The translations under genes and the position numbers were made by a program. A stretch of 64,000 bases of DNA from Millisia brevis NBRC 105863 (GTDB taxonomy: Bacteria > Actinomycetota > Actinomycetes > Mycobacteriales > Mycobacteriaceae), in the NCBI RefSeq assembly GCF_001552615.1, contig NZ_BCRN01000005.1, positions 186,001 through 250,000 on the forward strand. Reading direction: 5' to 3'. This document shows, in pieces, positions 1-64,000 of this stretch (its first letter is position 1; each line of letters begins with the position of its first letter). The notes under the pieces are model-generated. The model worked only from the letters and a program-made list of their open reading frames with translations, had not been told where the DNA came from and made no database searches.

Positions 1-71
1 TGTTGACCGACAACTACGCGCCGGTCGACCAGATCCTCGAGCCCTACCCCGCCACCAGCCGATCGCGCTGA
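1..71 (+). CDS. C-terminal end of an aminopropyltransferase (spermidine synthase)-like protein, partial
   Basis: The reading frame entering the window ends at a TGA at 69-71. The last residues read LTDNYAPVDQILEPYP, which resembles the extreme C-terminus of spermidine synthase-like proteins (usually LTDDYAPVDQLL). Only about 22 residues are visible, so the assignment rests on one short motif and no catalytic part can be checked. A strong bidirectional hairpin follows directly, consistent with a gene end. Confidence 0.5.
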   Translation, partial: LTDNYAPVDQILEPYPATSRSR

Positions 72-92
72 CCCGGCCACAGCCATCCCCGC

Positions 93-131
93 GGGGAGTT
101 CTGCATCCTCGGCACGGATGCAGAACTCCCC
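93..131. terminator. Perfect 16-bp stem-loop between convergent genes
   Basis: GGGGAGTTCTGCATCC (93-108) and its exact reverse complement (116-131) flank a 7-base loop. The element lies between the end of the aminopropyltransferase-like gene on the plus strand and the end of the TrpB-like gene on the minus strand, so it probably stops transcription from both sides. There is no long T-run, as is common in high-GC actinobacteria. Confidence 0.8.
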
Positions 132-153
132 AAACAGCCGGGTGCGGTGCGGA

Positions 154-1452
154 CTACTGCTGCCGCTCGAGGTACTCGGCGTAGGCGGGCAGGTCCAACT
201 GGCCGTGGCCGGACAGACCGATGACCACCACCTTGGGCTCGTCCGCCTCGGCGACCCATTGCATGGCGGCGGCGATCGCATGGGTGGACTCCGGCGCCGG
301 CACGATGCCCTGGCTGCGGGCGAAGGTGACGCCGGCGGCGAACGCGGTGTCCTGATCGATCGCGGTGCCCTGGACGTAGCCCAGCTCGACCGTGTGGCTG
401 AGCGCCGGCGACATGCCGTGATAGCGCAGCCCGCCCGCATGGATCGGGTCGGGCACGAAGTCCTTGCCGAGGGTGTGCATCTTGAGCAGCGGGGTCAGCC
501 CGGCGACGTCGCCGTGGTCGTAGCGGTACTCGCCCTTGGTGATCGACGGGCAGGCCGTCGGCTCCGCGGCGACGATCAGCGGGTCGGAGCGGCCCTCGAT
601 CTTCTCGCGGATGAACGGGAAGGCCAGCCCGGCGAGGTTGGAACCGCCACCGGCGCAGCCGAAGACCGCGTCCGCTCCGCCGTCCTCGACCAGTGCAAGC
701 TGCTCGACCGCTTCCTGGCCGATCACCGTCTGGTGCAGTACGACGTGGTTGAGCACGCTGCCGAGGGCGTAGCGGGCCTCCGGGTCGACCACCGCGGCCT
801 CGACGGCTTCGCTGACGGCCATGCCGAGGCTGCCGGTGGTGTCCGGGGTCTCGGCGAGGATCTTGCGGCCGGCCTCGGTCAGGGTGGACGGGCTCGAGTG
901 GATCGTGCCGCCGTAGGTGCGAATCAGGTAGCCGCGGTAGGGCTTCGACTCGTAGGAGGCGCGCACCTGCCAGACCTCGACGTCGATGCCGAACTGGGCG
1001 CCGGCGAAGGCCAGCGCGCTGCCCCACTGTCCGGCGCCGGTTTCGGTGGTCAGCTTGGTGACCCCGTCGAGGTGGTTGTAGTAGGCCTGGGCCACGGCGG
1101 AGTTGGTCTTGTGACTGCCGACCGGGCTGACACCCTCGTACTTCGCGTAGATGCGCGAGGTGGTGCCGATCGCCTTCTCGAACGCCTTGAGCCGGATCAG
1201 CGGCGACGGACGCCACCGCGCGTAGATCTCGCGGACCGGCTCGGGGATCTCGACGTACCGCTCGGTGGTGACTTCCTGGGCGATCAGGCCGGACGGGAAC
1301 AGCGGCGCCAGATCGTCCGGTCCGACCGGCTCTCCGGTCCCCGGGTGCAGGTGCGGCGGAATCGGCTCCGGAAGGTCGGCCGCCAGGTTGTACCAGTGGG
1401 TGGGTACGGCGACGGTCGTGATATCGGGCGAAAGGTCGGCAGACGTGCTCAC
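154..1452 (-). CDS. TrpB2-type tryptophan synthase beta chain-like PLP enzyme
   Basis: This 432-residue protein belongs to the TrpB2 branch of PLP-dependent tryptophan synthase beta chains, which join indole and serine or a phosphoserine-like substrate. The PLP lysine is K115 in SHKTNSA, and the phosphate-binding glycine loop is GCAGGGSNLAG (265-275). The N-terminal extension (THWYNLAADLPEP, then a Pro-rich stretch) is typical of TrpB2 rather than TrpB1. I chose the GTG at 1452 because the longer frame adds residues unlike the family. No trpA or other trp gene is nearby, so it may be a stand-alone indole-salvage enzyme. It is divergent from the deacetylase gene, with an 82-bp gap. Confidence 0.88.
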   Translation of the reverse strand: MSTSADLSPDITTVAVPTHWYNLAADLPEPIPPHLHPGTGEPVGPDDLAPLFPSGLIAQEVTTERYVEIPEPVREIYARWRPSPLIRLKAFEKAIGTTSRIYAKYEGVSPVGSHKTNSAVAQAYYNHLDGVTKLTTETGAGQWGSALAFAGAQFGIDVEVWQVRASYESKPYRGYLIRTYGGTIHSSPSTLTEAGRKILAETPDTTGSLGMAVSEAVEAAVVDPEARYALGSVLNHVVLHQTVIGQEAVEQLALVEDGGADAVFGCAGGGSNLAGLAFPFIREKIEGRSDPLIVAAEPTACPSITKGEYRYDHGDVAGLTPLLKMHTLGKDFVPDPIHAGGLRYHGMSPALSHTVELGYVQGTAIDQDTAFAAGVTFARSQGIVPAPESTHAIAAAMQWVAEADEPKVVVIGLSGHGQLDLPAYAEYLERQQ

Positions 1453-1534
1453 GCGGAAAGGGTAGTCGACGTGCGCCGACTCGACACATCCGAATGGCCC
1501 GTGAGCAGGCGCGCACCGGTGTTCGGGCCGTAGG

Positions 1535-2251
1535 GTGACCCGGATGCGACGACTCCCGATCGTGCTGCTGGCCGCCGTGCTGGTCGTTGCCGCATCGGCC
1601 GGCGCCGCGTGGAAAGTGTCCGGCTCCCGCACGATTCAGTTCTTCGGCGAGCATGTCGATCGGGTCGCGACCACCGAGAAGGTGATCGCGCTGACCTTCG
1701 ACGACGGGCCGGACGAAGCGACCGACGAGATCCTGGCCCTGCTCGCCGAGCGGGACGTGGCCGCGACGTTCTACCTCAACGGCGCCGGTATGGCCGACCA
1801 CCCGGAGTCGGGCCCGAAGATCGTGGCGGCCGGCCACGAGCTCGGCAATCACACCTGGTCCCACCGCCGGATGCTGCTGGTGTCGCCGTCCGCGGTGGCC
1901 GATCAGATCGAGCCGACCGACGAGCGGATCCGCGCGGCCGGGTGGGACGGCCCGATCACCTTCCGCCCGCCCTACGGCAAGAAGCTCTTCGTCCTGCCCT
2001 GGTACCTGGCCCGCCACGACCGCCTCACCGTGATGTGGGACGTATCGGTCGAGACCTTCGGCGATACCCCGCAGTCGGCCGCCGAGATCGCGGACGCCAC
2101 CGTCGCGGCGGCTGAGCCGGGGTCGATCGTGCTGCTGCATCCCTGGAACGACCGCCGGCACGTGCGCGAGGCGACCGGAGTGGTCATCGATCGGCTGCGC
2201 GCCGACGGATACCGCTTCGTCACGGTGTCGGACCTGCTGTCCGGGACGTGA
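1535..2251 (+). CDS. Secreted or membrane-anchored polysaccharide deacetylase (NodB domain)
   Basis: This 238-residue protein begins with a basic tip and one hydrophobic segment (residues 7-25), which is a signal peptide or anchor. The rest is a NodB/carbohydrate esterase 4 domain. TFDDGPD (54-60) carries the catalytic Asp and a metal Asp. HTWSH (106-110) supplies the two metal histidines, RPPYG (144-148) is motif 3, and H202 in LLHPW is the late catalytic His. The family removes acetyl groups from cell-wall sugars or chitin-like polymers outside the membrane. The substrate cannot be told from sequence. It starts at GTG 1535; an ATG three codons on is an alternative. Confidence 0.88.
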   Translation: MTRMRRLPIVLLAAVLVVAASAGAAWKVSGSRTIQFFGEHVDRVATTEKVIALTFDDGPDEATDEILALLAERDVAATFYLNGAGMADHPESGPKIVAAGHELGNHTWSHRRMLLVSPSAVADQIEPTDERIRAAGWDGPITFRPPYGKKLFVLPWYLARHDRLTVMWDVSVETFGDTPQSAAEIADATVAAAEPGSIVLLHPWNDRRHVREATGVVIDRLRADGYRFVTVSDLLSGT

Positions 2252-2342
2252 CCCGTCCGGCTACCGCCGTGGCGCGGCCGACCGCAAGCGTCGTACACGG
2301 TGTCGGTTGCCGCGGGCGGTCGCCGCTTCGATACTGCCGACC

Positions 2343-3437
2343 ATGGCCGCGCACCGCATCGATCCGACCTACGTCAGCGGCGCGTGGCGAGTCGGTGATC
2401 CGGTCGGCCGGCGGCGCTTCGTCGATGTGGGGCGGGTGCGCGACGTCCCGGTGACCGTCGCCTACGAGACATACGGCCGGCTCGCCCCCGCGCGGGACAA
2501 TGCCGTGCTCATCCAGCACGCCTTCACCAGCGACAGCCACGTCGCCGGGGCCGCCGAACCCGGGCATCCGACACCGGGCTGGTGGGGCGACTTCGTCGGT
2601 CCCGGATCGGTCGTCGACACCGATACCTACTTCGTGATCTGCCCGAACGTCTTCGGCGGTTGTCAGGGCACCACCGGTCCCGCGTCCGAGCATCCCGACG
2701 GCGGTCGCTGGGGGTCACGGTTCCCGGAGATCACCGCCGCCGACCAGGCGGAGGTCGAACGTCGTCTCATCGATGCCCTCGGCATCACCCGACTGGCCGG
2801 TGCGATCGGACTGTCGATGGGCGGGCACCGCACCCTCGAATGGATGCGGCTGTATCCCGATGCGCTCGCCTCGGCGCTGCTCGTGGCCTGTTCGGCCCGC
2901 TCGACCGCCCTGCAGATCGCCTCCCGATCGGCGCAGATCGAGGCGATCACCGCCGACCCGAAGTGGCACGGCGGCGACTACTACGACGCCGGCGGCCCCG
3001 CGGGCGGGCTGGCGCTGGCCCGCCGCATCGCCTTTCTGAGCTACCGCAGCGAGGTCGGCCTCGACGACAAGTTCCCCGACACGGTGTCGGGTGGGCGCGG
3101 CTTCGTGGGCAGCTGGCTCGACCATCAGGCCGACACCCTGCTGCCGCGTTTCGACGCCGGCACCTATGTCACGTTGACCCGGGCGATGAGCAGCTACAAC
3201 CGCGGGCGAAGCCGCGCCCGGATCGATGAGCTGCTCGGCGGGCTCGACGTCCCCGCCACGGTGATCGGTTTCAGTTCGGACCCGTTGTACCCCATTCGTT
3301 TACAACACGAGATCGCCGACCGGCTGCCGAACTGCGAGCCGGCGCGGATCGCGGATTCCCCGCACGGACACGACGGCTTCTTCATCGAACGCGAGGTGAT
3401 GTTCGACGCGGTGCGCACCGCCCTCGCCCGCGGATAG
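2343..3437 (+). CDS. MetX-type alpha/beta-hydrolase acyltransferase (homoserine O-acetyltransferase family)
   Basis: The protein has 364 residues and an alpha/beta-hydrolase fold. It shows the MetX hallmarks TGPAS followed by an FPEIT block and the nucleophile Ser158 in GLSMGG. A late Asp (SSDPLYP) and His (SPHGHDGFF) complete the triad. The family moves an acetyl or succinyl group from acyl-CoA to homoserine or serine for methionine or cysteine synthesis. It is not next to metY or metC, although a gamma-synthase-like PLP enzyme lies 4 kb away. The nucleophile elbow reads GLSMGG rather than the usual GGSMGG, so a divergent acyl acceptor is possible. ATG 2343 was chosen to match the usual short N-terminus. 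Confidence 0.8.
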   Translation: MAAHRIDPTYVSGAWRVGDPVGRRRFVDVGRVRDVPVTVAYETYGRLAPARDNAVLIQHAFTSDSHVAGAAEPGHPTPGWWGDFVGPGSVVDTDTYFVICPNVFGGCQGTTGPASEHPDGGRWGSRFPEITAADQAEVERRLIDALGITRLAGAIGLSMGGHRTLEWMRLYPDALASALLVACSARSTALQIASRSAQIEAITADPKWHGGDYYDAGGPAGGLALARRIAFLSYRSEVGLDDKFPDTVSGGRGFVGSWLDHQADTLLPRFDAGTYVTLTRAMSSYNRGRSRARIDELLGGLDVPATVIGFSSDPLYPIRLQHEIADRLPNCEPARIADSPHGHDGFFIEREVMFDAVRTALARG

Positions 3438-3599
3438 CGGTCCCCGGGTCACGGGCCGGTCACGCACCGTATCCGACTCGACGGCGACCAACTCCGACAC
3501 TCTGACGGATGAAAGCCGACCCGGCCCACGTGGACGATCGATAGGGAGCGGTACGACAGCCACGTGCCCCACGGTGCGACCACATCAGGAGTGAGCACT

Positions 3600-4799
3600 A
3601 TGCCCGAAATCGCCGGACGGTTCCGCCACATCGTGCTCGGGGCAGGAGGTATCGGAAGTGCCACCGCCTATTGGCTTTCCGACAAGGGCGCCCAATCGGT
3701 GCTCTGCCTCGAACAGTACGACCTCGGCCACGAACTCGGTGCGTCGATGGACTTCTCCCGGATCATTCGCCACGCGTATCACAGCTCGTTCTACACGAAC
3801 CTGACGCAGGCGTCGTACGACACCTGGTCGCTGATCGAGGAGCGCACCGGCCTTCCACTGGTCACCAAGACCGGTGGCGTCGACGTCGGCCGGCCGAAGC
3901 ACGTCGAGCCGTACGCGCCGGCGCTCACCGAAGCGGGACACGAGTTCGAGATGATGGACTCCGCCGAGCTGATGCGCCGCTGGCCGCAGTGGCACGTCAA
4001 GGACGACGATATCGCCGTCTACCAGAAGGATTCGGGAATCCTCGACATCCGCAAGGCCTCCTACGGCCATCTGGCGCTCGGCCGCGCGAACGGGGTCACC
4101 TACGTCGACCGCACCCCGGTCACCGCGATCACCGAATACCCCGATCGGGTGGAGGTCACCACCGACGCCGGGATCTTCGTCGGTGAAACCCTCAGCGTCT
4201 GTTCGGGTTCGTGGTCGCCGATGCTGCTGGAGAGCATGGGACTGCGCAATCCGATCGTCGTCTCCCACGAACAGGTCTGCTACTGGGCGACGCAGAATCT
4301 GCTCGAATTCGCGCCGGACCGCTTCGGTATCTGGATCTACCACGACGAGGTCGAAAATTACTACGGCTTCCCGGTATTCGGTCTGCCCGCCACCAAGGCC
4401 GGGCGCGATCGGCCGCACGATCTGATCGACCCCGCCAACCGGTCCTGGGATGTTCGGGAGGACAACCTCAAGCAGGTCGAGGACTTCATGGCGCTGCGGC
4501 TGCCCGATGCACTCGGCCCGCGCATGTTCTCCCGCGCCTGCTGCTACGACCTGACCCCGGATCGGCACTTCCTGGTCGACCACGTCGCCGGCAGCTCGCG
4601 CATCGCGATGTTCTGCGGCGCCGGGCACGCCGCCAAATTCGCGAGCCTGATGGGCCGGATCATGGCGGATCTGGCCCTCGACGGCGGCACCGAGTACCCG
4701 ATCGAACCGTTCGCGTGGAACCGACCGGCGATCGTCGATCCCGACTTCGTACCCACCCTGGCGATCGCCGAAGGCTCGCTCACCCCGCACGGCATGTAG
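3600..4799 (+). CDS. FAD-dependent N-methyl amine oxidase (monomeric sarcosine oxidase / MTOX family)
   Basis: This 399-residue DAO-type flavoenzyme opens with a dinucleotide-binding GAGGIGSA (residues 14-21). CCYDLTPD (314-321) matches the MSOX site where a Cys (314 or 315) holds FAD covalently. A second FAD-contacting stretch is FCGAGHAAKF. The family oxidatively demethylates secondary or tertiary N-methyl amines such as sarcosine, N-methyltryptophan or methylproline. An AGGAG ribosome site sits 9 bases before ATG 3600. It is followed after 68 bp by a Rieske oxygenase in the same direction. Together they suggest stepwise N-demethylation of a quaternary amine such as glycine betaine or stachydrine; that substrate is an inference. 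Confidence 0.82.
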   Translation: MPEIAGRFRHIVLGAGGIGSATAYWLSDKGAQSVLCLEQYDLGHELGASMDFSRIIRHAYHSSFYTNLTQASYDTWSLIEERTGLPLVTKTGGVDVGRPKHVEPYAPALTEAGHEFEMMDSAELMRRWPQWHVKDDDIAVYQKDSGILDIRKASYGHLALGRANGVTYVDRTPVTAITEYPDRVEVTTDAGIFVGETLSVCSGSWSPMLLESMGLRNPIVVSHEQVCYWATQNLLEFAPDRFGIWIYHDEVENYYGFPVFGLPATKAGRDRPHDLIDPANRSWDVREDNLKQVEDFMALRLPDALGPRMFSRACCYDLTPDRHFLVDHVAGSSRIAMFCGAGHAAKFASLMGRIMADLALDGGTEYPIEPFAWNRPAIVDPDFVPTLAIAEGSLTPHGM

Positions 4800-4867
4800 C
4801 CGATTACCCACCTGCACTGCATCGTCGCAGCTGCGCCCGCCGCATCGAGCACCGAACAGGACCCGTC

Positions 4868-6058
4868 ATGACCACACAGCTGCCGCGGCCGGCGTCGAAC
4901 GCCGACCCCGCCGAATCTCTGATCCCCACCCTGCCCGGCCGCTTCTACACCAGCGAGGAGATCTTCGCGCAGGAGCAGCGACGGATCTTCGCGACCCAGT
5001 GGAATCTGGTCGGCCGCACCGAACAGATGCCGAACATCGGCGACTTCCTGCGCGTCGAGATCGCCGGCACCGCGGTGATCGTCGTACGCGCCCGCAAGGG
5101 TCTGCGCGCCTACCTGAACGTCTGCCGCCACCGCGGCTCCCAGCTCTGTCTGACCGACAACGGCAACACCGGCAAGTCGATCAGCTGCCCGTATCACGCC
5201 TGGCAGTACTCCCTGGACGACGGCGCGCTGCGCAATGCGCCCAACTGGCGGGCGATGACCGACGTCGACAAGTCCGGTCTGAGCCTGGCGACCGTGGCGG
5301 TCGACGAATGGAAGGGCCTGATCTGGGTCAACCTCGCCGGCAGCGACGGCGGCACCGTCGAGGAGCAGATCGGGGCGCAACTGCGCTACCGGCTCGACGG
5401 CGACCTGTCCCGCGTCGACCGCTTCGGCCTGGAGAACCTGGTGGTCGGTGGCATGTACACCTACGAGTGCGAGGCGAACTGGAAGATCATTTTCGAGAAC
5501 TTCCAGGAGTGCTACCACTGCGGCACCATTCACCCGGAGCTGGTCGAACAGATCCCGACCTTCGCGTCCTTCGAGGAATTGGGCACCGGCGGATACCACA
5601 CCGACGGTTACAGTTTCGCACCCGGGAAGGAGGGATTCACGATCAGCGGCAAGCGCGCCCTGCCGATGCTGCCCGGCCTGCTCCCCACCGATGATGCGAA
5701 GTACTTCGGAATGATCTTGCGGCCCAACGCCTTCCTGTCACTGCTCCCCGATCACGCGATCCTGCACCGATTCGAACCGATCTCGGCCACGCATACCCGC
5801 CTGACCTGCGAGTGGCTCTTCGACCCGGCTGTCGTCGACAACCCGGACTACGACCTGAGCGATTCGATCGAGCTGTTCCACCTGGTCAACAAGCAGGATC
5901 TGGACGCATCGGCGTGGTGCCAGCCGAATATGAGCTCACCGCTCTACGAGCGCGGCGGCGTGTTGGTTCCGACCGAGTCGGAGATCATCGGCCACTGGTT
6001 CTACCCGTGGTACCGCGCGGCGATGGGCATCCCCGACTCAGCCGTCGGGGGAGAGTGA
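4868..6058 (+). CDS. Rieske non-heme iron oxygenase, GbcA/Stc2-like demethylase subunit
   Basis: This 396-residue oxygenase alpha subunit has a Rieske 2Fe-2S site with C86-x-H88 and C107-x2-H110 (CRHRG and CPYHAWQY). The catalytic domain has NWKIIFENFQECYHC with H217 and H222 as iron ligands and E214 in the electron-bridging position. The layout resembles choline monooxygenase, glycine betaine demethylase GbcA and stachydrine demethylase Stc2, which hydroxylate N-methyl groups so that they leave as formaldehyde. No ferredoxin reductase partner (GbcB-like) is encoded nearby, so electrons must come from elsewhere. Its last 21 bases overlap the end of the convergent PucR-type gene. Confidence 0.85.
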   Translation: MTTQLPRPASNADPAESLIPTLPGRFYTSEEIFAQEQRRIFATQWNLVGRTEQMPNIGDFLRVEIAGTAVIVVRARKGLRAYLNVCRHRGSQLCLTDNGNTGKSISCPYHAWQYSLDDGALRNAPNWRAMTDVDKSGLSLATVAVDEWKGLIWVNLAGSDGGTVEEQIGAQLRYRLDGDLSRVDRFGLENLVVGGMYTYECEANWKIIFENFQECYHCGTIHPELVEQIPTFASFEELGTGGYHTDGYSFAPGKEGFTISGKRALPMLPGLLPTDDAKYFGMILRPNAFLSLLPDHAILHRFEPISATHTRLTCEWLFDPAVVDNPDYDLSDSIELFHLVNKQDLDASAWCQPNMSSPLYERGGVLVPTESEIIGHWFYPWYRAAMGIPDSAVGGE

Positions 6059-7231
6059 GTCGGGGGCGTCGAGGCGCCACAGTTTGATGGCCAGGTGCAG
6101 CAGCAGGCGATCGTTGCCGTCGTCGAGGTTCAGACCGGTGATCGTCGCGATCCGGTCGAGCCGGTAGTACATCGTCGACCGATGGATACTCAGGCGTTGC
6201 GACGCCTGCTGCTTGTCACCGCCACAATCGAGGAACATCTCGGCGGTGCTGACCAATTGGCCCGCATCATTGGACCGCAACAACCGGAAAACACCCCGTG
6301 GCAGTAGGGGATTGGTCACCAAGCTGGTCGGCAGCTGGCCGATCAGCCGGTAGGGCCCCAGCTCGTCCCAGAACCCCAGCGCACGAATTCCGCTGCGCCG
6401 CTCGGTGACCGCGACCGCGATCTCGGCCTGCCGGTGACAGGTCGCCGCGTCGGCCAGGCTCTGCCGGGTACTGCTCACCCCGATGCCGAAGTCGTGCCCA
6501 CCGGCGCCGAACGATGTGCACAGCGCATCGGCCACCGACCGCGCCTCGTCGGTGGGTGGGCGTCGGCGCGCGACGATCACCGTCGCCTCGCGGGTGGTGG
6601 AACGCGCGATCCAGGTGCGCGGTGGGAGCCGTCGACAGGCGTTCTGCACGGCCGCGGGGATCAGCGACCGGTCGTCGACCGGCTCCGGGAAGCGTGCGGT
6701 CACCACGACGATGAAGGAGTCGTCCTCGAGGTACTCCTGCCCGAGGATGTCCGCCGCAGCGGCGGAGCGGGCCGGGGCGTCGCCGTGGATCACCCGCTCG
6801 ACCAGGTGGGAGACCTGCGCGTCGTCGGCGTCGCGGGCGACGAGGCGTCGGTGCAGCAACTCCCCGACGCGCCGGGCGACGGTGACGCTGTCGTCGACCT
6901 CCGGGTCGGTGAGCGTGCCGTCGCGATCGATCAGCCAGACGAAGCCGAGCAGCATCCCCTCGTAGCGGATCGGGATCGCGAGGCGGGCGTAGAACGCCAA
7001 TTCGTCGTTGCCCTCGACCGCCGTCGGGCCGGTCGCGAGGCGCAGCCGCGCGTAATAGACGTCGTCGGGGCGACTCCTGCGGCTGAGCAGCGACGCCACC
7101 CGGGCGGAGTCGGCGTCCCCGTAGTCCTTGGAGAAGGCCACCAGGTGCAGGGTGTGGTCCTCGACGACCACGCTGCGCGTCAGCCGTTCCGCCAGGGCGT
7201 CGACCAGATCCTGCATCGGCCCGAACGTCAT
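6038..7231 (-). CDS. PucR/CdaR-type transcriptional regulator
   Basis: The protein has 397 residues. Its C-terminus (about 340-390) is the PucR-type helix-turn-helix SIHRSTMYYRLDRI followed by a leucine-rich helix ending LLHLAIKLW. The N-terminal 130 residues look like a small-molecule sensing domain, followed by a GGDEF-like middle region typical of CdaR relatives. Members usually activate nearby catabolic genes in response to their substrate. The convergent amine oxidase/Rieske pair is the obvious candidate target; its tail overlaps this gene by 21 bp. The purine operon at 56-64 kb is a less likely target because of distance. Confidence 0.85.
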   Translation of the reverse strand: MTFGPMQDLVDALAERLTRSVVVEDHTLHLVAFSKDYGDADSARVASLLSRRSRPDDVYYARLRLATGPTAVEGNDELAFYARLAIPIRYEGMLLGFVWLIDRDGTLTDPEVDDSVTVARRVGELLHRRLVARDADDAQVSHLVERVIHGDAPARSAAAADILGQEYLEDDSFIVVVTARFPEPVDDRSLIPAAVQNACRRLPPRTWIARSTTREATVIVARRRPPTDEARSVADALCTSFGAGGHDFGIGVSSTRQSLADAATCHRQAEIAVAVTERRSGIRALGFWDELGPYRLIGQLPTSLVTNPLLPRGVFRLLRSNDAGQLVSTAEMFLDCGGDKQQASQRLSIHRSTMYYRLDRIATITGLNLDDGNDRLLLHLAIKLWRLDAPDSLSPDG

Positions 7232-7269
7232 AATCGCCAGAATAGGCAGGTCGCGGCGGTAATTCTCGC

Positions 7270-7317
7270 CGGCGGGACGATTGCCCGCCGAACCGGACGG
7301 ATCGCCGGACCCCGGCG
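7270..7317 (-). terminator. Two consecutive hairpins downstream of the gamma-synthase gene
   Basis: Just past the stop of the PLP enzyme (reading leftward) are CGCCGG/CCGGCG (7303-7308 with 7312-7317) and then CGGCGGG/CCCGCCG (7270-7276 with 7284-7290). Both stems are perfect and GC-rich. They probably separate transcription of the PLP enzyme gene from the PucR-type gene downstream on the same strand. Confidence 0.45.
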
Positions 7318-7319
7318 AC

Positions 7320-8513
7320 CTAACCCAGCGCCAACGCCAGGTCGTCGATCAGTTCGTCGGCGGATTCCAGGCCGATCGACAACCGCAGCAGCGAAGCCGG
7401 AATGTTGGCGTCCGGGCCGGTGGTGCAGTGCGTCATGAAGTGCGGATGCTCGACAAGCGACTCGACGCCGCCGAGCGACACCGCCAGGGTGAACAGCTCG
7501 AACCGGGTACACACCCGGGCGGCCTCGTCGGCGTCGGTGTCGAGTTCGACCGAAACGATGCCGCCGAACCCGGACATCTGCCGGGCGGCGACGTCGTGGC
7601 CGGGGTGGCTCGGCAGGCCCGGGTAGTAGACGCGGCGCACCCGCGGATGCTGTTCGAGGTACTCCGCGATCCGCTGCGCGGACTCACAGATCTGACGCAT
7701 GCGCACGGTGAGGGTCTTGACCCCGCGCAGCACCTGCCACGCGTCGAAGGGCGACTCGATGCTGCCGAGGACGCGCGCGGTCTCCCGCAGGCGCACCGCC
7801 ATCTCCGGATCGGCCGCGATCGCCGCGCCGCCGATCACATCGGAGTGGCCGCCGAGATACTTCGTGGTCGACTGCACCACGATGTCCGCGCCGAATTCGA
7901 TCGGCCGCTGCAGGACCGGGGAGGCGAAGGTCGAATCGATCGCCAGCACCGCGTCGTGTCGGTGGGCGATCTGCGCGACCGCGGCCAGGTCGATCACCTT
8001 CTGCAGCGGGTTGGACGGGGTCTCGCCGTAGACCATCGCGGTGGTCGGACGCATCGCGGCGGCCAACGCGTCCGGATCGGTCAGGTCGACCAGGCCGACC
8101 TCGACACCCCAGCGGTCGAGCAGTCCGCTGAACAGGTCCCAGGTGCCGCCGTAGACGTTGTCGGAGAGCACCACGTGCGAGCCCGCCTCGCAGACCGCCA
8201 TCGCGACCAGCGAGATCGCGCCCATGCCGGAGCTGGTGGCGACAGCGTCGATGCCGCCCTCGAGGTCGGCGAGGCACGACTCGAGCGCGCTGCGCGTCGG
8301 GTTCGCCACCCGCGAGTAGTCCCACCGCTCCGCCAACTGCACCGAGCGCTGGAACGTCGAAGTCAGGAAGATCGGCATCGCCACCGAACCGGCGTAGTCG
8401 GTCGCCGCCTCCGGGGGATGGATCGCCCGACTGTCGAAGGACCTCCGGCTGGAGGTACCCGTGGATGCGGGGGCCTGCGTCGACGGCGGCTGGGGATTCG
8501 CGTCCGTGGTCAC
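7320..8513 (-). CDS. Cys/Met metabolism PLP enzyme (cystathionine gamma-synthase/lyase-like)
   Basis: This 397-residue fold-type I PLP enzyme belongs to the trans-sulfuration family. The Schiff-base lysine is K218 in STTKYLGGHSD. YSRVANPTR (66-74) is the phosphate/substrate Tyr-Arg region, SSGMGAIS (94-101) binds the cofactor phosphate, and SLGGVESL is the conserved late motif. Members handle C-S bonds of cystathionine, homocysteine or methionine. The exact reaction (gamma-synthase, gamma-lyase, methionine gamma-lyase) cannot be read from these motifs. The first 25 residues are a low-complexity extension, and the start is GTG 8513. It stands alone, with no metabolic partner adjacent. Confidence 0.82.
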   Translation of the reverse strand: MTTDANPQPPSTQAPASTGTSSRRSFDSRAIHPPEAATDYAGSVAMPIFLTSTFQRSVQLAERWDYSRVANPTRSALESCLADLEGGIDAVATSSGMGAISLVAMAVCEAGSHVVLSDNVYGGTWDLFSGLLDRWGVEVGLVDLTDPDALAAAMRPTTAMVYGETPSNPLQKVIDLAAVAQIAHRHDAVLAIDSTFASPVLQRPIEFGADIVVQSTTKYLGGHSDVIGGAAIAADPEMAVRLRETARVLGSIESPFDAWQVLRGVKTLTVRMRQICESAQRIAEYLEQHPRVRRVYYPGLPSHPGHDVAARQMSGFGGIVSVELDTDADEAARVCTRFELFTLAVSLGGVESLVEHPHFMTHCTTGPDANIPASLLRLSIGLESADELIDDLALALG

Positions 8514-8682
8514 CCGCTCGAGTGTGAGGCCGGGAGCCTAGTTTCGCATCAGACACGGAGTCGGGAGTTGACGTCATCCGGGTCGACGTTGTGATGTTCC
8601 CGGCCGCACGGCAGGCGGATACCTTCTCGGGGAGCCGGACGGCTCCGATCGGAATCCACGCGGGCGCCGGTGCGCTATCCGG

Positions 8683-9498
8683 TCACCCGGGCGCTTCGGG
8701 CCACCCCGGATAGGGAGGTAGCGCTGCTGCAGCTTCCGGTCCGTACTGAGGCTCATCGGTCAACGGCCAGTTCCACGGCGTATCCGGAGCCTGTCCAATG
8801 CAGTCGTTGGCGAGGAAGGTCCCGGGCGCGAAACTCTCGGTATTGATGCTGAGCACCTTCCAGCTACCGAAGACGTTGGAACTCGGGGCTCCTTGGTCCC
8901 CTTTCTGATTCGATGGGGGCAGCACCAACAAACCGTCGTCGCCGGGACTTCTGCTGTATTCCACGCGCCAAGCCGACCGGGTGGTGCCGCCATTGCCAAT
9001 CACGTAGGCTGCATCGTCACTTTTCGGGTCAATTACCTTGTATCCAAGATGGTTTGTGTACTCGCAATACCAAGCTTCGACCACACCATCCGCGACTTCC
9101 TGACCTCGGACGACCTTCACATACGAGGTACCCAGGAGTGGGGGACCGTCCGGATCGGGCGGCGGGGTGACAGCGCCCGCCATTGCTTCGCCGAATCCCG
9201 GGTAGACGGCATCGGGCGCACCGGATGTCGCATGCCTACAGGACTCGATCACGGCGCGAAGGAAGGTTCCGTCCGAGGACATCAGATCGAGCGTGCTCGC
9301 GTCACTCCACCGGAAGGACAACGAATTCTCCTGCTCCGCATGGGGAAAGGGAGCAGTCTCCATCGGCTCGAGTTGAGATGACGCCCCTCCGCCTCGGTTG
9401 CCACTGTCCCACCCACATCCTGCGGGGATCGCCGCCAACACCGACAGGATAGCTGCGCAAGAGAGCATACGTTGTGTACGCACGGCTACTCCGACCAT
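8683..9498 (-). CDS. Putative lipoprotein in a type VII secretion-associated cassette
   Basis: The protein is about 271 residues. It begins with a basic start, a hydrophobic stretch and a lipobox AIPAGC with the lipidated Cys at residue 28 when started at ATG 9498. The exported part contains SFRWSDASTLDLMSSDGTF and several Cys-containing segments but no domain I recognise. The start overlaps the stop of the preceding gene by 13 bp, so it appears to be the last gene of a three-gene operon with an EspC-like protein. A GTG at 9483 is an alternative start. Its G+C looks lower and its codon use less biased than the neighbours. Function unknown. Confidence 0.7.
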   Translation of the reverse strand: MVGVAVRTQRMLSCAAILSVLAAIPAGCGWDSGNRGGGASSQLEPMETAPFPHAEQENSLSFRWSDASTLDLMSSDGTFLRAVIESCRHATSGAPDAVYPGFGEAMAGAVTPPPDPDGPPLLGTSYVKVVRGQEVADGVVEAWYCEYTNHLGYKVIDPKSDDAAYVIGNGGTTRSAWRVEYSRSPGDDGLLVLPPSNQKGDQGAPSSNVFGSWKVLSINTESFAPGTFLANDCIGQAPDTPWNWPLTDEPQYGPEAAAALPPYPGWPEAPG

Positions 9499-10765
9499 CC
9501 GTAGCCAGACGCACCCATGAGATGCAGACGGAAATCTGCGAACGGAATGCCCGCCTCTCTCATCCATTTGTCAAGTGCGGCAAGGTCTGTCACGCCGAGG
9601 CCATTGCGGTCGGGACCGATCCCCTGGATATCGACAGGCAAAGGCGCCGCATCGACCAGTTCCGGCCGCGATTCAACCACCCCCTCGAGCACACTGCGGT
9701 ACAGGCGCTCATCCGTCAGCATCCGATCGATCAGACGCCGCTGGGCATCATCACCTTCGGCCAGATACGGATTCGGGGTCGGATTCTCCATGTAGTTGTA
9801 GTACGAGTCGGCAAGACCGGCCCACGCGCCGCCCACAACGGGAACCGCCGAAACCAACGCTGTGAGATTCCCGCTACCGAATGCCTTGTCCTCATAAACG
9901 CCGATGGCTCGAGCGTGGTCCTCCGCCCGCACGCCCTCATCGTGCTGAAATGCGGCCGCCGTCATCGACTCGGTGAGCCGCCCGCCGTAGAAGCCCCACT
10001 GCGTGGCGGTCTCGCTTGTGTCTCGCCCGAACTGCTGCGCGAAATCCCCGTACAGCTCGATACCTCTCGTATTGATCGCGGATAATCGAACTGTCCCTGC
10101 GGCAGATCGATGCGTTCACCGCGCGCGAGCCGCTCCCACTGCGAGGCCGTCAGTTCGGTCGCCGCGTCGATGCGTGCCCGCATCTCCGGATTGATACTGC
10201 CGTCGGCCATTGCCCGCGCGTCGGCGGCGCCGGCATCCCCGCCGATCGACAGCCGTTCCGGCACGATCCCGGTGAGCCCCGACAGCAGCGGTTCCACCAC
10301 TTCGGCGGCTCGCGCGTCGGCATCGCCCGCGGCGCGCACCAGGTCGACCAACGATGCCGACAGGGCCTCCGCCTCCACGACCAATTCCGCCGGCGGGTCG
10401 GGAAGTACGACGGTCACGGCCCAGTCGTTGTCCACGCGAATGTACGGGGATGTGGTGTCGAGCAGCGTACGGATCCGGGCCACCGGGTAGTCGATTGCAC
10501 GGAACGCTCCGCCGACCGCCTCGCCGGCCTGGTCGAGTCGAGTGGCCATCGAGTCGAACGCCTCGCGATCGGCTTCCGCCCGCGCGGCGGCGGCCTTCTG
10601 ACCGTCCCCCGTCCAGGTTCGTTCGTCCGCCGGACGGTGGACCGCCCGAACCATCTCATCGGTACGCTCTTGCAGCTCGCGCGCTGCCGTCTGCAGTTCG
10701 TCGGCCACGGTTCGGAGAGCGTCGGGCCGCCAGCCGAGCAGTTGCGCTTTGCTGGGAAGACTCAC
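9486..10765 (-). pseudogene. Frameshifted type VII secretion-associated helical protein
   Basis: The 5' part (10765 to about 10090) encodes a helical protein with TWTGDG, a WXG-like turn, near residue 55. That frame then runs into a meaningless Ser/Arg-rich tail ending at 9962. From about 10088 a second frame, stop-free down to 9486, carries protein-like sequence (LSAINTRGIELYGDFAQQF) well before its first possible ATG at 9965. A single-base loss near 10084-10086, in GATTATCC, would explain the break and would join the two into about 425 residues. The 5' end overlaps the EspC-like gene by GTGA. It could be a true pseudogene, a sequencing error or programmed frameshifting; no classic slippery heptamer is visible. 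Confidence 0.6.
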
Positions 10766-11064
10766 GGGAGGTCACCCATCGCGGTGAAACCGGTACCGAT
10801 CTCCGAGTCGGTGGCCTGGTAGTCATCACCGGCTCCGCGCACCAGGAAGCCCATCTGCCCGACCCGCTTCGCGCAGTTCGACAGCGCCTGCCAGGTTTCG
10901 TCGCGGGAGTCCGCGCAGGCTCGTCCGATGTCCGAGCCGGGCATCGCCGACGCCAGTTCGTCGAGACCTCGGGGATCGATGCCCTCGATCACCTCGGAGA
11001 TGCGCCCGAGATCGGTGGCCAGACCCCGCAGGACCTGCGGATCGACCCACAACTCCTCCGGCAC
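10762..11064 (-). CDS. EspC-like type VII secretion target
   Basis: This 100-residue protein starts PEELWVDPQVLRGLATDLGR and has two helical halves, with late Cys and Trp residues (DETWQALSNCAKR). That organisation is usual in the EspC-like type VII secretion target family. I chose GTG 11064 because a GGGGG ribosome site sits five bases before it and the N-terminus then matches the family; the longer TTG frame from 11094 lacks one. The stop overlaps the next start as GTGA, implying translational coupling to the WXG-containing gene. No ESX secretion machinery is encoded in the window, so it would depend on a locus elsewhere. Confidence 0.68.
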   Translation of the reverse strand: MPEELWVDPQVLRGLATDLGRISEVIEGIDPRGLDELASAMPGSDIGRACADSRDETWQALSNCAKRVGQMGFLVRGAGDDYQATDSEIGTGFTAMGDLP

Positions 11065-11418
11065 CGTCACCCCCTGAACGCTCGCGGTCCCCAACCGCGA
11101 GTTCGGTCCGGGTCATTATGCCCGCCATGTCGTGATCCAGGTTGGCCGGTGACCCATGTGCCACCTGATGGGTGCGAGTCCGACTGGAAGCGACTGGAAG
11201 CGGACGACGCGTACTCGACTGACGAGTCCTCACCGGCAACCTCTCGAATTGCCCCACAAACAGCAAGACCCCCTGATCCACAGGAGTGGAGGGGTCCGCA
11301 TTCGGAATGCTAAGCGGGATCCGACGAGGCCCGCAAGTGAACTGATCCATGGCGGAACGCCTCGAGCGCGCATCGGGCCGAGGCACCCCCGGTCTCGCAG
11401 ATGTGCCGACTCACGGCC
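11065..11418. other. Gene-free stretch upstream of the EspC-like operon
   Basis: About 350 bases with no convincing coding frame lie between the TetR gene end and the EspC-like operon, both on the minus strand. The stretch must hold the operon promoter. A GACCCC/GGGGTC pair (11267-11272 and 11291-11296) could form a weak hairpin, possibly terminating leftward readthrough. A tract resembling a tRNA T-arm near 11166 lacks the rest of a cloverleaf. Confidence 0.5.
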
Positions 11419-12030
11419 TCAATCCCGGGCAGACGAGCCGGTCGGCTCGACATCTCGGCACGCCTGCGCGTCGAGGAGCGGGGCGGCCATCAGCCGGACG
11501 TAGTGGGCGATCTCGTCGACGTCGGCGGCGGCGAGGGCCGGGCTTCCGATGCGGTATCGCATCATGGCGACTCCGGCGACGAGGGCGTTGATCAGTTCGG
11601 CGCGCAGGCCCGCGTCGGGGCCGTCCAGGCGGGCGCCGAGGGTCTCGGTGAAGACGTTCTCGATGGTCGACCGCACGATCGCGCGCACCGTATCGCTGTC
11701 GACGGGACCGCCGAGCAGGCCGGCGACGCCCGAACCGGAGCCGCGGGTCGCGAGCACGATGCCCAGGACCTGCTCCGGGACCTCCTCGAGCGGCTCGGCG
11801 GTGACGACCTCGACCACCTCGGACATGCCGGGGCGAACCGCCTCGACGAAGAGGTTCTCCTTGGAGCCGAAGTAGCGGTTGATCAGCGCCTGGTTGACGC
11901 CCACCCGCGCGGCGATGTCGCGCGTGGTGACGGTGCCGGCCTGCTCCGCGAGGAGCGCGCGCGTCGCCTCGAGCAGCGCCTCGCGGGTGGCGACGGCGTT
12001 GCGGCGACGAGGTTCGGGCAACTCGGACAT
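11419..12030 (-). CDS. TetR-family transcriptional repressor
   Basis: This 203-residue regulator has an N-terminal TetR helix-turn-helix (about residues 13-58), with TTRDIAARVGVNQALINRYF giving the turn and recognition helix. The rest is a helical ligand-binding domain. It is divergent from an EmrB/QacA-type exporter gene with a 247-bp shared control region, the standard arrangement for a drug-responsive repressor of its neighbour. The ligand is unknown. Confidence 0.88.
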   Translation of the reverse strand: MSELPEPRRRNAVATREALLEATRALLAEQAGTVTTRDIAARVGVNQALINRYFGSKENLFVEAVRPGMSEVVEVVTAEPLEEVPEQVLGIVLATRGSGSGVAGLLGGPVDSDTVRAIVRSTIENVFTETLGARLDGPDAGLRAELINALVAGVAMMRYRIGSPALAAADVDEIAHYVRLMAAPLLDAQACRDVEPTGSSARD

Positions 12031-12124
12031 GGCCTACCTTCCGCTACGACCGGCTCGGACCAGCACCCGAACCGAAGGGACGCCAGGACCGGGGTGACGT
12101 CGCCCACAGCGTTGTCATCGCTTG

Positions 12125-12154
12125 TTGACTTAGCGTTCGGAGCGCTCCTAGCAT
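12125..12154 (+). promoter_or_regulatory. Candidate promoter with embedded operator for the MFS exporter
   Basis: TTGACT (12125-12130) and TAGCAT (12149-12154) are separated by 18 bases, a good sigma-70-type fit. Within the spacer, AGCG/CGCT arms (12132-12135 and 12143-12146) form a small inverted repeat where the divergent TetR protein could block transcription. Transcription from here would leave a leader of about 115 bases before ATG 12278. Confidence 0.45.
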
Positions 12155-12277
12155 AGCCAAGTCTTCAAGCGTTTACTTATTGGCCTCGAGGCTCAGCCCC
12201 CGATCGACGCCGCTCGGAATCACCGCCGGTACGAGGTCGCTTCCCCTCTCGTCACTCCCGAAGGGAGTCGCATCCAC

Positions 12278-13720
12278 ATGGACTCACCCCGCTCCGGCAC
12301 GCGTTCGACCAGTGCGATCGCCACCCTGGCGGCCGCCGGTACGACCGCGGCGATCATGCAGACCCTGGTCACCCCGCTGCTGCCGACTCTGCCCAGCATC
12401 CTCAACACGACAGCGTCCAACTCGAACTGGGTCATCACCGTCACCCTGCTCGCGGCCGCGGTCTGCGTGCCGGTCACCGGACGACTCGGCGACATCCTCG
12501 GCAAGAAGCGCGTCCTGCTGGCCTGCGCCGTACCGCTGGCCGTCGGCTCGGTGATCTGCGCGCTCGCGACGTCGGTCGGTCCGATGATCGTCGGGCGCGG
12601 ATTGCAGGGCCTCGGCATGGGCATGGTCCCGCTGGGCATCGCCCTGCTGCGCGATATCGTGCCGCAGGGCGAGCTGAGCTCGTCGATTGCGCTGGTCAGC
12701 GCGTCCATGGGGATCGGCGGCGGCCTCGGTCTGCCGCTGGCCGCGGCGGTCGCCCAGTACGCGGACTGGCAGGTTCTGTTCTGGGGATCCGCGGTCCTGG
12801 CCGTCGTGATCGGTCTGCTGATCTGGAAGCTGATCCCCGATGTGCCGCCCGCCGCGCGCGGTCAACGATTCGACGTGCAGGGCGCGATCCTTCTCGCGAT
12901 CGGCCTGGTCTGCCTACTGCTCGCGGTCTCCAAGGGCGCCACCTGGGGGTGGACGTCCGGCACGATCCTCGGCCTGTTCGCCGGCGCCGTGGTCGCGCTG
13001 CTGGTGTGGGGCTTCTGGGAACTGCGCACCCTCGATCCACTGATCGACCTGCGGACCACCGCCCGACCGCGGGTGCTGACCACCAATATCGCGTCGATCT
13101 TCGTCGGCACCGGCATGTACGCCAGCATGCTGGTCTTCCCGCAGCTGCTGCAGCTGCCGGAGGCCACCGGATACGGCCTGGGCCAGTCGATGCTCGCGGC
13201 CGGTCTGTGGATGCTGCCGGGCGGATTGACGATGATGCTGGTCTCGCCGATCGGCGGGAAGCTCACCGATACGCGCGGCCCGAAGTTCACCCTCGTCAGC
13301 GGGATCGCGGTCCTGATCGCGGGATACGTTCTCTCCCAACTGCTGTTCGGCAGCGCCTGGGGAGTCATGGTGTCGCTCATGGTGATCAACGGCGGGGTGG
13401 CCCTGGCCTACGGTGCGATGCCGGCGTTGATCATGAGTTCGGTGCCGCTGACGGAAACCGCTGCCGCCAATGGCTTCAATACCCTGATGCGCTCGCTGGG
13501 AACGTCGGTGGGCGCCGCGGTGGTCGGTGCGGTTCTGGCGCAGATGACGATCACCATGGGCGGGCACGTCATGGCCTCCGAAGCAGGCTTCCGCATCAGC
13601 CTGCTGATCGGCGCCGGGGTCTCGCTGGCCGCCCTGATGCTCGCGACCCTGATTCCGCGGTCGACCACCGGCAGGCCGGAGGTTGTGGTGTCGACCGCTC
13701 CGGCCGCCTCCCGGGTCTGA
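12278..13720 (+). CDS. MFS drug exporter, EmrB/QacA (DHA2) type
   Basis: The protein has 480 residues and about 14 hydrophobic segments. The motif between TM2 and TM3, GRLGDILGKKRVL, matches MFS motif A. A second motif-A-like sequence, GGKLTDTRGPK, follows in the second half, and GIGGGLGLPLAAAV resembles the antiporter motif C. Members expel drugs or metabolites using the proton gradient. It is divergent from a TetR gene that probably represses it. The substrate is unknown. Confidence 0.88.
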   Translation: MDSPRSGTRSTSAIATLAAAGTTAAIMQTLVTPLLPTLPSILNTTASNSNWVITVTLLAAAVCVPVTGRLGDILGKKRVLLACAVPLAVGSVICALATSVGPMIVGRGLQGLGMGMVPLGIALLRDIVPQGELSSSIALVSASMGIGGGLGLPLAAAVAQYADWQVLFWGSAVLAVVIGLLIWKLIPDVPPAARGQRFDVQGAILLAIGLVCLLLAVSKGATWGWTSGTILGLFAGAVVALLVWGFWELRTLDPLIDLRTTARPRVLTTNIASIFVGTGMYASMLVFPQLLQLPEATGYGLGQSMLAAGLWMLPGGLTMMLVSPIGGKLTDTRGPKFTLVSGIAVLIAGYVLSQLLFGSAWGVMVSLMVINGGVALAYGAMPALIMSSVPLTETAAANGFNTLMRSLGTSVGAAVVGAVLAQMTITMGGHVMASEAGFRISLLIGAGVSLAALMLATLIPRSTTGRPEVVVSTAPAASRV

Positions 13721-13752
13721 ACCCGTCGTCGGGCCCGGCCGCCGCCGGATCC

Positions 13753-14130
13753 TCACGCGTCGGCGTACCGCTCCCGGGCAGCCAGAACCCCCGGCAGATG
13801 CTGAATCGACCAGTCCTCCAAGGCCTTGAGCGGCCCGCGCAGAGTCGAGCCGGCGTCGGTCAGGGTGTACTCGACGCGCGGCGGGACCTCCGGATAGACG
13901 GTGCGGGTCACCAGACCGTCGCGTTCCATCTCGCGCAGCGTCTGGGTCAGCATCTTCTGGGAGATCCCGTCGACGCGGCGCCGCAGCTCCGAGAACCGCA
14001 GGGTGCCGTCGCCGAGCGCGCCCACGATCAGGACCGTCCACCGGTCACCGATCCGGTCGAGGATATGCCTGGTGGGACAGCCCTGCTGGTAGGGATCCGG
14101 ATCGAGGCCGGGAGGCCGCCCCTCCGCCAT
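13753..14130 (-). CDS. HxlR-family winged-helix regulator
   Basis: This 125-residue protein has the HxlR pattern: a single N-terminal Cys (GCPTRHILDRIGDRW), then FSELRRRVDGISQKMLTQTL as the helix-turn-helix and a YTLTDAG wing. Family members often sense electrophiles or oxidants through that Cys and control a divergent reductase. Here the divergent neighbour is an NAD(P)-binding reductase-like gene. ATG 14130 is preferred over GTG 14139. Confidence 0.87.
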   Translation of the reverse strand: MAEGRPPGLDPDPYQQGCPTRHILDRIGDRWTVLIVGALGDGTLRFSELRRRVDGISQKMLTQTLREMERDGLVTRTVYPEVPPRVEYTLTDAGSTLRGPLKALEDWSIQHLPGVLAARERYADA

Positions 14131-14183
14131 GGTTACCACAAAGTGCCTACTTCCCGATCGGTACCTGGTCTCCTACGGTAACT
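14131..14183. promoter_or_regulatory. Shared HxlR/reductase control region with inverted repeat
   Basis: The 106-bp divergent gap holds GTTACC (14132-14137) and its reverse complement GGTAAC (14177-14182). The spacing of about 39 bases is wide, so these may be two half-sites for an HxlR dimer on each promoter rather than one operator. Confidence 0.3.
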
Positions 14184-14236
14184 ATAAGGGCTCGACCGAG
14201 CCGAGGGATCGTGAACGAGCAGGGAGGCACCTTCAC

Positions 14237-14878
14237 ATGACCACCATCGCCATCATCGGCGGCACCGGATTTGCCGGAGCGGCCATCGCCGCCGAGGCCG
14301 CTCGGCGCGGAAACACCGTGACCGCGCTGAGCCGCTCGACCCCGGAGAAGCCGATCGACGGCGTCACCTACGTGCAGGGCGACGTGCAGACCGCCGGTGC
14401 GTCCGCCATCGCGGGTGCCGACGTCGTCATCGGCGCGCTGTCGCCGCGGGCCGGTTCCGAGGGCACGCTGGTCGACACCTACGCGGAGCTGGCGAAGCAG
14501 GCGGCGGCAAACAACGCCCGGCTGATCGTGATCGGCGGCTTCGGGTCGCTGCGCCCGGCTCCCGGCGCGCCCCGGTTCGCCGAGGGCGACGCGCTGCCCC
14601 CCGAGATCGCTCCCGAGGCGCGCGAGATGAACGCGGTGCGCGAGTACCTCTCGCAGACAACGGAATCGGTGAACTGGACGTTCGTCAGCCCGGCCGGCGA
14701 ATTCGGCGGCTACCTTCCGGTGACCGAGCCGCGCGGCACGTACCGCACCGGCGGTGAGGTGGCGCTGTTCGATGCCGACGGAAAGTCCGCGATCGGCGGC
14801 GCCGACTTCGCGACGGCCGTCATCGACGAGGTCGAGGCCGCGGCGCATCCGCGCGAGCACATCAGCTTCGCGTACTGA
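14237..14878 (+). CDS. NAD(P)-binding reductase of the atypical SDR (NmrA/YwnB-like) type
   Basis: This 213-residue Rossmann protein starts with the dinucleotide loop IIGGTGFAGAAIA (6-18). It has the NmrA/YwnB-like layout with VIGGFGSLRP in the middle and no Ser-Tyr-Lys catalytic set typical of classical SDRs. Such proteins are quinone or flavin reductase-like, or redox sensors. It is divergent from an HxlR regulator, a pairing typical of an electrophile or oxidative stress response. A GGGAGG ribosome site precedes ATG 14237. Confidence 0.82.
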   Translation: MTTIAIIGGTGFAGAAIAAEAARRGNTVTALSRSTPEKPIDGVTYVQGDVQTAGASAIAGADVVIGALSPRAGSEGTLVDTYAELAKQAAANNARLIVIGGFGSLRPAPGAPRFAEGDALPPEIAPEAREMNAVREYLSQTTESVNWTFVSPAGEFGGYLPVTEPRGTYRTGGEVALFDADGKSAIGGADFATAVIDEVEAAAHPREHISFAY

Positions 14879-14903
14879 GCCGTCGCCCATCTACCCGAAC
14901 GCC

Positions 14904-14939
14904 ACGAAGGCCCTCACCCGCCGCGGTGGGGGCCTTCGT
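14904..14939. terminator. Bidirectional terminator hairpin
   Basis: ACGAAGGCCC (14904-14913) pairs with GGGCCTTCGT (14930-14939), with an inner CACC/GGTG extension. It lies between the convergent reductase-like and aldo/keto reductase genes, 25 bases after the first stop. Confidence 0.8.
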
Positions 14940-14950
14940 CGTGCGACCGA

Positions 14951-15859
14951 TCAGCCGTCGAGCGCGGCCAACTCGTCGTCGTCGAGCACCAGGGTGAACG
15001 ATTCGACCAGCGGCGCCACCTGGGCGGCGGTCCGTGCGCCGGCGATCGGCGCCGCGACGGTCGGCTGACTGCGCAGCCACGCCAACGCGACCGCCGCGAC
15101 CGAGACGTCGTGCGCGGCGGCGATCCGATCGAGGGTGTCGAGCAACGCGAGGTTCTTCGGGTCGTCGAGCAGGGCGGTGACCCCCTGGGCGCGCGGGGAG
15201 TCGACGGTGGTCTCCGGCCGATACTTGCCGGTCAGGAAGCCGCTCGCCAGGCTGTAGAAGGGGATCTCCACCAGGCCGAGCTCGGCGACGGTCGGTGCCA
15301 GGGCGGTGGCGTACCCGCGGTCGACGAGGTTGAACTTGTCCTGCGCGACGACGAAGGGCGCGGCGTTGGTGGCCCGGGAGATCTCGACGATCGAGCGCAG
15401 CCGGTCCGCGGAAAAGTTCGACACCCCGAGCCGGCGGACCTTGCCCGCCCGGACGAGTTCGTCGAAGACACCGACGACGTCCTCCTGCGGTACGGAGTCG
15501 TCGTCCTTGTGGGCGAGGTAGAAGTCGAAGTAATCGGTCTGCAGTCGCTTCAGCGAATCATCGACGGCGGCGCGGATGTTGTCCGGGGACAGGCCGGGGC
15601 GGCCCGCCCACATGCCGACCTTGCCGATGATCTGCACCCGATCGCGATTGCCCCGTTCGGCGGTCCATTCGCCGATCAGCGTTTCCGATTCACCGCCGGT
15701 ATTGCCCGGAACCCAGCTGGAGTACAGGTCGGAGGTGTCGATCGTCGTCCCGCCGGCCTCGACGAACGCGTCCAGCACACCGAAGGTGTCCTCGCGGTTC
15801 GACGTCCAGCCGAACGAGTTGCCACCCAGAACGATGGGTCCGAGATCGAGATCGGCCAT
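14951..15859 (-). CDS. Aldo/keto reductase
   Basis: This 302-residue TIM-barrel oxidoreductase has the catalytic tetrad in the usual order: DTSDLYSSW (Asp and Tyr), IIGKVGMW (Lys) and FYLAHKDDD (His). The NADPH-binding end is PIAGARTAAQV. It starts 22 bases after the stop of a sugar ABC permease gene and so appears to be the last gene of that operon, where an ATPase gene would be expected. It may reduce or oxidise the imported carbohydrate; that is inference. Confidence 0.87.
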   Translation of the reverse strand: MADLDLGPIVLGGNSFGWTSNREDTFGVLDAFVEAGGTTIDTSDLYSSWVPGNTGGESETLIGEWTAERGNRDRVQIIGKVGMWAGRPGLSPDNIRAAVDDSLKRLQTDYFDFYLAHKDDDSVPQEDVVGVFDELVRAGKVRRLGVSNFSADRLRSIVEISRATNAAPFVVAQDKFNLVDRGYATALAPTVAELGLVEIPFYSLASGFLTGKYRPETTVDSPRAQGVTALLDDPKNLALLDTLDRIAAAHDVSVAAVALAWLRSQPTVAAPIAGARTAAQVAPLVESFTLVLDDDELAALDG

Positions 15860-15881
15860 GCTTGTGCTCCTTCGCGGAAGA

Positions 15882-16709
15882 CTATTTGACGCCGCCTGCG
15901 GTCAGGCCGGAGATGATGCGGCGCTGGAAGACCAACACCAACACAACCAACGGGATCACCACAATGGTTCCGGCCGCCATGATCGAGGCGTAGGGAACCA
16001 CCGACGGATCGGCGCCGGAGAAGCGGGCGATCGCGACGGTCACCGGCTCGGTGCGCTGATTGGACAGCAAGCTGGCCAACAGGAATTCGTTGACCGTGGC
16101 GATGAACGCGAGGATCGCCGTGGTGAACACCGCCGGCGCCGCCAGGGGCAGCATGATCATCCGGAATGCCTGCGCCCGCGAGGCGCCGTCCATCCGGGCG
16201 GCCTCCTCGAGCTCCCACGGCAGATCCCGGAAGAACGACACCAGGGTGTAGATCGTCAGCGGCAGCACGAACGAGATATTCGGGATGATCATCGCCCAGT
16301 AGCTGCCCAACCACCCGATCGAGTTGAACAGTTGGTAAAGCGGGGTGGCCAGGGCGACCACCGGGAACATCGACGCACCCAGGATCAGGCCCACCACAAG
16401 GTATTTGAACCGGAACTGCGATCGGGCGAGAGCGTACGCCGCCAGCACCCCGAACAGCAGCGCGATCGCGGTGGTCGCGCCTCCGACGATGAGACTGTTG
16501 ACCACCGCGCGGGAGAAGTCGTTGCCCGCATTGGTCGACAATGCCTGCCGGAAGTTGTCGAGGGTGATGTGCGTCGGCCACGGGGTGGTGTCGAAGGTGT
16601 ACCGGGCATCGCGGAAGGCGGTGACCACCATCCAGTAGAACGGCGCGAGCCCCCACACCAGGATGATCAGCGCGCCGACGTAGACCCGCGAATTGCGCAG
16701 GGCGGTCAT
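15882..16709 (-). CDS. Carbohydrate ABC transporter permease, SugB/MalG type
   Basis: This 275-residue membrane protein has about six transmembrane segments. The EAA loop, LEEAARMDGASRAQAFRMIMLP, contacts the ATPase and is typical of CUT1 sugar importers. The ATG overlaps the stop of the partner permease as ATGA. Downstream (22 bp) is an aldo/keto reductase gene rather than the ATPase gene often found there. Confidence 0.88.
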   Translation of the reverse strand: MTALRNSRVYVGALIILVWGLAPFYWMVVTAFRDARYTFDTTPWPTHITLDNFRQALSTNAGNDFSRAVVNSLIVGGATTAIALLFGVLAAYALARSQFRFKYLVVGLILGASMFPVVALATPLYQLFNSIGWLGSYWAMIIPNISFVLPLTIYTLVSFFRDLPWELEEAARMDGASRAQAFRMIMLPLAAPAVFTTAILAFIATVNEFLLASLLSNQRTEPVTVAIARFSGADPSVVPYASIMAAGTIVVIPLVVLVLVFQRRIISGLTAGGVK

Positions 16710-17704
16710 GTGCGGGCCTCCACCTTCGCCGGTTCGTCCTGCGCCTTCGCCTTGCCGGGCTTGTCGTCGCCGGTGTCGATCATCTGGGCGCCGAGCATCT
16801 TGATCAGCAGGAATGCGATCGCGAAGATCATCAGGAAGGTGATCGTCGAGAGGGCGGCGGCGCTGTTGACCTCGCCCTGACGGATCTGGTCGACCACCAG
16901 GATCGACACCGTGCGCGTCGATTCGGTGTTGCCGGTGACCAGGATGCGCGGCAGGTCGTACATGCGCAGCGCGTCCATCACCCGGAACAGGATCGCCACC
17001 ATCAACGCCGGTTTGATCAGCGGCAGGGTGATGCGGACGAACCGTTGCCAGGCGTTCGCGCCGTCCATGCGCGCCGCCTCGTAGACGTCGTTCGGGATCA
17101 TCTGCAGCCCCGCGAGGATCAGCAGGGCCATGAACGGCGTCGTTTTCCATACGTCGGAGACGATCACCGCGAATCTCGACGGCCAGCCGCCCGCGGTCCA
17201 CAGGATCGTGGTGCCGAACATGCTGTTGACGATGCCGTCCGGGGCGAACATGAAGTACCAGAGCTTGGCGGTCACCGCGGTGGGGATCGCCCAGGGGATC
17301 AGCACCGCGGCGCGCAGCAGCGAACGCCCCCAGAAGGTCTTGCCCATGATCACGGCCATCCACAGGCCGATCACGATCTCGAGCACGACGGTGATGACGG
17401 TGAGCAGCAGGGTGTTCGAGACCGCGCCCCAGAACTGCGACTCCGGCAGTCCCGGCGGGCAGCTGACCAGGCCGTCGCGGCCCGGGCAGCGCTGGGTCAA
17501 CCAGGTGACGTAGTTCTGGACACCGTTCCAGCCGCCCTGCACGAATTTTCCGGTGGTCGGGTCGAGGCTGCGGTCGCGTTGCAGCGACATCTGCACCGCC
17601 CGCAGCACCGGGTAGATGATGACGACGGCCAGCACCACCAGGCCGGGGATGACCAGCAGCCAGCCGTGGTGCTCGAAGTTCAGGCGGTTGCCGGCGGCGC
17701 GCAC
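16706..17704 (-). CDS. Carbohydrate ABC transporter permease, SugA/MalF type
   Basis: This permease is about 332 residues with six or seven transmembrane segments and the EAA loop VYEAARMDGANAWQRFVRITLP. An extracytoplasmic insertion (about residues 60-95) has a Cys pair, CPGRDGLVSCPP. I placed the start at GTG 17704 because a perfect hairpin lies just upstream. A longer frame from TTG 17782 would read through that hairpin and overlap the binding-protein gene by 23 bp. It is coupled to the second permease by ATGA overlap. Confidence 0.82.
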   Translation of the reverse strand: MRAAGNRLNFEHHGWLLVIPGLVVLAVVIIYPVLRAVQMSLQRDRSLDPTTGKFVQGGWNGVQNYVTWLTQRCPGRDGLVSCPPGLPESQFWGAVSNTLLLTVITVVLEIVIGLWMAVIMGKTFWGRSLLRAAVLIPWAIPTAVTAKLWYFMFAPDGIVNSMFGTTILWTAGGWPSRFAVIVSDVWKTTPFMALLILAGLQMIPNDVYEAARMDGANAWQRFVRITLPLIKPALMVAILFRVMDALRMYDLPRILVTGNTESTRTVSILVVDQIRQGEVNSAAALSTITFLMIFAIAFLLIKMLGAQMIDTGDDKPGKAKAQDEPAKVEART

Positions 17705-17708
17705 GCCA

Positions 17709-17739
17709 CGACGGCCGGAGCGGGGTGCTCCGGCCGTCG
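17709..17739 (-). terminator. Intra-operon hairpin between binding-protein and permease genes
   Basis: CGACGGCCGGAGC (17709-17721) and GCTCCGGCCGTCG (17727-17739) form a perfect 13-bp stem with a 5-base loop. It begins 20 bases after the binding-protein stop and just before the permease start. Such hairpins commonly cause partial termination or protect the upstream mRNA, so that more binding protein than permease is made. Confidence 0.7.
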
Positions 17740-17759
17740 CGGGTGTGGACCGATCGGAC

Positions 17760-19058
17760 CTACCGGGATCCGGCCGACTCAATTCCGGCCTGCATATCGG
17801 TGATCGCGGCGTCGATCGTCTTGCTTCCGGAGATGACGCCGGCGACGTTCTCCTGGATGACCGCGGAGACCGCCGGGTAGAACGGGGTGACCGGGCGCGG
17901 CACGGCGTTCTCGATCGAGGTCAGCAGCGTCGGCAGGTACGGGTACTGCTCGACGAGCGCCGGGTCGTTGTAGAGATCGGCGCGGACCGGCGGGAACGCA
18001 CCCTCGGCGACGATTCGCTGCGCCTCGGGGCTCTGCATGAACTCGATGAAGTCGTGCGCGGTGAGCTTGTTGTTCGAGAACGCGGAGATCGCCAGGTTGT
18101 AGCCACCGAGCGTCGAGGCGCCGGGACCGGTCGGGCCGGGCAGCGGGGCGACGCCGTAGTTGCCGATGATCTGCGAGCCCTCCTCGGCGGCGGTGCCGTA
18201 GACGTACGGCCAGTTGCGCAGGTAGAGCGCGCCGCCGTCCTGGAAGGCCTGCTGGCTCTCGGTCTCCTTGTAGGTGGTGGCCACCTGCGGGATGACGCCG
18301 GACTCGAAGGCCTGCTGGATCTGCTCGAGGCCCGCGCGGGTGCCGGGGGTGTCGACGGCGGGGGTGAGGCCGTCCTCGGCGACGAAGGAGCCGCCGTTGG
18401 CGTTGATGATCTCCGAGGCGTTGACCGTCAGGCCCTCGTACTGGGAGAACTGGCCGAGGTAGCAGTTGATGTTGTTCTCGGCGGCGATCGTGCAGCTGTC
18501 GAGCAGCTCGCCCCAGGTGCTCGGCGGGGTGGGCACCAGGTCGGTGCGGTAGAACAGCAGGCCGCCGTTGGTGTTCTTCGGCGCGGCGTACTGGGTGCCG
18601 TTGTAGGTGGCGCTCGCGACGGTGGCCGGGATGATGCCGGTGTTGTCGACGGCGTACTCGCCCTCGAGCGGCACGATCCAGTCGTTCGCGGCGAACTCGG
18701 CGGTCCAGATCACGTCCAGGCCGAGGACGTCGTAGTCGGACTGACCGGCCTGCAACTGCTGGACGTAGTTGTCGTGGGTGGTGTCCGCGTCGTTGGGCTG
18801 CTCCTGGAAGGTGACCTGCTCATCCGGGTTCTGCTGATTCCACAGCTCGATGATCTGCTGGATGTGCTGGTTCTCCGAGGTATCGCGGCCCTCGACATAG
18901 GTGATCGGACCGCGGCCGTCGCCGTCATCGGCAGCGGCCGTGGTCTCGTCCGCTCCGGTGGTGGTGTCGGAGGTGGTGGTGTCGGACGAGCAGGCGCTGA
19001 TCACGAGCATCGACAGCGCGGTGGCCGCGATCGCGGATCGTCTGAAGTAGGACGCCAT
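17760..19058 (-). CDS. Carbohydrate-binding lipoprotein of an LpqY/ThuE-like ABC importer
   Basis: This 432-residue family 1 solute-binding protein has a signal peptide with lipobox VISAC (Cys23), a Thr/Asp-rich linker to about residue 50, and then a two-lobed sugar-binding fold. Markers include LGLDVIWTAEFAANDWI, YKETESQQAF and APLPGPTGPGASTLGGYNL. It resembles LpqY and ThuE, which bind trehalose, but the ligand needs testing. AGGAG lies 5 bases before ATG 19058. It heads an operon of two permeases and an aldo/keto reductase. Confidence 0.82.
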   Translation of the reverse strand: MASYFRRSAIAATALSMLVISACSSDTTTSDTTTGADETTAAADDGDGRGPITYVEGRDTSENQHIQQIIELWNQQNPDEQVTFQEQPNDADTTHDNYVQQLQAGQSDYDVLGLDVIWTAEFAANDWIVPLEGEYAVDNTGIIPATVASATYNGTQYAAPKNTNGGLLFYRTDLVPTPPSTWGELLDSCTIAAENNINCYLGQFSQYEGLTVNASEIINANGGSFVAEDGLTPAVDTPGTRAGLEQIQQAFESGVIPQVATTYKETESQQAFQDGGALYLRNWPYVYGTAAEEGSQIIGNYGVAPLPGPTGPGASTLGGYNLAISAFSNNKLTAHDFIEFMQSPEAQRIVAEGAFPPVRADLYNDPALVEQYPYLPTLLTSIENAVPRPVTPFYPAVSAVIQENVAGVISGSKTIDAAITDMQAGIESAGSR

Positions 19059-19232
19059 TGGCTACTCCTCATGGTGCGGTGACTGTGGTGGTGCCTTGGA
19101 AACCTACTGCACGATAGGTCGGCCTCTGAGACCCCGGTCACTCCGGACAATTGTGAGGACCCCGGAAACCGGCGCGACGGTGCGACGCTCCGGATGGCAT
19201 CGACACCCGACGCGCGCCCGTGTCGGGTGGGT

Positions 19233-19802
19233 TCAGCGGGCGTCCGTCGCCGTCCCGTCCAGGACGATCGCCGCCCGTTCCCATACCGGATCGTCGGTGA
19301 ACAGCAGCTCCTCCTGGTCGCGCCAGCGGTCCCAGTTGGCGGCGAACATCTCCCCGTCGCGGGCGAGGGCGCGCTGCTTGCGCACCTGCGCGGGGGCGTC
19401 GATCCAGACCGGCACATCGACGAATGCTGCGGTGGGCCGCGCGCCGGAGCCGACACCCTCGATCACCAGCGTCGCCGGCGGCGGGATCTCGCGGACCGCG
19501 CCCGGGGCAGCCGCGGCCCAGTCCCAGCGGCGGAATCGGGCGGGCCGTCCGGCCGCGATCGGTTCGAGGATGTCCGCGACCAGGATCGGGATCGACGCGG
19601 CCAGCCCGTCCCAGCCCGGGTAGATGTCGTCCATGTGCACAATCGGGCAGTCACCGAGGGCGCGGGCGACCGCCGCCGCGATCGTCGTCTTGCCCGACCC
19701 GGCCCGACCGTCGATCCCGACGATCACGGTGCGCCGAGCCCCGGTGGTTGCCGCCGCGGCGCGAACGAGAGAGACGACATCGTCGATCCCCGAGGCGCCC
19801 AT
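19233..19802 (-). CDS. Uridine kinase-like P-loop NTPase
   Basis: This 189-residue protein has a Walker A loop GIDGRAGSGKTT (29-40), then HMDDIYPGWDGL as the substrate/Walker B-like block and RFRRWDW as the uridine-kinase-like substrate motif. The family phosphorylates nucleosides or similar small molecules. It lacks the full uridine kinase C-terminal region, so the substrate is uncertain. It is divergent from the first PknG-type kinase gene. Confidence 0.78.
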   Translation of the reverse strand: MGASGIDDVVSLVRAAAATTGARRTVIVGIDGRAGSGKTTIAAAVARALGDCPIVHMDDIYPGWDGLAASIPILVADILEPIAAGRPARFRRWDWAAAAPGAVREIPPPATLVIEGVGSGARPTAAFVDVPVWIDAPAQVRKQRALARDGEMFAANWDRWRDQEELLFTDDPVWERAAIVLDGTATDAR

Positions 19803-20048
19803 AGTCGGGCAACGGTACGGCGCCCGAGGTCGGTGCGGCGGCCCCGGTGCGGCCGGCCGGGCCCGGCGAGCACGCCGGGACACTGCGAGGCCGCCGCGCC
19901 GGCCGATGTCGACGCCTGCGAGTGATGCCTGCGATTCGCGGACAACCGCGGGGGGATGATCGGCCGGACGACATACCGACACCCGGGTACAGTGCCGGCC
20001 AGACGCGCACACTGGATGCACGATCCGGCGAGGGATCAGGGGGTCTGG

Positions 20049-22592
20049 ATGACAGCGCATCGGTGTTCGCGCGACGGCTGCCCGGGCTACGTCCGGGACG
20101 GCGTCTGCGAGGTATGCGACGAGGCCACCACCGTCGTGCGGCGCCGCCCGATCTCGCCGAGCGGCCCGACCCCTCCGCAAGGCCCTACCCCTCCGCACGG
20201 GCCGATGGGCGGTCCCGATGACCGGACCGCCGCGATCCCGCGCCCCGTCGACCGGACTCCACCCACCGAGATCATTCCCCGCGGTCGCCCCGCCGGTCCT
20301 CGATCGCCCGTGACGCCGCCGCGAGCGCCGTCGCCGCTCGATGCCGAGACCAGCCTCATCGCGCGCAGCGAACCCGATACTGCCCGCGTCACCGATCCGG
20401 CCGGCCGCCGGCCCGACACCGCCGACACCGACACCGCCCCCGAGGTGGGCGAGCCCGTCACCGACACCGACGACGCCGCCGCGGAGACCGACGTGGACAG
20501 TCGTCCGGTCACCCAACGCAGCTATACCCGCGTCACCGACCGCAACTACCGGCCGCGGCGGGTGATCGTCGGCGAGGGCATCGACGACGACCTCGAGGGG
20601 GTCGACGCGGTGGCACCGCGGGACCCGGCCGAGATGCTGCTGGTCGATCCGCAGGTCCGCGAGAGCCTGCGGTTCTGCGCGTCCTGTTCGCGGCCGGTCG
20701 GTCGGGGGCCGGGCGGCACCCCGGGCCCGCCGATCGGCACCTGCTCGCGCTGCGGGACGCCCTACTCGTTCGTGCCGCCACTGCGGGTCGGCGACCTGGT
20801 CGGCGGCCAGTACGAGGTCCTCGGTGCCCTGGCCCACGGCGGCAACGGGTGGATCTATCTGGCGGTCGACCGCCGCGTCGACGACCGGTTGGTCGTGTTG
20901 AAGGGGCTGATCGACAGCACCGACGACCACGCGCGCGCCGCGGCGCTGGCCGAGCGGCGCTTCCTGGCGCAGCTCAACGATCCGCGCATCGTGAAGATTC
21001 ACAACTTCGTGGAGGAGCATTCCGACGACGGCTCGTCGTCCGACTACATCGTGATGGAGTACGTCGACGGCAAGACCCTTCGGCAACTGCTCGAGGAGCA
21101 CCGCGCCCCCGGCGCGGACATCAGGCCGATGCCGACGGCGGTCGCGATCGAGTACGCCCGCAAGATCCTGCCCGCCTTCGGGTACCTGCACCGCATGGGG
21201 CTGGCGTACTGCGACTTCAAGCCCGACAACGTGATGCAGCACGGCCGCAAGCTCGCTCTGATCGATCTGGGCGCGGTCATCCGGATGGACGACGAGATCA
21301 GCAACCTCTACGGCACCGTCGGCTATCAGGCGCCGGAGATCGGCACCCACGGCCCCTCGGTCCAGTCCGATCTGTACACCGTGGGGCGCACGCTGGCCGT
21401 CCTGGCGCTCGGCATGCCGCCGGTGCGCGACGGGAAGCCGTCACCGCTGCCCGCCGAACATCCGCTGCTCGATGCGAACGAGTCGCTGCATCGGTTGTTG
21501 CGGCGCGCGACCCACGCCGACCCGCAGGAGCGGTTCGTCAGCGCCGCGGAGATGCGCGACCAGCTCGACCGGGTCAAGCTCGAGGTCGACGCCCGCACAC
21601 TCGGCAAGACGCAGGTCCCGAAGCTGTCTCTGGTCTTCGAGGCGTCCCGGCAGACCTTTGCCGCCGACCTGCTGCTCGACGGCGATCGGGTCGGGCGGCC
21701 CGATCCGGCGGTCGTCGCGGACAATCTGCCGCTGCCGGTGGTCGACCACACCGATCCGGGCGCGGCGCTGCTGGCCAATACGAGCACCGAGGCGGCGCCG
21801 GACGAGATCGACGAGCTGATCGCGATCCTCGAATTCTCGACCCCTGAGTTGGTGCTGGCCCTGGTGCGCGCGCATCTGCACGCCCGCCAGTGGGGTCGGG
21901 CCCGCACCGCGCTGGCCGCCGCGAAGCAGCGCGACCATCTCGACTGGCAACCGACCTGGCATCGGGGCCTGCTCGATCTGGTCGGTGGGGACCCGGCGGC
22001 CGCCATGGCACATTTCGACCGGTGCTTCGACCGGTTGCCCGGGGAGACCGCCGTCAAGCTCGCCCTCGGCGCCGCCGCGGAATGTGCGGGCGAGGATTCG
22101 ACGGCGGAGCGGTACTACCAGATGGTCAATATGGTCGATTCCGGCCAGGCGGATGCCGCTTTCGGATTGGCCCGGGTACGGTTGCGCAGCGGTGAATCCG
22201 ATCGCGCGGTGGTGGCACTCGACTCGGTCCCCGAGTCGTCGAGCTTGCGGCAGGCCGCGCAGTTGGCGGCCATCCACGCACGGCTGGCAGGTGTCGCGGG
22301 TACCGACGAGGCGGGACTGCGGAAGGCTGCCGTACGTGTGGAGCGTCTGGCGGTCGACACGGCCACCGACGCGCGGGTGCGCATCGACCTCTTCGCCGCG
22401 GCGGTCGACCTGGTCACCGACGGCCGTTCCGGCGACGGACCGGCGTTGCTGGGCACACCATGGACGGAACGAGACCTGCGCTCGGCCCTGGAAAGCGAGT
22501 TGAAGAAATTGGCACGCATGACAACCGACCCGTACGAGCGCGTCGCGCTGGTCGACCGGGCCAACCGTGAACGCCCGCGGACCTGGCTGTGA
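20049..22592 (+). CDS. pknG: PknG-type Ser/Thr protein kinase, copy 1
   Basis: This 847-residue kinase has, in order: a four-Cys knuckle (C6, C11, C20, C23), a Pro/Thr/Asp-rich disordered stretch to about 160, a rubredoxin-like pair CASC/CSRC (about 211-236), the kinase domain (about 255-520) and a TPR tail. Ala-rich AHGGNGWIY is the nucleotide loop, with K285 in VVLKG, D389 in YCDFKPDN and D406 in IDLG. The residue before the catalytic Asp is Cys rather than Arg, so it is a non-RD kinase like M. tuberculosis PknG. PknG controls glutamate/2-oxoglutarate metabolism through GarA. The next gene is a PP2C phosphatase overlapping by GTGA, and GlnH/GlnX genes converge on it. Confidence 0.9.
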   Translation: MTAHRCSRDGCPGYVRDGVCEVCDEATTVVRRRPISPSGPTPPQGPTPPHGPMGGPDDRTAAIPRPVDRTPPTEIIPRGRPAGPRSPVTPPRAPSPLDAETSLIARSEPDTARVTDPAGRRPDTADTDTAPEVGEPVTDTDDAAAETDVDSRPVTQRSYTRVTDRNYRPRRVIVGEGIDDDLEGVDAVAPRDPAEMLLVDPQVRESLRFCASCSRPVGRGPGGTPGPPIGTCSRCGTPYSFVPPLRVGDLVGGQYEVLGALAHGGNGWIYLAVDRRVDDRLVVLKGLIDSTDDHARAAALAERRFLAQLNDPRIVKIHNFVEEHSDDGSSSDYIVMEYVDGKTLRQLLEEHRAPGADIRPMPTAVAIEYARKILPAFGYLHRMGLAYCDFKPDNVMQHGRKLALIDLGAVIRMDDEISNLYGTVGYQAPEIGTHGPSVQSDLYTVGRTLAVLALGMPPVRDGKPSPLPAEHPLLDANESLHRLLRRATHADPQERFVSAAEMRDQLDRVKLEVDARTLGKTQVPKLSLVFEASRQTFAADLLLDGDRVGRPDPAVVADNLPLPVVDHTDPGAALLANTSTEAAPDEIDELIAILEFSTPELVLALVRAHLHARQWGRARTALAAAKQRDHLDWQPTWHRGLLDLVGGDPAAAMAHFDRCFDRLPGETAVKLALGAAAECAGEDSTAERYYQMVNMVDSGQADAAFGLARVRLRSGESDRAVVALDSVPESSSLRQAAQLAAIHARLAGVAGTDEAGLRKAAVRVERLAVDTATDARVRIDLFAAAVDLVTDGRSGDGPALLGTPWTERDLRSALESELKKLARMTTDPYERVALVDRANRERPRTWL

Positions 22593-23446
22593 GCATCGAG
22601 GAGGCGGGGTACGACCCCGACCACATGCGCCTCGATCTCGGTGACGCGGCCGCGGTCAGCGACCGGGGACAGCGGCATCGCACCAACGAGGACGCGGTCG
22701 CGCTGGCCCGCTCGGAATCGTCGGTGGGTCCGATCCACGTCGCGGTGGTCTGCGACGGGGTCTCCAGCGCACCCGGTTCCAAGGACGCCTCGCGCCTGGC
22801 CGCCGATGTGGCCGCCGAGGTGTTGACCCGCGGTATCGCCGCGGGCGAGTTCCCCGGCGACGCGGGACGTACCCGGGAGGCGGTGATCGCAGCGATCGCG
22901 GCCGGTTCGGACGCGGTCGGTGAGTTGGCCGCCGCCAATGCCAACGCCCCGGCGACGACCATGGTCGTCGCGGTGGTCGAGCCGATCGCCGGCGGCGTGC
23001 GGGTACACCTCGGCTGGTTGGGCGACAGCCGTGCCTATTGGTTGCCGGCCGCCGACAATCCGGCGGGCAACCGGCCGCGGGTGCTGACCCGCGATCACAC
23101 CGTGGCGGCCGAGTTCGCGGCCGCCGCGTCCATCCCGGCCGATCGGGTCGACTCGCTGCCGGGCGCGCATGTGATCACCCGGTGGCTCGGCGCCGACGCC
23201 CGGGCGAGCGATCCCGAACTCGACACGGTCGACCTGTCGGGTCCCGGCCTGTTGGTGGTGTGCACGGACGGTCTGTGGAACTACTTCGCCGCGCCGGAGG
23301 ATCTCGCCGCGGCCGCCGGTCCCGCCGGGATCGACGAGGCTCCACTGGAGATCGCCGAGCAGTTGACCCATCTGGCCAACCGCGCCGGCGGCCACGACAA
23401 CATCACCGTCGCGATCATCCCGGTCGGGGCGGCTCAGTCCCGGTAG
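22589..23446 (+). CDS. PP2C-type Ser/Thr protein phosphatase
   Basis: This 285-residue soluble phosphatase has all the main PP2C motifs: SDRGQRHRTNEDA, VVCDGVSSAPGS (metal Asp), WLGDSRAYWL, LLVVCTDGLWNYF and GGHDNITVAII. No transmembrane segment is present, unlike the membrane phosphatase PstP. The GTG start overlaps the kinase stop (GTGA), so the two are translationally coupled and probably act as an opposing pair on the same substrates. Its last 13 bases overlap the end of the convergent glnH-like gene. Confidence 0.9.
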   Translation: MSIEEAGYDPDHMRLDLGDAAAVSDRGQRHRTNEDAVALARSESSVGPIHVAVVCDGVSSAPGSKDASRLAADVAAEVLTRGIAAGEFPGDAGRTREAVIAAIAAGSDAVGELAAANANAPATTMVVAVVEPIAGGVRVHLGWLGDSRAYWLPAADNPAGNRPRVLTRDHTVAAEFAAAASIPADRVDSLPGAHVITRWLGADARASDPELDTVDLSGPGLLVVCTDGLWNYFAAPEDLAAAAGPAGIDEAPLEIAEQLTHLANRAGGHDNITVAIIPVGAAQSR

Positions 23447-24411
23447 ACGGCGGCGCCCGGCTCCGGGATGGGCCCGTAGTCGCCGAACCAGCGGGTGTAG
23501 ATCGCCTGCAGCTGCCCGTTCGCCCGTTCGCGTTCGAGGATGCCGTTGACGAAACGGACCAGGTCGGGTGACTGCTTGGCGACGCCGATCCCGAAATCGG
23601 TGGCGGCCATCGGTTCGCCGACGACCACCAGCTGCGGGTCGAGGGCGGTCATCCCGGCGAGGATGACGTCGTCGCTGGACACCGCGTCCACCCGGTTGCT
23701 CATCAGCTCGACGACGCAGTCGGACACGATCGGCCAGGTCTCGACCTCGACGGCGGTGGCCTGCCGGCGGAGGATCTCCTCGTTGACCGAGGCGGCCGAG
23801 GTGCACGCCCGTCGACCGGCCAGGTCGGTGATCGACCGGATATCGCTGCCCGCCTCCACCAGCAGGCGCTGCGCCGCCCGCATGTAGACGGTCGAGAATT
23901 CGACGACCCGCTGGCGGGCGCAGGTGATCGAGTAGGCGCTGATCACCATGTCGACCCGACCGGATTCGATCGCGCCCTCCCGGTCGGCGACGTCGAGGGC
24001 CACAAATTCGACGCGGTCCGGGGAGCCGAAGATCGCCGCGGTGATCGTGCGGGCCAGATCGACCTCGGCGCCCCGGAACTCGCGGGTCTGCGGGTCCCGG
24101 AAGCCGAGCAGATAGTTGCCTTGGTTGACCCCGACGATCAGCCGCCCGCGCGCGACGATCGTCGCCATGGTCGACCCGGCGGGCATCGCACCGGGGACCG
24201 GCGCGGCCGGATCGGGTCGCAGGCTGCCCACCACGTCGGTGCAGGTGTCGGCGGCCGGTTGGTCGGCGGATGCGTCGGAGTCGGCGGCCGGTTCCTCCGG
24301 TGTGGTCACGCCATCTGCCGGCACCCGCATCGCCACCAGGGCGACGGCGGCGAGGATCGCGGCGATGACCAGGTAGATCAGCGGCCGCCGTACGTTGATC
24401 TCCGGGTTCAT
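23434..24411 (-). CDS. glnH: GlnH-type glutamate/glutamine-binding sensor protein, copy 1
   Basis: This 325-residue family 3 solute-binding protein has an N-terminal hydrophobic anchor (about 10-28) without a lipobox Cys, then an acidic linker and the binding domain. GVNQGNYLLGFRDPQTREFRG is the opening ligand strand, with DMVISAYSIT and VSSDDVILAGM in lobe two. Mycobacterial GlnH senses Asp/Glu/Gln and signals through GlnX to PknG. Its ATG overlaps the glnX stop (ATGA). Anchoring by a membrane helix instead of lipid is a difference from the M. tuberculosis protein as I recall it. Confidence 0.85.
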   Translation of the reverse strand: MNPEINVRRPLIYLVIAAILAAVALVAMRVPADGVTTPEEPAADSDASADQPAADTCTDVVGSLRPDPAAPVPGAMPAGSTMATIVARGRLIVGVNQGNYLLGFRDPQTREFRGAEVDLARTITAAIFGSPDRVEFVALDVADREGAIESGRVDMVISAYSITCARQRVVEFSTVYMRAAQRLLVEAGSDIRSITDLAGRRACTSAASVNEEILRRQATAVEVETWPIVSDCVVELMSNRVDAVSSDDVILAGMTALDPQLVVVGEPMAATDFGIGVAKQSPDLVRFVNGILERERANGQLQAIYTRWFGDYGPIPEPGAAVYRD

Positions 24412-25724
24412 CGGTACTCCCCGATCCGGCGCCCGAGACCGGCGGCGACGGCGGCCGCCGCGAGGATCGCCAACAGCGCCGGACCGACGACGATGCCGGT
24501 CAGCGCCCGATCGGCCGAGTGCAGGGCGGAGGCGAACGCCTCGCGTTGCCGTTCCGAGATGGCGCCGAGCACGTCGTCGACCACGGCGAAGGCCACGCCG
24601 GAGCCCTGCGGGTCGATCCCGGTCGCCGAGTCGACCGCCCCGCGGAAGTCGCCGGCGTCGTCGAGGGCGCGCAGCCGTTCGTGGGCGTCCTGCCATTCGA
24701 GGACCGCGCTGCGCAGTTCGGCGATGCGTTCCGCGGGCACCTGCGACGCCGCGTCGGCGAGCAGGCCCGAGGTGTCGTCCGGGCCGACCACCGCCCGGAT
24801 CTGATCGCCGAAGTCGGTGTCGAAGGGGGCGCCGCTACCGGCGACCAGCACCAGGCTCTCGTTGCTGCGGGCCAGGGAGACCGCGGCCCGCACGTCGTCC
24901 AGGGCCGCCGTGGAGGTCCCGAGCCGCTCGGCTCGTTCCAGGTGGCCGTTGGCGATCAGACCCGCGACCAGCCACCACAGGCAGGCCAGCGCCATCAGCA
25001 CGCCGCCGGCGAGCAGCGACGGTTCGATCCGCCGGTTGGTGCGCCGCATCTCCTGGCGGCCGATGTCGAGCATCGCGATCAGGACGGCGACGCCGATCAG
25101 GACCACCGCCAGGGGGAAGCCGCCACCGCGCCGGTAGTCGACGTCCATCGCGGCCGCCTGCAGATCCCGCAGTTCCTGAGCGGCGGGCAGCATCGTGTAT
25201 TGCATCAGCCGGGAGGCGTTGTTGAGGTACGACTGTCCGAGGGGCAGCCCGAGCCGGTTGTAGGTCTGGGCCGATTCGACCAGGGCGGTATAGCGCGGCA
25301 AGGCCACCGATATCCGGGCGAGCGCCGCGAGCGCCGGGTCGGATTCCGGCAGCCGGCCGGCGGCCTGCGCCAGCCCGTCGGAGACCCGCTCGATCTCGCG
25401 GTCGTAGCCGGCGCGCGCCTGCACCGACCACTCGCCGCCCGCGACGAAGTCACTGGTGGCCAGGACGTCGGCGTTGGCCAACCCCCGGTACAGCCCGGTG
25501 GCGTCGGCGTCGAGTGCGACCAATCGGCCGCTGGCGTCCGACACCGCGGCCGAGCGCACCGATCCGGTGATCAGGCTGACGACCGCGAACATCAGGCAGC
25601 CGGCCAAGATCACCACCACGACGCGCCGCAGCAGCCGCGGTGTGCTGCCGGGCGGCAGTGCATCGACCCGCGACCGACCGCGGCGCCGAGTTGGCGTCGC
25701 ATCGTTCACGGTATCGGTACTCAT
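24408..25724 (-). CDS. glnX: GlnX-like membrane signalling protein, copy 1
   Basis: This 438-residue protein has four hydrophobic segments: near 33-53, 208-225, 238-262 and the C-terminus (about 412-430). Long extracytoplasmic helical regions lie between 1-2 and 3-4. Length and topology match mycobacterial GlnX (439 residues), which links GlnH to PknG across the membrane. It is the first gene of a two-gene operon with glnH (ATGA overlap), and the pknG-phosphatase pair converges on it. Confidence 0.82.
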   Translation of the reverse strand: MSTDTVNDATPTRRRGRSRVDALPPGSTPRLLRRVVVVILAGCLMFAVVSLITGSVRSAAVSDASGRLVALDADATGLYRGLANADVLATSDFVAGGEWSVQARAGYDREIERVSDGLAQAAGRLPESDPALAALARISVALPRYTALVESAQTYNRLGLPLGQSYLNNASRLMQYTMLPAAQELRDLQAAAMDVDYRRGGGFPLAVVLIGVAVLIAMLDIGRQEMRRTNRRIEPSLLAGGVLMALACLWWLVAGLIANGHLERAERLGTSTAALDDVRAAVSLARSNESLVLVAGSGAPFDTDFGDQIRAVVGPDDTSGLLADAASQVPAERIAELRSAVLEWQDAHERLRALDDAGDFRGAVDSATGIDPQGSGVAFAVVDDVLGAISERQREAFASALHSADRALTGIVVGPALLAILAAAAVAAGLGRRIGEYR

Positions 25725-25868
25725 CGGTCCCCCTGCCGGTTCGGACGATCGTACAAACCGGGCCGGCCGATCCGCTCGACAAGAAGGAACCGCCCGGACG
25801 GAACCGCACGATGACGACGGAACCGTAGGGTGACGACGACGGTCGCCGCCGACCGAGCGCCGGGATGC

Positions 25869-27182
25869 TCAGGACGCGGGGGTGCTGCGGCCGCCGAATC
25901 GTGGCAGGCCGAGCCGCGGCAGGCGGGGGTGCAGGACACGGTCGCCCAGGTAGTCGCCGACCAGGGCGGTCTCGACGGCCAACGAGATCCACCGGTTCGG
26001 GCCGGCGCCGGGCGACATCGCGTCGATCATCGGCCCCTCGTCGGCCAATTCGGCGGTGCGCCCGGCCTGCAGGCGGTCGATGACGTGCAGCGCCGCGGCG
26101 TGGTGGGTGTCCAGGGCGCTGTGCCCGTTGTCGATCGACACCAGGGTCGCGTCCGGGATCAGGGAGGCGGCCAGCTCGGCGATTGGTGGGGGTGTGCGCA
26201 GATCGCGGCGGCCGGCGATGATCGCTGTCGGCCAGGTGAAGCGCGGCAACTCGATCGACAGGTCGAACGGTTCGCCGGAGAAGGGTGAGAAGTGGCTCGC
26301 CGAGTCCGCGAAGGCGGCGGACGAATCGAACGGTCCGCCATCCGGTTCCGGCGCGAAATTGAGTTCCCGAAAGGCGATCTCGCCGACCGGATCGACCTCC
26401 ATCGTGTACGGGACCCGACTGTCGATCGCCATCTCGGCGCCGACCGTCCGGCTCAGCGCGTTCCACGTGAAACGGTCGGTACCGGCGAGGTGCCGGCGCA
26501 GCATGGTCAGCAGGAGCCCGGTTCCGCCGAATTCGTAGAGGATTTCGGCGATCCCGCAGGCCTCGACGAGGTCGGCCCCGGACTCGACCACCTCGCGCAG
26601 GGCCGCGGCGACCTCGGCGGTATGCGGATCGTCGCCGTCCCAGAGCAGGCGCCGCGAATGTGCGCGCTGCACCAGGTGATCCTGCGCCGAGAGCAGGGTC
26701 GAGTCGAGGATCATCCCGGCGACCCGCTCGGGATGCCGCACCCCGACACCCTCGGCGAGGTAGGTGCCGTACGACGACCCGTAGATGTGGGCGCGGTCGA
26801 CACCCTCGTGGTCGAGGACCGCGGCAATATCGTCGACCACCTCGGTCACCCGCATCGCCGAGCGGGGCAGATCGGTGCCCGACGCACCGGTGCGGGAGAG
26901 CCCGACACCGCGATGCTCGACCATGATGACGTCGTGTCCGGCCCGCGCCGCACGACTGCGGATCCGCCGGTAGGGAATCGCCGACGCCAGGCCCGGGCCG
27001 CCGGGGATGATCACCAACGGCGTCGCGCCCCGCGGCCCGGTGCGCAGATAGGCCAGATCGAAGGCGGGGGTGGTGTCGGTCGCCGGGCGTCGGACGCGCC
27101 GCAACCCATCGGACCGTTCGGCGGTCGCCCGTAGCGCGCGTTCCTTGCCGCTGCCGCGCCGGATCCAGTCGGTCCGTACCAC
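25869..27182 (-). CDS. Alpha/beta-hydrolase, prolyl aminopeptidase/TAP-like
   Basis: This hydrolase is about 437 residues. The oxyanion loop is IIPGGPGLAS and the nucleophile elbow is YGSSYGTYLA. A late Asp region (IIAGRRDLRTPP) and His (DNGHSAL) complete the triad. The GGPG and GxSYG pair is typical of prolyl iminopeptidases and tripeptidyl aminopeptidase-like esterases. No signal peptide is evident. I prefer GTG 27182 because GGAGG lies nine bases upstream; ATG 27200 is the alternative. The substrate is unknown. Confidence 0.82.
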   Translation of the reverse strand: MVRTDWIRRGSGKERALRATAERSDGLRRVRRPATDTTPAFDLAYLRTGPRGATPLVIIPGGPGLASAIPYRRIRSRAARAGHDVIMVEHRGVGLSRTGASGTDLPRSAMRVTEVVDDIAAVLDHEGVDRAHIYGSSYGTYLAEGVGVRHPERVAGMILDSTLLSAQDHLVQRAHSRRLLWDGDDPHTAEVAAALREVVESGADLVEACGIAEILYEFGGTGLLLTMLRRHLAGTDRFTWNALSRTVGAEMAIDSRVPYTMEVDPVGEIAFRELNFAPEPDGGPFDSSAAFADSASHFSPFSGEPFDLSIELPRFTWPTAIIAGRRDLRTPPPIAELAASLIPDATLVSIDNGHSALDTHHAAALHVIDRLQAGRTAELADEGPMIDAMSPGAGPNRWISLAVETALVGDYLGDRVLHPRLPRLGLPRFGGRSTPAS

Positions 27183-27298
27183 CCCGCGACACCTCCGCAT
27201 CGAATTCGGCCGGCGTCGTCACCGACTCGGGACCCGATAGCCGGCGATCCGACCGGGTCGACACTAACGCCCGGGCCCCGGTGACCGACGATACGTGT

Positions 27299-28678
27299 AT
27301 GACCCGTAGGTCCCATCTGTCCGCGATCGACGCCTCGAGCATCTACTCGCGCATCCCCGGCCAGCATATGGACGCGACCGGCGGCTACGTCTTCGCCTGT
27401 CCGGACGACGCCGCACCCACCCGCGAGCAGATCGCGCGGTTCCTGGCGCAGCGGTCGCCGGACGTCGCGGGGGCCTGCCTGCGGGTCGCGGAGGTGCCGG
27501 GCGGCCTCGACCACCCGTATGTGCTGGCCGATCCGCTGCCGCTGGCGCAGCGGACCGTCTTCGCCGACGGCGGCCCGACGACGTGGACGCGGGTGCTCGA
27601 GGCGGCGACGCGGCGGGCCGCCGAACCGATCGACGTCTCGGTCGCCACCAAGGACCTGCTGGTCTTCGACGACGTGCGCGAGGTGCCGGGGCTGCCCGGT
27701 CGGGCGATCGTCGTGCTCACCCGCGACTGCCATTCGGTCAACAATTACGAGCACGACCTGGAGTTCGCGAATTCCCTGTTCGGTGGGGCCGGACCGGTCG
27801 ACCTGCCGGCGCTGCGGCCCGCGGCCCGGCGGGCGCCCGCGCGGCCGATCGCGGCGCTGCGCGGGGCGTGGGCCTTCGTCGGTTCGGTGGCCCGCTTCCC
27901 GCGGGTGCGGCGAGCGCTCGAGGCCGAAGCCGCCGACGCACCGGTCCAGGAGCCGCCGCGGATTCGCCCGGCGACGTCGTTGACGGCGGTGATCGGACCG
28001 GATCGATCCCTTGCGGTGGTGCCGATCCCGCCCGGCGGCCTGCGTCGGGAGGGGGTGACGGCGACCGCGGTGGCGGCGACGATCGTCTCGCGGGCGACGC
28101 AGCGGTACCTCGAAGCGATCGGCGAGCTCTGCCCGGACGATCTGGCGCTGAGTATCCCGACGCCGACCGATCGGCCGCGGGAGTGGTCGATGAACCGTTT
28201 TGTGCTGTCGGTGGTCGACCTGCACCCGACGATCGAGGATCCGATCGAGCGGGCCGCGGCGATCAACGACGATCTGCGCACCGCGATCGCCGACAACGAC
28301 GGCCCGCACGTGCTGCGCACCTTCCGGCTGGTCACCGCACTGCCTGCACCGCACTATCGCCGGCTGGTGCGCGCGGGTGTCGAGGCGGAGTCGCTGTCGG
28401 TCGAGGCGGGCACGACCTCGGCGCACGTCGGCCTGAGCAGCATGAACTTCCCGGACAGCGACCGGTGGGAGTGCGCCGGGACGCCGGTGGCGTTCAGCTT
28501 CAAGTTCGCCCCGGTCAGCACGAGCGTCGGGCTCAACCACGTCGTGTCGAGCACCGCGAACGGCGCCTCGGTGATCACCGCGATGGCCGCCCCGGAGTCG
28601 GTGCCGCGCTTCGACCGGTACGTCGAGTGTCTGACCGCCGCCGTCGACGAGGTCTGCGCGGCTCTGCCGGCCCGGTAG
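27299..28678 (+). CDS. WS/DGAT-like acyltransferase-fold protein without the catalytic HHxxxDG motif
   Basis: The protein is about 459 residues. The N-terminus (LSAIDASSIYSRIPGQHMDATGG) resembles the opening of wax ester synthase/DGAT proteins, and the C-terminal half (GLSSMNFPDSD, then AFSFKFAPVSTSVGL) follows their second domain. Where the family has HHxxxDG, this protein reads RDCHSVNNYEHD, so the two catalytic positions are not conserved. It may bind acyl-CoA or lipid without transferring, or act on another substrate. ATG 27299 is preferred; GTG 27281 is possible. It is convergent with the iron permease gene, with only nine bases between. Confidence 0.6.
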   Translation: MTRRSHLSAIDASSIYSRIPGQHMDATGGYVFACPDDAAPTREQIARFLAQRSPDVAGACLRVAEVPGGLDHPYVLADPLPLAQRTVFADGGPTTWTRVLEAATRRAAEPIDVSVATKDLLVFDDVREVPGLPGRAIVVLTRDCHSVNNYEHDLEFANSLFGGAGPVDLPALRPAARRAPARPIAALRGAWAFVGSVARFPRVRRALEAEAADAPVQEPPRIRPATSLTAVIGPDRSLAVVPIPPGGLRREGVTATAVAATIVSRATQRYLEAIGELCPDDLALSIPTPTDRPREWSMNRFVLSVVDLHPTIEDPIERAAAINDDLRTAIADNDGPHVLRTFRLVTALPAPHYRRLVRAGVEAESLSVEAGTTSAHVGLSSMNFPDSDRWECAGTPVAFSFKFAPVSTSVGLNHVVSSTANGASVITAMAAPESVPRFDRYVECLTAAVDEVCAALPAR

Positions 28679-28687
28679 CGACCGGTC

Positions 28688-30838
28688 TCAGCGTTCGGAG
28701 CGCATCCGGCGCAGCAGCCACAGGAAGTAGGGCGTACCGATCAGCGCGACCACCAGACCCGCCGGGATCTGGGACGGCGCGAGCACCGCGCGGCCGAGCA
28801 GGTCGCCCGCGACCACCAGGATCGCGCCGAAGACGGCGGCCAGGGGCAGCAGCGTGGCGTGCCGCTTGCCGATCAGCAGGCGCGCGGCGTGCGGGGCGAC
28901 CAGGCCGACGAAGGCGATCACCCCGATCGTCGCGGTGGCGACGGCGGTCAGGGCGACCGCCAGGCCGATGTGCAGCAGCCGTTGCCGGCCGACCGCGACC
29001 CCGAGGACACGGGGGGTGATCTCGTCGAATTGCAGCAGATCGAGATCGCGGACCGCGCGGGAGACGACGACCGCCGCGACGATCACGACCACCAGCATCG
29101 GCAGCAGCGCGCCGGCGGTGGTGCCATAGGTCGAGCCGCCGAGCCAGGTGATCGCCTTGGTCTGATTCCACGGATCGGTGCCGATGATCAGCAGGGTGGT
29201 CAACGCGGAGGCCGCGGCGCCGATGCCGACACCGACCAGCACCATCCGCAGCTGGTCGGCCCGCCCGATCACCGCGAGCAGCAGCGCCGCGATCGCCGCT
29301 CCGACCAGCGCCGCGGCGAAGACCGCCCGGTCGGAGGGCACGTCGGCGATCGTGATGACCGCGATCGCTCCGAAGCCGGCCGAGGCGGAGATGCCCAGGA
29401 TGCCCGGGTCGGCAAGCGGGTTGCGGGTGACCGCCTGGAGCAGGGCGCCGGCCAGCGCCAGGCAGATCCCGGCGAGCAGCGCGCCGATCACGCGCGGCAC
29501 CCGGGAGCCCAGGATGATCTCGACGCGCGGGGCGGCGGCGCCGCGCACCCAGTTCCATACGTCGCCCAGCAGCACCAGCCGATCGCCGATCAGCACCCCG
29601 GCGATCGTCACTCCGATGAGGACGGCGACGGCCAGGCCGATCAGCAGGATCGGATGGGCGCGGCCGAAGGCGGTGCCGGCGTGCATGGTGATCAGCGCTT
29701 CGCCGGCCCCGCCGGAGCGCACCCGGCGGGCCAGGAGGATCAGGAACAGCGCGCCGATCAGGCTGGTCAGGACGCCGGTCGGCATCGTCACCCCGGCGAC
29801 GCCGCCGAACAATATCCGCAGCAGCACATCGGCGGTCAGCACCAGCGCAACGCCGGCGATCGCGCTGAGCACCACGAAGGTGCGCTGGCGGCGCAGCGGG
29901 GGCGCCCACGGGCGCAGCAATCCGATGATCGCCGGGGCGACCAGTCCGACGAATCCGATCGGCCCGGCGACGGTGACCGAGCAGGCGGCGAGCACGACCG
30001 CGCAGACGATGACGGCGCGGCGGGTCGCCGCGACCGGGACCCCGAGCGAGGCGGCGGTGTCCTCACCCAACTGCAGCAGGTCGAGCCGGCGCCCGTAGAG
30101 CAGCAGCACCACCAGCGCGATCGCCAGGAACGGCAGCACCGTCAGCACCGCGCGCGGACCGTTCTGGGACAGCGAGCCGGCTCCCCAGACGAACAGTCCC
30201 TGGGTCTGCCAGGGGAAGACCAACAGCAGGACGCTGGTGATCGAGCCGAGGCCGAGGGTCAGCGCCGAACCGGCCAACACCAGCCGCATCGGTGACAGGG
30301 TGCCGCCGGAGGCCAGGCCGATCACCGCGGCGGCCGCCGCGACGCCGCCGACGAAGGCGATCGCCAGGCCGCCGATCGGCCCGGGGCTCAGGCCAACCAC
30401 CGCGGCGACGGTCAGTGCGAGGAATGCGCCGGCGGCGACGCCGGTGGTGTCGGGAGAGGCCAGCGGGTTGCGGGAGACCGACTGCATCGCAGCTCCGGAC
30501 GCCCCGAGGGCCGCGCCGACGACCAGCGCGGCCAGCAGCCGCGGCAGTCGCGAGTCGATCAGCACCGCAGCGGCCTGCGGGATCTCCGCCCCGGTGATCA
30601 CCCGCCACACCGTCGCGGCGTCGTAGTCCGCGGTGCCCTGGGTGAGGTGCACGATCGCCGCGATGATCAGCCACCCCAGCGTCGCCGCTACCACCACCGG
30701 CAACGCCACAAGCGAGCGGCCGGCGGGCCGATCGGCGCCCGGTCGATCGGCGCCGGTTCGATCCCCGTCGGGTCGCGTGCGATCCCCCGGGGACCTCTCG
30801 GTGGTCACACCCTGCCGGGGCGCCGCGGAGTCGGACAC
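28688..30838 (-). CDS. Fused two-domain FecCD-type iron-siderophore ABC permease
   Basis: This 716-residue protein contains two tandem FecCD permease units of about 330 residues, each ending in a conserved FVGLVAPH- or GFVGLVAPA-like motif; the hallmark SRNPLASPD and TRNPLADPG repeats mark the two halves. This is the FhuB arrangement, in which one polypeptide makes the whole transmembrane channel. It imports Fe3+-siderophore with the binding lipoprotein and ATPase encoded just upstream. GTG 30838 lies eight bases after the lipoprotein stop; longer frames would overlap it. Confidence 0.88.
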   Translation of the reverse strand: MSDSAAPRQGVTTERSPGDRTRPDGDRTGADRPGADRPAGRSLVALPVVVAATLGWLIIAAIVHLTQGTADYDAATVWRVITGAEIPQAAAVLIDSRLPRLLAALVVGAALGASGAAMQSVSRNPLASPDTTGVAAGAFLALTVAAVVGLSPGPIGGLAIAFVGGVAAAAAVIGLASGGTLSPMRLVLAGSALTLGLGSITSVLLLVFPWQTQGLFVWGAGSLSQNGPRAVLTVLPFLAIALVVLLLYGRRLDLLQLGEDTAASLGVPVAATRRAVIVCAVVLAACSVTVAGPIGFVGLVAPAIIGLLRPWAPPLRRQRTFVVLSAIAGVALVLTADVLLRILFGGVAGVTMPTGVLTSLIGALFLILLARRVRSGGAGEALITMHAGTAFGRAHPILLIGLAVAVLIGVTIAGVLIGDRLVLLGDVWNWVRGAAAPRVEIILGSRVPRVIGALLAGICLALAGALLQAVTRNPLADPGILGISASAGFGAIAVITIADVPSDRAVFAAALVGAAIAALLLAVIGRADQLRMVLVGVGIGAAASALTTLLIIGTDPWNQTKAITWLGGSTYGTTAGALLPMLVVVIVAAVVVSRAVRDLDLLQFDEITPRVLGVAVGRQRLLHIGLAVALTAVATATIGVIAFVGLVAPHAARLLIGKRHATLLPLAAVFGAILVVAGDLLGRAVLAPSQIPAGLVVALIGTPYFLWLLRRMRSER

Positions 30839-30845
30839 GGGAGGG

Positions 30846-31835
30846 TCAGGCGCCGAGCTTGTCGGCGACGTCGCCGCTGAATGCACCCAGGGACGCCGGT
30901 CCGCCGTAGACCCAGATGCCCTCGGCCGCCGGCTCCACCCGGTTGCCCTGAACGAACGGCAGGCTCTGCCAGACGGCGTTCGGCTCGAGGTAGGTGGTGA
31001 TCGGGTTGTCCTCGTCGGCGTTGGCCCAGTAGAGGAACCAGGAGTCGGCGGGCAGCGCGGTCAGCCCTTCGATGTCGGTATAGGACAGTCCGTACGCCTC
31101 GTCGCCGGCGTCGGGCCACGCCGGGGCCAGCCCGATCGCCGACATGACCGCCTGCGGCGCGGAGCCGGGGCCGTGCATGCGGATCGACACATTGCCGCCG
31201 TCCTCGTAGGGGGAGGCGAAGACCGCTTCGGTCCCGGTGAGTCCGGCGGCGTCGATGCGGGCCTTGTTCGCGTCGAGGGTGGCGGTGAAGTCGTCGAGCA
31301 GCGCGGCCCCCTCGTCCTGCTTGCCGACGGTGGTCGCCAGGGTGGTGACGCTGTCGGTGACCGCGCCGAGGGGATCGGCGGCGTTGGCGTTCTCGAGCAG
31401 CAGCACGGGGGCGATCTGTTCCATCTGGGAGCGCACCGCATCGGGGATCGAGCGGGCGACGCCGACGATCAGGTCCGGTTCGAGGTCGGCGATCGTCTCG
31501 ACGCTCGGCTCGGTGCGCTGGCCGACATCGGTGGGGTCACCGGTCAGGGGGACCGCCGCACCGACCCAGCTGGTGTAGCCGGCGACATCGGAGACGCCGA
31601 CCAGGTCGATCCCGAGACTGGTCATGATCTCGGCCTGCGCCCACTCCAACGCGACCACCCGCTGGGCGGGGCCGTCCGCGAGGGTGACGTCGTTGCCCTC
31701 GCTGTCGGTGACCGTGATCGGCTCGCCGGTCGCGGTGGTGGTCTCGTCGGTGGCCGGGCTGGTCGTGCCGCAGGCGGCGAGCACGGTCAGCGCGGCGATC
31801 GAGCCGAGCGCCAGGGCGGATCGACGCAACTTCAC
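30846..31835 (-). CDS. Iron-siderophore-binding lipoprotein (FecB/FhuD-like)
   Basis: This 329-residue family 8 solute-binding protein has a signal peptide with lipobox LAAC (Cys22). The substrate-binding fold shows RVVALEWAQAEIMTSLGI and EPDLIVGVARSIP, and a long helix would connect the lobes. It starts at GTG 31835 behind AAAGGA. The context, with an ATPase upstream, a fused permease downstream and an IdeR-like box ahead of the operon, points to ferric siderophore uptake. Confidence 0.87.
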   Translation of the reverse strand: MKLRRSALALGSIAALTVLAACGTTSPATDETTTATGEPITVTDSEGNDVTLADGPAQRVVALEWAQAEIMTSLGIDLVGVSDVAGYTSWVGAAVPLTGDPTDVGQRTEPSVETIADLEPDLIVGVARSIPDAVRSQMEQIAPVLLLENANAADPLGAVTDSVTTLATTVGKQDEGAALLDDFTATLDANKARIDAAGLTGTEAVFASPYEDGGNVSIRMHGPGSAPQAVMSAIGLAPAWPDAGDEAYGLSYTDIEGLTALPADSWFLYWANADEDNPITTYLEPNAVWQSLPFVQGNRVEPAAEGIWVYGGPASLGAFSGDVADKLGA

Positions 31836-31903
31836 TTCGGGGGTTCCTTTCGTCGGACGGGTGGAGACGCGGGGGATACGGCCGCGGCCGGGTCGCGCGG
31901 CGG

Positions 31904-32740
31904 CTACGCCGACCGTTCGGCGGGCAGGTCGGCGCGGTGGGACCGGCCGGCGGAGCGGCGGGCCCGGATGTCGAGGACATCGGTGTCGGGGTCGCGGGTG
32001 ACGGTGATCGGGATGCCGTAGACCGCGCCGAGCAGGTCGGCGTCGAGGGCCTGCGCGGGCGGACCGTCGGCGACGATGCGTCCGGCCTCGAGCACCAGGA
32101 CGCGGTCGGCGACGTCGGCCGCATGGTTGAGGTCGTGCAGGACCACCCCGACGGTCACGCCGTGGCGGACCGCGAGTTCGTTGATCAGATCGAGAATCTC
32201 GACCTGATAGCGCAGGTCGAGATGATTGGTCGGTTCGTCGAGGAACAGCACTCCGGTGTCCTGGGCGAGCGCCCCGGCGAACCAGGCGCGTTGCAGCTGA
32301 CCGCCGGAGAGCGTCTCCAGGGAGGTCTCGGCGAGGTCGGTCAAGCCGGTCAGGTGCAGGGCGCGGTCGATCGCGGCGGCGCCGTCGGGGTCGACGCCGC
32401 GCCAGCCGGATCGGTGCGGGTGGCGGCCGAATTCGACGATGTCGCGCACGGTGATCCCGGCCGGGGTGGGCCGCTGCTGGGCGAGCAGTCCCACCCGGGT
32501 GGCGAAGTCGCGGGCGGACAGCGCCCGGGTGTCGGGGACGTCGGTCAACGCGACCGAGCCGGCCGCCGGGGTGAGCAGCCGGCACAGCGCGCGCAGCAGG
32601 GTCGACTTGCCGGATCCGTTCGGGCCGACGAAGGCCGTCACCGTGCCGGGCTCCAGGTCGAACGATGCGTCGGTCACGATGTCGGCGTCGTCGAACCGCA
32701 CCGAGATGCCCGAGGCACGCAAAGACCAGTCGCCACTCAT
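31904..32740 (-). CDS. Iron-siderophore ABC transporter ATPase (FecE/FepC-like)
   Basis: This 278-residue ABC ATPase has Walker A GPNGSGKST (39-47), signature LSGGQLQRAW, Walker B VLFLDEPTNHLDL and the switch His in VVLHDLNHAADVA. The extended C-terminus of about 45 residues is poorly conserved. It is the first gene of the ATPase, lipoprotein, permease operon. The start lies six bases from a DtxR/IdeR-like box, so iron repression is expected. Confidence 0.9.
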   Translation of the reverse strand: MSGDWSLRASGISVRFDDADIVTDASFDLEPGTVTAFVGPNGSGKSTLLRALCRLLTPAAGSVALTDVPDTRALSARDFATRVGLLAQQRPTPAGITVRDIVEFGRHPHRSGWRGVDPDGAAAIDRALHLTGLTDLAETSLETLSGGQLQRAWFAGALAQDTGVLFLDEPTNHLDLRYQVEILDLINELAVRHGVTVGVVLHDLNHAADVADRVLVLEAGRIVADGPPAQALDADLLGAVYGIPITVTRDPDTDVLDIRARRSAGRSHRADLPAERSA

Positions 32741-32745
32741 TCGCT

Positions 32746-32764
32746 TTAACTTAGCCTGTCCTCA
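32746..32764 (-). promoter_or_regulatory. IdeR/DtxR-like iron box
   Basis: On the minus strand the 19-mer TGAGGACAGGCTAAGTTAA matches the consensus TTAGGTTAGGCTAACCTAA at 14 of 19 positions. It sits immediately ahead of the ATPase gene of the siderophore operon, where bound IdeR-Fe2+ would block initiation. It is also within 110 bp of the divergent glutaminase gene. Confidence 0.7.
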
Positions 32765-32851
32765 CTCAGAGTGGTTCGAGTCGGGCTGGAATCGGTCGGG
32801 TTCGCCGCCGACGTGACAGGATGTGGTCAACCGGCCAGGAGGGTCACGGGT

Positions 32852-34123
32852 ATGCGGCTACCGATAGTGGACTACCTCGACGAGGTGCTCGCCGGCATCG
32901 GAACCGACAACCCCGGTGCCACCGCCGACTACATCCCCGAACTGGCCGACGCCGACCCGAGCTTTCTCGGGGTATGCGTCGCGACGATCGACGGCACGAT
33001 CTACGGCGCGGGCGATATCGATGTGCCGTTTTCGATCCAATCGATCTCGAAGCCCTTCGCCTACGCGTTGGCGCTGGCCGAACACGGTCTCGAGCACGTC
33101 CTGGAACGGGTCGGGGTCGAACCGAGCGGTGAGGCGTTCAACGAGTTGTCCCTGGAGGAGGGCTCGGGGCGACCGCTCAACCCGATGATCAACGCCGGAG
33201 CGCTGACGACGCATGCCCTGCTCGGCGGGCCGCAGGCCGATGCCAATGAGCGTTTCGAGATCGTGCGCCGCGGCATGTCGGCGTTTGCCGGTCGCGAACT
33301 GGATGTCGACGAGAACGTCTACAAGTCGGAACGCGAAACCGCCTATCGCAATACGGCGATCGCCAATATGTTGCGCAGTTACGGCACGATCACCGGGGAC
33401 CCGAATGGCGTGGTCGACGGCTATACCCGGCAGTGTTCGGTACTGGTGACGCTGCGCGATCTGGCCCATATGGCGGCGACGCTCGCCAACGCCGGCCGGC
33501 GGCCCGATACCGGTGAGCAGATCGTGCCGCGGTCGGTGGTCCGGCAGGTGCTGTCGGTGATGATGACCTGCGGGATGTACGACGCGGCCGGGGACTGGAT
33601 GTCGACGATCGGCTTTCCCGCCAAGAGCGGTGTCGCGGGCGGCATCCTCGGCGCGCTGCCCGGTCAGGTGGGTATCGCGACGTTCTCCCCGCGGCTGGAC
33701 CAGCACGGCAACAGCGTGCGCGGTATCCGGATCTGCGATCGCATGTCGAAGGACATGGGTATGCACATCATGGAGGGTGCCGAACCGGCCCGATCGGTGA
33801 TCCGGCGCGATCGGGTGTTGACGCTGCCGGGCAACCATCGGGTGCGGGTATGCAGTCTGCAGGGCACCATCGGATTCAGCGGCGCGGAGCGGGTGCTGCG
33901 CACGCTCGCCGAGAATCCGGACAACGCCGGTCGGGTGGTGATCGACCTGCGGCGCGCCTACGCGGTCAACGACGTCGCCCGCCGGATGATCGCGGAGGCC
34001 GCGCGGCGGTTGCAGCTCGACGGGCTGTCGGTGTCGCTGCTCGATCCCGATCGGGTGCTGGCGGATTCGGATGCGGGGGAGGCCGAGGTGATCTCCTCGC
34101 TGGACAAGTACCGCCCATACTGA
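32852..34123 (+). CDS. glsA: Glutaminase with C-terminal STAS-like domain
   Basis: This 423-residue protein starts with a GlsA glutaminase domain (about 1-310). The serine beta-lactamase-like S64-x-x-K67 is in SIQSISKPF, with NPMINAGAL, ERETAYRN and SGVAGGILGALPG as further family motifs. The last 90 residues (RVCSLQGTIGFSGAERVL onward) form a STAS/anti-sigma-antagonist-like domain. It converts glutamine to glutamate and ammonia in the cytoplasm. AGGAGGG lies nine bases before ATG 32852. The second PknG-type gene starts one base after its stop, directly linking a glutamate-producing enzyme to a kinase known to control glutamate metabolism. Confidence 0.92.
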   Translation: MRLPIVDYLDEVLAGIGTDNPGATADYIPELADADPSFLGVCVATIDGTIYGAGDIDVPFSIQSISKPFAYALALAEHGLEHVLERVGVEPSGEAFNELSLEEGSGRPLNPMINAGALTTHALLGGPQADANERFEIVRRGMSAFAGRELDVDENVYKSERETAYRNTAIANMLRSYGTITGDPNGVVDGYTRQCSVLVTLRDLAHMAATLANAGRRPDTGEQIVPRSVVRQVLSVMMTCGMYDAAGDWMSTIGFPAKSGVAGGILGALPGQVGIATFSPRLDQHGNSVRGIRICDRMSKDMGMHIMEGAEPARSVIRRDRVLTLPGNHRVRVCSLQGTIGFSGAERVLRTLAENPDNAGRVVIDLRRAYAVNDVARRMIAEAARRLQLDGLSVSLLDPDRVLADSDAGEAEVISSLDKYRPY

Positions 34124-34124
34124 C

Positions 34125-36482
34125 ATGCCCACCGACCCGGAACCCGAACCTACCGCCACCGCACGGTCCGAATCGACCTCTGCCACCGCGGGTCCCGAGC
34201 CCGAACCGACCGCCGCCGCACGGCCCGAGCCGGAGCCGACGGCTGCCGCCCGCTGGGTGCCCGAGTTCACCGCCCCGTCGCCGCGGACCACCGCAACTCC
34301 ACAGACGACCGCCTCACCCCCGACCGCCGCCTCGCCGCAAACCGCCGCCTCGTCACACACGGCGGCCGCTCCACAGACGTCCGGGAGCCCGCCGACCACC
34401 GGCTCGCCGACGACCGCGGGGTCTTCCGGCCGGACCCGCTCCTCGCGGCGCGGCCGCACCACCCGCACCGTGCGCGGCATCGGCGCCGGTCTGGTCGAGG
34501 TCCCCGAGGTACCGGTCGGCAACCCGGCCGGGGCGCTGCTCACCGACCCGAAAGTGCCCGAGCGCAACCGTTTCTGTACCGCTTGCGGCGCGAAGGTGGG
34601 CCGCTCGACCGATGGCCACCCCGGCGCCACCGAGGGCGACTGTCCACGCTGCGGCGTCCGCTTCTCGTTCGTCCCGGCGCTGCCACCGGGCACCCTCGTC
34701 GCCGGCCAGTACGACGTCCAGGGCGCCCTGGCGCACGGCGGAAACGGGTGGATCTACCTGGCGATCGACCGGAACGTCGAGAACCGCTGGGTGGTACTGA
34801 AAGGGTTGATCCACACCAACAATCCGGAGGCGCGGGCGGCGGCCATCGCCGAGCGGCGCTTCCTGGCCCGTCTGGATCACCCGAATATCGTCAACATCCA
34901 CAACTTCGTGGAACATCCGGGGAGCGACTGCGTCTCCGCCGGATACATAGTGATGGAGTACGTCGGCGGCCGCTCCCTGCACCAGTTGCTCGACGATCGA
35001 CGCCGGCCGGACCGCACGATCGATCCGCTCCCCGTCGACCGCACGATCGCCCTGGGGCTCGAGATCCTGCCGGCCTTCGCCTATCTGCATTCTCAGGGGC
35101 TTGCCTACTGTGATTTCAAGCCCGACAACGCTATCCAGTATGGTCGACGTCTCAAGTTGATCGACCTCGGCGCGGTGATCCGGATGGACGACCGGCACAG
35201 TCCGCTGTTCGGCACCGTGGGCTATCAGGATCCCGAGATCGCCGAGCGCGGACCGTCCGTCGAATCGGATATCTTCACCGTCGGAAGGACATTGGCGGTC
35301 CTCGCGCTCGGGATGCGCCCGAACAATGGCGGCGAACTCGCCCCGATCCCGGAGGATCACCCGGTCCTGCTCGCCCACCCATCGTTCGCTCGGGTGCTGC
35401 GCCGGGCGACCGCCCCGAATCCGTTCCGGCGCTTCGCATCGGCCGACGAGATGGGCGATCAGCTCGAGCACGTCCTGCGCGAAACCCTCGCGTTGTCCAG
35501 CGGTACCCCGCAGCCCCGTCCGTCGATCGTCTTCGGTCCCGGTCGCGGCTGGTTCGCCACCGACCTGCCTTTCGACGGGACGGCGACCGCCCGACCGGAC
35601 CCGGTACGGATCGCCCGAACGTTGCCGATCCCCCTGGTCGACCTGTCCGATCAGGGTGCGGCGCTGTTGGCGACGGCGGTGGGCGCGACCGCCGACGATG
35701 TGGCGGAGATGATCGCCACGGTGGGGCGGATGACCCCGGAGTTGGGGTTCGCCCGGGCGCGGGCGCTGCTGACCGCCGGCGATCCGGCCGCGGCGGACGC
35801 GGTACTCGACGAGATGGCCGCGGATGACCCCGATGACTGGCGGGTGCCCTGGCATCGCGGCCTGGTGGCACTGTCGTCCGGCGACGCGGTGACGGCGGTG
35901 AGCGCCTTCGACGAGTGCTATACGGCGCTGCCGGGCGAGAGCGTCGTGAAGTTGGCGCTGGCCGCGGCGGCCGAGTGCGCCGAGACCGACCGCTCCGCCG
36001 GGCGCTACTACGCGATCGTGGCGCAGACCGATCCGGCGGCGGCGGACGCCGCCTTCGGGTGGGCCCGCACGTTGCTGCGTTCCGGTGACCGGGAGGGCGC
36101 GATCCGTGCCCTCGACCTGGTCCCGGGGTCGTCGAGTCAGCATGTCGCCGCCCAACTCGGCGCGATTCGCACCGAGCTCGCCGATCCCGATTCCCGCGAC
36201 CGCGCCACCCTCGACCGGGCCGCGGGCCGGGCGGCCGTCCTGCCACTGGATCCGGCCACCGACCAGCAGGTGCGCGCCGAACTGCTCGAGGCGGCGATCG
36301 CCCTGGCGGATGCACCGACCCCCTCCGGCAATGCGTTTGTCGGAGTGCCCTGGACGTCCCGCGATCTACGCTTCGCCCTGGAACATTCGTTACGCGCGTC
36401 CGCACGGTTGACCACGGATCCCGACAGCCGCTACGCGCTGGTCGACCGGGCCAACGACATCCGACCCCGCACCTGGACCTGA
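34125..36482 (+). CDS. pknG: PknG-type Ser/Thr protein kinase, copy 2
   Basis: This 785-residue kinase has a Pro/Thr/Ala-rich disordered N-terminus to about 115, without the four-Cys knuckle of copy 1. A rubredoxin-like CTAC/CPRC pair follows (about 149-175), then a kinase domain (about 195-460) and a TPR tail. Key residues are K226 in VVLKG, D330 in YCDFKPDN and D347 in IDLG, all in the same sequence context as copy 1. Its ATG is one base after the glutaminase stop, so the two are co-transcribed. The parallel glnH/glnX genes face it 2.9 kb away across the propeller protein gene. Confidence 0.9.
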   Translation: MPTDPEPEPTATARSESTSATAGPEPEPTAAARPEPEPTAAARWVPEFTAPSPRTTATPQTTASPPTAASPQTAASSHTAAAPQTSGSPPTTGSPTTAGSSGRTRSSRRGRTTRTVRGIGAGLVEVPEVPVGNPAGALLTDPKVPERNRFCTACGAKVGRSTDGHPGATEGDCPRCGVRFSFVPALPPGTLVAGQYDVQGALAHGGNGWIYLAIDRNVENRWVVLKGLIHTNNPEARAAAIAERRFLARLDHPNIVNIHNFVEHPGSDCVSAGYIVMEYVGGRSLHQLLDDRRRPDRTIDPLPVDRTIALGLEILPAFAYLHSQGLAYCDFKPDNAIQYGRRLKLIDLGAVIRMDDRHSPLFGTVGYQDPEIAERGPSVESDIFTVGRTLAVLALGMRPNNGGELAPIPEDHPVLLAHPSFARVLRRATAPNPFRRFASADEMGDQLEHVLRETLALSSGTPQPRPSIVFGPGRGWFATDLPFDGTATARPDPVRIARTLPIPLVDLSDQGAALLATAVGATADDVAEMIATVGRMTPELGFARARALLTAGDPAAADAVLDEMAADDPDDWRVPWHRGLVALSSGDAVTAVSAFDECYTALPGESVVKLALAAAAECAETDRSAGRYYAIVAQTDPAAADAAFGWARTLLRSGDREGAIRALDLVPGSSSQHVAAQLGAIRTELADPDSRDRATLDRAAGRAAVLPLDPATDQQVRAELLEAAIALADAPTPSGNAFVGVPWTSRDLRFALEHSLRASARLTTDPDSRYALVDRANDIRPRTWT

Positions 36483-36841
36483 ACGCCATCGCCAAGGCGG
36501 CTCATCGACCATTTTCCCGGCATGCTTTCGGTCCGCTGATCCACACCTCGATGCGAACGGCGACAAGATGCCAAGAGGAACCGTCTCGTCATTAACGACA
36601 ACGATCCATTTCGTCCGTACGCCGCGAATCCCACCGGCTAGGAATGTGCAGACGAGACGTAAGAGTACGCCATACTTTTGGCCGGAAACTGGGGTACTGT
36701 CAGGCCATTGATTAACCGAAGACCGCCAATGCGGGGAAATATCTTCCGCCAATCGTGCAGCTTTCGACCCTGAGGCGCCGTCCGTACGTACTCCCTGCTC
36801 CACGCCCGGTGTTGCCGCAGGGAATCCCGAAACGAGAAACA
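36483..36841. other. Gene-free region between kinase copy 2 and the propeller protein gene
   Basis: About 360 bases, visibly richer in A+T than the surroundings, with no convincing coding frame. It probably carries the promoter and a long 5' leader of the surface protein gene. No clear terminator hairpin was found after the kinase, so readthrough is possible. Confidence 0.45.
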
Positions 36842-39310
36842 ATGACCGATCCGCGCACCAATCGATTCCGTGTCCTTGTTCTCGCCGCCGGTATCGGCGC
36901 GGGTGTGTTGTTGACCGATCCCGCCATCGCGACAGCTGTGCCCGATGGCAGCGAGTCGAGTACCACCGACCGCGATGCCGAATCCCGTGATCCGGACACC
37001 GGCCACGACGCGGATACCGACACGGACAACTCGCACGTCGGGACCTCGAACTCGGGGACCACCCCGACCGGCACCACGTCGGCAGGCGAGACCACCGACC
37101 CGGAGGTCACAGATACTCCCGAACCCGCGGCATCCGCACCCGGGACGTCCGAACCTGCGGCATCCGAACCTGTGGCATCCGAAGCGACCGATCCCACGGA
37201 ATCCGATTCGACCACCACAGATGCCGACACCGGGGGCTCGGCTGATTCCTCGGGTGCCTCGGAGTCGAGTGCCGCGCCGAGCACCACCCCGGCACAGGAC
37301 CCCGCACCCGCTATCGCGCCCACCGGCCACCAGGCGCCCGCCACCGAACCCGACACCGGCGGTGCTTCCGGCGTCGAAGCTGCGACGAGGATCCCGGAAA
37401 CCACCCCGACCGAGCCCACCGATCCGGCCGACCCGGATCCCGACGCAACGGACCCGGACGAGACGCCCACAACGTTTGCATCGTTCACCGCGTTCGGGAC
37501 CGCCACACCGGACACGACACCCGATCCCGCCCTCGCACCGGCGCCGACAAGCACACCGTTCACCACCACACCATTCGGCACGACCGCCACCACACCGGCA
37601 CCCGCAGCGACGTCTGCCATCACCGCAGCCGCGCTTCCGGCATCGGTGGTCGATGTGCCGGCGGTGCTGACCTCCGCCCTGACCGGATGGTTACTGGTCG
37701 GGGCGCTACCCACCCAACCCCTCGCACCACCCCCACCGCCGGCATGGTTGCTGTGGTGGACCACCCGTGTCCGCACGAGCTTGTTCAACCAGACACCCGT
37801 CACCGGAACTGCGACGTCCTTGTACGACACCGCATCCGGCACGGTGACGGGTGATATCGGAATCACCGACCCCGATAACGACCCGCTCACCTACACCGTG
37901 ACCACGGCCCCCGCACACGGCACCATCGTGATCAACCCCGACGGCAGCTACACCTACACCCCGAACCCCGACGCCCCCACCACCGGCTACACCGAAGCCA
38001 TCGTCGTGACCGCCTCCGACGACACGACCGACCACATCCACAGCCTCGACGGACTCATCGCCGCGATCACCGGACAACCCCAGGCGCACACCACCACCCA
38101 AGCGCTGACCTTCACCGTCCCACCCACGAACGCCGCTCCCACCCTGACCGTCACTGCCCCGGCCACGCTGCCCAACGGCACCCACACCGCGACCATCACC
38201 ACCACAACCACCGACCCCGACGGCGACCCGGTCATCGTCACCGTGACCGGCACCCAACACGGCACCATCACCGACAACAACGACGGCACCTACACCTACA
38301 CCCCCGACGACACCTACCGCCGCGCACAGGAATACACCGAAACCCTCACCATCACCGCCGCCGACGACCAAGGCGCCACGACCACCGAAACCATCACCCT
38401 CACCATCGAACAACGTCAACCCCTCATCACCACGATCCCCACCACCGCCGGGGAGAACCTGTTCATAGCCGTCTCCCCGGATGGCAGCCGTGTCTACGTC
38501 GCCAACCCGGGTTCCGACACCGTCAGGGTTATCGACACCAGCACCAACACCGTCATCGCCACCATCCCCACCAGCAGCTTGCCGCTGGGGGTGGCGGTCT
38601 CTCCGGACGGCGACTACCTCTACGTCACCAACTTCGGCTCCGACACCGTGACAGTCATCGACACCGCCACCAACACCGTCATCACCACCATCCCCACCGG
38701 CGAGTACCCGTTCGGGGTGGCGGTCTCCCCGGACGGCACCCGCGCCTACGCCGCCAACCGCGTCTCCAACACCGTCACGGTCATCGACACCACCACCAAC
38801 ACCGTCATCACCGACATCCCCACCGGCGACTTCCCGTTCGGGGTGGCGGTCTCCCCGGACGGCACCCGCGCCTACGTCACCGTCCGCAACTCCGACACCG
38901 TCAGGGTTATCAACACCACCACCAACACCGTCATCACCGACATCCCCACCGACGACGCCCCGACCGTGGTGGCTCTCTCCCCGGACGGCACCCGCGCCTA
39001 CGTCACCAACTACGGCTCCAACACCGTGACCGTCATCGACACCACCACCAACACCGTCATCACCGACATCCCGACAGACAACGCCCCGTTCGGTGTGGCG
39101 GTTTCCCCGGACGGCACCCGCGCCTACGTCGCCAACCGCAACTCCGACACGGTCACGGTCATCGACACTGCCACCAACACCGTCATCCGCACCATCCCCA
39201 CCGGCAACTTGCCGCTGGGGGTGGCGGTCTCCCCGGACGGCAACTACCTCTACGTGACCCGCGACGACGGTGGCGTCGATGTCTACGACGTCACCTACTG
39301 GAACACCTGA
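36842..39310 (+). CDS. Exported VCBS/cadherin-like and YVTN beta-propeller protein
   Basis: This protein has 822 residues, in order: a signal peptide ending near AIATA (about residue 32); a Thr/Pro/Asp/Glu-rich low-complexity stretch to about 300; two Ig-like/VCBS units (about 310-530) with DPDNDPLTYTV and INPDGSYTYTP; and seven YVTN repeats of about 42 residues (530-822) sharing VAVSPDGTRAYV and TVIDTTTNTVI. Seven repeats fit a closed seven-bladed propeller. No sortase motif or C-terminal anchor is visible, so it may be secreted or held by another layer. Related proteins are thought to mediate surface contacts. It lies between the kinase and the GlnH/GlnX genes of set 2. Start ATG 36842. Confidence 0.8.
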   Translation: MTDPRTNRFRVLVLAAGIGAGVLLTDPAIATAVPDGSESSTTDRDAESRDPDTGHDADTDTDNSHVGTSNSGTTPTGTTSAGETTDPEVTDTPEPAASAPGTSEPAASEPVASEATDPTESDSTTTDADTGGSADSSGASESSAAPSTTPAQDPAPAIAPTGHQAPATEPDTGGASGVEAATRIPETTPTEPTDPADPDPDATDPDETPTTFASFTAFGTATPDTTPDPALAPAPTSTPFTTTPFGTTATTPAPAATSAITAAALPASVVDVPAVLTSALTGWLLVGALPTQPLAPPPPPAWLLWWTTRVRTSLFNQTPVTGTATSLYDTASGTVTGDIGITDPDNDPLTYTVTTAPAHGTIVINPDGSYTYTPNPDAPTTGYTEAIVVTASDDTTDHIHSLDGLIAAITGQPQAHTTTQALTFTVPPTNAAPTLTVTAPATLPNGTHTATITTTTTDPDGDPVIVTVTGTQHGTITDNNDGTYTYTPDDTYRRAQEYTETLTITAADDQGATTTETITLTIEQRQPLITTIPTTAGENLFIAVSPDGSRVYVANPGSDTVRVIDTSTNTVIATIPTSSLPLGVAVSPDGDYLYVTNFGSDTVTVIDTATNTVITTIPTGEYPFGVAVSPDGTRAYAANRVSNTVTVIDTTTNTVITDIPTGDFPFGVAVSPDGTRAYVTVRNSDTVRVINTTTNTVITDIPTDDAPTVVALSPDGTRAYVTNYGSNTVTVIDTTTNTVITDIPTDNAPFGVAVSPDGTRAYVANRNSDTVTVIDTATNTVIRTIPTGNLPLGVAVSPDGNYLYVTRDDGGVDVYDVTYWNT
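38433..39300 (+). repeat. Seven 126-bp tandem coding repeats
   Basis: The propeller is encoded by seven direct repeats of about 126 bp with near-identical cores such as GTCATCGACACC and GTCTCCCCGGACGGCACC. Conservation at synonymous positions points to recent duplication or gene conversion, so repeat number may vary between strains. Confidence 0.85.
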
Positions 39311-39349
39311 CAATCACCGCAACGCCCCATTGATCGCGCTGCGCGGCAA

Positions 39350-40348
39350 TCAGTCCCGATAGGTCACCGCCGGTGGCAGCGGTACCGGCGACAGGTGATC
39401 GGCAAACCAGAACCGGTCGCTGGCGGCGAGCATGCCGTCGGCCCGTGCGGAGGCGAGGACGGCGTTGACGAAACGCACGAGATCCGTTGTCTGCTTGCTG
39501 ATTCCGATCGCATAGTCGGTATTGTCCAGCGCCCGCCCCACCACCTCGGTCTGCGGATCCTGCGCCGCCATCCCGGCGAGGATCACGTCGTCGCTGGAGA
39601 CCGCTTCGACGCGGCCGGCCAGCAATTCGACCACACAACCGGAGACACCGGGCCGGGTGATCACCTGCAGCCCCACCGGCAGATCGAGCAGGATCTGTTC
39701 GGTGGTCGATCCGGCGGAGGTGCACACCCGCTGCCCGGCGAGGTCCTCCACCTCCCGAATGCCGCTGCCGGTCGGCACCAACAGTCGTTGCGAAACTTGA
39801 AGATACGGAGCCGAGAACTCCACGGACCGCTGTCGCTCGCAGGTGACCGAGTAGCTGTTGATCACCATGTCGACGGTGGTGGATGCCGAGGCGCCGTCCG
39901 GTCCGCCGCCGAGCACCGCCTGCCGGTCGGCCACCGCGACGGCCACGAACCGCACCCGATCCGCCGTGCCGAAGAGCGCTTCGGAAACCCTTCGGGCGAT
40001 GTCGATTTCGGCTCCTTCGAGGGTGCCGGTGGCGGGGTTGCGGAAGCCGAGCAGATAGTTGCCCTGTTCGACGCCCACCGTGACGTGCCCGCGGGCGACG
40101 ATCGCGGCCATCGTCGATCCGGCGGGCATCACACCGGGTTCGGGCAGCGGGCCGTCGGGACGCAGGCTCGCCACGATGGTGTCGCAGGCCTCGGACACCC
40201 CGGCGCTGCCCTCGGCCATGGTCTGTCCGCTCGGCTCGGGGACGGCGATCTCCGGCCGAAAGATCGGCACCGCCAGGGCGATCGTCGCGAGCACGGCGGC
40301 GACGGCGACCAGTATCGCCGGGCGCCGGACGTTGACCCGCCCGCTCAT
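39350..40348 (-). CDS. glnH: GlnH-type glutamate/glutamine-binding sensor protein, copy 2
   Basis: This 332-residue paralog of the copy 1 sensor has an N-terminal membrane anchor (about 10-28, no lipobox Cys). The binding domain opens with GVEQGNYLLGFRNPATGTLEG, with DMVINSYSVTCERQR and AVSSDDVILAGMA also shared. A Gly/Ser-rich insertion (GGGPDGASAST) before the DMVI motif is absent from copy 1. That and several changed pocket-region residues may shift ligand preference. ATG overlaps the glnX stop (ATGA). It is convergent with the propeller gene, with 39 bases between. Confidence 0.85.
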   Translation of the reverse strand: MSGRVNVRRPAILVAVAAVLATIALAVPIFRPEIAVPEPSGQTMAEGSAGVSEACDTIVASLRPDGPLPEPGVMPAGSTMAAIVARGHVTVGVEQGNYLLGFRNPATGTLEGAEIDIARRVSEALFGTADRVRFVAVAVADRQAVLGGGPDGASASTTVDMVINSYSVTCERQRSVEFSAPYLQVSQRLLVPTGSGIREVEDLAGQRVCTSAGSTTEQILLDLPVGLQVITRPGVSGCVVELLAGRVEAVSSDDVILAGMAAQDPQTEVVGRALDNTDYAIGISKQTTDLVRFVNAVLASARADGMLAASDRFWFADHLSPVPLPPAVTYRD

Positions 40349-41658
40349 CGGAACTCCCCGACGCGGCGGGCGACCGCCAGTCCGGCGGCCACCGCGGCGA
40401 TCAGCGCCAATACCGTGGGGACCACCGCAAATCCGGTCAGCGAGCGCTGCGCCGCGGAGAGCTCGCCGACGAACTGGGCCCGTTGCTGTTCGGCGGCGTC
40501 GACCAGCAACGCGTCGACCCGTTCGAAGGCGGGCCCCGATCCGTTCGAGTCCACCCCGATCGACGAATCGACCGCGGCGCGGTAGTCGCCGCGGTCGTCG
40601 CGCGCCCGCAATTGGCGGTGCGCGGTATCCCATTGGATGATCGCCGCCCGCAGGTCGGCCACCTCGTCGTCCGGCATCTGCGTGGCCGCGGTATCCAGCA
40701 GTCCGCCGTCGTTGAGCACCCGGACCAGGCGCACACCGAAATCGGTATCGGAGGCGCTGCCGCTGCGCGCGACGAGCACGAGGCTCTCGATGCTGCGGGC
40801 CTGGGACAGTTCGGTGCGCATATCGTCGAGCGCGCCGATCGCGGTGCTGTGATCGCGAGCGCGATCGAGGTGCCCGGCCGATACGTAACCGGCGACCATC
40901 CACCACAGGACGGCCAGGCCCATCGCCGCCGCCCCGATCATCAGGGCCGGACTCAGCCGGCGGTTGGTCCGGCGCAGCTCCTGGCGCGCGACGTCACCCA
41001 TCGCCAGCAGCACCGCGAGCCCGATCAACACCACCGCGAAGGGGAAGCCGCCACCGGCGACGAAGTCCTTCTCGAGGGCGACGGTCTGCAGGTCGCGGAC
41101 CCGCTCGGCCGCCGGCAGCATCGTGTCGCGCATCAGCGACGAGGCGTTGTCCAGATAGGACTGTCCGAGCGGGAGCTCCTGCCGGTTGTAGGTGCGCGCC
41201 GAGTCCATCAGGGCGGTGTAGACCGGCAGGTTGGTCGCGATCACCGTCAACTGGTCGAGGGCCGGATCGCCGACCTCGAGCCGGGCCGACGCCGAGACGA
41301 GCACCCGCGAGATGCGCAGGATGTCGTCGTCGAAGCGGGCTCGCAGGTGTGCCGGTTCCTGACCTCCCGCCACAAAGGCGCTGGTCGCGGCGGCGTCGGC
41401 GCCGGCCAGGGAGCGGTAGAGGTCGGCGACGTCCGCGTCGAGGGCGGCCAGCCGGTCACCGGCGTCCGCCACCGCGGCGCTCCGAGTCGAACCCGACACC
41501 AGACCGACCAGCGCGAATACCAGGCAGCCGACCACCAACACCAGGCCGGTCAGGCGCAACCGATTCGGAGTCGCGGACCCCGACAGCATCGCGCGCAGCG
41601 GCGGGCGCCGATCCGCCGGCCGTTGGGTCTGCCCGGTTTGCGTCGTCGATGTGGTCAT
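40345..41658 (-). CDS. glnX: GlnX-like membrane signalling protein, copy 2
   Basis: This 437-residue protein has the same topology as copy 1: hydrophobic segments near 38-58, about 210-230, about 240-262 and the C-terminus. Matching motifs such as LPLGQSYLDNASSLM and GGFPFAVVLIGLAVLLAM are shared with copy 1. It is translationally coupled to glnH copy 2 and lies 33 bp downstream of an unknown membrane-anchored protein gene. ATG 41658 is preferred over GTG 41673. Confidence 0.82.
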   Translation of the reverse strand: MTTSTTQTGQTQRPADRRPPLRAMLSGSATPNRLRLTGLVLVVGCLVFALVGLVSGSTRSAAVADAGDRLAALDADVADLYRSLAGADAAATSAFVAGGQEPAHLRARFDDDILRISRVLVSASARLEVGDPALDQLTVIATNLPVYTALMDSARTYNRQELPLGQSYLDNASSLMRDTMLPAAERVRDLQTVALEKDFVAGGGFPFAVVLIGLAVLLAMGDVARQELRRTNRRLSPALMIGAAAMGLAVLWWMVAGYVSAGHLDRARDHSTAIGALDDMRTELSQARSIESLVLVARSGSASDTDFGVRLVRVLNDGGLLDTAATQMPDDEVADLRAAIIQWDTAHRQLRARDDRGDYRAAVDSSIGVDSNGSGPAFERVDALLVDAAEQQRAQFVGELSAAQRSLTGFAVVPTVLALIAAVAAGLAVARRVGEFR

Positions 41659-41691
41659 CGGCCCCCCGCCCACGGGATTGTTCCCCGGATC

Positions 41692-42648
41692 CTACGACGG
41701 CTGGGTGACCGGATATCGCAACACCGGAACCTCACCGGCGCGGACCGGTTTCACCGCCACCTCGCCATCGGCGAACGCGACCGACAGCCCGGGTGCGGCC
41801 GGAGCGGTGTCGAAGACGGCGACGGCGAACAGCGGATCGGCGCTCAGTTGCGGCGCGACCTGCGCCAGCGCGGCCAGCAGGGACTCGTCGTCGGCGTCGA
41901 CGGGGTCGCCGCTGTCGTCGTCCCATACCCGGAACGGGCGATGTACCGGACGCGCCCCGGTATCGCGGCGCAGGGCGGGCACCAGGTAGACCTCGCTGCG
42001 GGCCGGCAGCAGTCCGTCGTCGGTCCGATCGACCACCAGCACCGCCGCCCGATCCGCGACCCGGGAGTTCGGCGCCTCGGTCCGATCGGCGACAACTCCG
42101 GTGTCGTGGACGCCGTCGACGATCACCGGTGCGTCCCGCATCGGGGCGTCGGCGGTCACCACCCGCACGTCACCGCTATTGCGCGGCGCGACGTAGGCAC
42201 CGGACAAGGGGAGAAAGACGCCGAACGCCGCCTCGGAACCGAGCAGCACCGGATGCCAATCGGTGCCGTAACTCACCGACCCGGACTGCTCCACCCGCGC
42301 CTCGACGATCCGCACGACGTTGAGGTGGCCGCTGATCGTGTTCTCCAGGAAGACCACCGTCGGCCGTTCCTCGAGGCTCCCGGCGAACAACACGCAGGTC
42401 CGCTGCGCCACCGGCCGCGAACCGTCGAGGTTGCCGTTGCTCTCCGAATCGGACGGATCCGTCACGGCCGACCATGCGGTCTCGATGAGATCCGAGTCGT
42501 CGAGCGCATCGCCGAGGGAGTAGGCGAAGATGCCGCCGCACGGCTCGGGCTCGGAGGGGCCGGAGTCGATCAGCCGCATCCCACCGGCGCCGAGCAGCAC
42601 GCCGACCACTCCCGCTGCCGCCGCGATCCCGATGCGCCCTTTTCGCAT
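41692..42648 (-). CDS. Membrane-anchored extracytoplasmic protein of unknown function in the glnX-glnH operon
   Basis: The protein is 318 residues with one N-terminal hydrophobic segment (about 8-26, GIAAAAGVVGVLLGAGG). The rest is a soluble, presumably exported domain with two Cys residues (EPEPCGGIF and RTCVLF) that could form a disulfide. The C-terminal half (AVLVVDRTDDGLLPARSEVYLVPAL) is beta-rich. I do not recognise a family. It is the first gene of the operon continuing into glnX and glnH copy 2 (33-bp gap), and copy 1 has no counterpart. It may be an accessory component of sensor 2; that is inference from position only. Confidence 0.65.
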   Translation of the reverse strand: MRKGRIGIAAAAGVVGVLLGAGGMRLIDSGPSEPEPCGGIFAYSLGDALDDSDLIETAWSAVTDPSDSESNGNLDGSRPVAQRTCVLFAGSLEERPTVVFLENTISGHLNVVRIVEARVEQSGSVSYGTDWHPVLLGSEAAFGVFLPLSGAYVAPRNSGDVRVVTADAPMRDAPVIVDGVHDTGVVADRTEAPNSRVADRAAVLVVDRTDDGLLPARSEVYLVPALRRDTGARPVHRPFRVWDDDSGDPVDADDESLLAALAQVAPQLSADPLFAVAVFDTAPAAPGLSVAFADGEVAVKPVRAGEVPVLRYPVTQPS

Positions 42649-42733
42649 GGCGACCATCGTGCCGTATCGGCCGGCCGAATCCGTGCCTGTTGCCGTTATG
42701 GGGTGACGTGCCGGTTCGCGGCTCGCGAAGACA

Positions 42734-42768
42734 CCGAGAGCCCGAGCGAACGTCGCTCGGGCTCTCGG
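42734..42768 (-). terminator. Perfect 16-bp hairpin after the mannitol EII gene
   Basis: CCGAGAGCCCGAGCGA (42734-42749) pairs perfectly with TCGCTCGGGCTCTCGG (42753-42768) around a 3-base loop, 13 bases past the EII stop codon. It is a strong intrinsic terminator candidate. Confidence 0.88.
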
Positions 42769-42781
42769 ATGTTCGGAGGTA

Positions 42782-44776
42782 TCAGACGCTCACACCGTCG
42801 AGTACCTGCAGCACATCGTCGACGGAGTTGGCCTGCTCGAGTTCGCCGATCTTGGCCTTGTCGGCGAAGACCGTGGCGAGCTTGCGCAGCAGCACCAGAT
42901 GGTCGTCGCCGGCCCCGGCGATACCGACCACAAATCGCGCCGGCTTGCCGTTCCAGTCGATCGGTTCGTCGTAGCGGATGAACGACATCGCCGAGTGGTC
43001 GATCGACCCCTTCGCCTCGTTGGTGCCGTGCGGGATCGCCAGGCCGTTGCCCATGAAGGTCGACACCGACGCCTCTCGTTCGTGCATCGCGTCGACATAG
43101 GATGGGGCGACCGCACCGGCCGCCACCAACAGCCGACCGGCCTCGGTGATCGCGTCGTCGCGCGTGCGCGCCGTGCCGTGCAGCGTGATCGAGTCGCGGG
43201 AGAGCACGTCCGAGGTCGCCGCCGCGTCGGCCGGCTCCTCGACAGGGGCCGCGCCATTGCCGTTGCCGTTGGCATGCCCGCCGCCACCGTTGGTGGTCTG
43301 CAACAGTTCGACGATCTCGTCGTACTTGGGGCTCGACATGAAGTTGTCGACGGAGACGTGCACGGCCGAACCGGTGGTGCGGGCCGCTCGATCGGCGAGA
43401 TCGCGGTGGGTGACCACCAGGTCGTACGTATCGGTGAGGTTCGCGATCGCCTTGTTGACCACGGTCACGTCGCCGAAGCCCGCGTCCTTGATCTTCTTTC
43501 GCAACACCGACGCCCCCATCGCCGAGGAGCCCATGCCGGCATCGCAGGCGAAGACGATGTTGTGAATCTCCTTGCCGGGCGCGGCCTCTCCGGCCAGCGC
43601 GGAGGAGGCGATCGACTTCTTGCCCTTCATCCCCTCCATCTTCTCGGTGGCTGCGGCCAGATCGTCGTCACCACTGCTCTTGTCCGTCTTGAGCAGCAGG
43701 CTCGCCACCGCGAACGACACCGCCGTCGCACCGATGACCGACAGGATCACGCCGACGTAACTGTCGCTGGCGGTCTGCGCCAGGATCGCGATGATCGAAC
43801 CGGGCGCCGCGGGAGCGCGAAGACCGGAATTGAACAGCACGTTGATGAACACACCGGTCATGCCGCCGGCGATCGCAGCCAGGATCAGCTTCGGCTTCAT
43901 CAGCACATACGGGAAGTAGATCTCGTGGATGCCACCGAAGAAGTGGATGATCGCGGCGCCGGGGGCGGTCGCACGAGCGATCCCGGTGCCGAAGACGCTG
44001 TAGGCGAGCAGGATTCCCAGGCCGGGGCCGGGATTGGCCTCCAGCAGGAACATGATCGACTTGCCGTTCTGAGCCGCCTCGGAAATACCGAGCGGGGTCA
44101 GGACGCCGTGGTTGATCGCATTGTTGAGGAAGAAGACCTTGGCCGGCTCGATCAGGATCGATACCAACGGCAGCGCCCCGGTGGAGATCAGCCAGTTCAC
44201 CGCGATCGACGCGCCGTCCATGATCGCGTTGACCACGCGGGCGACGACGAAGAAGCCGAACATCGCCACCACGAAGGCGGTGATGCCGGCGGAGAACATG
44301 TTGACCAACATCTCGAAGCCGGGGCGGATCTTGCCGTCCCACAGGGCGTCGAGCTTCTTCATCACCCAGGCGCCGAGCGGGCCGAGGATCATCGCTCCGA
44401 TGAACATGTGGACCTGGCCGAGTTGCGCCTCGTCGGGGGCGAGGGTCGCGTTGAACTGATCGATCAGGTAGTCGGAGCCGGCGATCGCGCCCATGACCGA
44501 GAAGGCGCCGACCACGGCGCCGCGGTCGCCGTAGACCATGCGGCCACCGGTCGCGGCGATCAGGATCGGCAGCAGGTAATGGATGGTCGGGCCGACCAGG
44601 GTCGCGATGCCCGCATTCGGCGTCCAGCCTGCGGGGATGAAGAAGGCGGTGAGAATGCCCCAGGCGATCAACGCGGGGATATTCGGCATGATCATGTTGG
44701 ACAGGAAGGTGCCGAACTTCTGCACCCGGACACGCATCCCGGCCGACTGCTCCGGCGGCGTTGCGGTGGTGACCAT
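42782..44776 (-). CDS. mtlA: Mannitol-type PTS enzyme IICBA
   Basis: This 664-residue protein carries three PTS domains in the order IIC (about 1-345), IIB (about 390-485) and IIA (about 520-664). The N-terminus QKFGTFLSNMIMPNIPALIAW closely follows MtlA. The IIB phosphocysteine is C411 in ACDAGMGSSAMG, and the IIA phosphohistidine is H583 in AIPHGTNE. A Gly/Asn-rich linker separates IIB and IIA. It imports mannitol, or a similar hexitol, as the 1-phosphate. It is divergent from a zinc polyol-type dehydrogenase gene that could oxidise the product. A motif shared with the enzyme I and deoR promoters lies upstream. Confidence 0.9.
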   Translation of the reverse strand: MVTTATPPEQSAGMRVRVQKFGTFLSNMIMPNIPALIAWGILTAFFIPAGWTPNAGIATLVGPTIHYLLPILIAATGGRMVYGDRGAVVGAFSVMGAIAGSDYLIDQFNATLAPDEAQLGQVHMFIGAMILGPLGAWVMKKLDALWDGKIRPGFEMLVNMFSAGITAFVVAMFGFFVVARVVNAIMDGASIAVNWLISTGALPLVSILIEPAKVFFLNNAINHGVLTPLGISEAAQNGKSIMFLLEANPGPGLGILLAYSVFGTGIARATAPGAAIIHFFGGIHEIYFPYVLMKPKLILAAIAGGMTGVFINVLFNSGLRAPAAPGSIIAILAQTASDSYVGVILSVIGATAVSFAVASLLLKTDKSSGDDDLAAATEKMEGMKGKKSIASSALAGEAAPGKEIHNIVFACDAGMGSSAMGASVLRKKIKDAGFGDVTVVNKAIANLTDTYDLVVTHRDLADRAARTTGSAVHVSVDNFMSSPKYDEIVELLQTTNGGGGHANGNGNGAAPVEEPADAAATSDVLSRDSITLHGTARTRDDAITEAGRLLVAAGAVAPSYVDAMHEREASVSTFMGNGLAIPHGTNEAKGSIDHSAMSFIRYDEPIDWNGKPARFVVGIAGAGDDHLVLLRKLATVFADKAKIGELEQANSVDDVLQVLDGVSV

Positions 44777-44854
44777 CTACAGTTCCTCTCGGATACAACT
44801 ACGTGACGCGGGTCACTGTGTTGCGTCAGAGATTACGCTCAACCGGACACGTTG

Positions 44855-44878
44855 CCAAGCGTTCGGACACAGTTCCAC
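44855..44878. promoter_or_regulatory. Copy of the shared PTS-locus motif (TTCGGACACA)
   Basis: In the 230-bp divergent gap between mtlA and the dehydrogenase gene, this element matches the motif upstream of enzyme I at about 15 of 24 positions, with an exact TTCGG-C-CA core. It is the weakest of the three copies. It probably binds the same regulator, most likely the DeoR protein encoded at 53.9 kb. Confidence 0.45.
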
Positions 44879-45006
44879 GTGAGTACATGTGGCTTTTGTG
44901 GGACCGGTGGCGTAGTTTCGGAACCAAGATGTGGGACGGAAACCACACCTCCCACCCAGCTACCAGGGCGGCGACGGCGCCGCCTCGACGTGAAGCGGAG
45001 GCACCG

Positions 45007-46065
45007 ATGAAGGCGCTGCGGTTCTACGCCCCGGAGGACGTTCGGCTCGAGGACGTCCCGGAGCCCGAGTGCGGACCCAACGAGATCAAGCTGCGGGTTC
45101 GCAACTGTTCCACCTGCGGAACCGACGTGAAGATCCTGCACAACGGCCACCAGAACCTCACCCCACCGCGGACGATCGGCCACGAGATCGCGGGCGAGAT
45201 CGTCGAGGTCGGCGCGGATGTCAACGCCACCTACGGCTCCGACTGGAAGAACGGCGACCGGGTTCAGGTCATCGCCGCCGTCCCGTGCGGTGAGTGTTAC
45301 GAGTGCAAGAAGGGCTGGATGGCGGTCTGCGAGAACCAGACCTCCGTCGGCTACCAGTACGACGGCGGCTTCGCCGAGTACATGATCGTCCCGCACCAGG
45401 TCCTCAAGGTCGACGGTCTCAACCGCATCCCGGACAACGTCGGCTTCGACGAGGCGTCCGCCGCCGAGCCGTTCGCCTGCGCGATCAACGCCCAGGAGCT
45501 GCTGGGTATCGAGGAGGGCGACACCGTCGTCGTCTTCGGCGCCGGCCCGATCGGCTGCATGCACATCCGCATCGCGCGCGGTGTGCACAAGGCCGGAAAG
45601 ATCTTCCTGATCGACGTCAACGCCGAGCGGCTGAAGATGTCCGCCGACGCGGTGTCGCCCGACGAGGTCATCAACGGCGCCGAGGTCGACGTGGTCGAAA
45701 AGGTGCGCGAGCTGACCGGTGGGCGCGGCGCGGATGTCGTCATCACCGCCACCGCCGCCAACATCGCGCAGGAGCAGGCGATCGCGATGGCCGCCCGCAA
45801 CGGCCGCATCTCCTTCTTCGGTGGGCTGCCCAAGACCAACCCCACCATCACCTGCGATTCCAACATCGTGCACTACCGCCAGCTGCACATCCACGGCGCC
45901 AACGGCTCGGCCCCCGAGCACAACAAGCGCGCGCTCGAGTACATCTCCACCGGTCAGGTGCCGGTGAAGGACCTGATCACCCGCCACATCCCGCTTTCGG
46001 ACGTCCTCGACGCGTTCAAGATCGTCGAGAAGGGCGAAGCGATCAAGGTGACCGTCGAGCCCTGA
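45007..46065 (+). CDS. Zinc-dependent polyol dehydrogenase (MDR family, sorbitol dehydrogenase-like)
   Basis: This 352-residue medium-chain dehydrogenase has catalytic zinc ligands C37 (CSTCGTD), H59 and E60 (GHEIAGE). The structural zinc set is C94, C97, C100 and C108. The NAD-binding loop is GAGPIG. The family oxidises polyols such as sorbitol or L-iditol, or sugar-alcohol phosphates. Divergence from a mannitol-type PTS gene suggests it oxidises the imported hexitol phosphate to fructose-6-phosphate, replacing the classical MtlD; that is inference. GGAGG precedes ATG 45007. Confidence 0.85.
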   Translation: MKALRFYAPEDVRLEDVPEPECGPNEIKLRVRNCSTCGTDVKILHNGHQNLTPPRTIGHEIAGEIVEVGADVNATYGSDWKNGDRVQVIAAVPCGECYECKKGWMAVCENQTSVGYQYDGGFAEYMIVPHQVLKVDGLNRIPDNVGFDEASAAEPFACAINAQELLGIEEGDTVVVFGAGPIGCMHIRIARGVHKAGKIFLIDVNAERLKMSADAVSPDEVINGAEVDVVEKVRELTGGRGADVVITATAANIAQEQAIAMAARNGRISFFGGLPKTNPTITCDSNIVHYRQLHIHGANGSAPEHNKRALEYISTGQVPVKDLITRHIPLSDVLDAFKIVEKGEAIKVTVEP

Positions 46066-46089
46066 TCGGACTCCTCCGCAATACCGACC

Positions 46090-46130
46090 ACGCCGACCGG
46101 CGGGTGGCACCGCCACCCGCCGGTCGGCGT
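46090..46130 (+). terminator. Perfect 18-bp terminator hairpin after the dehydrogenase gene
   Basis: ACGCCGACCGGCGGGTGG (46090-46107) and its exact complement (46113-46130) enclose a 5-base loop, 25 bases past the dehydrogenase stop. A short T-rich tract (GTGTTTCCC) follows. Confidence 0.9.
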
Positions 46131-46155
46131 TCGGCGTGTTTCCCGCTCCACGGCT

Positions 46156-46328
46156 TTATCCACAGGCACAGATGCCCGATCCCCGGGTGCCATCGCTCCC
46201 CGCGATCACAGCTTCACGCACGCTACCTGCGGAGATAGAACCAAACTCGGACCGAGACGTCCCGCACTCACCACGAACTACTCACAGGTTGTCCACACGC
46301 CCCCGGGCGCCCCGTGCAGCTGTCCACA
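46156..46328. other. Three DnaA-box-like sequences in a 430-bp gene-free region
   Basis: The intergenic stretch 46066-46497 contains TTATCCACA (46156-46164), TTGTCCACA (46289-46297) and CTGTCCACA (46320-46328), all on the plus strand. The first is the E. coli consensus DnaA box; the second is the preferred actinobacterial form. There is no coding frame here. No dnaA, dnaN or recF gene is nearby, so it is not an ordinary oriC. It might titrate DnaA or regulate the permease gene downstream. Confidence 0.5.
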
Positions 46329-46400
46329 TGGACGGGGGTCGACCTCCAGATGGACGGGACATAACGCCCAACCACCCCATACGGGATGCGCCTCATCTCC

Positions 46401-46422
46401 ACTCGCTCTAGATTGAGCGAGT
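46401..46422. promoter_or_regulatory. 22-bp inverted repeat ahead of the APC permease gene
   Basis: ACTCGCTC (46401-46408) and GAGCGAGT (46415-46422) flank TAGATT. The perfect 8-bp arms lie 76 bases before the GTG start and probably form a regulator binding site, or less likely a short hairpin in the leader. Confidence 0.45.
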
Positions 46423-46497
46423 TAAGACGAGGACGACCATCTCCGGGCGCCTGCCAGCAATGATCAGGACTCCCACCTCACAGATCGGGGGTTTGCG

Positions 46498-47928
46498 GTG
46501 AGCGATTCGCAACCGGCGCAATTGACGCGTGTCATGGGTAAGACCGACGTGATCGCACTCGCCTTCGGCGCCATGATCGGCTTCGGCTGGATCGTGCTGA
46601 CGGGCGACTTCCTCAGCAGCGCGGGCACATTGGGGTCCGCTCTCGCTTTTGTTATCGGCGGCTTCATTATCATGCTCGTCGGTTTGACCTACGCGGAACT
46701 GGTCGCCGCCATGCCCCACGTCGGCGGTGAGCACAACTACGTGCTGCGCGCGATGGGCTCGTGGCCGGCGTTCTTCACCTCCTGGATGCTTGTGCTCGGC
46801 TACGTCAGCGTCGTCGCCTTCGAGGCGGTGGCCCTGCCGCACTCGATGTCCTTCCTGGTGCCCGACCTGATGACCGGTTACCTGTGGACCATCGCGGGCT
46901 ACGACGTCTACGCCGTCTGGGTGGCGGTCGGCGTGCTCGGCTCGGTCCTGATCACCGTGCTCAACGTCATCGGCGTACGCCCCGCGGCGGTCTTCCAGAC
47001 CATCGCGGTGGTCTTCCTGCTCGCCGTCGGCGCGACGATGATCTTCGGCTCCTTCGTGGGTGGCTCGCTGGAGAATATGGAGCCGCTGTTCACCGGCGGC
47101 ATGGCCGGCCTGATCGCCGTGCTGGTGGCCACGCCGTTCCTGTTCGTTGGATTCGACGTCATCCCGCAGTCGGCCGAGGAGATCAACCTGCCCAAGAAGC
47201 GGATCGGCCAGTTGCTGATCGCCTCGGTAATCATGGCGGTCGTCTGGTACGTCATGGTGATGCTCACCGTCGGATCGTCGCTGCCGGCGGCCGAACTCGC
47301 CGCGTCGGATCTGGCAGCCGCCGACGGCGTCAGCGCCCTGTGGAATAGCGAGTTGATGGGCCAGATCCTGGTGATCGGTGGCATCGCCGGCATCCTGACC
47401 TCGTGGAACGGCTTCATGGTGGGAGCGAGCCGCCTGGTCTTCGCGATGGCCCGCTCCGGAATGCTGCCCGCCTGGTTCGGTCGCCTGCACCCGAAGTTCC
47501 GCACGCCCGCCAATGCGGTGGTGTTCATCGGCGGCCTGTCGGTGCTCGCCCCGTTCTTCGGACGGCCCGCGCTGGTGTGGTTCGTCGATGCGGGCGGCCT
47601 GTCGATCATCACGGCCTTCCTGATGGTGTCGCTGACCTTCCTGGTGCTGCGCAAGCGCGAGCCGAATATGGAGCGGCCGTTCCGCACTCCGGCGGGCCCG
47701 CTCGTCGGCGGCGCCGCGGTGGTCTTGTCCGCCGGCCTGGGTCTGCTCTACCTGCCCGGCATGCCGGCCGCCCTGGTGTGGCCCGCGGAATGGCTGATCG
47801 TCGGCACCTGGGTCCTCCTCGGCATCATCTTCATGGTGCGCATCCCTCGCATCTCCTACGGCCCGAATGCCGAGCACGAACTGATGGTCGCGGCCGGCAA
47901 GAATCCCGACGAGTTGCTGACCTCCTGA
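46498..47928 (+). CDS. APC-family amino acid/amine permease
   Basis: This 476-residue membrane protein has about 12 transmembrane segments. The APC helix 1 motif is ALAFGAMIGFGWIV, and EEINLPKKRIG forms the conserved loop after helix 6. Members exchange or symport amino acids or polyamines. No catabolic partner is adjacent, so the substrate is open. It starts at GTG 46498 behind GGGGG. A 430-bp region with DnaA-box-like sequences and a palindrome precedes it. Confidence 0.85.
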   Translation: MSDSQPAQLTRVMGKTDVIALAFGAMIGFGWIVLTGDFLSSAGTLGSALAFVIGGFIIMLVGLTYAELVAAMPHVGGEHNYVLRAMGSWPAFFTSWMLVLGYVSVVAFEAVALPHSMSFLVPDLMTGYLWTIAGYDVYAVWVAVGVLGSVLITVLNVIGVRPAAVFQTIAVVFLLAVGATMIFGSFVGGSLENMEPLFTGGMAGLIAVLVATPFLFVGFDVIPQSAEEINLPKKRIGQLLIASVIMAVVWYVMVMLTVGSSLPAAELAASDLAAADGVSALWNSELMGQILVIGGIAGILTSWNGFMVGASRLVFAMARSGMLPAWFGRLHPKFRTPANAVVFIGGLSVLAPFFGRPALVWFVDAGGLSIITAFLMVSLTFLVLRKREPNMERPFRTPAGPLVGGAAVVLSAGLGLLYLPGMPAALVWPAEWLIVGTWVLLGIIFMVRIPRISYGPNAEHELMVAAGKNPDELLTS

Positions 47929-47990
47929 TCCGCCCGCCCCGATCGGGGGCGACCATCCCACCGCTCGGGCGTTGCGGCGGGCTCAGCCCG

Positions 47991-48368
47991 GTGGGACCGA
48001 CGCGTGTGTTGACCGTGCCGGGACGGCGTACCGGGGAACCGCGATCCACCCCCGTCACGCCGATCACCGTCGACGGCGCCAGGTACGTGATCGCCGCCCT
48101 TCCGAACGCCGACTGGGCCCGCAACATCCGGGCCGCCGGTCACGGCGAACTCGCGCAGGGCCGACGGCGGGTCGCTTACACGATCCGCGAGGTGGCCGAC
48201 CTCGACGTATGCCGATCGGTGTTGCGCGCCTTCCCCGTTCAAGCGCGCGGCGGGGTGCCGTTCTACGTGCGGCTCGGATTGGTCGACGGCCCCGACCCAG
48301 ACCAGTTCGCCGCCGTCGCCGACAAGGTCGCGGTCTTCGAACTCATCGATCCCCGCCGGCCCGCCTGA
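47991..48368 (+). CDS. Short deazaflavin (F420)-dependent nitroreductase-like protein
   Basis: The protein is about 125 residues and shows VLTVPGRRTGEPRSTPVTPI and YVIAALPNADWARNIRAAGHG. These match the F420H2-dependent oxidoreductase family (split-barrel, Ddn-like), in which the Arg-Thr-Gly turn contacts the deazaflavin. It is slightly shorter than usual at the N-terminus; upstream codons in frame lack a good start, so GTG 47991 is a best guess. It follows the permease gene by 62 bases on the same strand. Confidence 0.62.
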   Translation: MGPTRVLTVPGRRTGEPRSTPVTPITVDGARYVIAALPNADWARNIRAAGHGELAQGRRRVAYTIREVADLDVCRSVLRAFPVQARGGVPFYVRLGLVDGPDPDQFAAVADKVAVFELIDPRRPA

Positions 48369-48480
48369 GCGCGAAGCGGCGGGCGGCGTCGGCGAGGCCA
48401 CGACAAGGGGATGCGCCGGAACCTCCGATAATGCGTCGGGACAAGCGGTGCTCCCGCGCGATCCGGCTACGATCTGGACG

Positions 48481-49269
48481 ATGACGTGGCTGACCCACTG
48501 GTGGGACACCGAGGTGGTGCACGGGTTCAAAGGCCCACTGCTGCTGGCGTTCGTGGCCTTTGTAATCACCTTCGTGACCACCCGCACGATCACCCGATTG
48601 ATTCGCGCGGGCAAGGGCCCCTTCCACAACCTGAGCGCCGGCGGTACGCATCTGCACCACTCGACGCCGGGGACGATCCTGCTCGTCGCCGGGGCCTTCG
48701 GATCGGTCGGCGCGGACGGGCGGGTGCCGTGGACTTATATCGCGGCGGCCGGCGTGGGCATCGGCGCGTCGCTGGTGCTCGACGAGTTCGCGATGATCTT
48801 CCACCTGGAGAACGTCTACTGGTCGCAGGAGGGGCAGCTCTCGGTCAACGTGGTGACCTTGTCGGCGGCCTGTGTGGGCCTTCCGCTGGTGGGGATTTCG
48901 CCGGTCAGCAGCGCGGGAATCAACAGCACCGCCTTGTGGATTCGTGGCGGTTTGACCGTCGCGCTCGCCATCCATCTGCTGCTGGTGGCGACGACCGCTC
49001 TGAAGGGGAAGTACCCGGCCGCGTTGATCAGCCTGTTCGTGTTCCCGATGGCGTGGATCACCGCCGTGCGGATGGCGCGCCCGCATTCGCCGTGGGCGCG
49101 GTGGTTCTACTCCGAGCGCCGCGACCAGGAGGCGGCCAAGCGGGCCGCGCGCTTCGACAAGCGCTGGGGTCCGGTGCGGCAGCGCTGGGACGATTTCATC
49201 GGCGGCTCACCGTCCCAACCGAACCCGGCCGCATCGTCCACCCCGACGAGCTCGACCCCCACTTCGTAG
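48481..49269 (+). CDS. Polytopic membrane protein with conserved-looking His and Asp/Glu motifs
   Basis: This 262-residue protein has about six transmembrane segments and a Ser/Thr/Pro-rich C-terminal tail. Membrane-flanking sequences GGTHLHHSTPG (near 62-72) and LDEFAMIFHLENVYW (near 100-114) put several His, Asp and Glu residues together, as in membrane metal enzymes. I do not recognise a characterised family. ATG 48481 is the only good start. It is convergent with the enzyme I gene. Confidence 0.65.
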   Translation: MTWLTHWWDTEVVHGFKGPLLLAFVAFVITFVTTRTITRLIRAGKGPFHNLSAGGTHLHHSTPGTILLVAGAFGSVGADGRVPWTYIAAAGVGIGASLVLDEFAMIFHLENVYWSQEGQLSVNVVTLSAACVGLPLVGISPVSSAGINSTALWIRGGLTVALAIHLLLVATTALKGKYPAALISLFVFPMAWITAVRMARPHSPWARWFYSERRDQEAAKRAARFDKRWGPVRQRWDDFIGGSPSQPNPAASSTPTSSTPTS

Positions 49270-49286
49270 CACCCGCAGCTCACCGG

Positions 49287-49317
49287 CCGGCCGGTTGATT
49301 CGTTCCCGACCGGCCGG
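49287..49317. terminator. Bidirectional hairpin between the membrane protein and ptsI
   Basis: CCGGCCGGT (49287-49295) and ACCGGCCGG (49309-49317) form a perfect 9-bp stem with a 13-base loop in the short gap between the convergent genes. Confidence 0.65.
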
Positions 49318-49345
49318 GAGGTCTGCGGACCCCCGCGTGACGGGG

Positions 49346-51049
49346 TCAGTCGATGAGCACGGCCCGCGCGGCTTCGCGCGCATTGGCCGGGCTGATCATG
49401 TCGACGGTCACCTCGGCCGCCTTCACACACTGGTCGAAGGTTACCCGCGACAGCTGCGCACCGACGGCCTTGACCGAGGCGGCGGCCATCGACAGCGACG
49501 TGATGCCCATGCCGACCAGCACGCACGCCAGCAACGGATCGGCCGCGGCCTCACCGCAGACGCCGACCGGCTTGTCGGCGCGCTTGCCGGCGGCGGCGGT
49601 CATCGCGACCAACTGCAGGACGGCGGGCTGCCACGGGTCGGTCAGGTGCGCCAGATCGGTGGCCATCCGATCGGCGGCCATCGTGTACTGGGTCAGGTCA
49701 TTGGTGCCGATCGACAGGAAGTCGACCTGCTCGACGATGCGGTCGGCCAGCAGTGCGGCGCTGGGGATCTCGATCATCACACCGGCCTTCAGGCCGCGGT
49801 CGTGCGCCTTCTTGGCGAAGTCGCGCGCCTCGTCCGGGGTGGCGATCATCGGGGCCATCACCCACGGTTGGATGCCGACCCGCTCGCCGGCGATCTTCAG
49901 CGCGTCGAGCTGATGGTCGAGCAGGCCGGGCTTGTCGTAGGTCAGCCGGTAGCCGCGGACGCCGAGCGCCGGGTTCTCCTCGCCCTCGATGGTGGCGTAG
50001 GCGATCGGCTTGTCCGAGCCGGCGTCGAGGGTGCGGGTGACCACGTGGAAGGCGCCCGCCTCCACGAACGGTCGCAGCACCCCCTCGTAGAGGTCGGCCT
50101 GCTCGGCGACGCTGGGCTCCTCGGTGCTCTTGAGGAAGGCCAACTCGGTGCGGAAGAGCCCGACTCCCTCGACCGGGGTCTTGGCGGCCTTCTCCGCCGA
50201 GGCGGGGTCGGCGACATTGGCCAGCAGCTTGACCGGGGCGCCGTCGGCGGTGGTCGCCGGGCCGGTCCACTTCTCCTGGGCTTCGCGCTCGGCGATCGAG
50301 GCGGCGACCTTGCGCTCGGCATCCTGCGGCTCGGCTGCCGGATCGATGATCCCCGCCGCGCCGTCGACCAGGACCCGTTGTCCGGCGGGCAATCCCAGCG
50401 CGCCGGCGACACCGACGATGCAGGGGATCGCGAGCTGTCGGGCGATGATGGCGGTGTGGCTGGTCGCGCCGCCCTTCTCCATCACCAGCGCAGCGACCAG
50501 CTCGGGCCGCAGGCCTGCGGAGTCCGCGGGGGCGAGGTCTTCGGCCACCAGCACCGACGGCACCTCGGGCACCGGGATGCCCGGCTCGGAGACCCCGATC
50601 AGGTGGGCGATGATCCGCTTGCGAATGTCGTGCAGGTCGGTGACCCGCTCGGCCATCAGGCCGCCCATCTTGGCGAACATCTCCGCGAAGTGCCCGACGG
50701 CGGCGTCGATCGCCTCGAGCAGCGAGTGCCCGTCCGCGATGTTCTTGCGCACCATGGTGCGCAGGCCGCGGTCGCGGGTGAGCTTGCCGCTGGCGGCCAG
50801 CACCTCGGCGGCGGAGCCGTGGGCGGCCTCGGATCGGGCCAGGAAGCCGGCCGCGACCTTGTCGACGGCGGCGTCGTAGGCGGCGATCGCGTCGTCGCCC
50901 TCGGGCTGCGGACCCGCGGCGAAGGCCGCGACGGCGGCGGGATCGAGATCGGTGCGGACCACCTGGACGGGCCCGTAGACGACCCCGGCAACAACCGGTG
51001 TGCCGCGTAACAAGCCGGTGGCGGACTGCGGCGCGTTATCGGTGACCAT
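49346..51049 (-). CDS. ptsI: PTS enzyme I (phosphoenolpyruvate-protein phosphotransferase)
   Basis: This 567-residue cytoplasmic enzyme has an N-terminal HPr-interacting domain and the phosphohistidine H198 in GGATSHTAII. The PEP-binding barrel shows GVGLFRTE, GVRGYRL, GVMIEIPSAAL, FLSIGTNDLTQY and the active Cys in VGVCGEAA. It passes phosphate from PEP to HPr, which feeds the EII proteins. It stands alone on the minus strand. Upstream is a 25-bp element nearly repeated in front of the deoR gene. ATG 51049 is preferred over GTG 51055. Confidence 0.93.
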   Translation of the reverse strand: MVTDNAPQSATGLLRGTPVVAGVVYGPVQVVRTDLDPAAVAAFAAGPQPEGDDAIAAYDAAVDKVAAGFLARSEAAHGSAAEVLAASGKLTRDRGLRTMVRKNIADGHSLLEAIDAAVGHFAEMFAKMGGLMAERVTDLHDIRKRIIAHLIGVSEPGIPVPEVPSVLVAEDLAPADSAGLRPELVAALVMEKGGATSHTAIIARQLAIPCIVGVAGALGLPAGQRVLVDGAAGIIDPAAEPQDAERKVAASIAEREAQEKWTGPATTADGAPVKLLANVADPASAEKAAKTPVEGVGLFRTELAFLKSTEEPSVAEQADLYEGVLRPFVEAGAFHVVTRTLDAGSDKPIAYATIEGEENPALGVRGYRLTYDKPGLLDHQLDALKIAGERVGIQPWVMAPMIATPDEARDFAKKAHDRGLKAGVMIEIPSAALLADRIVEQVDFLSIGTNDLTQYTMAADRMATDLAHLTDPWQPAVLQLVAMTAAAGKRADKPVGVCGEAAADPLLACVLVGMGITSLSMAAASVKAVGAQLSRVTFDQCVKAAEVTVDMISPANAREAARAVLID

Positions 51050-51084
51050 AGTCACAAGTTTGCGCCTTTCACCCCGGTCAAGTC

Positions 51085-51109
51085 AACACATTCGGGCACA
51101 AATCAACTA
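51085..51109. promoter_or_regulatory. Shared PTS-locus motif upstream of ptsI
   Basis: CAACACATTCGGGCACAAAT begins a 25-bp element 36 bases upstream of the enzyme I start. It matches the element ahead of deoR (53834-53858) at 20 of 25 positions in the same orientation and is partly shared with the mtlA region. It is probably the operator of the DeoR-family regulator. Confidence 0.6.
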
Positions 51110-51143
51110 GAACCCAATGACTCGGATCACATGGCCTCCGGGG

Positions 51144-53528
51144 TCAGGCGGACTTCGCGATCGTCACCACCACATTCTTCATCAGCGGCTGGTCGCTCTG
51201 GGTGCTGTAGTCCGCCTTGCCGATCAGCACGTTCATCTCCGGCATGTACCCGGCCGCGCAGCCGGACGGGATGTTGTAGGCGAGGGCCACGTATTCGCGC
51301 AGTTCCCGAACACTCCCGTCGCGCGAGTAGGCGGTGATGTCGACACGGTCCCCCTCGACGAGGCCGCGGGTACGCATATCGTCGCCGTTCATGAACACCA
51401 GCGTGCGCAGGTTCTTCACCCCGCGGTAGCGGTCGTCGTCGGAGTAGATCGTGGTGTTCCACTGATCGTGCGAGCGCATCGTCTGCAGGGTGAGCCGGTC
51501 GGCGACCGGAACCACATCGGGTAGCGCCGCGTCCCGGAACCCCGCCTTGCCGGACGGCGTCAGGAAGATCAGTTCGCGTGCGGGCTGCTTGATGCGGAAG
51601 CCCGCCGGCAGGCGCACCCGACGGTTGAAGTCCTCGAAACCGAAGATGACCTTGGCCATCACGTCGCGGATGTGGTCGTAGTCCGCGACGAACCAGTCCC
51701 ACGGGGTCGAGCTGTCGGGCAGGGCGGCGCGGGCGATGCCGGCGATGATCGCCGGTTCGGAGAGCAGATGCGGCGAGGCGGGGCGGCGCTTGCCGACCGA
51801 CAGGTGCACCATGCTCATCGCGTCCTCGACCGAGACCGATTGTGGCCCGGCGACCTGCATGTCCTTCTCGGTGCGCCCCAGGCAGGGCAGGATGACCGCG
51901 GCCCGGCCGTGCACCAGGTGGCTGCGGTTGAGCTTGGTCGACACCTGGACGGTCAGGTCACATTTGCGCAGGCCGGCGTGGGTATACGCGGTATCCGGGG
52001 CGGCCATGGCGAAGTTGCCGCCCATCCCGACGAAGACCCGCATGTCGCCGCTGTGCATCGCGGCGATCGTGCCGACGGTGTCGAGGCCGTTCTCGCGCGG
52101 CGGGTCGATCCCGCAGACCTCGCCGAGGCGGTCGAGGAACTCCGGCTTGGGACGGTGATCGATACCGCAGGTCCGATTGCCCTGCACATTGCTGTGCCCG
52201 CGCACCGGCGACGGGCCGGCGCCCTCGCGTCCGAGGTTGCCGCGCAGCAGCAGCACGTTGACGAATTCGCGGACGGTGTCGACGCCGTGTTCGTGCTGGG
52301 TCACGCCCAGACACCAGCTGATCAGCGAGCGGTCGGCGGCACAGTAGATGTCGGCGACCCGGATGATCTGGGCCTTGTTCAGCCCGCTCTGCCGTTCCAG
52401 TTCGGTCCACGAGGTGTTCTCGCAGAGCGCCCGGTACGAGTCGAACCCGTCGGTATAGCGGTCGACAAATTCCTTGTCGATCACCCGCGGGTCGGTCGCG
52501 TACTGCTCGAAGAGCGACTTCGCGACGCCGCGGAAGAGGGCCATATCGCCGCCGGGCCGCACCTGGAGGTTCAGCGTGCTGGTCGGGGTCGACTGGAAGG
52601 TCGCCATCGCCAGGATCTCGTGCGGGATGATCGTGCGCGTCGCACCCGCCTCGACCAGCGGGTTGATGTGCACGACCTGCGCCCCGCGCCGGTAGGCCTC
52701 CGCCAGGGAGGTCAGCATGCGCGGCGCGTTCGAGGCCGCGTTGACGCCGATGACGAAGAGCGCATCCGCGTGTTCCCAGTCCGACAGGTCGGCGGTGCCC
52801 TTGCCGGTGCCGAGAGCGGCCTGCAGCGCGCGGCCGGACGCCTCGTGGCACATATTGGAGCAGTCGGGCAGGTTGTTGGTCCCCAGCTCACGGGCGAGCA
52901 GCTGGTAGAGGAATGTCGCCTCGTTGCTCAGCCGACCGGAGGTGTAGTACGCGGCCTGGTTGGGGTTGTCCAACTCGCGCAGGTGCTTGCCGACCAGCTC
53001 GAAGGCGGCGTCCCAGGAGATCGGCTCGTAGTGGTCGGTCTCGGCGTCGTAGACCATCGGCTCGGTCAGCCGTCCGACATCCTCGAGCTGGAAGTCGGTC
53101 CACTCCTCGAGTTCGGAGACGGTATGCGCCGCGAAGAACTCCCGGCCGGCGCGCTTGCTCGTCATCTCCCAACTGACGTGCTTGATGCCGTTCTCGCAGA
53201 TGTCGAGTTTGAGACCGGGGGTATCGGGCCAGGCGCAGCCGGGGCAGTCGAAGCCGCCGTCCTCCTGGTTCATCGTCAGCGTGGCGCGCGCTCCGCGCAG
53301 CACCTCGCGCTCGGTGATCAGGACCTTTGCCACCGACATCGCCGCGCCCCAGCCGGCGGCCGGGTGGTGGTAGTTGCGCTGCTTCCAGGCGGCGTCGGTC
53401 GGCTTGCCGTAACCGCCGTCGTTGAGCGAGACGGTCGTATCGATCGGACCTCGGGCCGGTGGCGGCGCTCCGTCGATATCGGCGCCGCCGGTTCGCGTGT
53501 CGTCGGTGTCGTGCCTGTTCTCGGTCAT
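51144..53528 (-). CDS. YdeP/FdhF-like molybdopterin oxidoreductase
   Basis: This 794-residue member of the DMSO reductase superfamily resembles formate dehydrogenase alpha subunits of the YdeP type. It has NEATFLYQLLARELGTNNLPDCSNMCHEASG, a molybdopterin guanine dinucleotide-binding segment (HADALFVIGVNAASNAPRML) and the C-terminal barrel MRSHDQWNTTIYSDDDRY. The N-terminus has only CPGC and CENG instead of a full 4Fe-4S Cys set, typical of YdeP. The electron donor is unknown. It lies between ptsI and deoR on the minus strand, after a 385-bp control region. ATG 53528 was chosen; upstream sequence in frame does not look coding. Confidence 0.82.
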   Translation of the reverse strand: MTENRHDTDDTRTGGADIDGAPPPARGPIDTTVSLNDGGYGKPTDAAWKQRNYHHPAAGWGAAMSVAKVLITEREVLRGARATLTMNQEDGGFDCPGCAWPDTPGLKLDICENGIKHVSWEMTSKRAGREFFAAHTVSELEEWTDFQLEDVGRLTEPMVYDAETDHYEPISWDAAFELVGKHLRELDNPNQAAYYTSGRLSNEATFLYQLLARELGTNNLPDCSNMCHEASGRALQAALGTGKGTADLSDWEHADALFVIGVNAASNAPRMLTSLAEAYRRGAQVVHINPLVEAGATRTIIPHEILAMATFQSTPTSTLNLQVRPGGDMALFRGVAKSLFEQYATDPRVIDKEFVDRYTDGFDSYRALCENTSWTELERQSGLNKAQIIRVADIYCAADRSLISWCLGVTQHEHGVDTVREFVNVLLLRGNLGREGAGPSPVRGHSNVQGNRTCGIDHRPKPEFLDRLGEVCGIDPPRENGLDTVGTIAAMHSGDMRVFVGMGGNFAMAAPDTAYTHAGLRKCDLTVQVSTKLNRSHLVHGRAAVILPCLGRTEKDMQVAGPQSVSVEDAMSMVHLSVGKRRPASPHLLSEPAIIAGIARAALPDSSTPWDWFVADYDHIRDVMAKVIFGFEDFNRRVRLPAGFRIKQPARELIFLTPSGKAGFRDAALPDVVPVADRLTLQTMRSHDQWNTTIYSDDDRYRGVKNLRTLVFMNGDDMRTRGLVEGDRVDITAYSRDGSVRELREYVALAYNIPSGCAAGYMPEMNVLIGKADYSTQSDQPLMKNVVVTIAKSA

Positions 53529-53914
53529 GACCCCCCCGGGTGCCGGAATACCCCGATGGGCTGCGGGGCATTCGGTGTGATTCGAAAGCTGGGGCGTGAT
53601 GCGAAACCTGGATATGGCGAGCTCGGGGTGCGAGAGTGCGAGGGTTCGCCCCCGAAGTTCGACCATCCGAGCGTACGACCGGCGGATCGCCCCGTCGACC
53701 CTTCGAGGGCACCGACACGAGCGGTGTCGGCCGGAACAAACGATCGTGTGGAGCCCTACAATTTCGGACAACAGCCGCCGCCACGCGCGAGTGAGCCCGA
53801 TCACATTTTGATCGCCTCGATATCTTGACAACCCAACAGATTCGGGCGTAAAACAAATGAAAACCAACAATTGTTGTCCCGTATCTCTTGTCCCTGCGTG
53901 TCGGAGGTGTCCGC
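53529..53914. promoter_or_regulatory. Divergent control region of deoR and the molybdopterin enzyme gene
   Basis: This gene-free 386 bp holds a motif copy at 53834-53858, nearly the same as the one upstream of ptsI, and a perfect palindrome CAACAATTGTTG (53865-53876) 39 bases before the deoR start. TTGACA (53825-53830) is a good -35 box reading toward deoR, with TAAAAC 18 bases later. The motif lies in the promoter spacer, which fits repression, probably autoregulation. Confidence 0.6.
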
Positions 53915-54676
53915 GTGTACGCCGAAGAACGCCAGCAGGCCATCGCCGACCTGCTGCGCAGTAGCGGACGGGTATCCGTCACGGAGCTCGCCGCGCTCTA
54001 CGAGGTGACCACGGAGACCGTCCGACGCGACCTGTCCGCCCTCGAACGGGTGGGGATGGCCCGGCGGGTCCACGGGGGTGCGGTGCCGGTGTCCTCGGTG
54101 ATCGAACGGCGCCTCAGCGAGCGCGACGAGTCGAATCCCGAGGAGAAGGAACGGATCGGGAAGGCCGCCGGCGCGCTGGTTCCGCCGTTGGACGCGACGA
54201 TCATTCTCGACGCCGGCAGCACCGTCGGTCGACTCGCCGGGCACCTGCCCCGCGATCGCCGGCTGGTCGTGTTCACCCATTCCTTCCCCGTCGCGACGCG
54301 ACTGCTGACCCAGTCCAACGTCGAATTGCACCTGCTGCCCGGCAGGTTGCGCGCCACCACCCAGGCCGCGGTGGGCACCGACACCGTCGAGTACCTGCGC
54401 AGACTGCACGCCGACGTCGCCTACGTCGGCACGAACGGTCTGTCCTTCGACCGCGGATTGTCCACCCCGGACACCGACGAGGCCGCCACCAAACGCGCGA
54501 TCGTCGCAGCCGCGGCCCGCGTGGTTCTGACCGCCGACGCCGACAAGATCGGACAGGAGCACACCGTGCAATTCGCCGAGCTCGAGCAGATCGACACCGT
54601 GGTCACCGACGACCGCATCAGCGATCGGGTCGTCCAGCGACTCGAACGCTGCGGCATCGAGGTCGTGGTCGCATGA
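53915..54676 (+). CDS. DeoR-family sugar-phosphate-responsive regulator
   Basis: This 253-residue protein has an N-terminal DeoR helix-turn-helix (about 5-57; VSVTELAALYEVTTETVRRD) and a C-terminal ISOCOT sensor domain (LDAGSTVGRLAGHL, YVGTNGLS, VLTADADKIG). Such regulators detect a sugar phosphate. GTG 53915 is preferred because GGAGG lies eight bases upstream and the protein then begins with the usual YAEERQQAI. It is coupled to the PfkB gene (ATGA overlap), as in the fruR-fruK order of actinobacterial fructose loci. Likely operators lie upstream of its own gene, ptsI and mtlA. Confidence 0.88.
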   Translation: MYAEERQQAIADLLRSSGRVSVTELAALYEVTTETVRRDLSALERVGMARRVHGGAVPVSSVIERRLSERDESNPEEKERIGKAAGALVPPLDATIILDAGSTVGRLAGHLPRDRRLVVFTHSFPVATRLLTQSNVELHLLPGRLRATTQAAVGTDTVEYLRRLHADVAYVGTNGLSFDRGLSTPDTDEAATKRAIVAAAARVVLTADADKIGQEHTVQFAELEQIDTVVTDDRISDRVVQRLERCGIEVVVA

Positions 54677-55632
54677 TCATCACGGTCACCCCGAATCCGA
54701 GCATCGACCGCACCGCCGTGCTCGACACCCCGCTCGTGCGCGGCGCGGTCCACCGGATCGCCTCGATCGGCACCCAGGCGGCGGGCAAGGGCGTCAACAT
54801 CAGCCGCGCCGCCGTGGCTGCCGGCGTGGACACCGTCGCGGTCCTGCCGGCCGACGCGGACGACCCGTATACCCGCGAGTTGCGGGACGCCGGGCTGACC
54901 GTGCGCCCGGTGCACCCGGCCGGCTCCGTGCGCATCAACCTGTCGATCACCGAACCGGACGGCACCACCACCAAGCTCAACAGCCCCGGCGATACGGTCG
55001 CCGCGGCCGACCTCGACCGGCTGGCCGAGGCGATCGTCGCCGAGGCCGCGACGCGCACCGCCGAGGATTGGGTGGTCCTGGCCGGCTCGGTCCCGCCCGG
55101 GACCCCCGCCCAGTGGTACGCCGAACTGGTCGCCACCCTCGCGGCCACCCCGCCGCGGGTTGCCGTCGACACCAGCGACGCGCCCCTCGCCGCGCTGATC
55201 GAGCGATTGGCCATCGGCGCCCCGCACCTGATCAAGCCGAACAGCGACGAGCTCGCCTCGCTGACCGGCGGTGATCCGGAAGCGATCGAGGCCGATCCCG
55301 CGGCCGCCGCCAAGGCCGCCGCCGGACTGGTCGCCGACGGTATCGAAGCGGTGCTCGCGACCCTCGGCGCCAACGGCGCGGTGCTGGTGACCGCCGACGG
55401 CGCGTGGCGCGCGACGCCGCCGCCTATCGAGGTGGTCAGCACGGTCGGGGCGGGCGATTCGAGCCTCTTCGGCTACCTGCTCGGGCACGAGCGCGGGCTG
55501 CCGCCGGCCGAACGCCTCGCCCTCGCGGTCGCCTACGGCAGCGCGGCGGCGGGGCTGCCGGGCACCACGGTTCCGACACCGGACCAGGTCCGACCCGACC
55601 TCGTCCAGGTGCGGACGCTGTCGGAGGTCTGA
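54673..55632 (+). CDS. fruK: PfkB-family 1-phosphofructokinase-like kinase
   Basis: This 319-residue ribokinase-fold sugar kinase has AAGKGVNISRAAV as the first PfkB signature and VVSTVGAGDSSLFGYLLG as the second, with the catalytic base Asp in GAGDS. The 1-phosphofructokinase subgroup turns fructose-1-phosphate into fructose-1,6-bisphosphate. Its ATG overlaps the deoR stop. The expected fructose EII (fruA) and HPr genes do not follow; an unrelated regulator gene does. Tagatose- or other ketose-phosphate kinase activity cannot be excluded. Confidence 0.83.
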   Translation: MIITVTPNPSIDRTAVLDTPLVRGAVHRIASIGTQAAGKGVNISRAAVAAGVDTVAVLPADADDPYTRELRDAGLTVRPVHPAGSVRINLSITEPDGTTTKLNSPGDTVAAADLDRLAEAIVAEAATRTAEDWVVLAGSVPPGTPAQWYAELVATLAATPPRVAVDTSDAPLAALIERLAIGAPHLIKPNSDELASLTGGDPEAIEADPAAAAKAAAGLVADGIEAVLATLGANGAVLVTADGAWRATPPPIEVVSTVGAGDSSLFGYLLGHERGLPPAERLALAVAYGSAAAGLPGTTVPTPDQVRPDLVQVRTLSEV

Positions 55633-55733
55633 ACCCGCCGGCCCGAGGCAGCCGCCCCGAAGCAATGGGGTCCGAGGCGGCGGTCCGAAGCCGCCGGGGC
55701 GAATTCCGTACCGCTGACAGCTATCCTCGAGAG

Positions 55734-56438
55734 ATGACCGACCCCCGCGCTGCGACGACCGTCGACGCGGACGACGATCCTTCCGCCGACGCGGTATCCG
55801 GCGACGCATCCGGTGACCGGGCCCGCATTCTGGGTTCACGCCTGCGGTCGCTGCGCGAGGCGAAGGGCATGTCGCTGCGGGGATTGGCCCGCCAACTGGG
55901 GATTTCGCCGAGCGCCGTCTCTCAGATCGAGCGTGGTCTGATCACCCCGTCGGTGATGCGGCTGATCGGCATGGTCGAAGCCCTGGGCGCGCCGCTGTGT
56001 GTCGTGCTCGACGACGAACCACTGCACGACAGCACCGCGGTCGGTTTCCACGCCGGCTTCTCGGTGCGGCGAGCCCCCGGCGCGCCGGTCGACCTGACCG
56101 GTGGGGTGACCTACCGCCGACTGTCACCGCCGTTGCCCGGCACCGATTTCTTCGAGTCGATCTATCCGCCGGGCTCGTCGTCGGGACCCCCGGACGAATA
56201 CCTCGAGCACGCCGGAATCGACGCCGGCACCGTCACCGCCGGGCGCGTGATCGTCGAATCCCCGCGCGAGCGCGTCGAGTTGCAGACGGGCGATTCGATC
56301 GCCTTCGACGCGTCGACCCCGCACCGCATCACCAATCCGGACGACGACAAGCCCGCGATTCTCACCTGGTTGACGCTGCACGCGCCGAACCATCGACACA
56401 ACCGCCTCGACGGACACGGGGAACAGCAGGCTAACTGA
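55734..56438 (+). CDS. XRE-cupin transcriptional regulator
   Basis: This 234-residue protein has an acidic N-terminus, an XRE helix-turn-helix (about 35-88; LARQLGISPSAVSQIERG) and a C-terminal cupin (about 150-215) ending in FDASTPHRITNPDD. Such regulators sense a small metabolite. It is convergent with the ureide operon and its stop overlaps the small ORF by 8 bp, so it is a good candidate regulator of purine/ureide degradation. The ligand is unknown. Confidence 0.85.
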   Translation: MTDPRAATTVDADDDPSADAVSGDASGDRARILGSRLRSLREAKGMSLRGLARQLGISPSAVSQIERGLITPSVMRLIGMVEALGAPLCVVLDDEPLHDSTAVGFHAGFSVRRAPGAPVDLTGGVTYRRLSPPLPGTDFFESIYPPGSSSGPPDEYLEHAGIDAGTVTAGRVIVESPRERVELQTGDSIAFDASTPHRITNPDDDKPAILTWLTLHAPNHRHNRLDGHGEQQAN

Positions 56439-56616
56439 ACGGATTCTGAAAGTCGGAGAGCCCGCGCCACAATCCGGCGATACCCCGACCGAGCCAGGAT
56501 CCGATCACACCGACGCCGTGGAACGCCGACTCCGAGCCCGATCGGACGAACTCTCCGACCGCTCGCCACGCTTCCCGGCCGCGGCCACCGCCCGCCGTCA
56601 AACCGCCCTCCGTCAC
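56431..56616 (-). CDS. Small 61-residue protein coupled to the amidohydrolase gene
   Basis: A GTG at 56616 overlaps the AllC-type stop as GTGA and opens a 61-residue frame, with an N-terminal Gly-rich part and an amphipathic or hydrophobic C-terminal stretch (GSESAFHGVGVIGSWLGRGIAGLW). The tight coupling supports real translation. I recognise no family. It ends 8 bp inside the convergent XRE gene. It could be a small membrane-associated accessory protein, or the frame may simply be chance. Confidence 0.42.
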   Translation of the reverse strand: MTEGGLTAGGGRGREAWRAVGEFVRSGSESAFHGVGVIGSWLGRGIAGLWRGLSDFQNPFS

Positions 56617-57875
56617 GCCAGGGACTGTACGGCGTGGGCGAGCGCCGCGATGCCGGCGCCGAGGTCGTCCGGGGAGACGTACTCGGCCGGATGATGGCTG
56701 ATGCCATCGGGATTGCGCATGAAGATCATGCCGACCTCGGTGATCGCGTCGATCGCCATCGCGTCGTGACCGGCCGGGCTGAACAACTCCGGCGGCGTCT
56801 CGTCCTGGACGTCGGCGATGCCGGCGCGCACCGCCTCCTTCAACCGGTCCGCGCAGTACACCGCGGGCGCCTCGTGCAACTGTTTCATCGTCGCGCGCAG
56901 ACCGCGGCGATCGGCGACCTCGGTGACCAGTTCGCGGAACTGTTCGATGATGTCGTCACGCTGATGGTCGTGATGGGCGCGCAGGTCGACGCTGAAGACC
57001 GCGCGACCCGGAATCACGTTCACCGCACCGGGTTCGACCTCCATGCGGCCGACGGTACCGATGACCGAGTGCTCGATGCTGAAGCGTTCCACCGCCAGGA
57101 CCGCCTCGGCGGCGCCCAGCAGCGCGTCGTGCCGCTCGTCGAACGGGGTACCACCGGAATGCCGTGGCTCACCGATGATTTCGATCTCGAAGCGGCGGGC
57201 CGAGGCGATCGACGAGACCACGCCGAGGGGGATACGGGCCCGGTCGAGGCTCGGCCCCTGCTCGATGTGCACCTCGAGGTAGCCGACGACGTTCTTCGCC
57301 GCATAGGACGCATCACCGACGCGCTCGGGGTCGAGACCGAATTCGGCGAACGCCCGGTCGAGGCTGATCCCGTTCTCGTCCTCGAGGCCCCACCAGCGGT
57401 CGTCCCAGGTCCCGGCGACCGCGCGGCTGCCGAGCAGAGCGGTGCCGAAGCGGGTGCCCTCCTCGTCGCCGAAGCCGATCACCTCGACGTCGAAGGGGAA
57501 GTTCGCCGCCCATTCGCCACCGGCGACCTCGATGCCGGCCATCACCCCGGCGATGCCGTCGAAGCGGCCGGCGTCCGGCACGGTGTCCAGGTGCGAGCCG
57601 ATCAGCAGCCGGGGGCGGCGACTGTCGCGTTGTCCGGTGGAGCCGTGCACATTTCCCGCTTCGTCGAGCCAGGTGTGCAGGCCGGATTCCTTCATCCAGC
57701 GCGCGGTCAGGTCGTTGGCGGCGCGGTGTTCGGGGGTCAGGTAGAAGCGGTCGATCTGGCCGGGGACGGCGGTCAGCCCGGCGAGGCGGGCGCAACGGTC
57801 CCAGGCGCGGCGGCCGCGCCGCTCACCGGGCTCGCGTCGATTGCGTCGTTCCCCCTGCTGCTGTGACGTGGTCAT
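56613..57875 (-). CDS. AllC-type amidohydrolase (allantoate amidohydrolase / N-carbamoyl-amino acid hydrolase)
   Basis: This 420-residue M20-family enzyme has its binuclear metal site in GSHLDTVPDAGRFDGIAG (H95, D106), GDEEGTRFG (E138-E139), VHIEQGP (H203) and a late His in FSPAGHDA. Allantoate amidohydrolase releases ammonia and CO2 from allantoate to give ureidoglycine. Position next to the PucG-type transaminase favours that role over carbamoyl-amino acid hydrolysis. The first 30 residues are an Arg-rich extension. ATG overlaps the transaminase stop (ATGA). Confidence 0.85.
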   Translation of the reverse strand: MTTSQQQGERRNRREPGERRGRRAWDRCARLAGLTAVPGQIDRFYLTPEHRAANDLTARWMKESGLHTWLDEAGNVHGSTGQRDSRRPRLLIGSHLDTVPDAGRFDGIAGVMAGIEVAGGEWAANFPFDVEVIGFGDEEGTRFGTALLGSRAVAGTWDDRWWGLEDENGISLDRAFAEFGLDPERVGDASYAAKNVVGYLEVHIEQGPSLDRARIPLGVVSSIASARRFEIEIIGEPRHSGGTPFDERHDALLGAAEAVLAVERFSIEHSVIGTVGRMEVEPGAVNVIPGRAVFSVDLRAHHDHQRDDIIEQFRELVTEVADRRGLRATMKQLHEAPAVYCADRLKEAVRAGIADVQDETPPELFSPAGHDAMAIDAITEVGMIFMRNPDGISHHPAEYVSPDDLGAGIAALAHAVQSLA

Positions 57876-59101
57876 GCCCGCTCCTGATAGATCGCGAACG
57901 CGGCGTCGACCCCGGCGCCGGGATCGAGCTTGCGGAAGCCGCCGATGCGCAGCACCTGCTCGAGCGCGGCCAGGGTCTGCAGCACCGCGTCGCGGCGAGC
58001 GTTGACGCCCATGGTGCCGACGCGCCAGACCCGCCCGGCCAGCGGGCCGAAGGAGGTGCCGATCTCGATCCCGAAGTCGGCGAGCATCGAGGCGCGGATC
58101 GCTTCGCCCTCAACCTCTTCGGGGATCTCGACGGCGACGACGTTGGCCATCTTGTGTTCCTGGTCGCCGTAGAGCGGCAGCCCCATCGCCGCGAGGCCGG
58201 CGGCCATCGCATCACCGGCGGTCTTGTGCCGGTCGATGACGTTCTGCCGCCCCTCCTCGAGGATCACCCGGGCGCATTCGCGGGCGGCGTAGAGCATCGA
58301 GGTGGCCTCGGTGTGGTGGTTGAGCCGCTTCGGGCCCCAGTAGTCCATGATCATGCCGAGGTCGAAGTAGTTCGACGCGATCCGCCGGGTCGACTCGGTG
58401 TCGCCGTCCCCGCGCAGCCCCGCCTCGATACTGCGCCGACCGTTGATGACGTCGACAGCCTTGTCCGACAGGCTGATCGGTGCCGATCCGGGCGGGCCGG
58501 AGAGACACTTCTGCAGACCGGCGGTCGCGACGTCGATGCCCCAGGCGTCCATGTCGAAGGGGTTTCCGCCGAGGGTCGCGGTGGCGTCGACGTAGAAGAG
58601 CGCACCGTTGGCGGCGGCGATCTCGCCGAGTTCGGCGAGCGGCTGGGCGATCGTGGTGGCGGTATCGCCGTGCACGCTGGCGAGCACCTTGGGCTTGACG
58701 GTCTCGACGACCTCACGAATCTTGCTCGCGGGCACCGCCGTTCCCCATTCGGCGTCGACGGCGTGGACCTCGGCCCCGCAGCGCCCGGCGATCTCGACCA
58801 GCAGGTGGCCGAACCGTCCGAAGACCGGAACGACCACACTGTCGCCCGGCTCGATCAACGATACGAGAGCCGCCTCGATGCCGGCGCGGGACGTTCCGTC
58901 GACCAGCATCGTCCACTCGTTGTCGGTGGCGAAGACGTCGCGGTAGAGACCCATGGTCTCGGTCATCGTGTCGGTCATCCACGGGTCGTACTGGCCGACA
59001 AGAGGTGTGGCCAGGGCGCGCAGGACCCGGGGGTCGGCGTTGACCGGGCCGGGGCCCATCAGCAGTCGGGCCGGTGGATCGACGGGGAGGATCGGGGTCA
59101 T
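57872..59101 (-). CDS. pucG: PucG-type (S)-ureidoglycine-glyoxylate aminotransferase
   Basis: This 409-residue class V PLP aminotransferase has PLP lysine K198 in TAGLQKCLSGPPG, D172 in YVDATATLGG and GPGPVNADPRVL at the N-terminus. The family includes alanine-glyoxylate and ureidoglycine-glyoxylate aminotransferases; the AllC-type gene directly downstream (ATGA overlap) supports the latter. The reaction gives oxalurate and glycine. The stop of the upstream amidase gene is only nine bases before its start. Confidence 0.85.
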   Translation of the reverse strand: MTPILPVDPPARLLMGPGPVNADPRVLRALATPLVGQYDPWMTDTMTETMGLYRDVFATDNEWTMLVDGTSRAGIEAALVSLIEPGDSVVVPVFGRFGHLLVEIAGRCGAEVHAVDAEWGTAVPASKIREVVETVKPKVLASVHGDTATTIAQPLAELGEIAAANGALFYVDATATLGGNPFDMDAWGIDVATAGLQKCLSGPPGSAPISLSDKAVDVINGRRSIEAGLRGDGDTESTRRIASNYFDLGMIMDYWGPKRLNHHTEATSMLYAARECARVILEEGRQNVIDRHKTAGDAMAAGLAAMGLPLYGDQEHKMANVVAVEIPEEVEGEAIRASMLADFGIEIGTSFGPLAGRVWRVGTMGVNARRDAVLQTLAALEQVLRIGGFRKLDPGAGVDAAFAIYQERA

Positions 59102-59110
59102 GGTGCTCCT

Positions 59111-60694
59111 TTACCGGTCGGACTGTGGGTGCGCGGCACCCGGGGCGGTGACGGCCTTGGCCGCGGTGGGCGCCCAGGAGGCGGCGAGATCGATCAGCGT
59201 CAGGTCGTCGTCGACCGCTCCGATCACCCCGAGCCCGACGGGCAGACCGTCGACCTCGAGTAGGGGCGCGCTGATCGCCGGCAGGCCGCCGACGCTCGCG
59301 ATGGTGGTCAACGCCAGGGTCGACGTGCGGGTCTGCGGGCCGACATCCGCCGGTCGAGGCGCAGGTCCGGGGCAGCTCGGCAACACCAACGGCGCTCCGG
59401 CGGCCAGGTCGCGCAGCAGCGGCCGCAGCCGGTCGAGGTCGTTGCCCGCCACTTCGATCGCGGCGACGGAGAGGTCCTGCGCGGCGGCGAACCGTTCCGC
59501 GACATCCGCGCCCAGGGCGCCGGGGTGCTCGGCGATCCACTCGCCGTAGCGCTCCCACGCCTGACCGCCCTGGACGACCCGGAAGGTCTCCCGGATCAGG
59601 TCGGGGTCCGGGATCTCGACGGTGCGCACGTCGTCGAGCAGCCCGTCGGTGCGCAGGCTCTCGAGCAGGGCGTCGAAGGCGATGAGCGTACCCGGCTCCA
59701 GCAGGCGGGAAAGCCCGTCGGGGACCGCGACGACCCGCGGTAGCGGCCGGGCGGTCGGGTCCGGCAGATACGCCGCGGTGACCAGCCGCAGGATCTGGGG
59801 GGTGCGGGTGATCCAGCCGACGACGTCGAAGGCAGGGGCCAAGGGCACCAGCCCGCCGCGATCCACCGCGCCGAAGGTGGTGCGCAGGCCCCAGAGTCCC
59901 TGGTAGGAGGCGGGCACTCGAATGCTGCCCGCCGTGTCGGTCGCCAGGCCGATGTCCGCCTGACCGAGCCCGACCGCGGAGGCCGGGCCGCTGGACGAGC
60001 CACCGGGCAACCGACCGGGGGCAGCGGTGTTCGGCGGCGTTCCGTAGTGCGGATTGGTGCCGGCGATGCTGTACGCGAACTCGTCGGTGGCCGCGATCCC
60101 GACGATCGACGCACCGGCGGCGCGCAGCGTCTCCACGGCCGCCGCGTCGGTGAGCGCGGCGGGCGCCTCGGCGGCGACGGCGGGTACCCCGCAGCCGGTG
60201 GGGAAGCCGGTCACCGCGAACAGATCCTTGACCGCGACGGTCAGGCCGGCGAGGGGACCCTCGCCGGTGGGGCGCACCAGCGGGTCGCCCACCGACCGCC
60301 AGACCCGGGTGTCGAGCGCCTTGGGGCGAGGGGTGACGTGGGCGGCGGCGATGCGCCAGCGGTCGTCGTCGTACCGCCAGATCTGGGTCTGGTAGCCGCG
60401 TCCACCGCCGTCGAAGGCGGATTCGCTGACGATCAGGACCGTATCGTCGGACAGCCGACGCAACTCGACATGGGAGATCGTGCGGGTCGCGATACCGCCG
60501 CGGGCGCTGCGGAATCGGGCGATCTGCTCGGCGCCGACCAGGATGCCGGAGCCGTCGGCGCGGATGACGTCGGACCCGGATTCGAAGGCGTCGGCCAGCG
60601 CATCACCGTCGTCGGCCGCCAGGGCCGCCTCGTAGCCGTCGAAGGCCTCGCGCAGCCCGGCGGGCCAGATACCGCGTATCGCAGACTCTTTCAC
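59111..60694 (-). CDS. HpxZ/AtzH-like domain fused to an amidase-signature enzyme
   Basis: This 527-residue protein has an N-terminal NTF2-like AtzH/HpxZ domain (DUF3225, about 1-125; EALAADDGDALADAF and RYDDDRWRIAAAHVT). It is followed by an amidase-signature domain (about 140-527). The catalytic Ser-cisSer-Lys set is K156 (TVAVKDLF), S233 (GGSSSG) and S257 (TAGSIRVPA). In Klebsiella HpxZ and HpxY are separate proteins in the oxalurate branch, as I recall; here they are one chain. The neighbouring transaminase makes oxalurate, an N-acyl urea, so oxalurate hydrolysis is a reasonable guess. GTG overlaps the upstream stop (GTGA). Confidence 0.8.
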   Translation of the reverse strand: MKESAIRGIWPAGLREAFDGYEAALAADDGDALADAFESGSDVIRADGSGILVGAEQIARFRSARGGIATRTISHVELRRLSDDTVLIVSESAFDGGGRGYQTQIWRYDDDRWRIAAAHVTPRPKALDTRVWRSVGDPLVRPTGEGPLAGLTVAVKDLFAVTGFPTGCGVPAVAAEAPAALTDAAAVETLRAAGASIVGIAATDEFAYSIAGTNPHYGTPPNTAAPGRLPGGSSSGPASAVGLGQADIGLATDTAGSIRVPASYQGLWGLRTTFGAVDRGGLVPLAPAFDVVGWITRTPQILRLVTAAYLPDPTARPLPRVVAVPDGLSRLLEPGTLIAFDALLESLRTDGLLDDVRTVEIPDPDLIRETFRVVQGGQAWERYGEWIAEHPGALGADVAERFAAAQDLSVAAIEVAGNDLDRLRPLLRDLAAGAPLVLPSCPGPAPRPADVGPQTRTSTLALTTIASVGGLPAISAPLLEVDGLPVGLGVIGAVDDDLTLIDLAASWAPTAAKAVTAPGAAHPQSDR

Positions 60695-61776
60695 CGGCTC
60701 GCCTCGGGCCCGGCGAAGTCGGCGCGCGGGATGGCGGCGTGGGCGCCGCAGACCTGGTCGACGACCTGGGAAACGTTGACGTTGACCGCGGCGGACAGGT
60801 ACGCGAGCGCCAGGTGCGGCTCCATGCCGTAACGGGCGCCGAGGAAGTCGATCGCCTCGCGCACGCACATGCGCACGGCGGCGTCGAGGTCCGGGTCCAG
60901 ACCGGTGGGGACAAAGGCGTCCGCGGTCTCGACGAACGGGATCTTCCGATCGCCGTATTCGAGCAGGGCCTGCTCGCGCGGCACCACCTCGGCGCGCACG
61001 GTCACCCGCAGCGACGCCTCGAGCGCGGTGAGCGCGACCTCGCCGTCGCCCTGCGCGAAGTGCGGGTCGCCAACGTAGAAGTTCGCCCCGGGCACCTGCA
61101 CGGGCAGCAGGATGCTGGCACCGGCGGTCAGCATGCGGATGTCGATATTGCCGCCGTGCGGGCCGGGCGGGACCGAGTGCAGCCGGCCCCCCTCGGCGGG
61201 GGTGACGCCGATGAGACCGAGGAAGGGGTTGATCGGGAAGCGGACCACCCGGTCGCCGCCCTCGACCAGCGGCATCGACGCCAGACCGTCCGCCTCGACC
61301 GGGGTGAAGACGCTGACGTTGTGGTCGCCGCGGGGGAACTCGCCGGGCAGCGCGCCGCGGCCGTGCCGATTGGACACCACACCGTAGGGCACCCGCGGCA
61401 GCGCCTCGACCAGCGTCAATCGCAGCAGGTCGCCGGGGCGGGCGCCCTCGACGGCGATCGGATGGGAGACGACGTGCGGGCCGTCGGCGTCCGTGCGGCC
61501 GACCTCGGCGGTGATGGCGACCGCGTCGTCGAGGATGTTCTCGCGCGCGACACCCTTGCTGCCGAAGTACTCGACCGGATTCGATCCCTGGTCGGGGAGC
61601 AGTCCCTCGTGGCTGACGGTGTCGATGGTGATCTCGGCGCCGTCGGCGATCGTGACGATCGGGGCGTCGTCGGCACCCGGGAGCCGGCCCCACAGGACGG
61701 CATCCGGCTCCGAGCGCAGGTAGTGGCTGCTCCGCAGGGGACCACTCTTCGGCTGGAGGATCGATGCTGTCGTCAC
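60691..61776 (-). CDS. Acetamidase/formamidase (FmdA-family) amidohydrolase
   Basis: This 361-residue protein has the FmdA/AmdA beta fold, with markers DGAEITIDTVSHEG, FPINPFLGLIGVTPA, GGNIDIRMLTAG and GDPHFAQGDGEVALTALEAS. Members release ammonia from short amides such as formamide or acetamide. It is the first gene of the ureide operon, with GTG 61776 behind AGGAAGG. In this setting oxamate is a candidate substrate, giving oxalate and ammonia; that is inference from position, and formamide from another route is an alternative. Confidence 0.82.
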   Translation of the reverse strand: MTTASILQPKSGPLRSSHYLRSEPDAVLWGRLPGADDAPIVTIADGAEITIDTVSHEGLLPDQGSNPVEYFGSKGVARENILDDAVAITAEVGRTDADGPHVVSHPIAVEGARPGDLLRLTLVEALPRVPYGVVSNRHGRGALPGEFPRGDHNVSVFTPVEADGLASMPLVEGGDRVVRFPINPFLGLIGVTPAEGGRLHSVPPGPHGGNIDIRMLTAGASILLPVQVPGANFYVGDPHFAQGDGEVALTALEASLRVTVRAEVVPREQALLEYGDRKIPFVETADAFVPTGLDPDLDAAVRMCVREAIDFLGARYGMEPHLALAYLSAAVNVNVSQVVDQVCGAHAAIPRADFAGPEASR

Positions 61777-61941
61777 GCTCTGCGGCCTTCCTGGGCAGGT
61801 CGTGACGACACGGGCGTCGCCACGACGGTGACCGCACGGCAATGCGCCGTTACGGTCGACGGTCCGGCGACGGTGCCGGGATGACGCGATACGCGGCCGC
61901 GCGCCGCGAAAGTTCCACAACGCGCCGCAGGGTGCACCTCA

Positions 61942-61961
61942 ATGATCAACCCTACGATCAT
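61942..61961. promoter_or_regulatory. Inverted repeat in the divergent ureide-operon control region
   Basis: ATGATC (61942-61947) and GATCAT (61956-61961) form a perfect 6-bp repeat eight bases apart, in the 273-bp gap between the FmdA-family gene and the DUF1275 gene. An AT-rich tract (TTAAGTCATATATGTACAG) follows about 25 bases downstream and likely holds promoter elements. Confidence 0.4.
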
Positions 61962-62049
61962 CCGAGGCGACCCACAGGCCAAGTGTTAAGTCATATATGT
62001 ACAGTCTAGCAACGTTCGGGCGTTCGGGCGGCTCAGCGAAGGAGATCGG

Positions 62050-62763
62050 ATGGCAGGGCTGATGGCTCGCGCGGCGGAATGGGAACGCGGCCGCGTCGAA
62101 CTGACCATGATGTTGGCGTTGACGTTCACCACCGGCATCATCGACGCGATCGGCTTCCTCGGCCTCGATCGTGTCTTCACCGCCAACATGACCGGCAATG
62201 TCGTGATCATGGGCATGGGCCTGGTCGGCTCCACCGATCTGCCGGTTCTCGGGCCCGCGCTCGCCTTCGTCGGCTTCGTCCTCGGCGCGGGTATCGCCGC
62301 CGCGGTCCAGCGCAAGGCCCGCGCCGGTTGGAGCGGCATCACCACCACCGTGCTGACCATCTGCGCCCTGATCCCGCTGGCGATGGGCGTGCTCGCCGAG
62401 ATCGAGGGCCACGTCGTGGCGCATACCCCGACCGCCCTGACGATCACCGGCATGCTCGGTCTGGCGATGGGCGCGCAGGCGGCGACCGCCCGCCGCATCG
62501 GCGTCAAGGACGTCACCACGGTCGTGATCACCTCGACGATCACCGGCATGGCCGCCGATTCGCGGCTCGCGGGCGGCAACGGCTCGGGTACCGGTCGGCG
62601 GGTCTGGGCGATCGCGTTGATGTTCCTCGGCGCCCTGGTCGGAGCGCTGCTGCTGCTGACCAGTCTGGGGATCGCCCTGCTGGTCGCGGGCGGGTTGATG
62701 CTGCTGGTCATCTGGGTCGGGCACGCGATCCGGCCGCGACGCGACGCCGAAGCCACCGCCTGA
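62050..62763 (+). CDS. DUF1275 (YoaK-type) membrane protein
   Basis: This 237-residue protein has about six transmembrane segments and the DUF1275 motif TGIIDAIGFLGLDRVFTANMTGN (about residues 24-46). Function is not established; members are often near transport or stress genes. GAAGGAGATCGG gives a strong ribosome site before ATG 62050. It sits between the ureide operon and the allantoinase gene, transcribed away from the operon and convergent with allantoinase, so a role in ureide or ion transport is possible but unproven. Confidence 0.85.
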   Translation: MAGLMARAAEWERGRVELTMMLALTFTTGIIDAIGFLGLDRVFTANMTGNVVIMGMGLVGSTDLPVLGPALAFVGFVLGAGIAAAVQRKARAGWSGITTTVLTICALIPLAMGVLAEIEGHVVAHTPTALTITGMLGLAMGAQAATARRIGVKDVTTVVITSTITGMAADSRLAGGNGSGTGRRVWAIALMFLGALVGALLLLTSLGIALLVAGGLMLLVIWVGHAIRPRRDAEATA

Positions 62764-62809
62764 CCCAGCCGCCACTTGATCCTGCCGACGAGACTCAGGC
62801 GGCGGGGAC

Positions 62810-64000
62810 TCAGGCCGCCGGGGTGCGGACGACCGGGGTGATCAGCCGGCCGGGATGGGCCCCGGTGAACGGGTCGGCGCCGGCGGTGTCGTAGACGACC
62901 TCGCCGCGCACCATCGTGCGGTGCACCACCCCGTACAGATCCTCGCCGTTGTAAGCGGTCAGCGGGTTGCGGTGTTCGAGGCGTGCCGCGTCGACCCGGT
63001 GGACCTCGTCGGGCGCGAACTCGATGAGGTTGGCCAGCGCACCGGCGCGGATCTCGCCGACATCGACGACTCCGGCCAGGTCGGCCGGCCCGGTGGTGTG
63101 GCGCGGCAGCAGCGTTTCGAGGCTGATCCCCCGGCCGCGGGCGGCGGTCCAGGACGCGGAGAAGGCGAGCTGCAGCGAAGCGATGCCGCCCCAGGCCAGG
63201 CCGAAGTCCCCGTCGCCGCGGTCCTTGAGTTCACGGGTGCTCGGCGAATGGTCGGACACGATCGCCATGATGTCGCCGGAGACCACCGCCTCCCAGAGGT
63301 GGTCGCGGTCGTCGCCGCCGCGGATCGGCGGGCAGCACTTGAAGACGGTCGCCGAGTCCGGGATATCGGCCGGATCGAAGAACAGGTAGTGCGGGCAGGT
63401 TTCCGCGGTGATCCGCACCCCGTCGGCCCGGGCGGCACGGATCATGTCGACCGCGTCACCGCTGGAGACGTGCAGGACGTGGGCGCGAGCCCCGGTTCGC
63501 CGCGCCTCGGCGATCACCCGGGCGACCGCGGAGGTCTCCGCAACCGGGGGCCGTGAGTTCAGGAACGGCCGGTAGTGGTGGCCGAGGGGCCGATCACCGC
63601 CGGTGAGCAGCTCGGGGTCCTCGGCGTGCACGATCGCGAGCAGGTCGAGCCGCGCGCACTCGGTCATCATCGCGGCGAACTGGTCGGGGTCGAGGGCGGG
63701 GAATTCGTCGACACCCGACGGGGACAGGAACGACTTGACGCCGAAGACGCCGTTGTCGCGCAGGGCGTCGAGCTTGCCGAGGCTCGACGGGATCGCGCCG
63801 CCCCAGAAGCCGACATCGATCAGCGGAACCCCGACCGCCGCCCGCTTGAGCTCCAGGGCCTCCGGGGTGGTCGTCGGCGGGATGCTGTTGAGCGGCATGT
63901 CGACGATCGTGGTGACCCCGCCCGCGGCGGCGGCGCGCAGCGCGGTCGGGAAGCCTTCCCAGTCCGTGCGGCCGGGGTCGTTGACGTGTACATGCGAGTC
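62810..64000 (-). CDS. allB: Allantoinase, N-terminus beyond the window
   Basis: About 397 C-terminal residues of an amidohydrolase-superfamily enzyme; the frame continues past 64000. The metal ligands are HVH in DSHVHVNDPGRTDWEGF, a carbamylated Lys in GVFGVKSFLSPSG, His in AIVHAEDPE and HVLHVSSGDA, and Asp in AIVSDHSPST. These, with TAETCPHYLFF, match allantoinase rather than dihydropyrimidinase. It opens allantoin to allantoate, the substrate of the AllC-type enzyme 5 kb away. Confidence 0.9.
   Translation of the reverse strand, partial: DSHVHVNDPGRTDWEGFPTALRAAAAGGVTTIVDMPLNSIPPTTTPEALELKRAAVGVPLIDVGFWGGAIPSSLGKLDALRDNGVFGVKSFLSPSGVDEFPALDPDQFAAMMTECARLDLLAIVHAEDPELLTGGDRPLGHHYRPFLNSRPPVAETSAVARVIAEARRTGARAHVLHVSSGDAVDMIRAARADGVRITAETCPHYLFFDPADIPDSATVFKCCPPIRGGDDRDHLWEAVVSGDIMAIVSDHSPSTRELKDRGDGDFGLAWGGIASLQLAFSASWTAARGRGISLETLLPRHTTGPADLAGVVDVGEIRAGALANLIEFAPDEVHRVDAARLEHRNPLTAYNGEDLYGVVHRTMVRGEVVYDTAGADPFTGAHPGRLITPVVRTPAA

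Follow-up and report, generated by a model that had tools for sequence, protein, structure and literature searches.

A candidate AtzH-amidase fusion for oxalurate degradation in the uric acid gene cluster of Millisia brevis

The uric acid gene cluster of Millisia brevis encodes a fusion of an AtzH-like domain and an amidase that may degrade oxalurate in two steps on a single chain during aerobic purine catabolism, with an FmdA-like partner that might act on oxamate. We lean slightly toward this reading, which draws on gene context, conserved residues, and the distribution of the genes. Proteins of the PucG family produce oxalurate, and the known oxalurate consumers are AllFGH and, in Klebsiella, HpxXYZ. 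In the open-access papers searched, no gene is assigned to oxalurate breakdown in actinobacteria; subscription papers may hold more. If the reading is correct, it identifies the actinobacterial gene for oxalurate breakdown and probably the one for the following step, and a single chain with a different kind of amidase would take over the function of the three-protein HpxXYZ system. In addition, Gln265, the overlap with the FmdA-like gene, and the linkage to pucG would together form an annotation marker for proteins that are now labeled just "amidase".

The fusion gene and its neighbors

The fusion gene is intact and lies within a compact operon. It was analyzed in a 64,000-nucleotide stretch of contig NZ_BCRN01000005.1, called the window here (Table 1). 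The frame is unbroken from a GTG at 60694 to a TAA at 59111-59113 and encodes 527 amino acids, in which an AtzH-like domain of NTF2 type is followed by a short linker and an amidase-signature domain. The AtzH-like match (PF11533) covers approximately residues 13-121 and scores 52.3 bits, while the Pfam amidase match in the same chain starts near residue 146 and scores 175 bits; the cutoff is 27 in both cases. The next gene, pucG, starts 9 bases past the fusion stop codon, with AGGAG in the gap. These results bear out the sequence-only reading, in which an AtzH-type domain was fused to an amidase beside PucG. The same fusion with the same neighbors recurs in more than 20 further actinobacterial loci, which excludes both chance and an error of the assembly.

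Table 1. Features of the purine cluster, with positions in the window
Feature	Position	Strand	Remarks
XRE-cupin regulator (candidate)	55404..56438	+	Converges on the M20 gene; four other clusters have relatives nearby
M20 hydantoinase/carbamoylase-family amidohydrolase	56613..57875	-	ATGA 4-base overlap with the pucG stop
PucG, ureidoglycine-glyoxylate aminotransferase	57872..59101	-	Best solved relatives 3nnk and 3isl
Fusion protein	59111..60694	-	AtzH-like ~13-121 and amidase-signature ~130-527; K156/S233/S257; Y21, R45, R62, R65, R71, Q102, Q104; clade signature Q265
FmdA/AmdA-like amidase	60691..61776	-	Stop overlaps the fusion GTG by 4 bases; putative oxamate amidohydrolase
Allantoinase AllB	62810..64000	-	474.9 bits, cutoff 357.85; gene runs past the window end

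Both halves of the protein are distant from the enterobacterial proteins to which they had been likened. The amidase half scores 337.6 bits with PRK08310, below that model's cutoff of 391, and 149.9 and 156 bits with the AtzE models, whose cutoffs are 425.75 and 461. Because PRK08310 outscores the AtzE models, the amidase half is a cousin and not an orthologue of AtzE. The label HpxY-like is therefore right about the amidase signature but loose, since the subfamily is a different one. Similarly, HpxZ-like holds as far as the AtzH-like domain is concerned, but the score with the HpxZ equivalog model NF033625 is 46.7 bits against a cutoff of 135. A GatC-like partner gene is absent among the overlapping operon genes at this locus, and a SnoaL_4 (PF13577) profile search of the Millisia brevis genome gave no match.

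Residue conservation suggests that the AtzH half keeps a decarboxylase pocket, and the plain name amidohydrolase would understate such a protein. AtzH residues Tyr22, Arg46, Arg63, Arg66, Arg73, Gln106, and Gln108 (6bjt) correspond in that order to the seven AtzH-half residues listed in Table 1, and all are kept; at least 23 of the 24 purine-linked fusions retain the equivalent residues. Mutation of Tyr22 or Arg46 impairs the activity of AtzH (PMC6219798). The position of AtzH Arg96 is occupied by Ser in the Millisia fusion and by Ser or Thr across the purine-linked fusions. The amidase half has the Lys, cis-Ser, Ser triad of the amidase-signature family along with the GGSS(S)G motif, and the triad is found in all aligned family members except the one from L125. 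The domain is compact and close to malonamidase E2 in fold and size. An AlphaFold model of the fusion (7 sequences; mean pLDDT 69, below 50 in the S233 loop) confirms the amidase fold and is too weak for arguments about the pocket.

The fusion gene is part of a four-gene unit on the minus strand, consisting of the FmdA-like gene, the fusion gene, pucG, and the M20 amidohydrolase gene. The unit is tight, as seen from its 4-base overlaps and the single 9-base gap, and it is presumably co-transcribed. PucG scores highest with 3nnk, the ureidoglycine-glyoxylate aminotransferase of K. pneumoniae (537 bits), followed by 3isl, the PucG of B. subtilis (436 bits), and the next match is an alanine-glyoxylate aminotransferase with 289. 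Its closest relatives thus identify it by sequence as UGXT rather than AGXT. The M20 protein scores 476.5 bits with the allantoate amidohydrolase model (cutoff 479) and is probably an allantoate amidohydrolase. Past the window end, divergent from allB, are genes for OHCU decarboxylase, HIU hydrolase, and factor-independent urate hydroxylase (uricase), and by gene content the locus and its flank hold a complete uric acid operon set. A TPP enzyme near the cluster was considered as a glyoxylate carboligase and dropped, as it is a pyruvate dehydrogenase/oxidase. A DUF1275 membrane protein, possibly a transporter, is encoded at 62050-62763 (+), divergent from the FmdA-like gene, and recurs beside FmdA in several clusters. 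Elsewhere in the window, a long frame at 51144-53870 (-) resembles formate dehydrogenase/molybdopterin-type oxidoreductases, and its listed start is probably too far upstream.

The FmdA-like gene is at least as tight a partner of the fusion as PucG is. The sequence-only reading had paired the fusion with its neighbor PucG and left out this coupled upstream amidase. The FmdA stop and the fusion start overlap by 4 bp in 24 of 27 loci, and the FmdA-like gene is found in 22 of the 24 PucG genomes versus 39 of the 371 others.

Distribution and family relationships

The distribution of the fusion follows that of PucG. A set of 395 genomes of the class was surveyed, with close PucG defined by E <= 1e-110 and fusion relatives by E <= 1e-60. 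Close PucG is present in 24 genomes and fusion relatives in 51, and the 51 include every PucG genome. A true fusion is found in 21 of the 24 PucG genomes versus 7 of the 371 without PucG (Fisher p ~6e-26, uncorrected for phylogeny). The PucG genomes carry seven or more different family labels (f1, f34, f41, f45, f51, f58, f59). The amidase gene is within 12 kb of pucG in 22 of the 24; in one of these 22 (G324) the linked amidase is of a divergent Cys type and FmdA is lacking. The survey strongly supports the candidacy of the fusion for oxalurate. At approximately 20 loci FmdA and the fusion occur with PucG and M20, usually together with OHCU decarboxylase, HIUH, uricase, and AllB. Fusion loci with PucG nearby include those of Miniimonas, Zafaria, and Propionicimonas, while in Nesterenkonia the fusion is followed by OHCU decarboxylase. 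In two purine clusters (L032:11638-14045, L031:1206-4426), YcsF and KipI/KipA-like (5-oxoprolinase type) genes adjoin the fusion gene or lie upstream of the allantoinase gene.

The purine-linked proteins form a distinct group with its own signature residue. A tree built from 70 amidase domains places all PucG-linked proteins that have FmdA in one clade of 34 (support 99/90). Gln265, located 8 residues past the nucleophile, is present in 27 of 27 purine-linked members of this clade, while 21 of 23 proteins of other clades have Cys at this position. Most members of these other clades are encoded in operons that also carry a RutB/BiuH-like isochorismatase and a luciferase-like monooxygenase. A Gln-type protein is found in 22 of the 24 PucG genomes; the other two both have AllG, and six genomes have both. 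The AtzH domain has been lost from two PucG-linked proteins (G388, G242). Its loss is associated with the presence of AllG at p = 0.03, uncorrected for phylogeny, which is a hint.

Relatives outside purine clusters show that the architecture of the fusion, judged from gene neighborhoods, is by itself no proof of an oxalurate substrate. Gln-type relatives also occur in the PucG-less genomes G021, G529, G074, G554, and G425. None of these has an AllD above the cutoff, so they lack a known source of oxalurate. It is conceivable, though rather unlikely, that the true substrate is a different ureide or N-carboxy amide, such as ureidoglycolate or an amide derived from an N-heterocycle, and that proximity to PucG reflects general nitrogen salvage. 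Such a role would suit both these genomes and the PucG-less operons of relatives that include a RutB/BiuH-like isochorismatase, a luciferase-like monooxygenase, and creatininase. However, those operons mostly carry the different clade with Cys at 265, and a general salvage enzyme would not be expected to be linked so tightly to pucG and uricase genes in most PucG genomes.

Some of these relatives suggest wider uses of the same genes. At L121:5970-13761 and L112:6721-11504, AtzH-amidase relatives, often with FmdA, are accompanied by a luciferase-like monooxygenase, a RutB/BiuH-like isochorismatase, creatininase, and an XRE-cupin regulator, while on a plasmid of Rhodococcus sp. PD04 (L143) the relative is found with a monooxygenase and FmdA only. 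Perhaps these operons represent an undescribed N-heterocycle pathway. A speculative extension, to which we assign a low probability, is that FmdA and the AtzH-amidase form a portable module converting N-carbamoyl amides of dicarboxylic acids to the dicarboxylate. The module would complete uric acid breakdown after PucG and would also end a second, undescribed operon (flavin monooxygenase, RutB/BiuH-like isochorismatase, creatininase) with an oxalurate-like intermediate there too. Both fused and unfused forms exist. Some genomes carry AtzH as the terminal part of a metallo-beta-lactamase protein, with a free amidase alongside, and in Caballeronia AtzH is encoded by a separate gene that adjoins the amidase gene. 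At L121:7668-9335 the metallo-beta-lactamase protein has a C-terminal AtzH-like domain, and the free amidase gene follows directly. On the Caballeronia plasmid (L142, 7772-10568), a DUF1116 - hpxZ - amidase arrangement lies by xanthine dehydrogenase-like genes; DUF1116 is the former name of AllG, and two oxalurate-linked functions are thus adjacent.

Proposed route from oxalurate to oxalate

The fusion and the FmdA-like protein are candidates for the conversion of oxalurate to oxamate and then oxalate because in the purine clusters theirs are the enzyme genes without an assigned step, and these two conversions are the steps that lack a gene. Allantoate amidohydrolase and PucG would convert allantoate to oxalurate and glycine, as established for the PucG family. 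The amidase domain (K156/S233/S257) would release ammonia from the terminal amide of oxalurate and leave N-carboxyoxamate, by analogy with AtzE acting on 1-carboxybiuret. The AtzH domain (Y21/R45) would then decarboxylate N-carboxyoxamate to oxamate, as AtzH does with 1,3-dicarboxyurea. More tentatively, the translationally coupled FmdA-like protein may hydrolyze oxamate to oxalate and ammonia, replacing Klebsiella HpxW. Carbamates also shed CO2 spontaneously, in keeping with the two clusters that have lost the AtzH domain. Searches of the Millisia brevis genome found neither AllG nor AllD, and no oxalyl-CoA decarboxylase that could serve as an oxalate sink was above the cutoff in the PucG genomes.

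Cleavage of the inner amide, with the amidase turning oxalurate into oxalate and urea and the AtzH domain being structural, is very improbable. It is chemically possible, and urease is found in 9 of the 24 PucG genomes, Millisia brevis included. However, the other 15 have no urease, and this scheme leaves no role for the conserved AtzH pocket or the coupled FmdA gene.

The roles of the two amidases might also be reversed, which we regard as improbable. The FmdA-like enzyme would attack the carbamoyl end of oxalurate, the AtzH domain would decarboxylate N-carboxyoxamate, and the fused amidase would hydrolyze oxamate, so that the fused chain carries out two consecutive steps. The resemblance to malonamidase E2 suits such a scheme, as malonamate is oxamate plus one carbon, and so does the position of the amidase outside the AtzE subfamily. 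The operon also lacks an HpxW gene, and two PucG genomes lack any GGT-family gene. On the other hand, Klebsiella pairs the amidase-signature component with oxalurate and HpxW with oxamate, and known FmdA relatives use small plain amides. Away from the cluster, Millisia brevis also encodes a YwrD-like GGT-family protein, close to 2nlz, that could be an alternative oxamate enzyme. B. subtilis YwrD, a member of the same general GGT family, has been proposed as an HpxW counterpart (PMC5270733).

The two-step route through N-carboxyoxamate is the reading that we prefer. Points against it are the amidase subfamily, which is not that of AtzE/HpxY, the replacement of Arg96, the Gln-type relatives without PucG, the two PucG-linked proteins that lack the AtzH domain, the absence of an oxalyl-CoA decarboxylase above the cutoff from the PucG genomes, and the unlinked GGT-family protein as a possible oxamate enzyme. 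The gene had earlier been called a strong candidate for a single-chain oxalurate amidohydrolase. Co-occurrence with PucG keeps it a candidate, but the predicted reaction now has two steps with a decarboxylase pocket, the amidase is of a different subfamily, and there are non-purine relatives.

Comparison with known systems

The FmdA-like protein is a Pfam member of the FmdA formamidase/acetamidase family (PF03069). Unlike the FmdA formamidases, it forms a conserved subfamily of its own, and it scores 79.5 bits with the formamidase model NF045496, for which the cutoff is 500. E. coli AllFGH oxamic transcarbamylase likewise converts oxalurate to oxamate, but its proteins are unrelated to the fusion and it produces carbamoyl phosphate.

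The AtzE-AtzG and AtzH proteins of Pseudomonas sp. ADP carry out the same two steps that are proposed for the fusion, from 1-carboxybiuret via 1,3-dicarboxyurea to allophanate, and the catalytic residues of AtzH are kept in the fusion. In contrast to the fusion, these are separate proteins of the cyanuric acid pathway with AtzG as a partner subunit, and Arg96 is present.

The closest parallel in pathway position is Klebsiella HpxXY, HpxZ, and HpxW, which also have a transaminase and an allantoate amidohydrolase nearby and combine amidase-signature and AtzH-type components. The Millisia system differs in that these parts are fused, the GatC-like HpxX is missing, the amidase is of another subfamily, and the AtzH half scores well under the HpxZ cutoff. 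HpxW is an Ntn hydrolase, while the Millisia operon has the FmdA-like protein in that place. Esquirol and co-workers described enterobacterial ggt-atzG-atzE-atzH genes near transaminase and allantoate amidohydrolase genes, and this arrangement is the unfused counterpart of that in Millisia.
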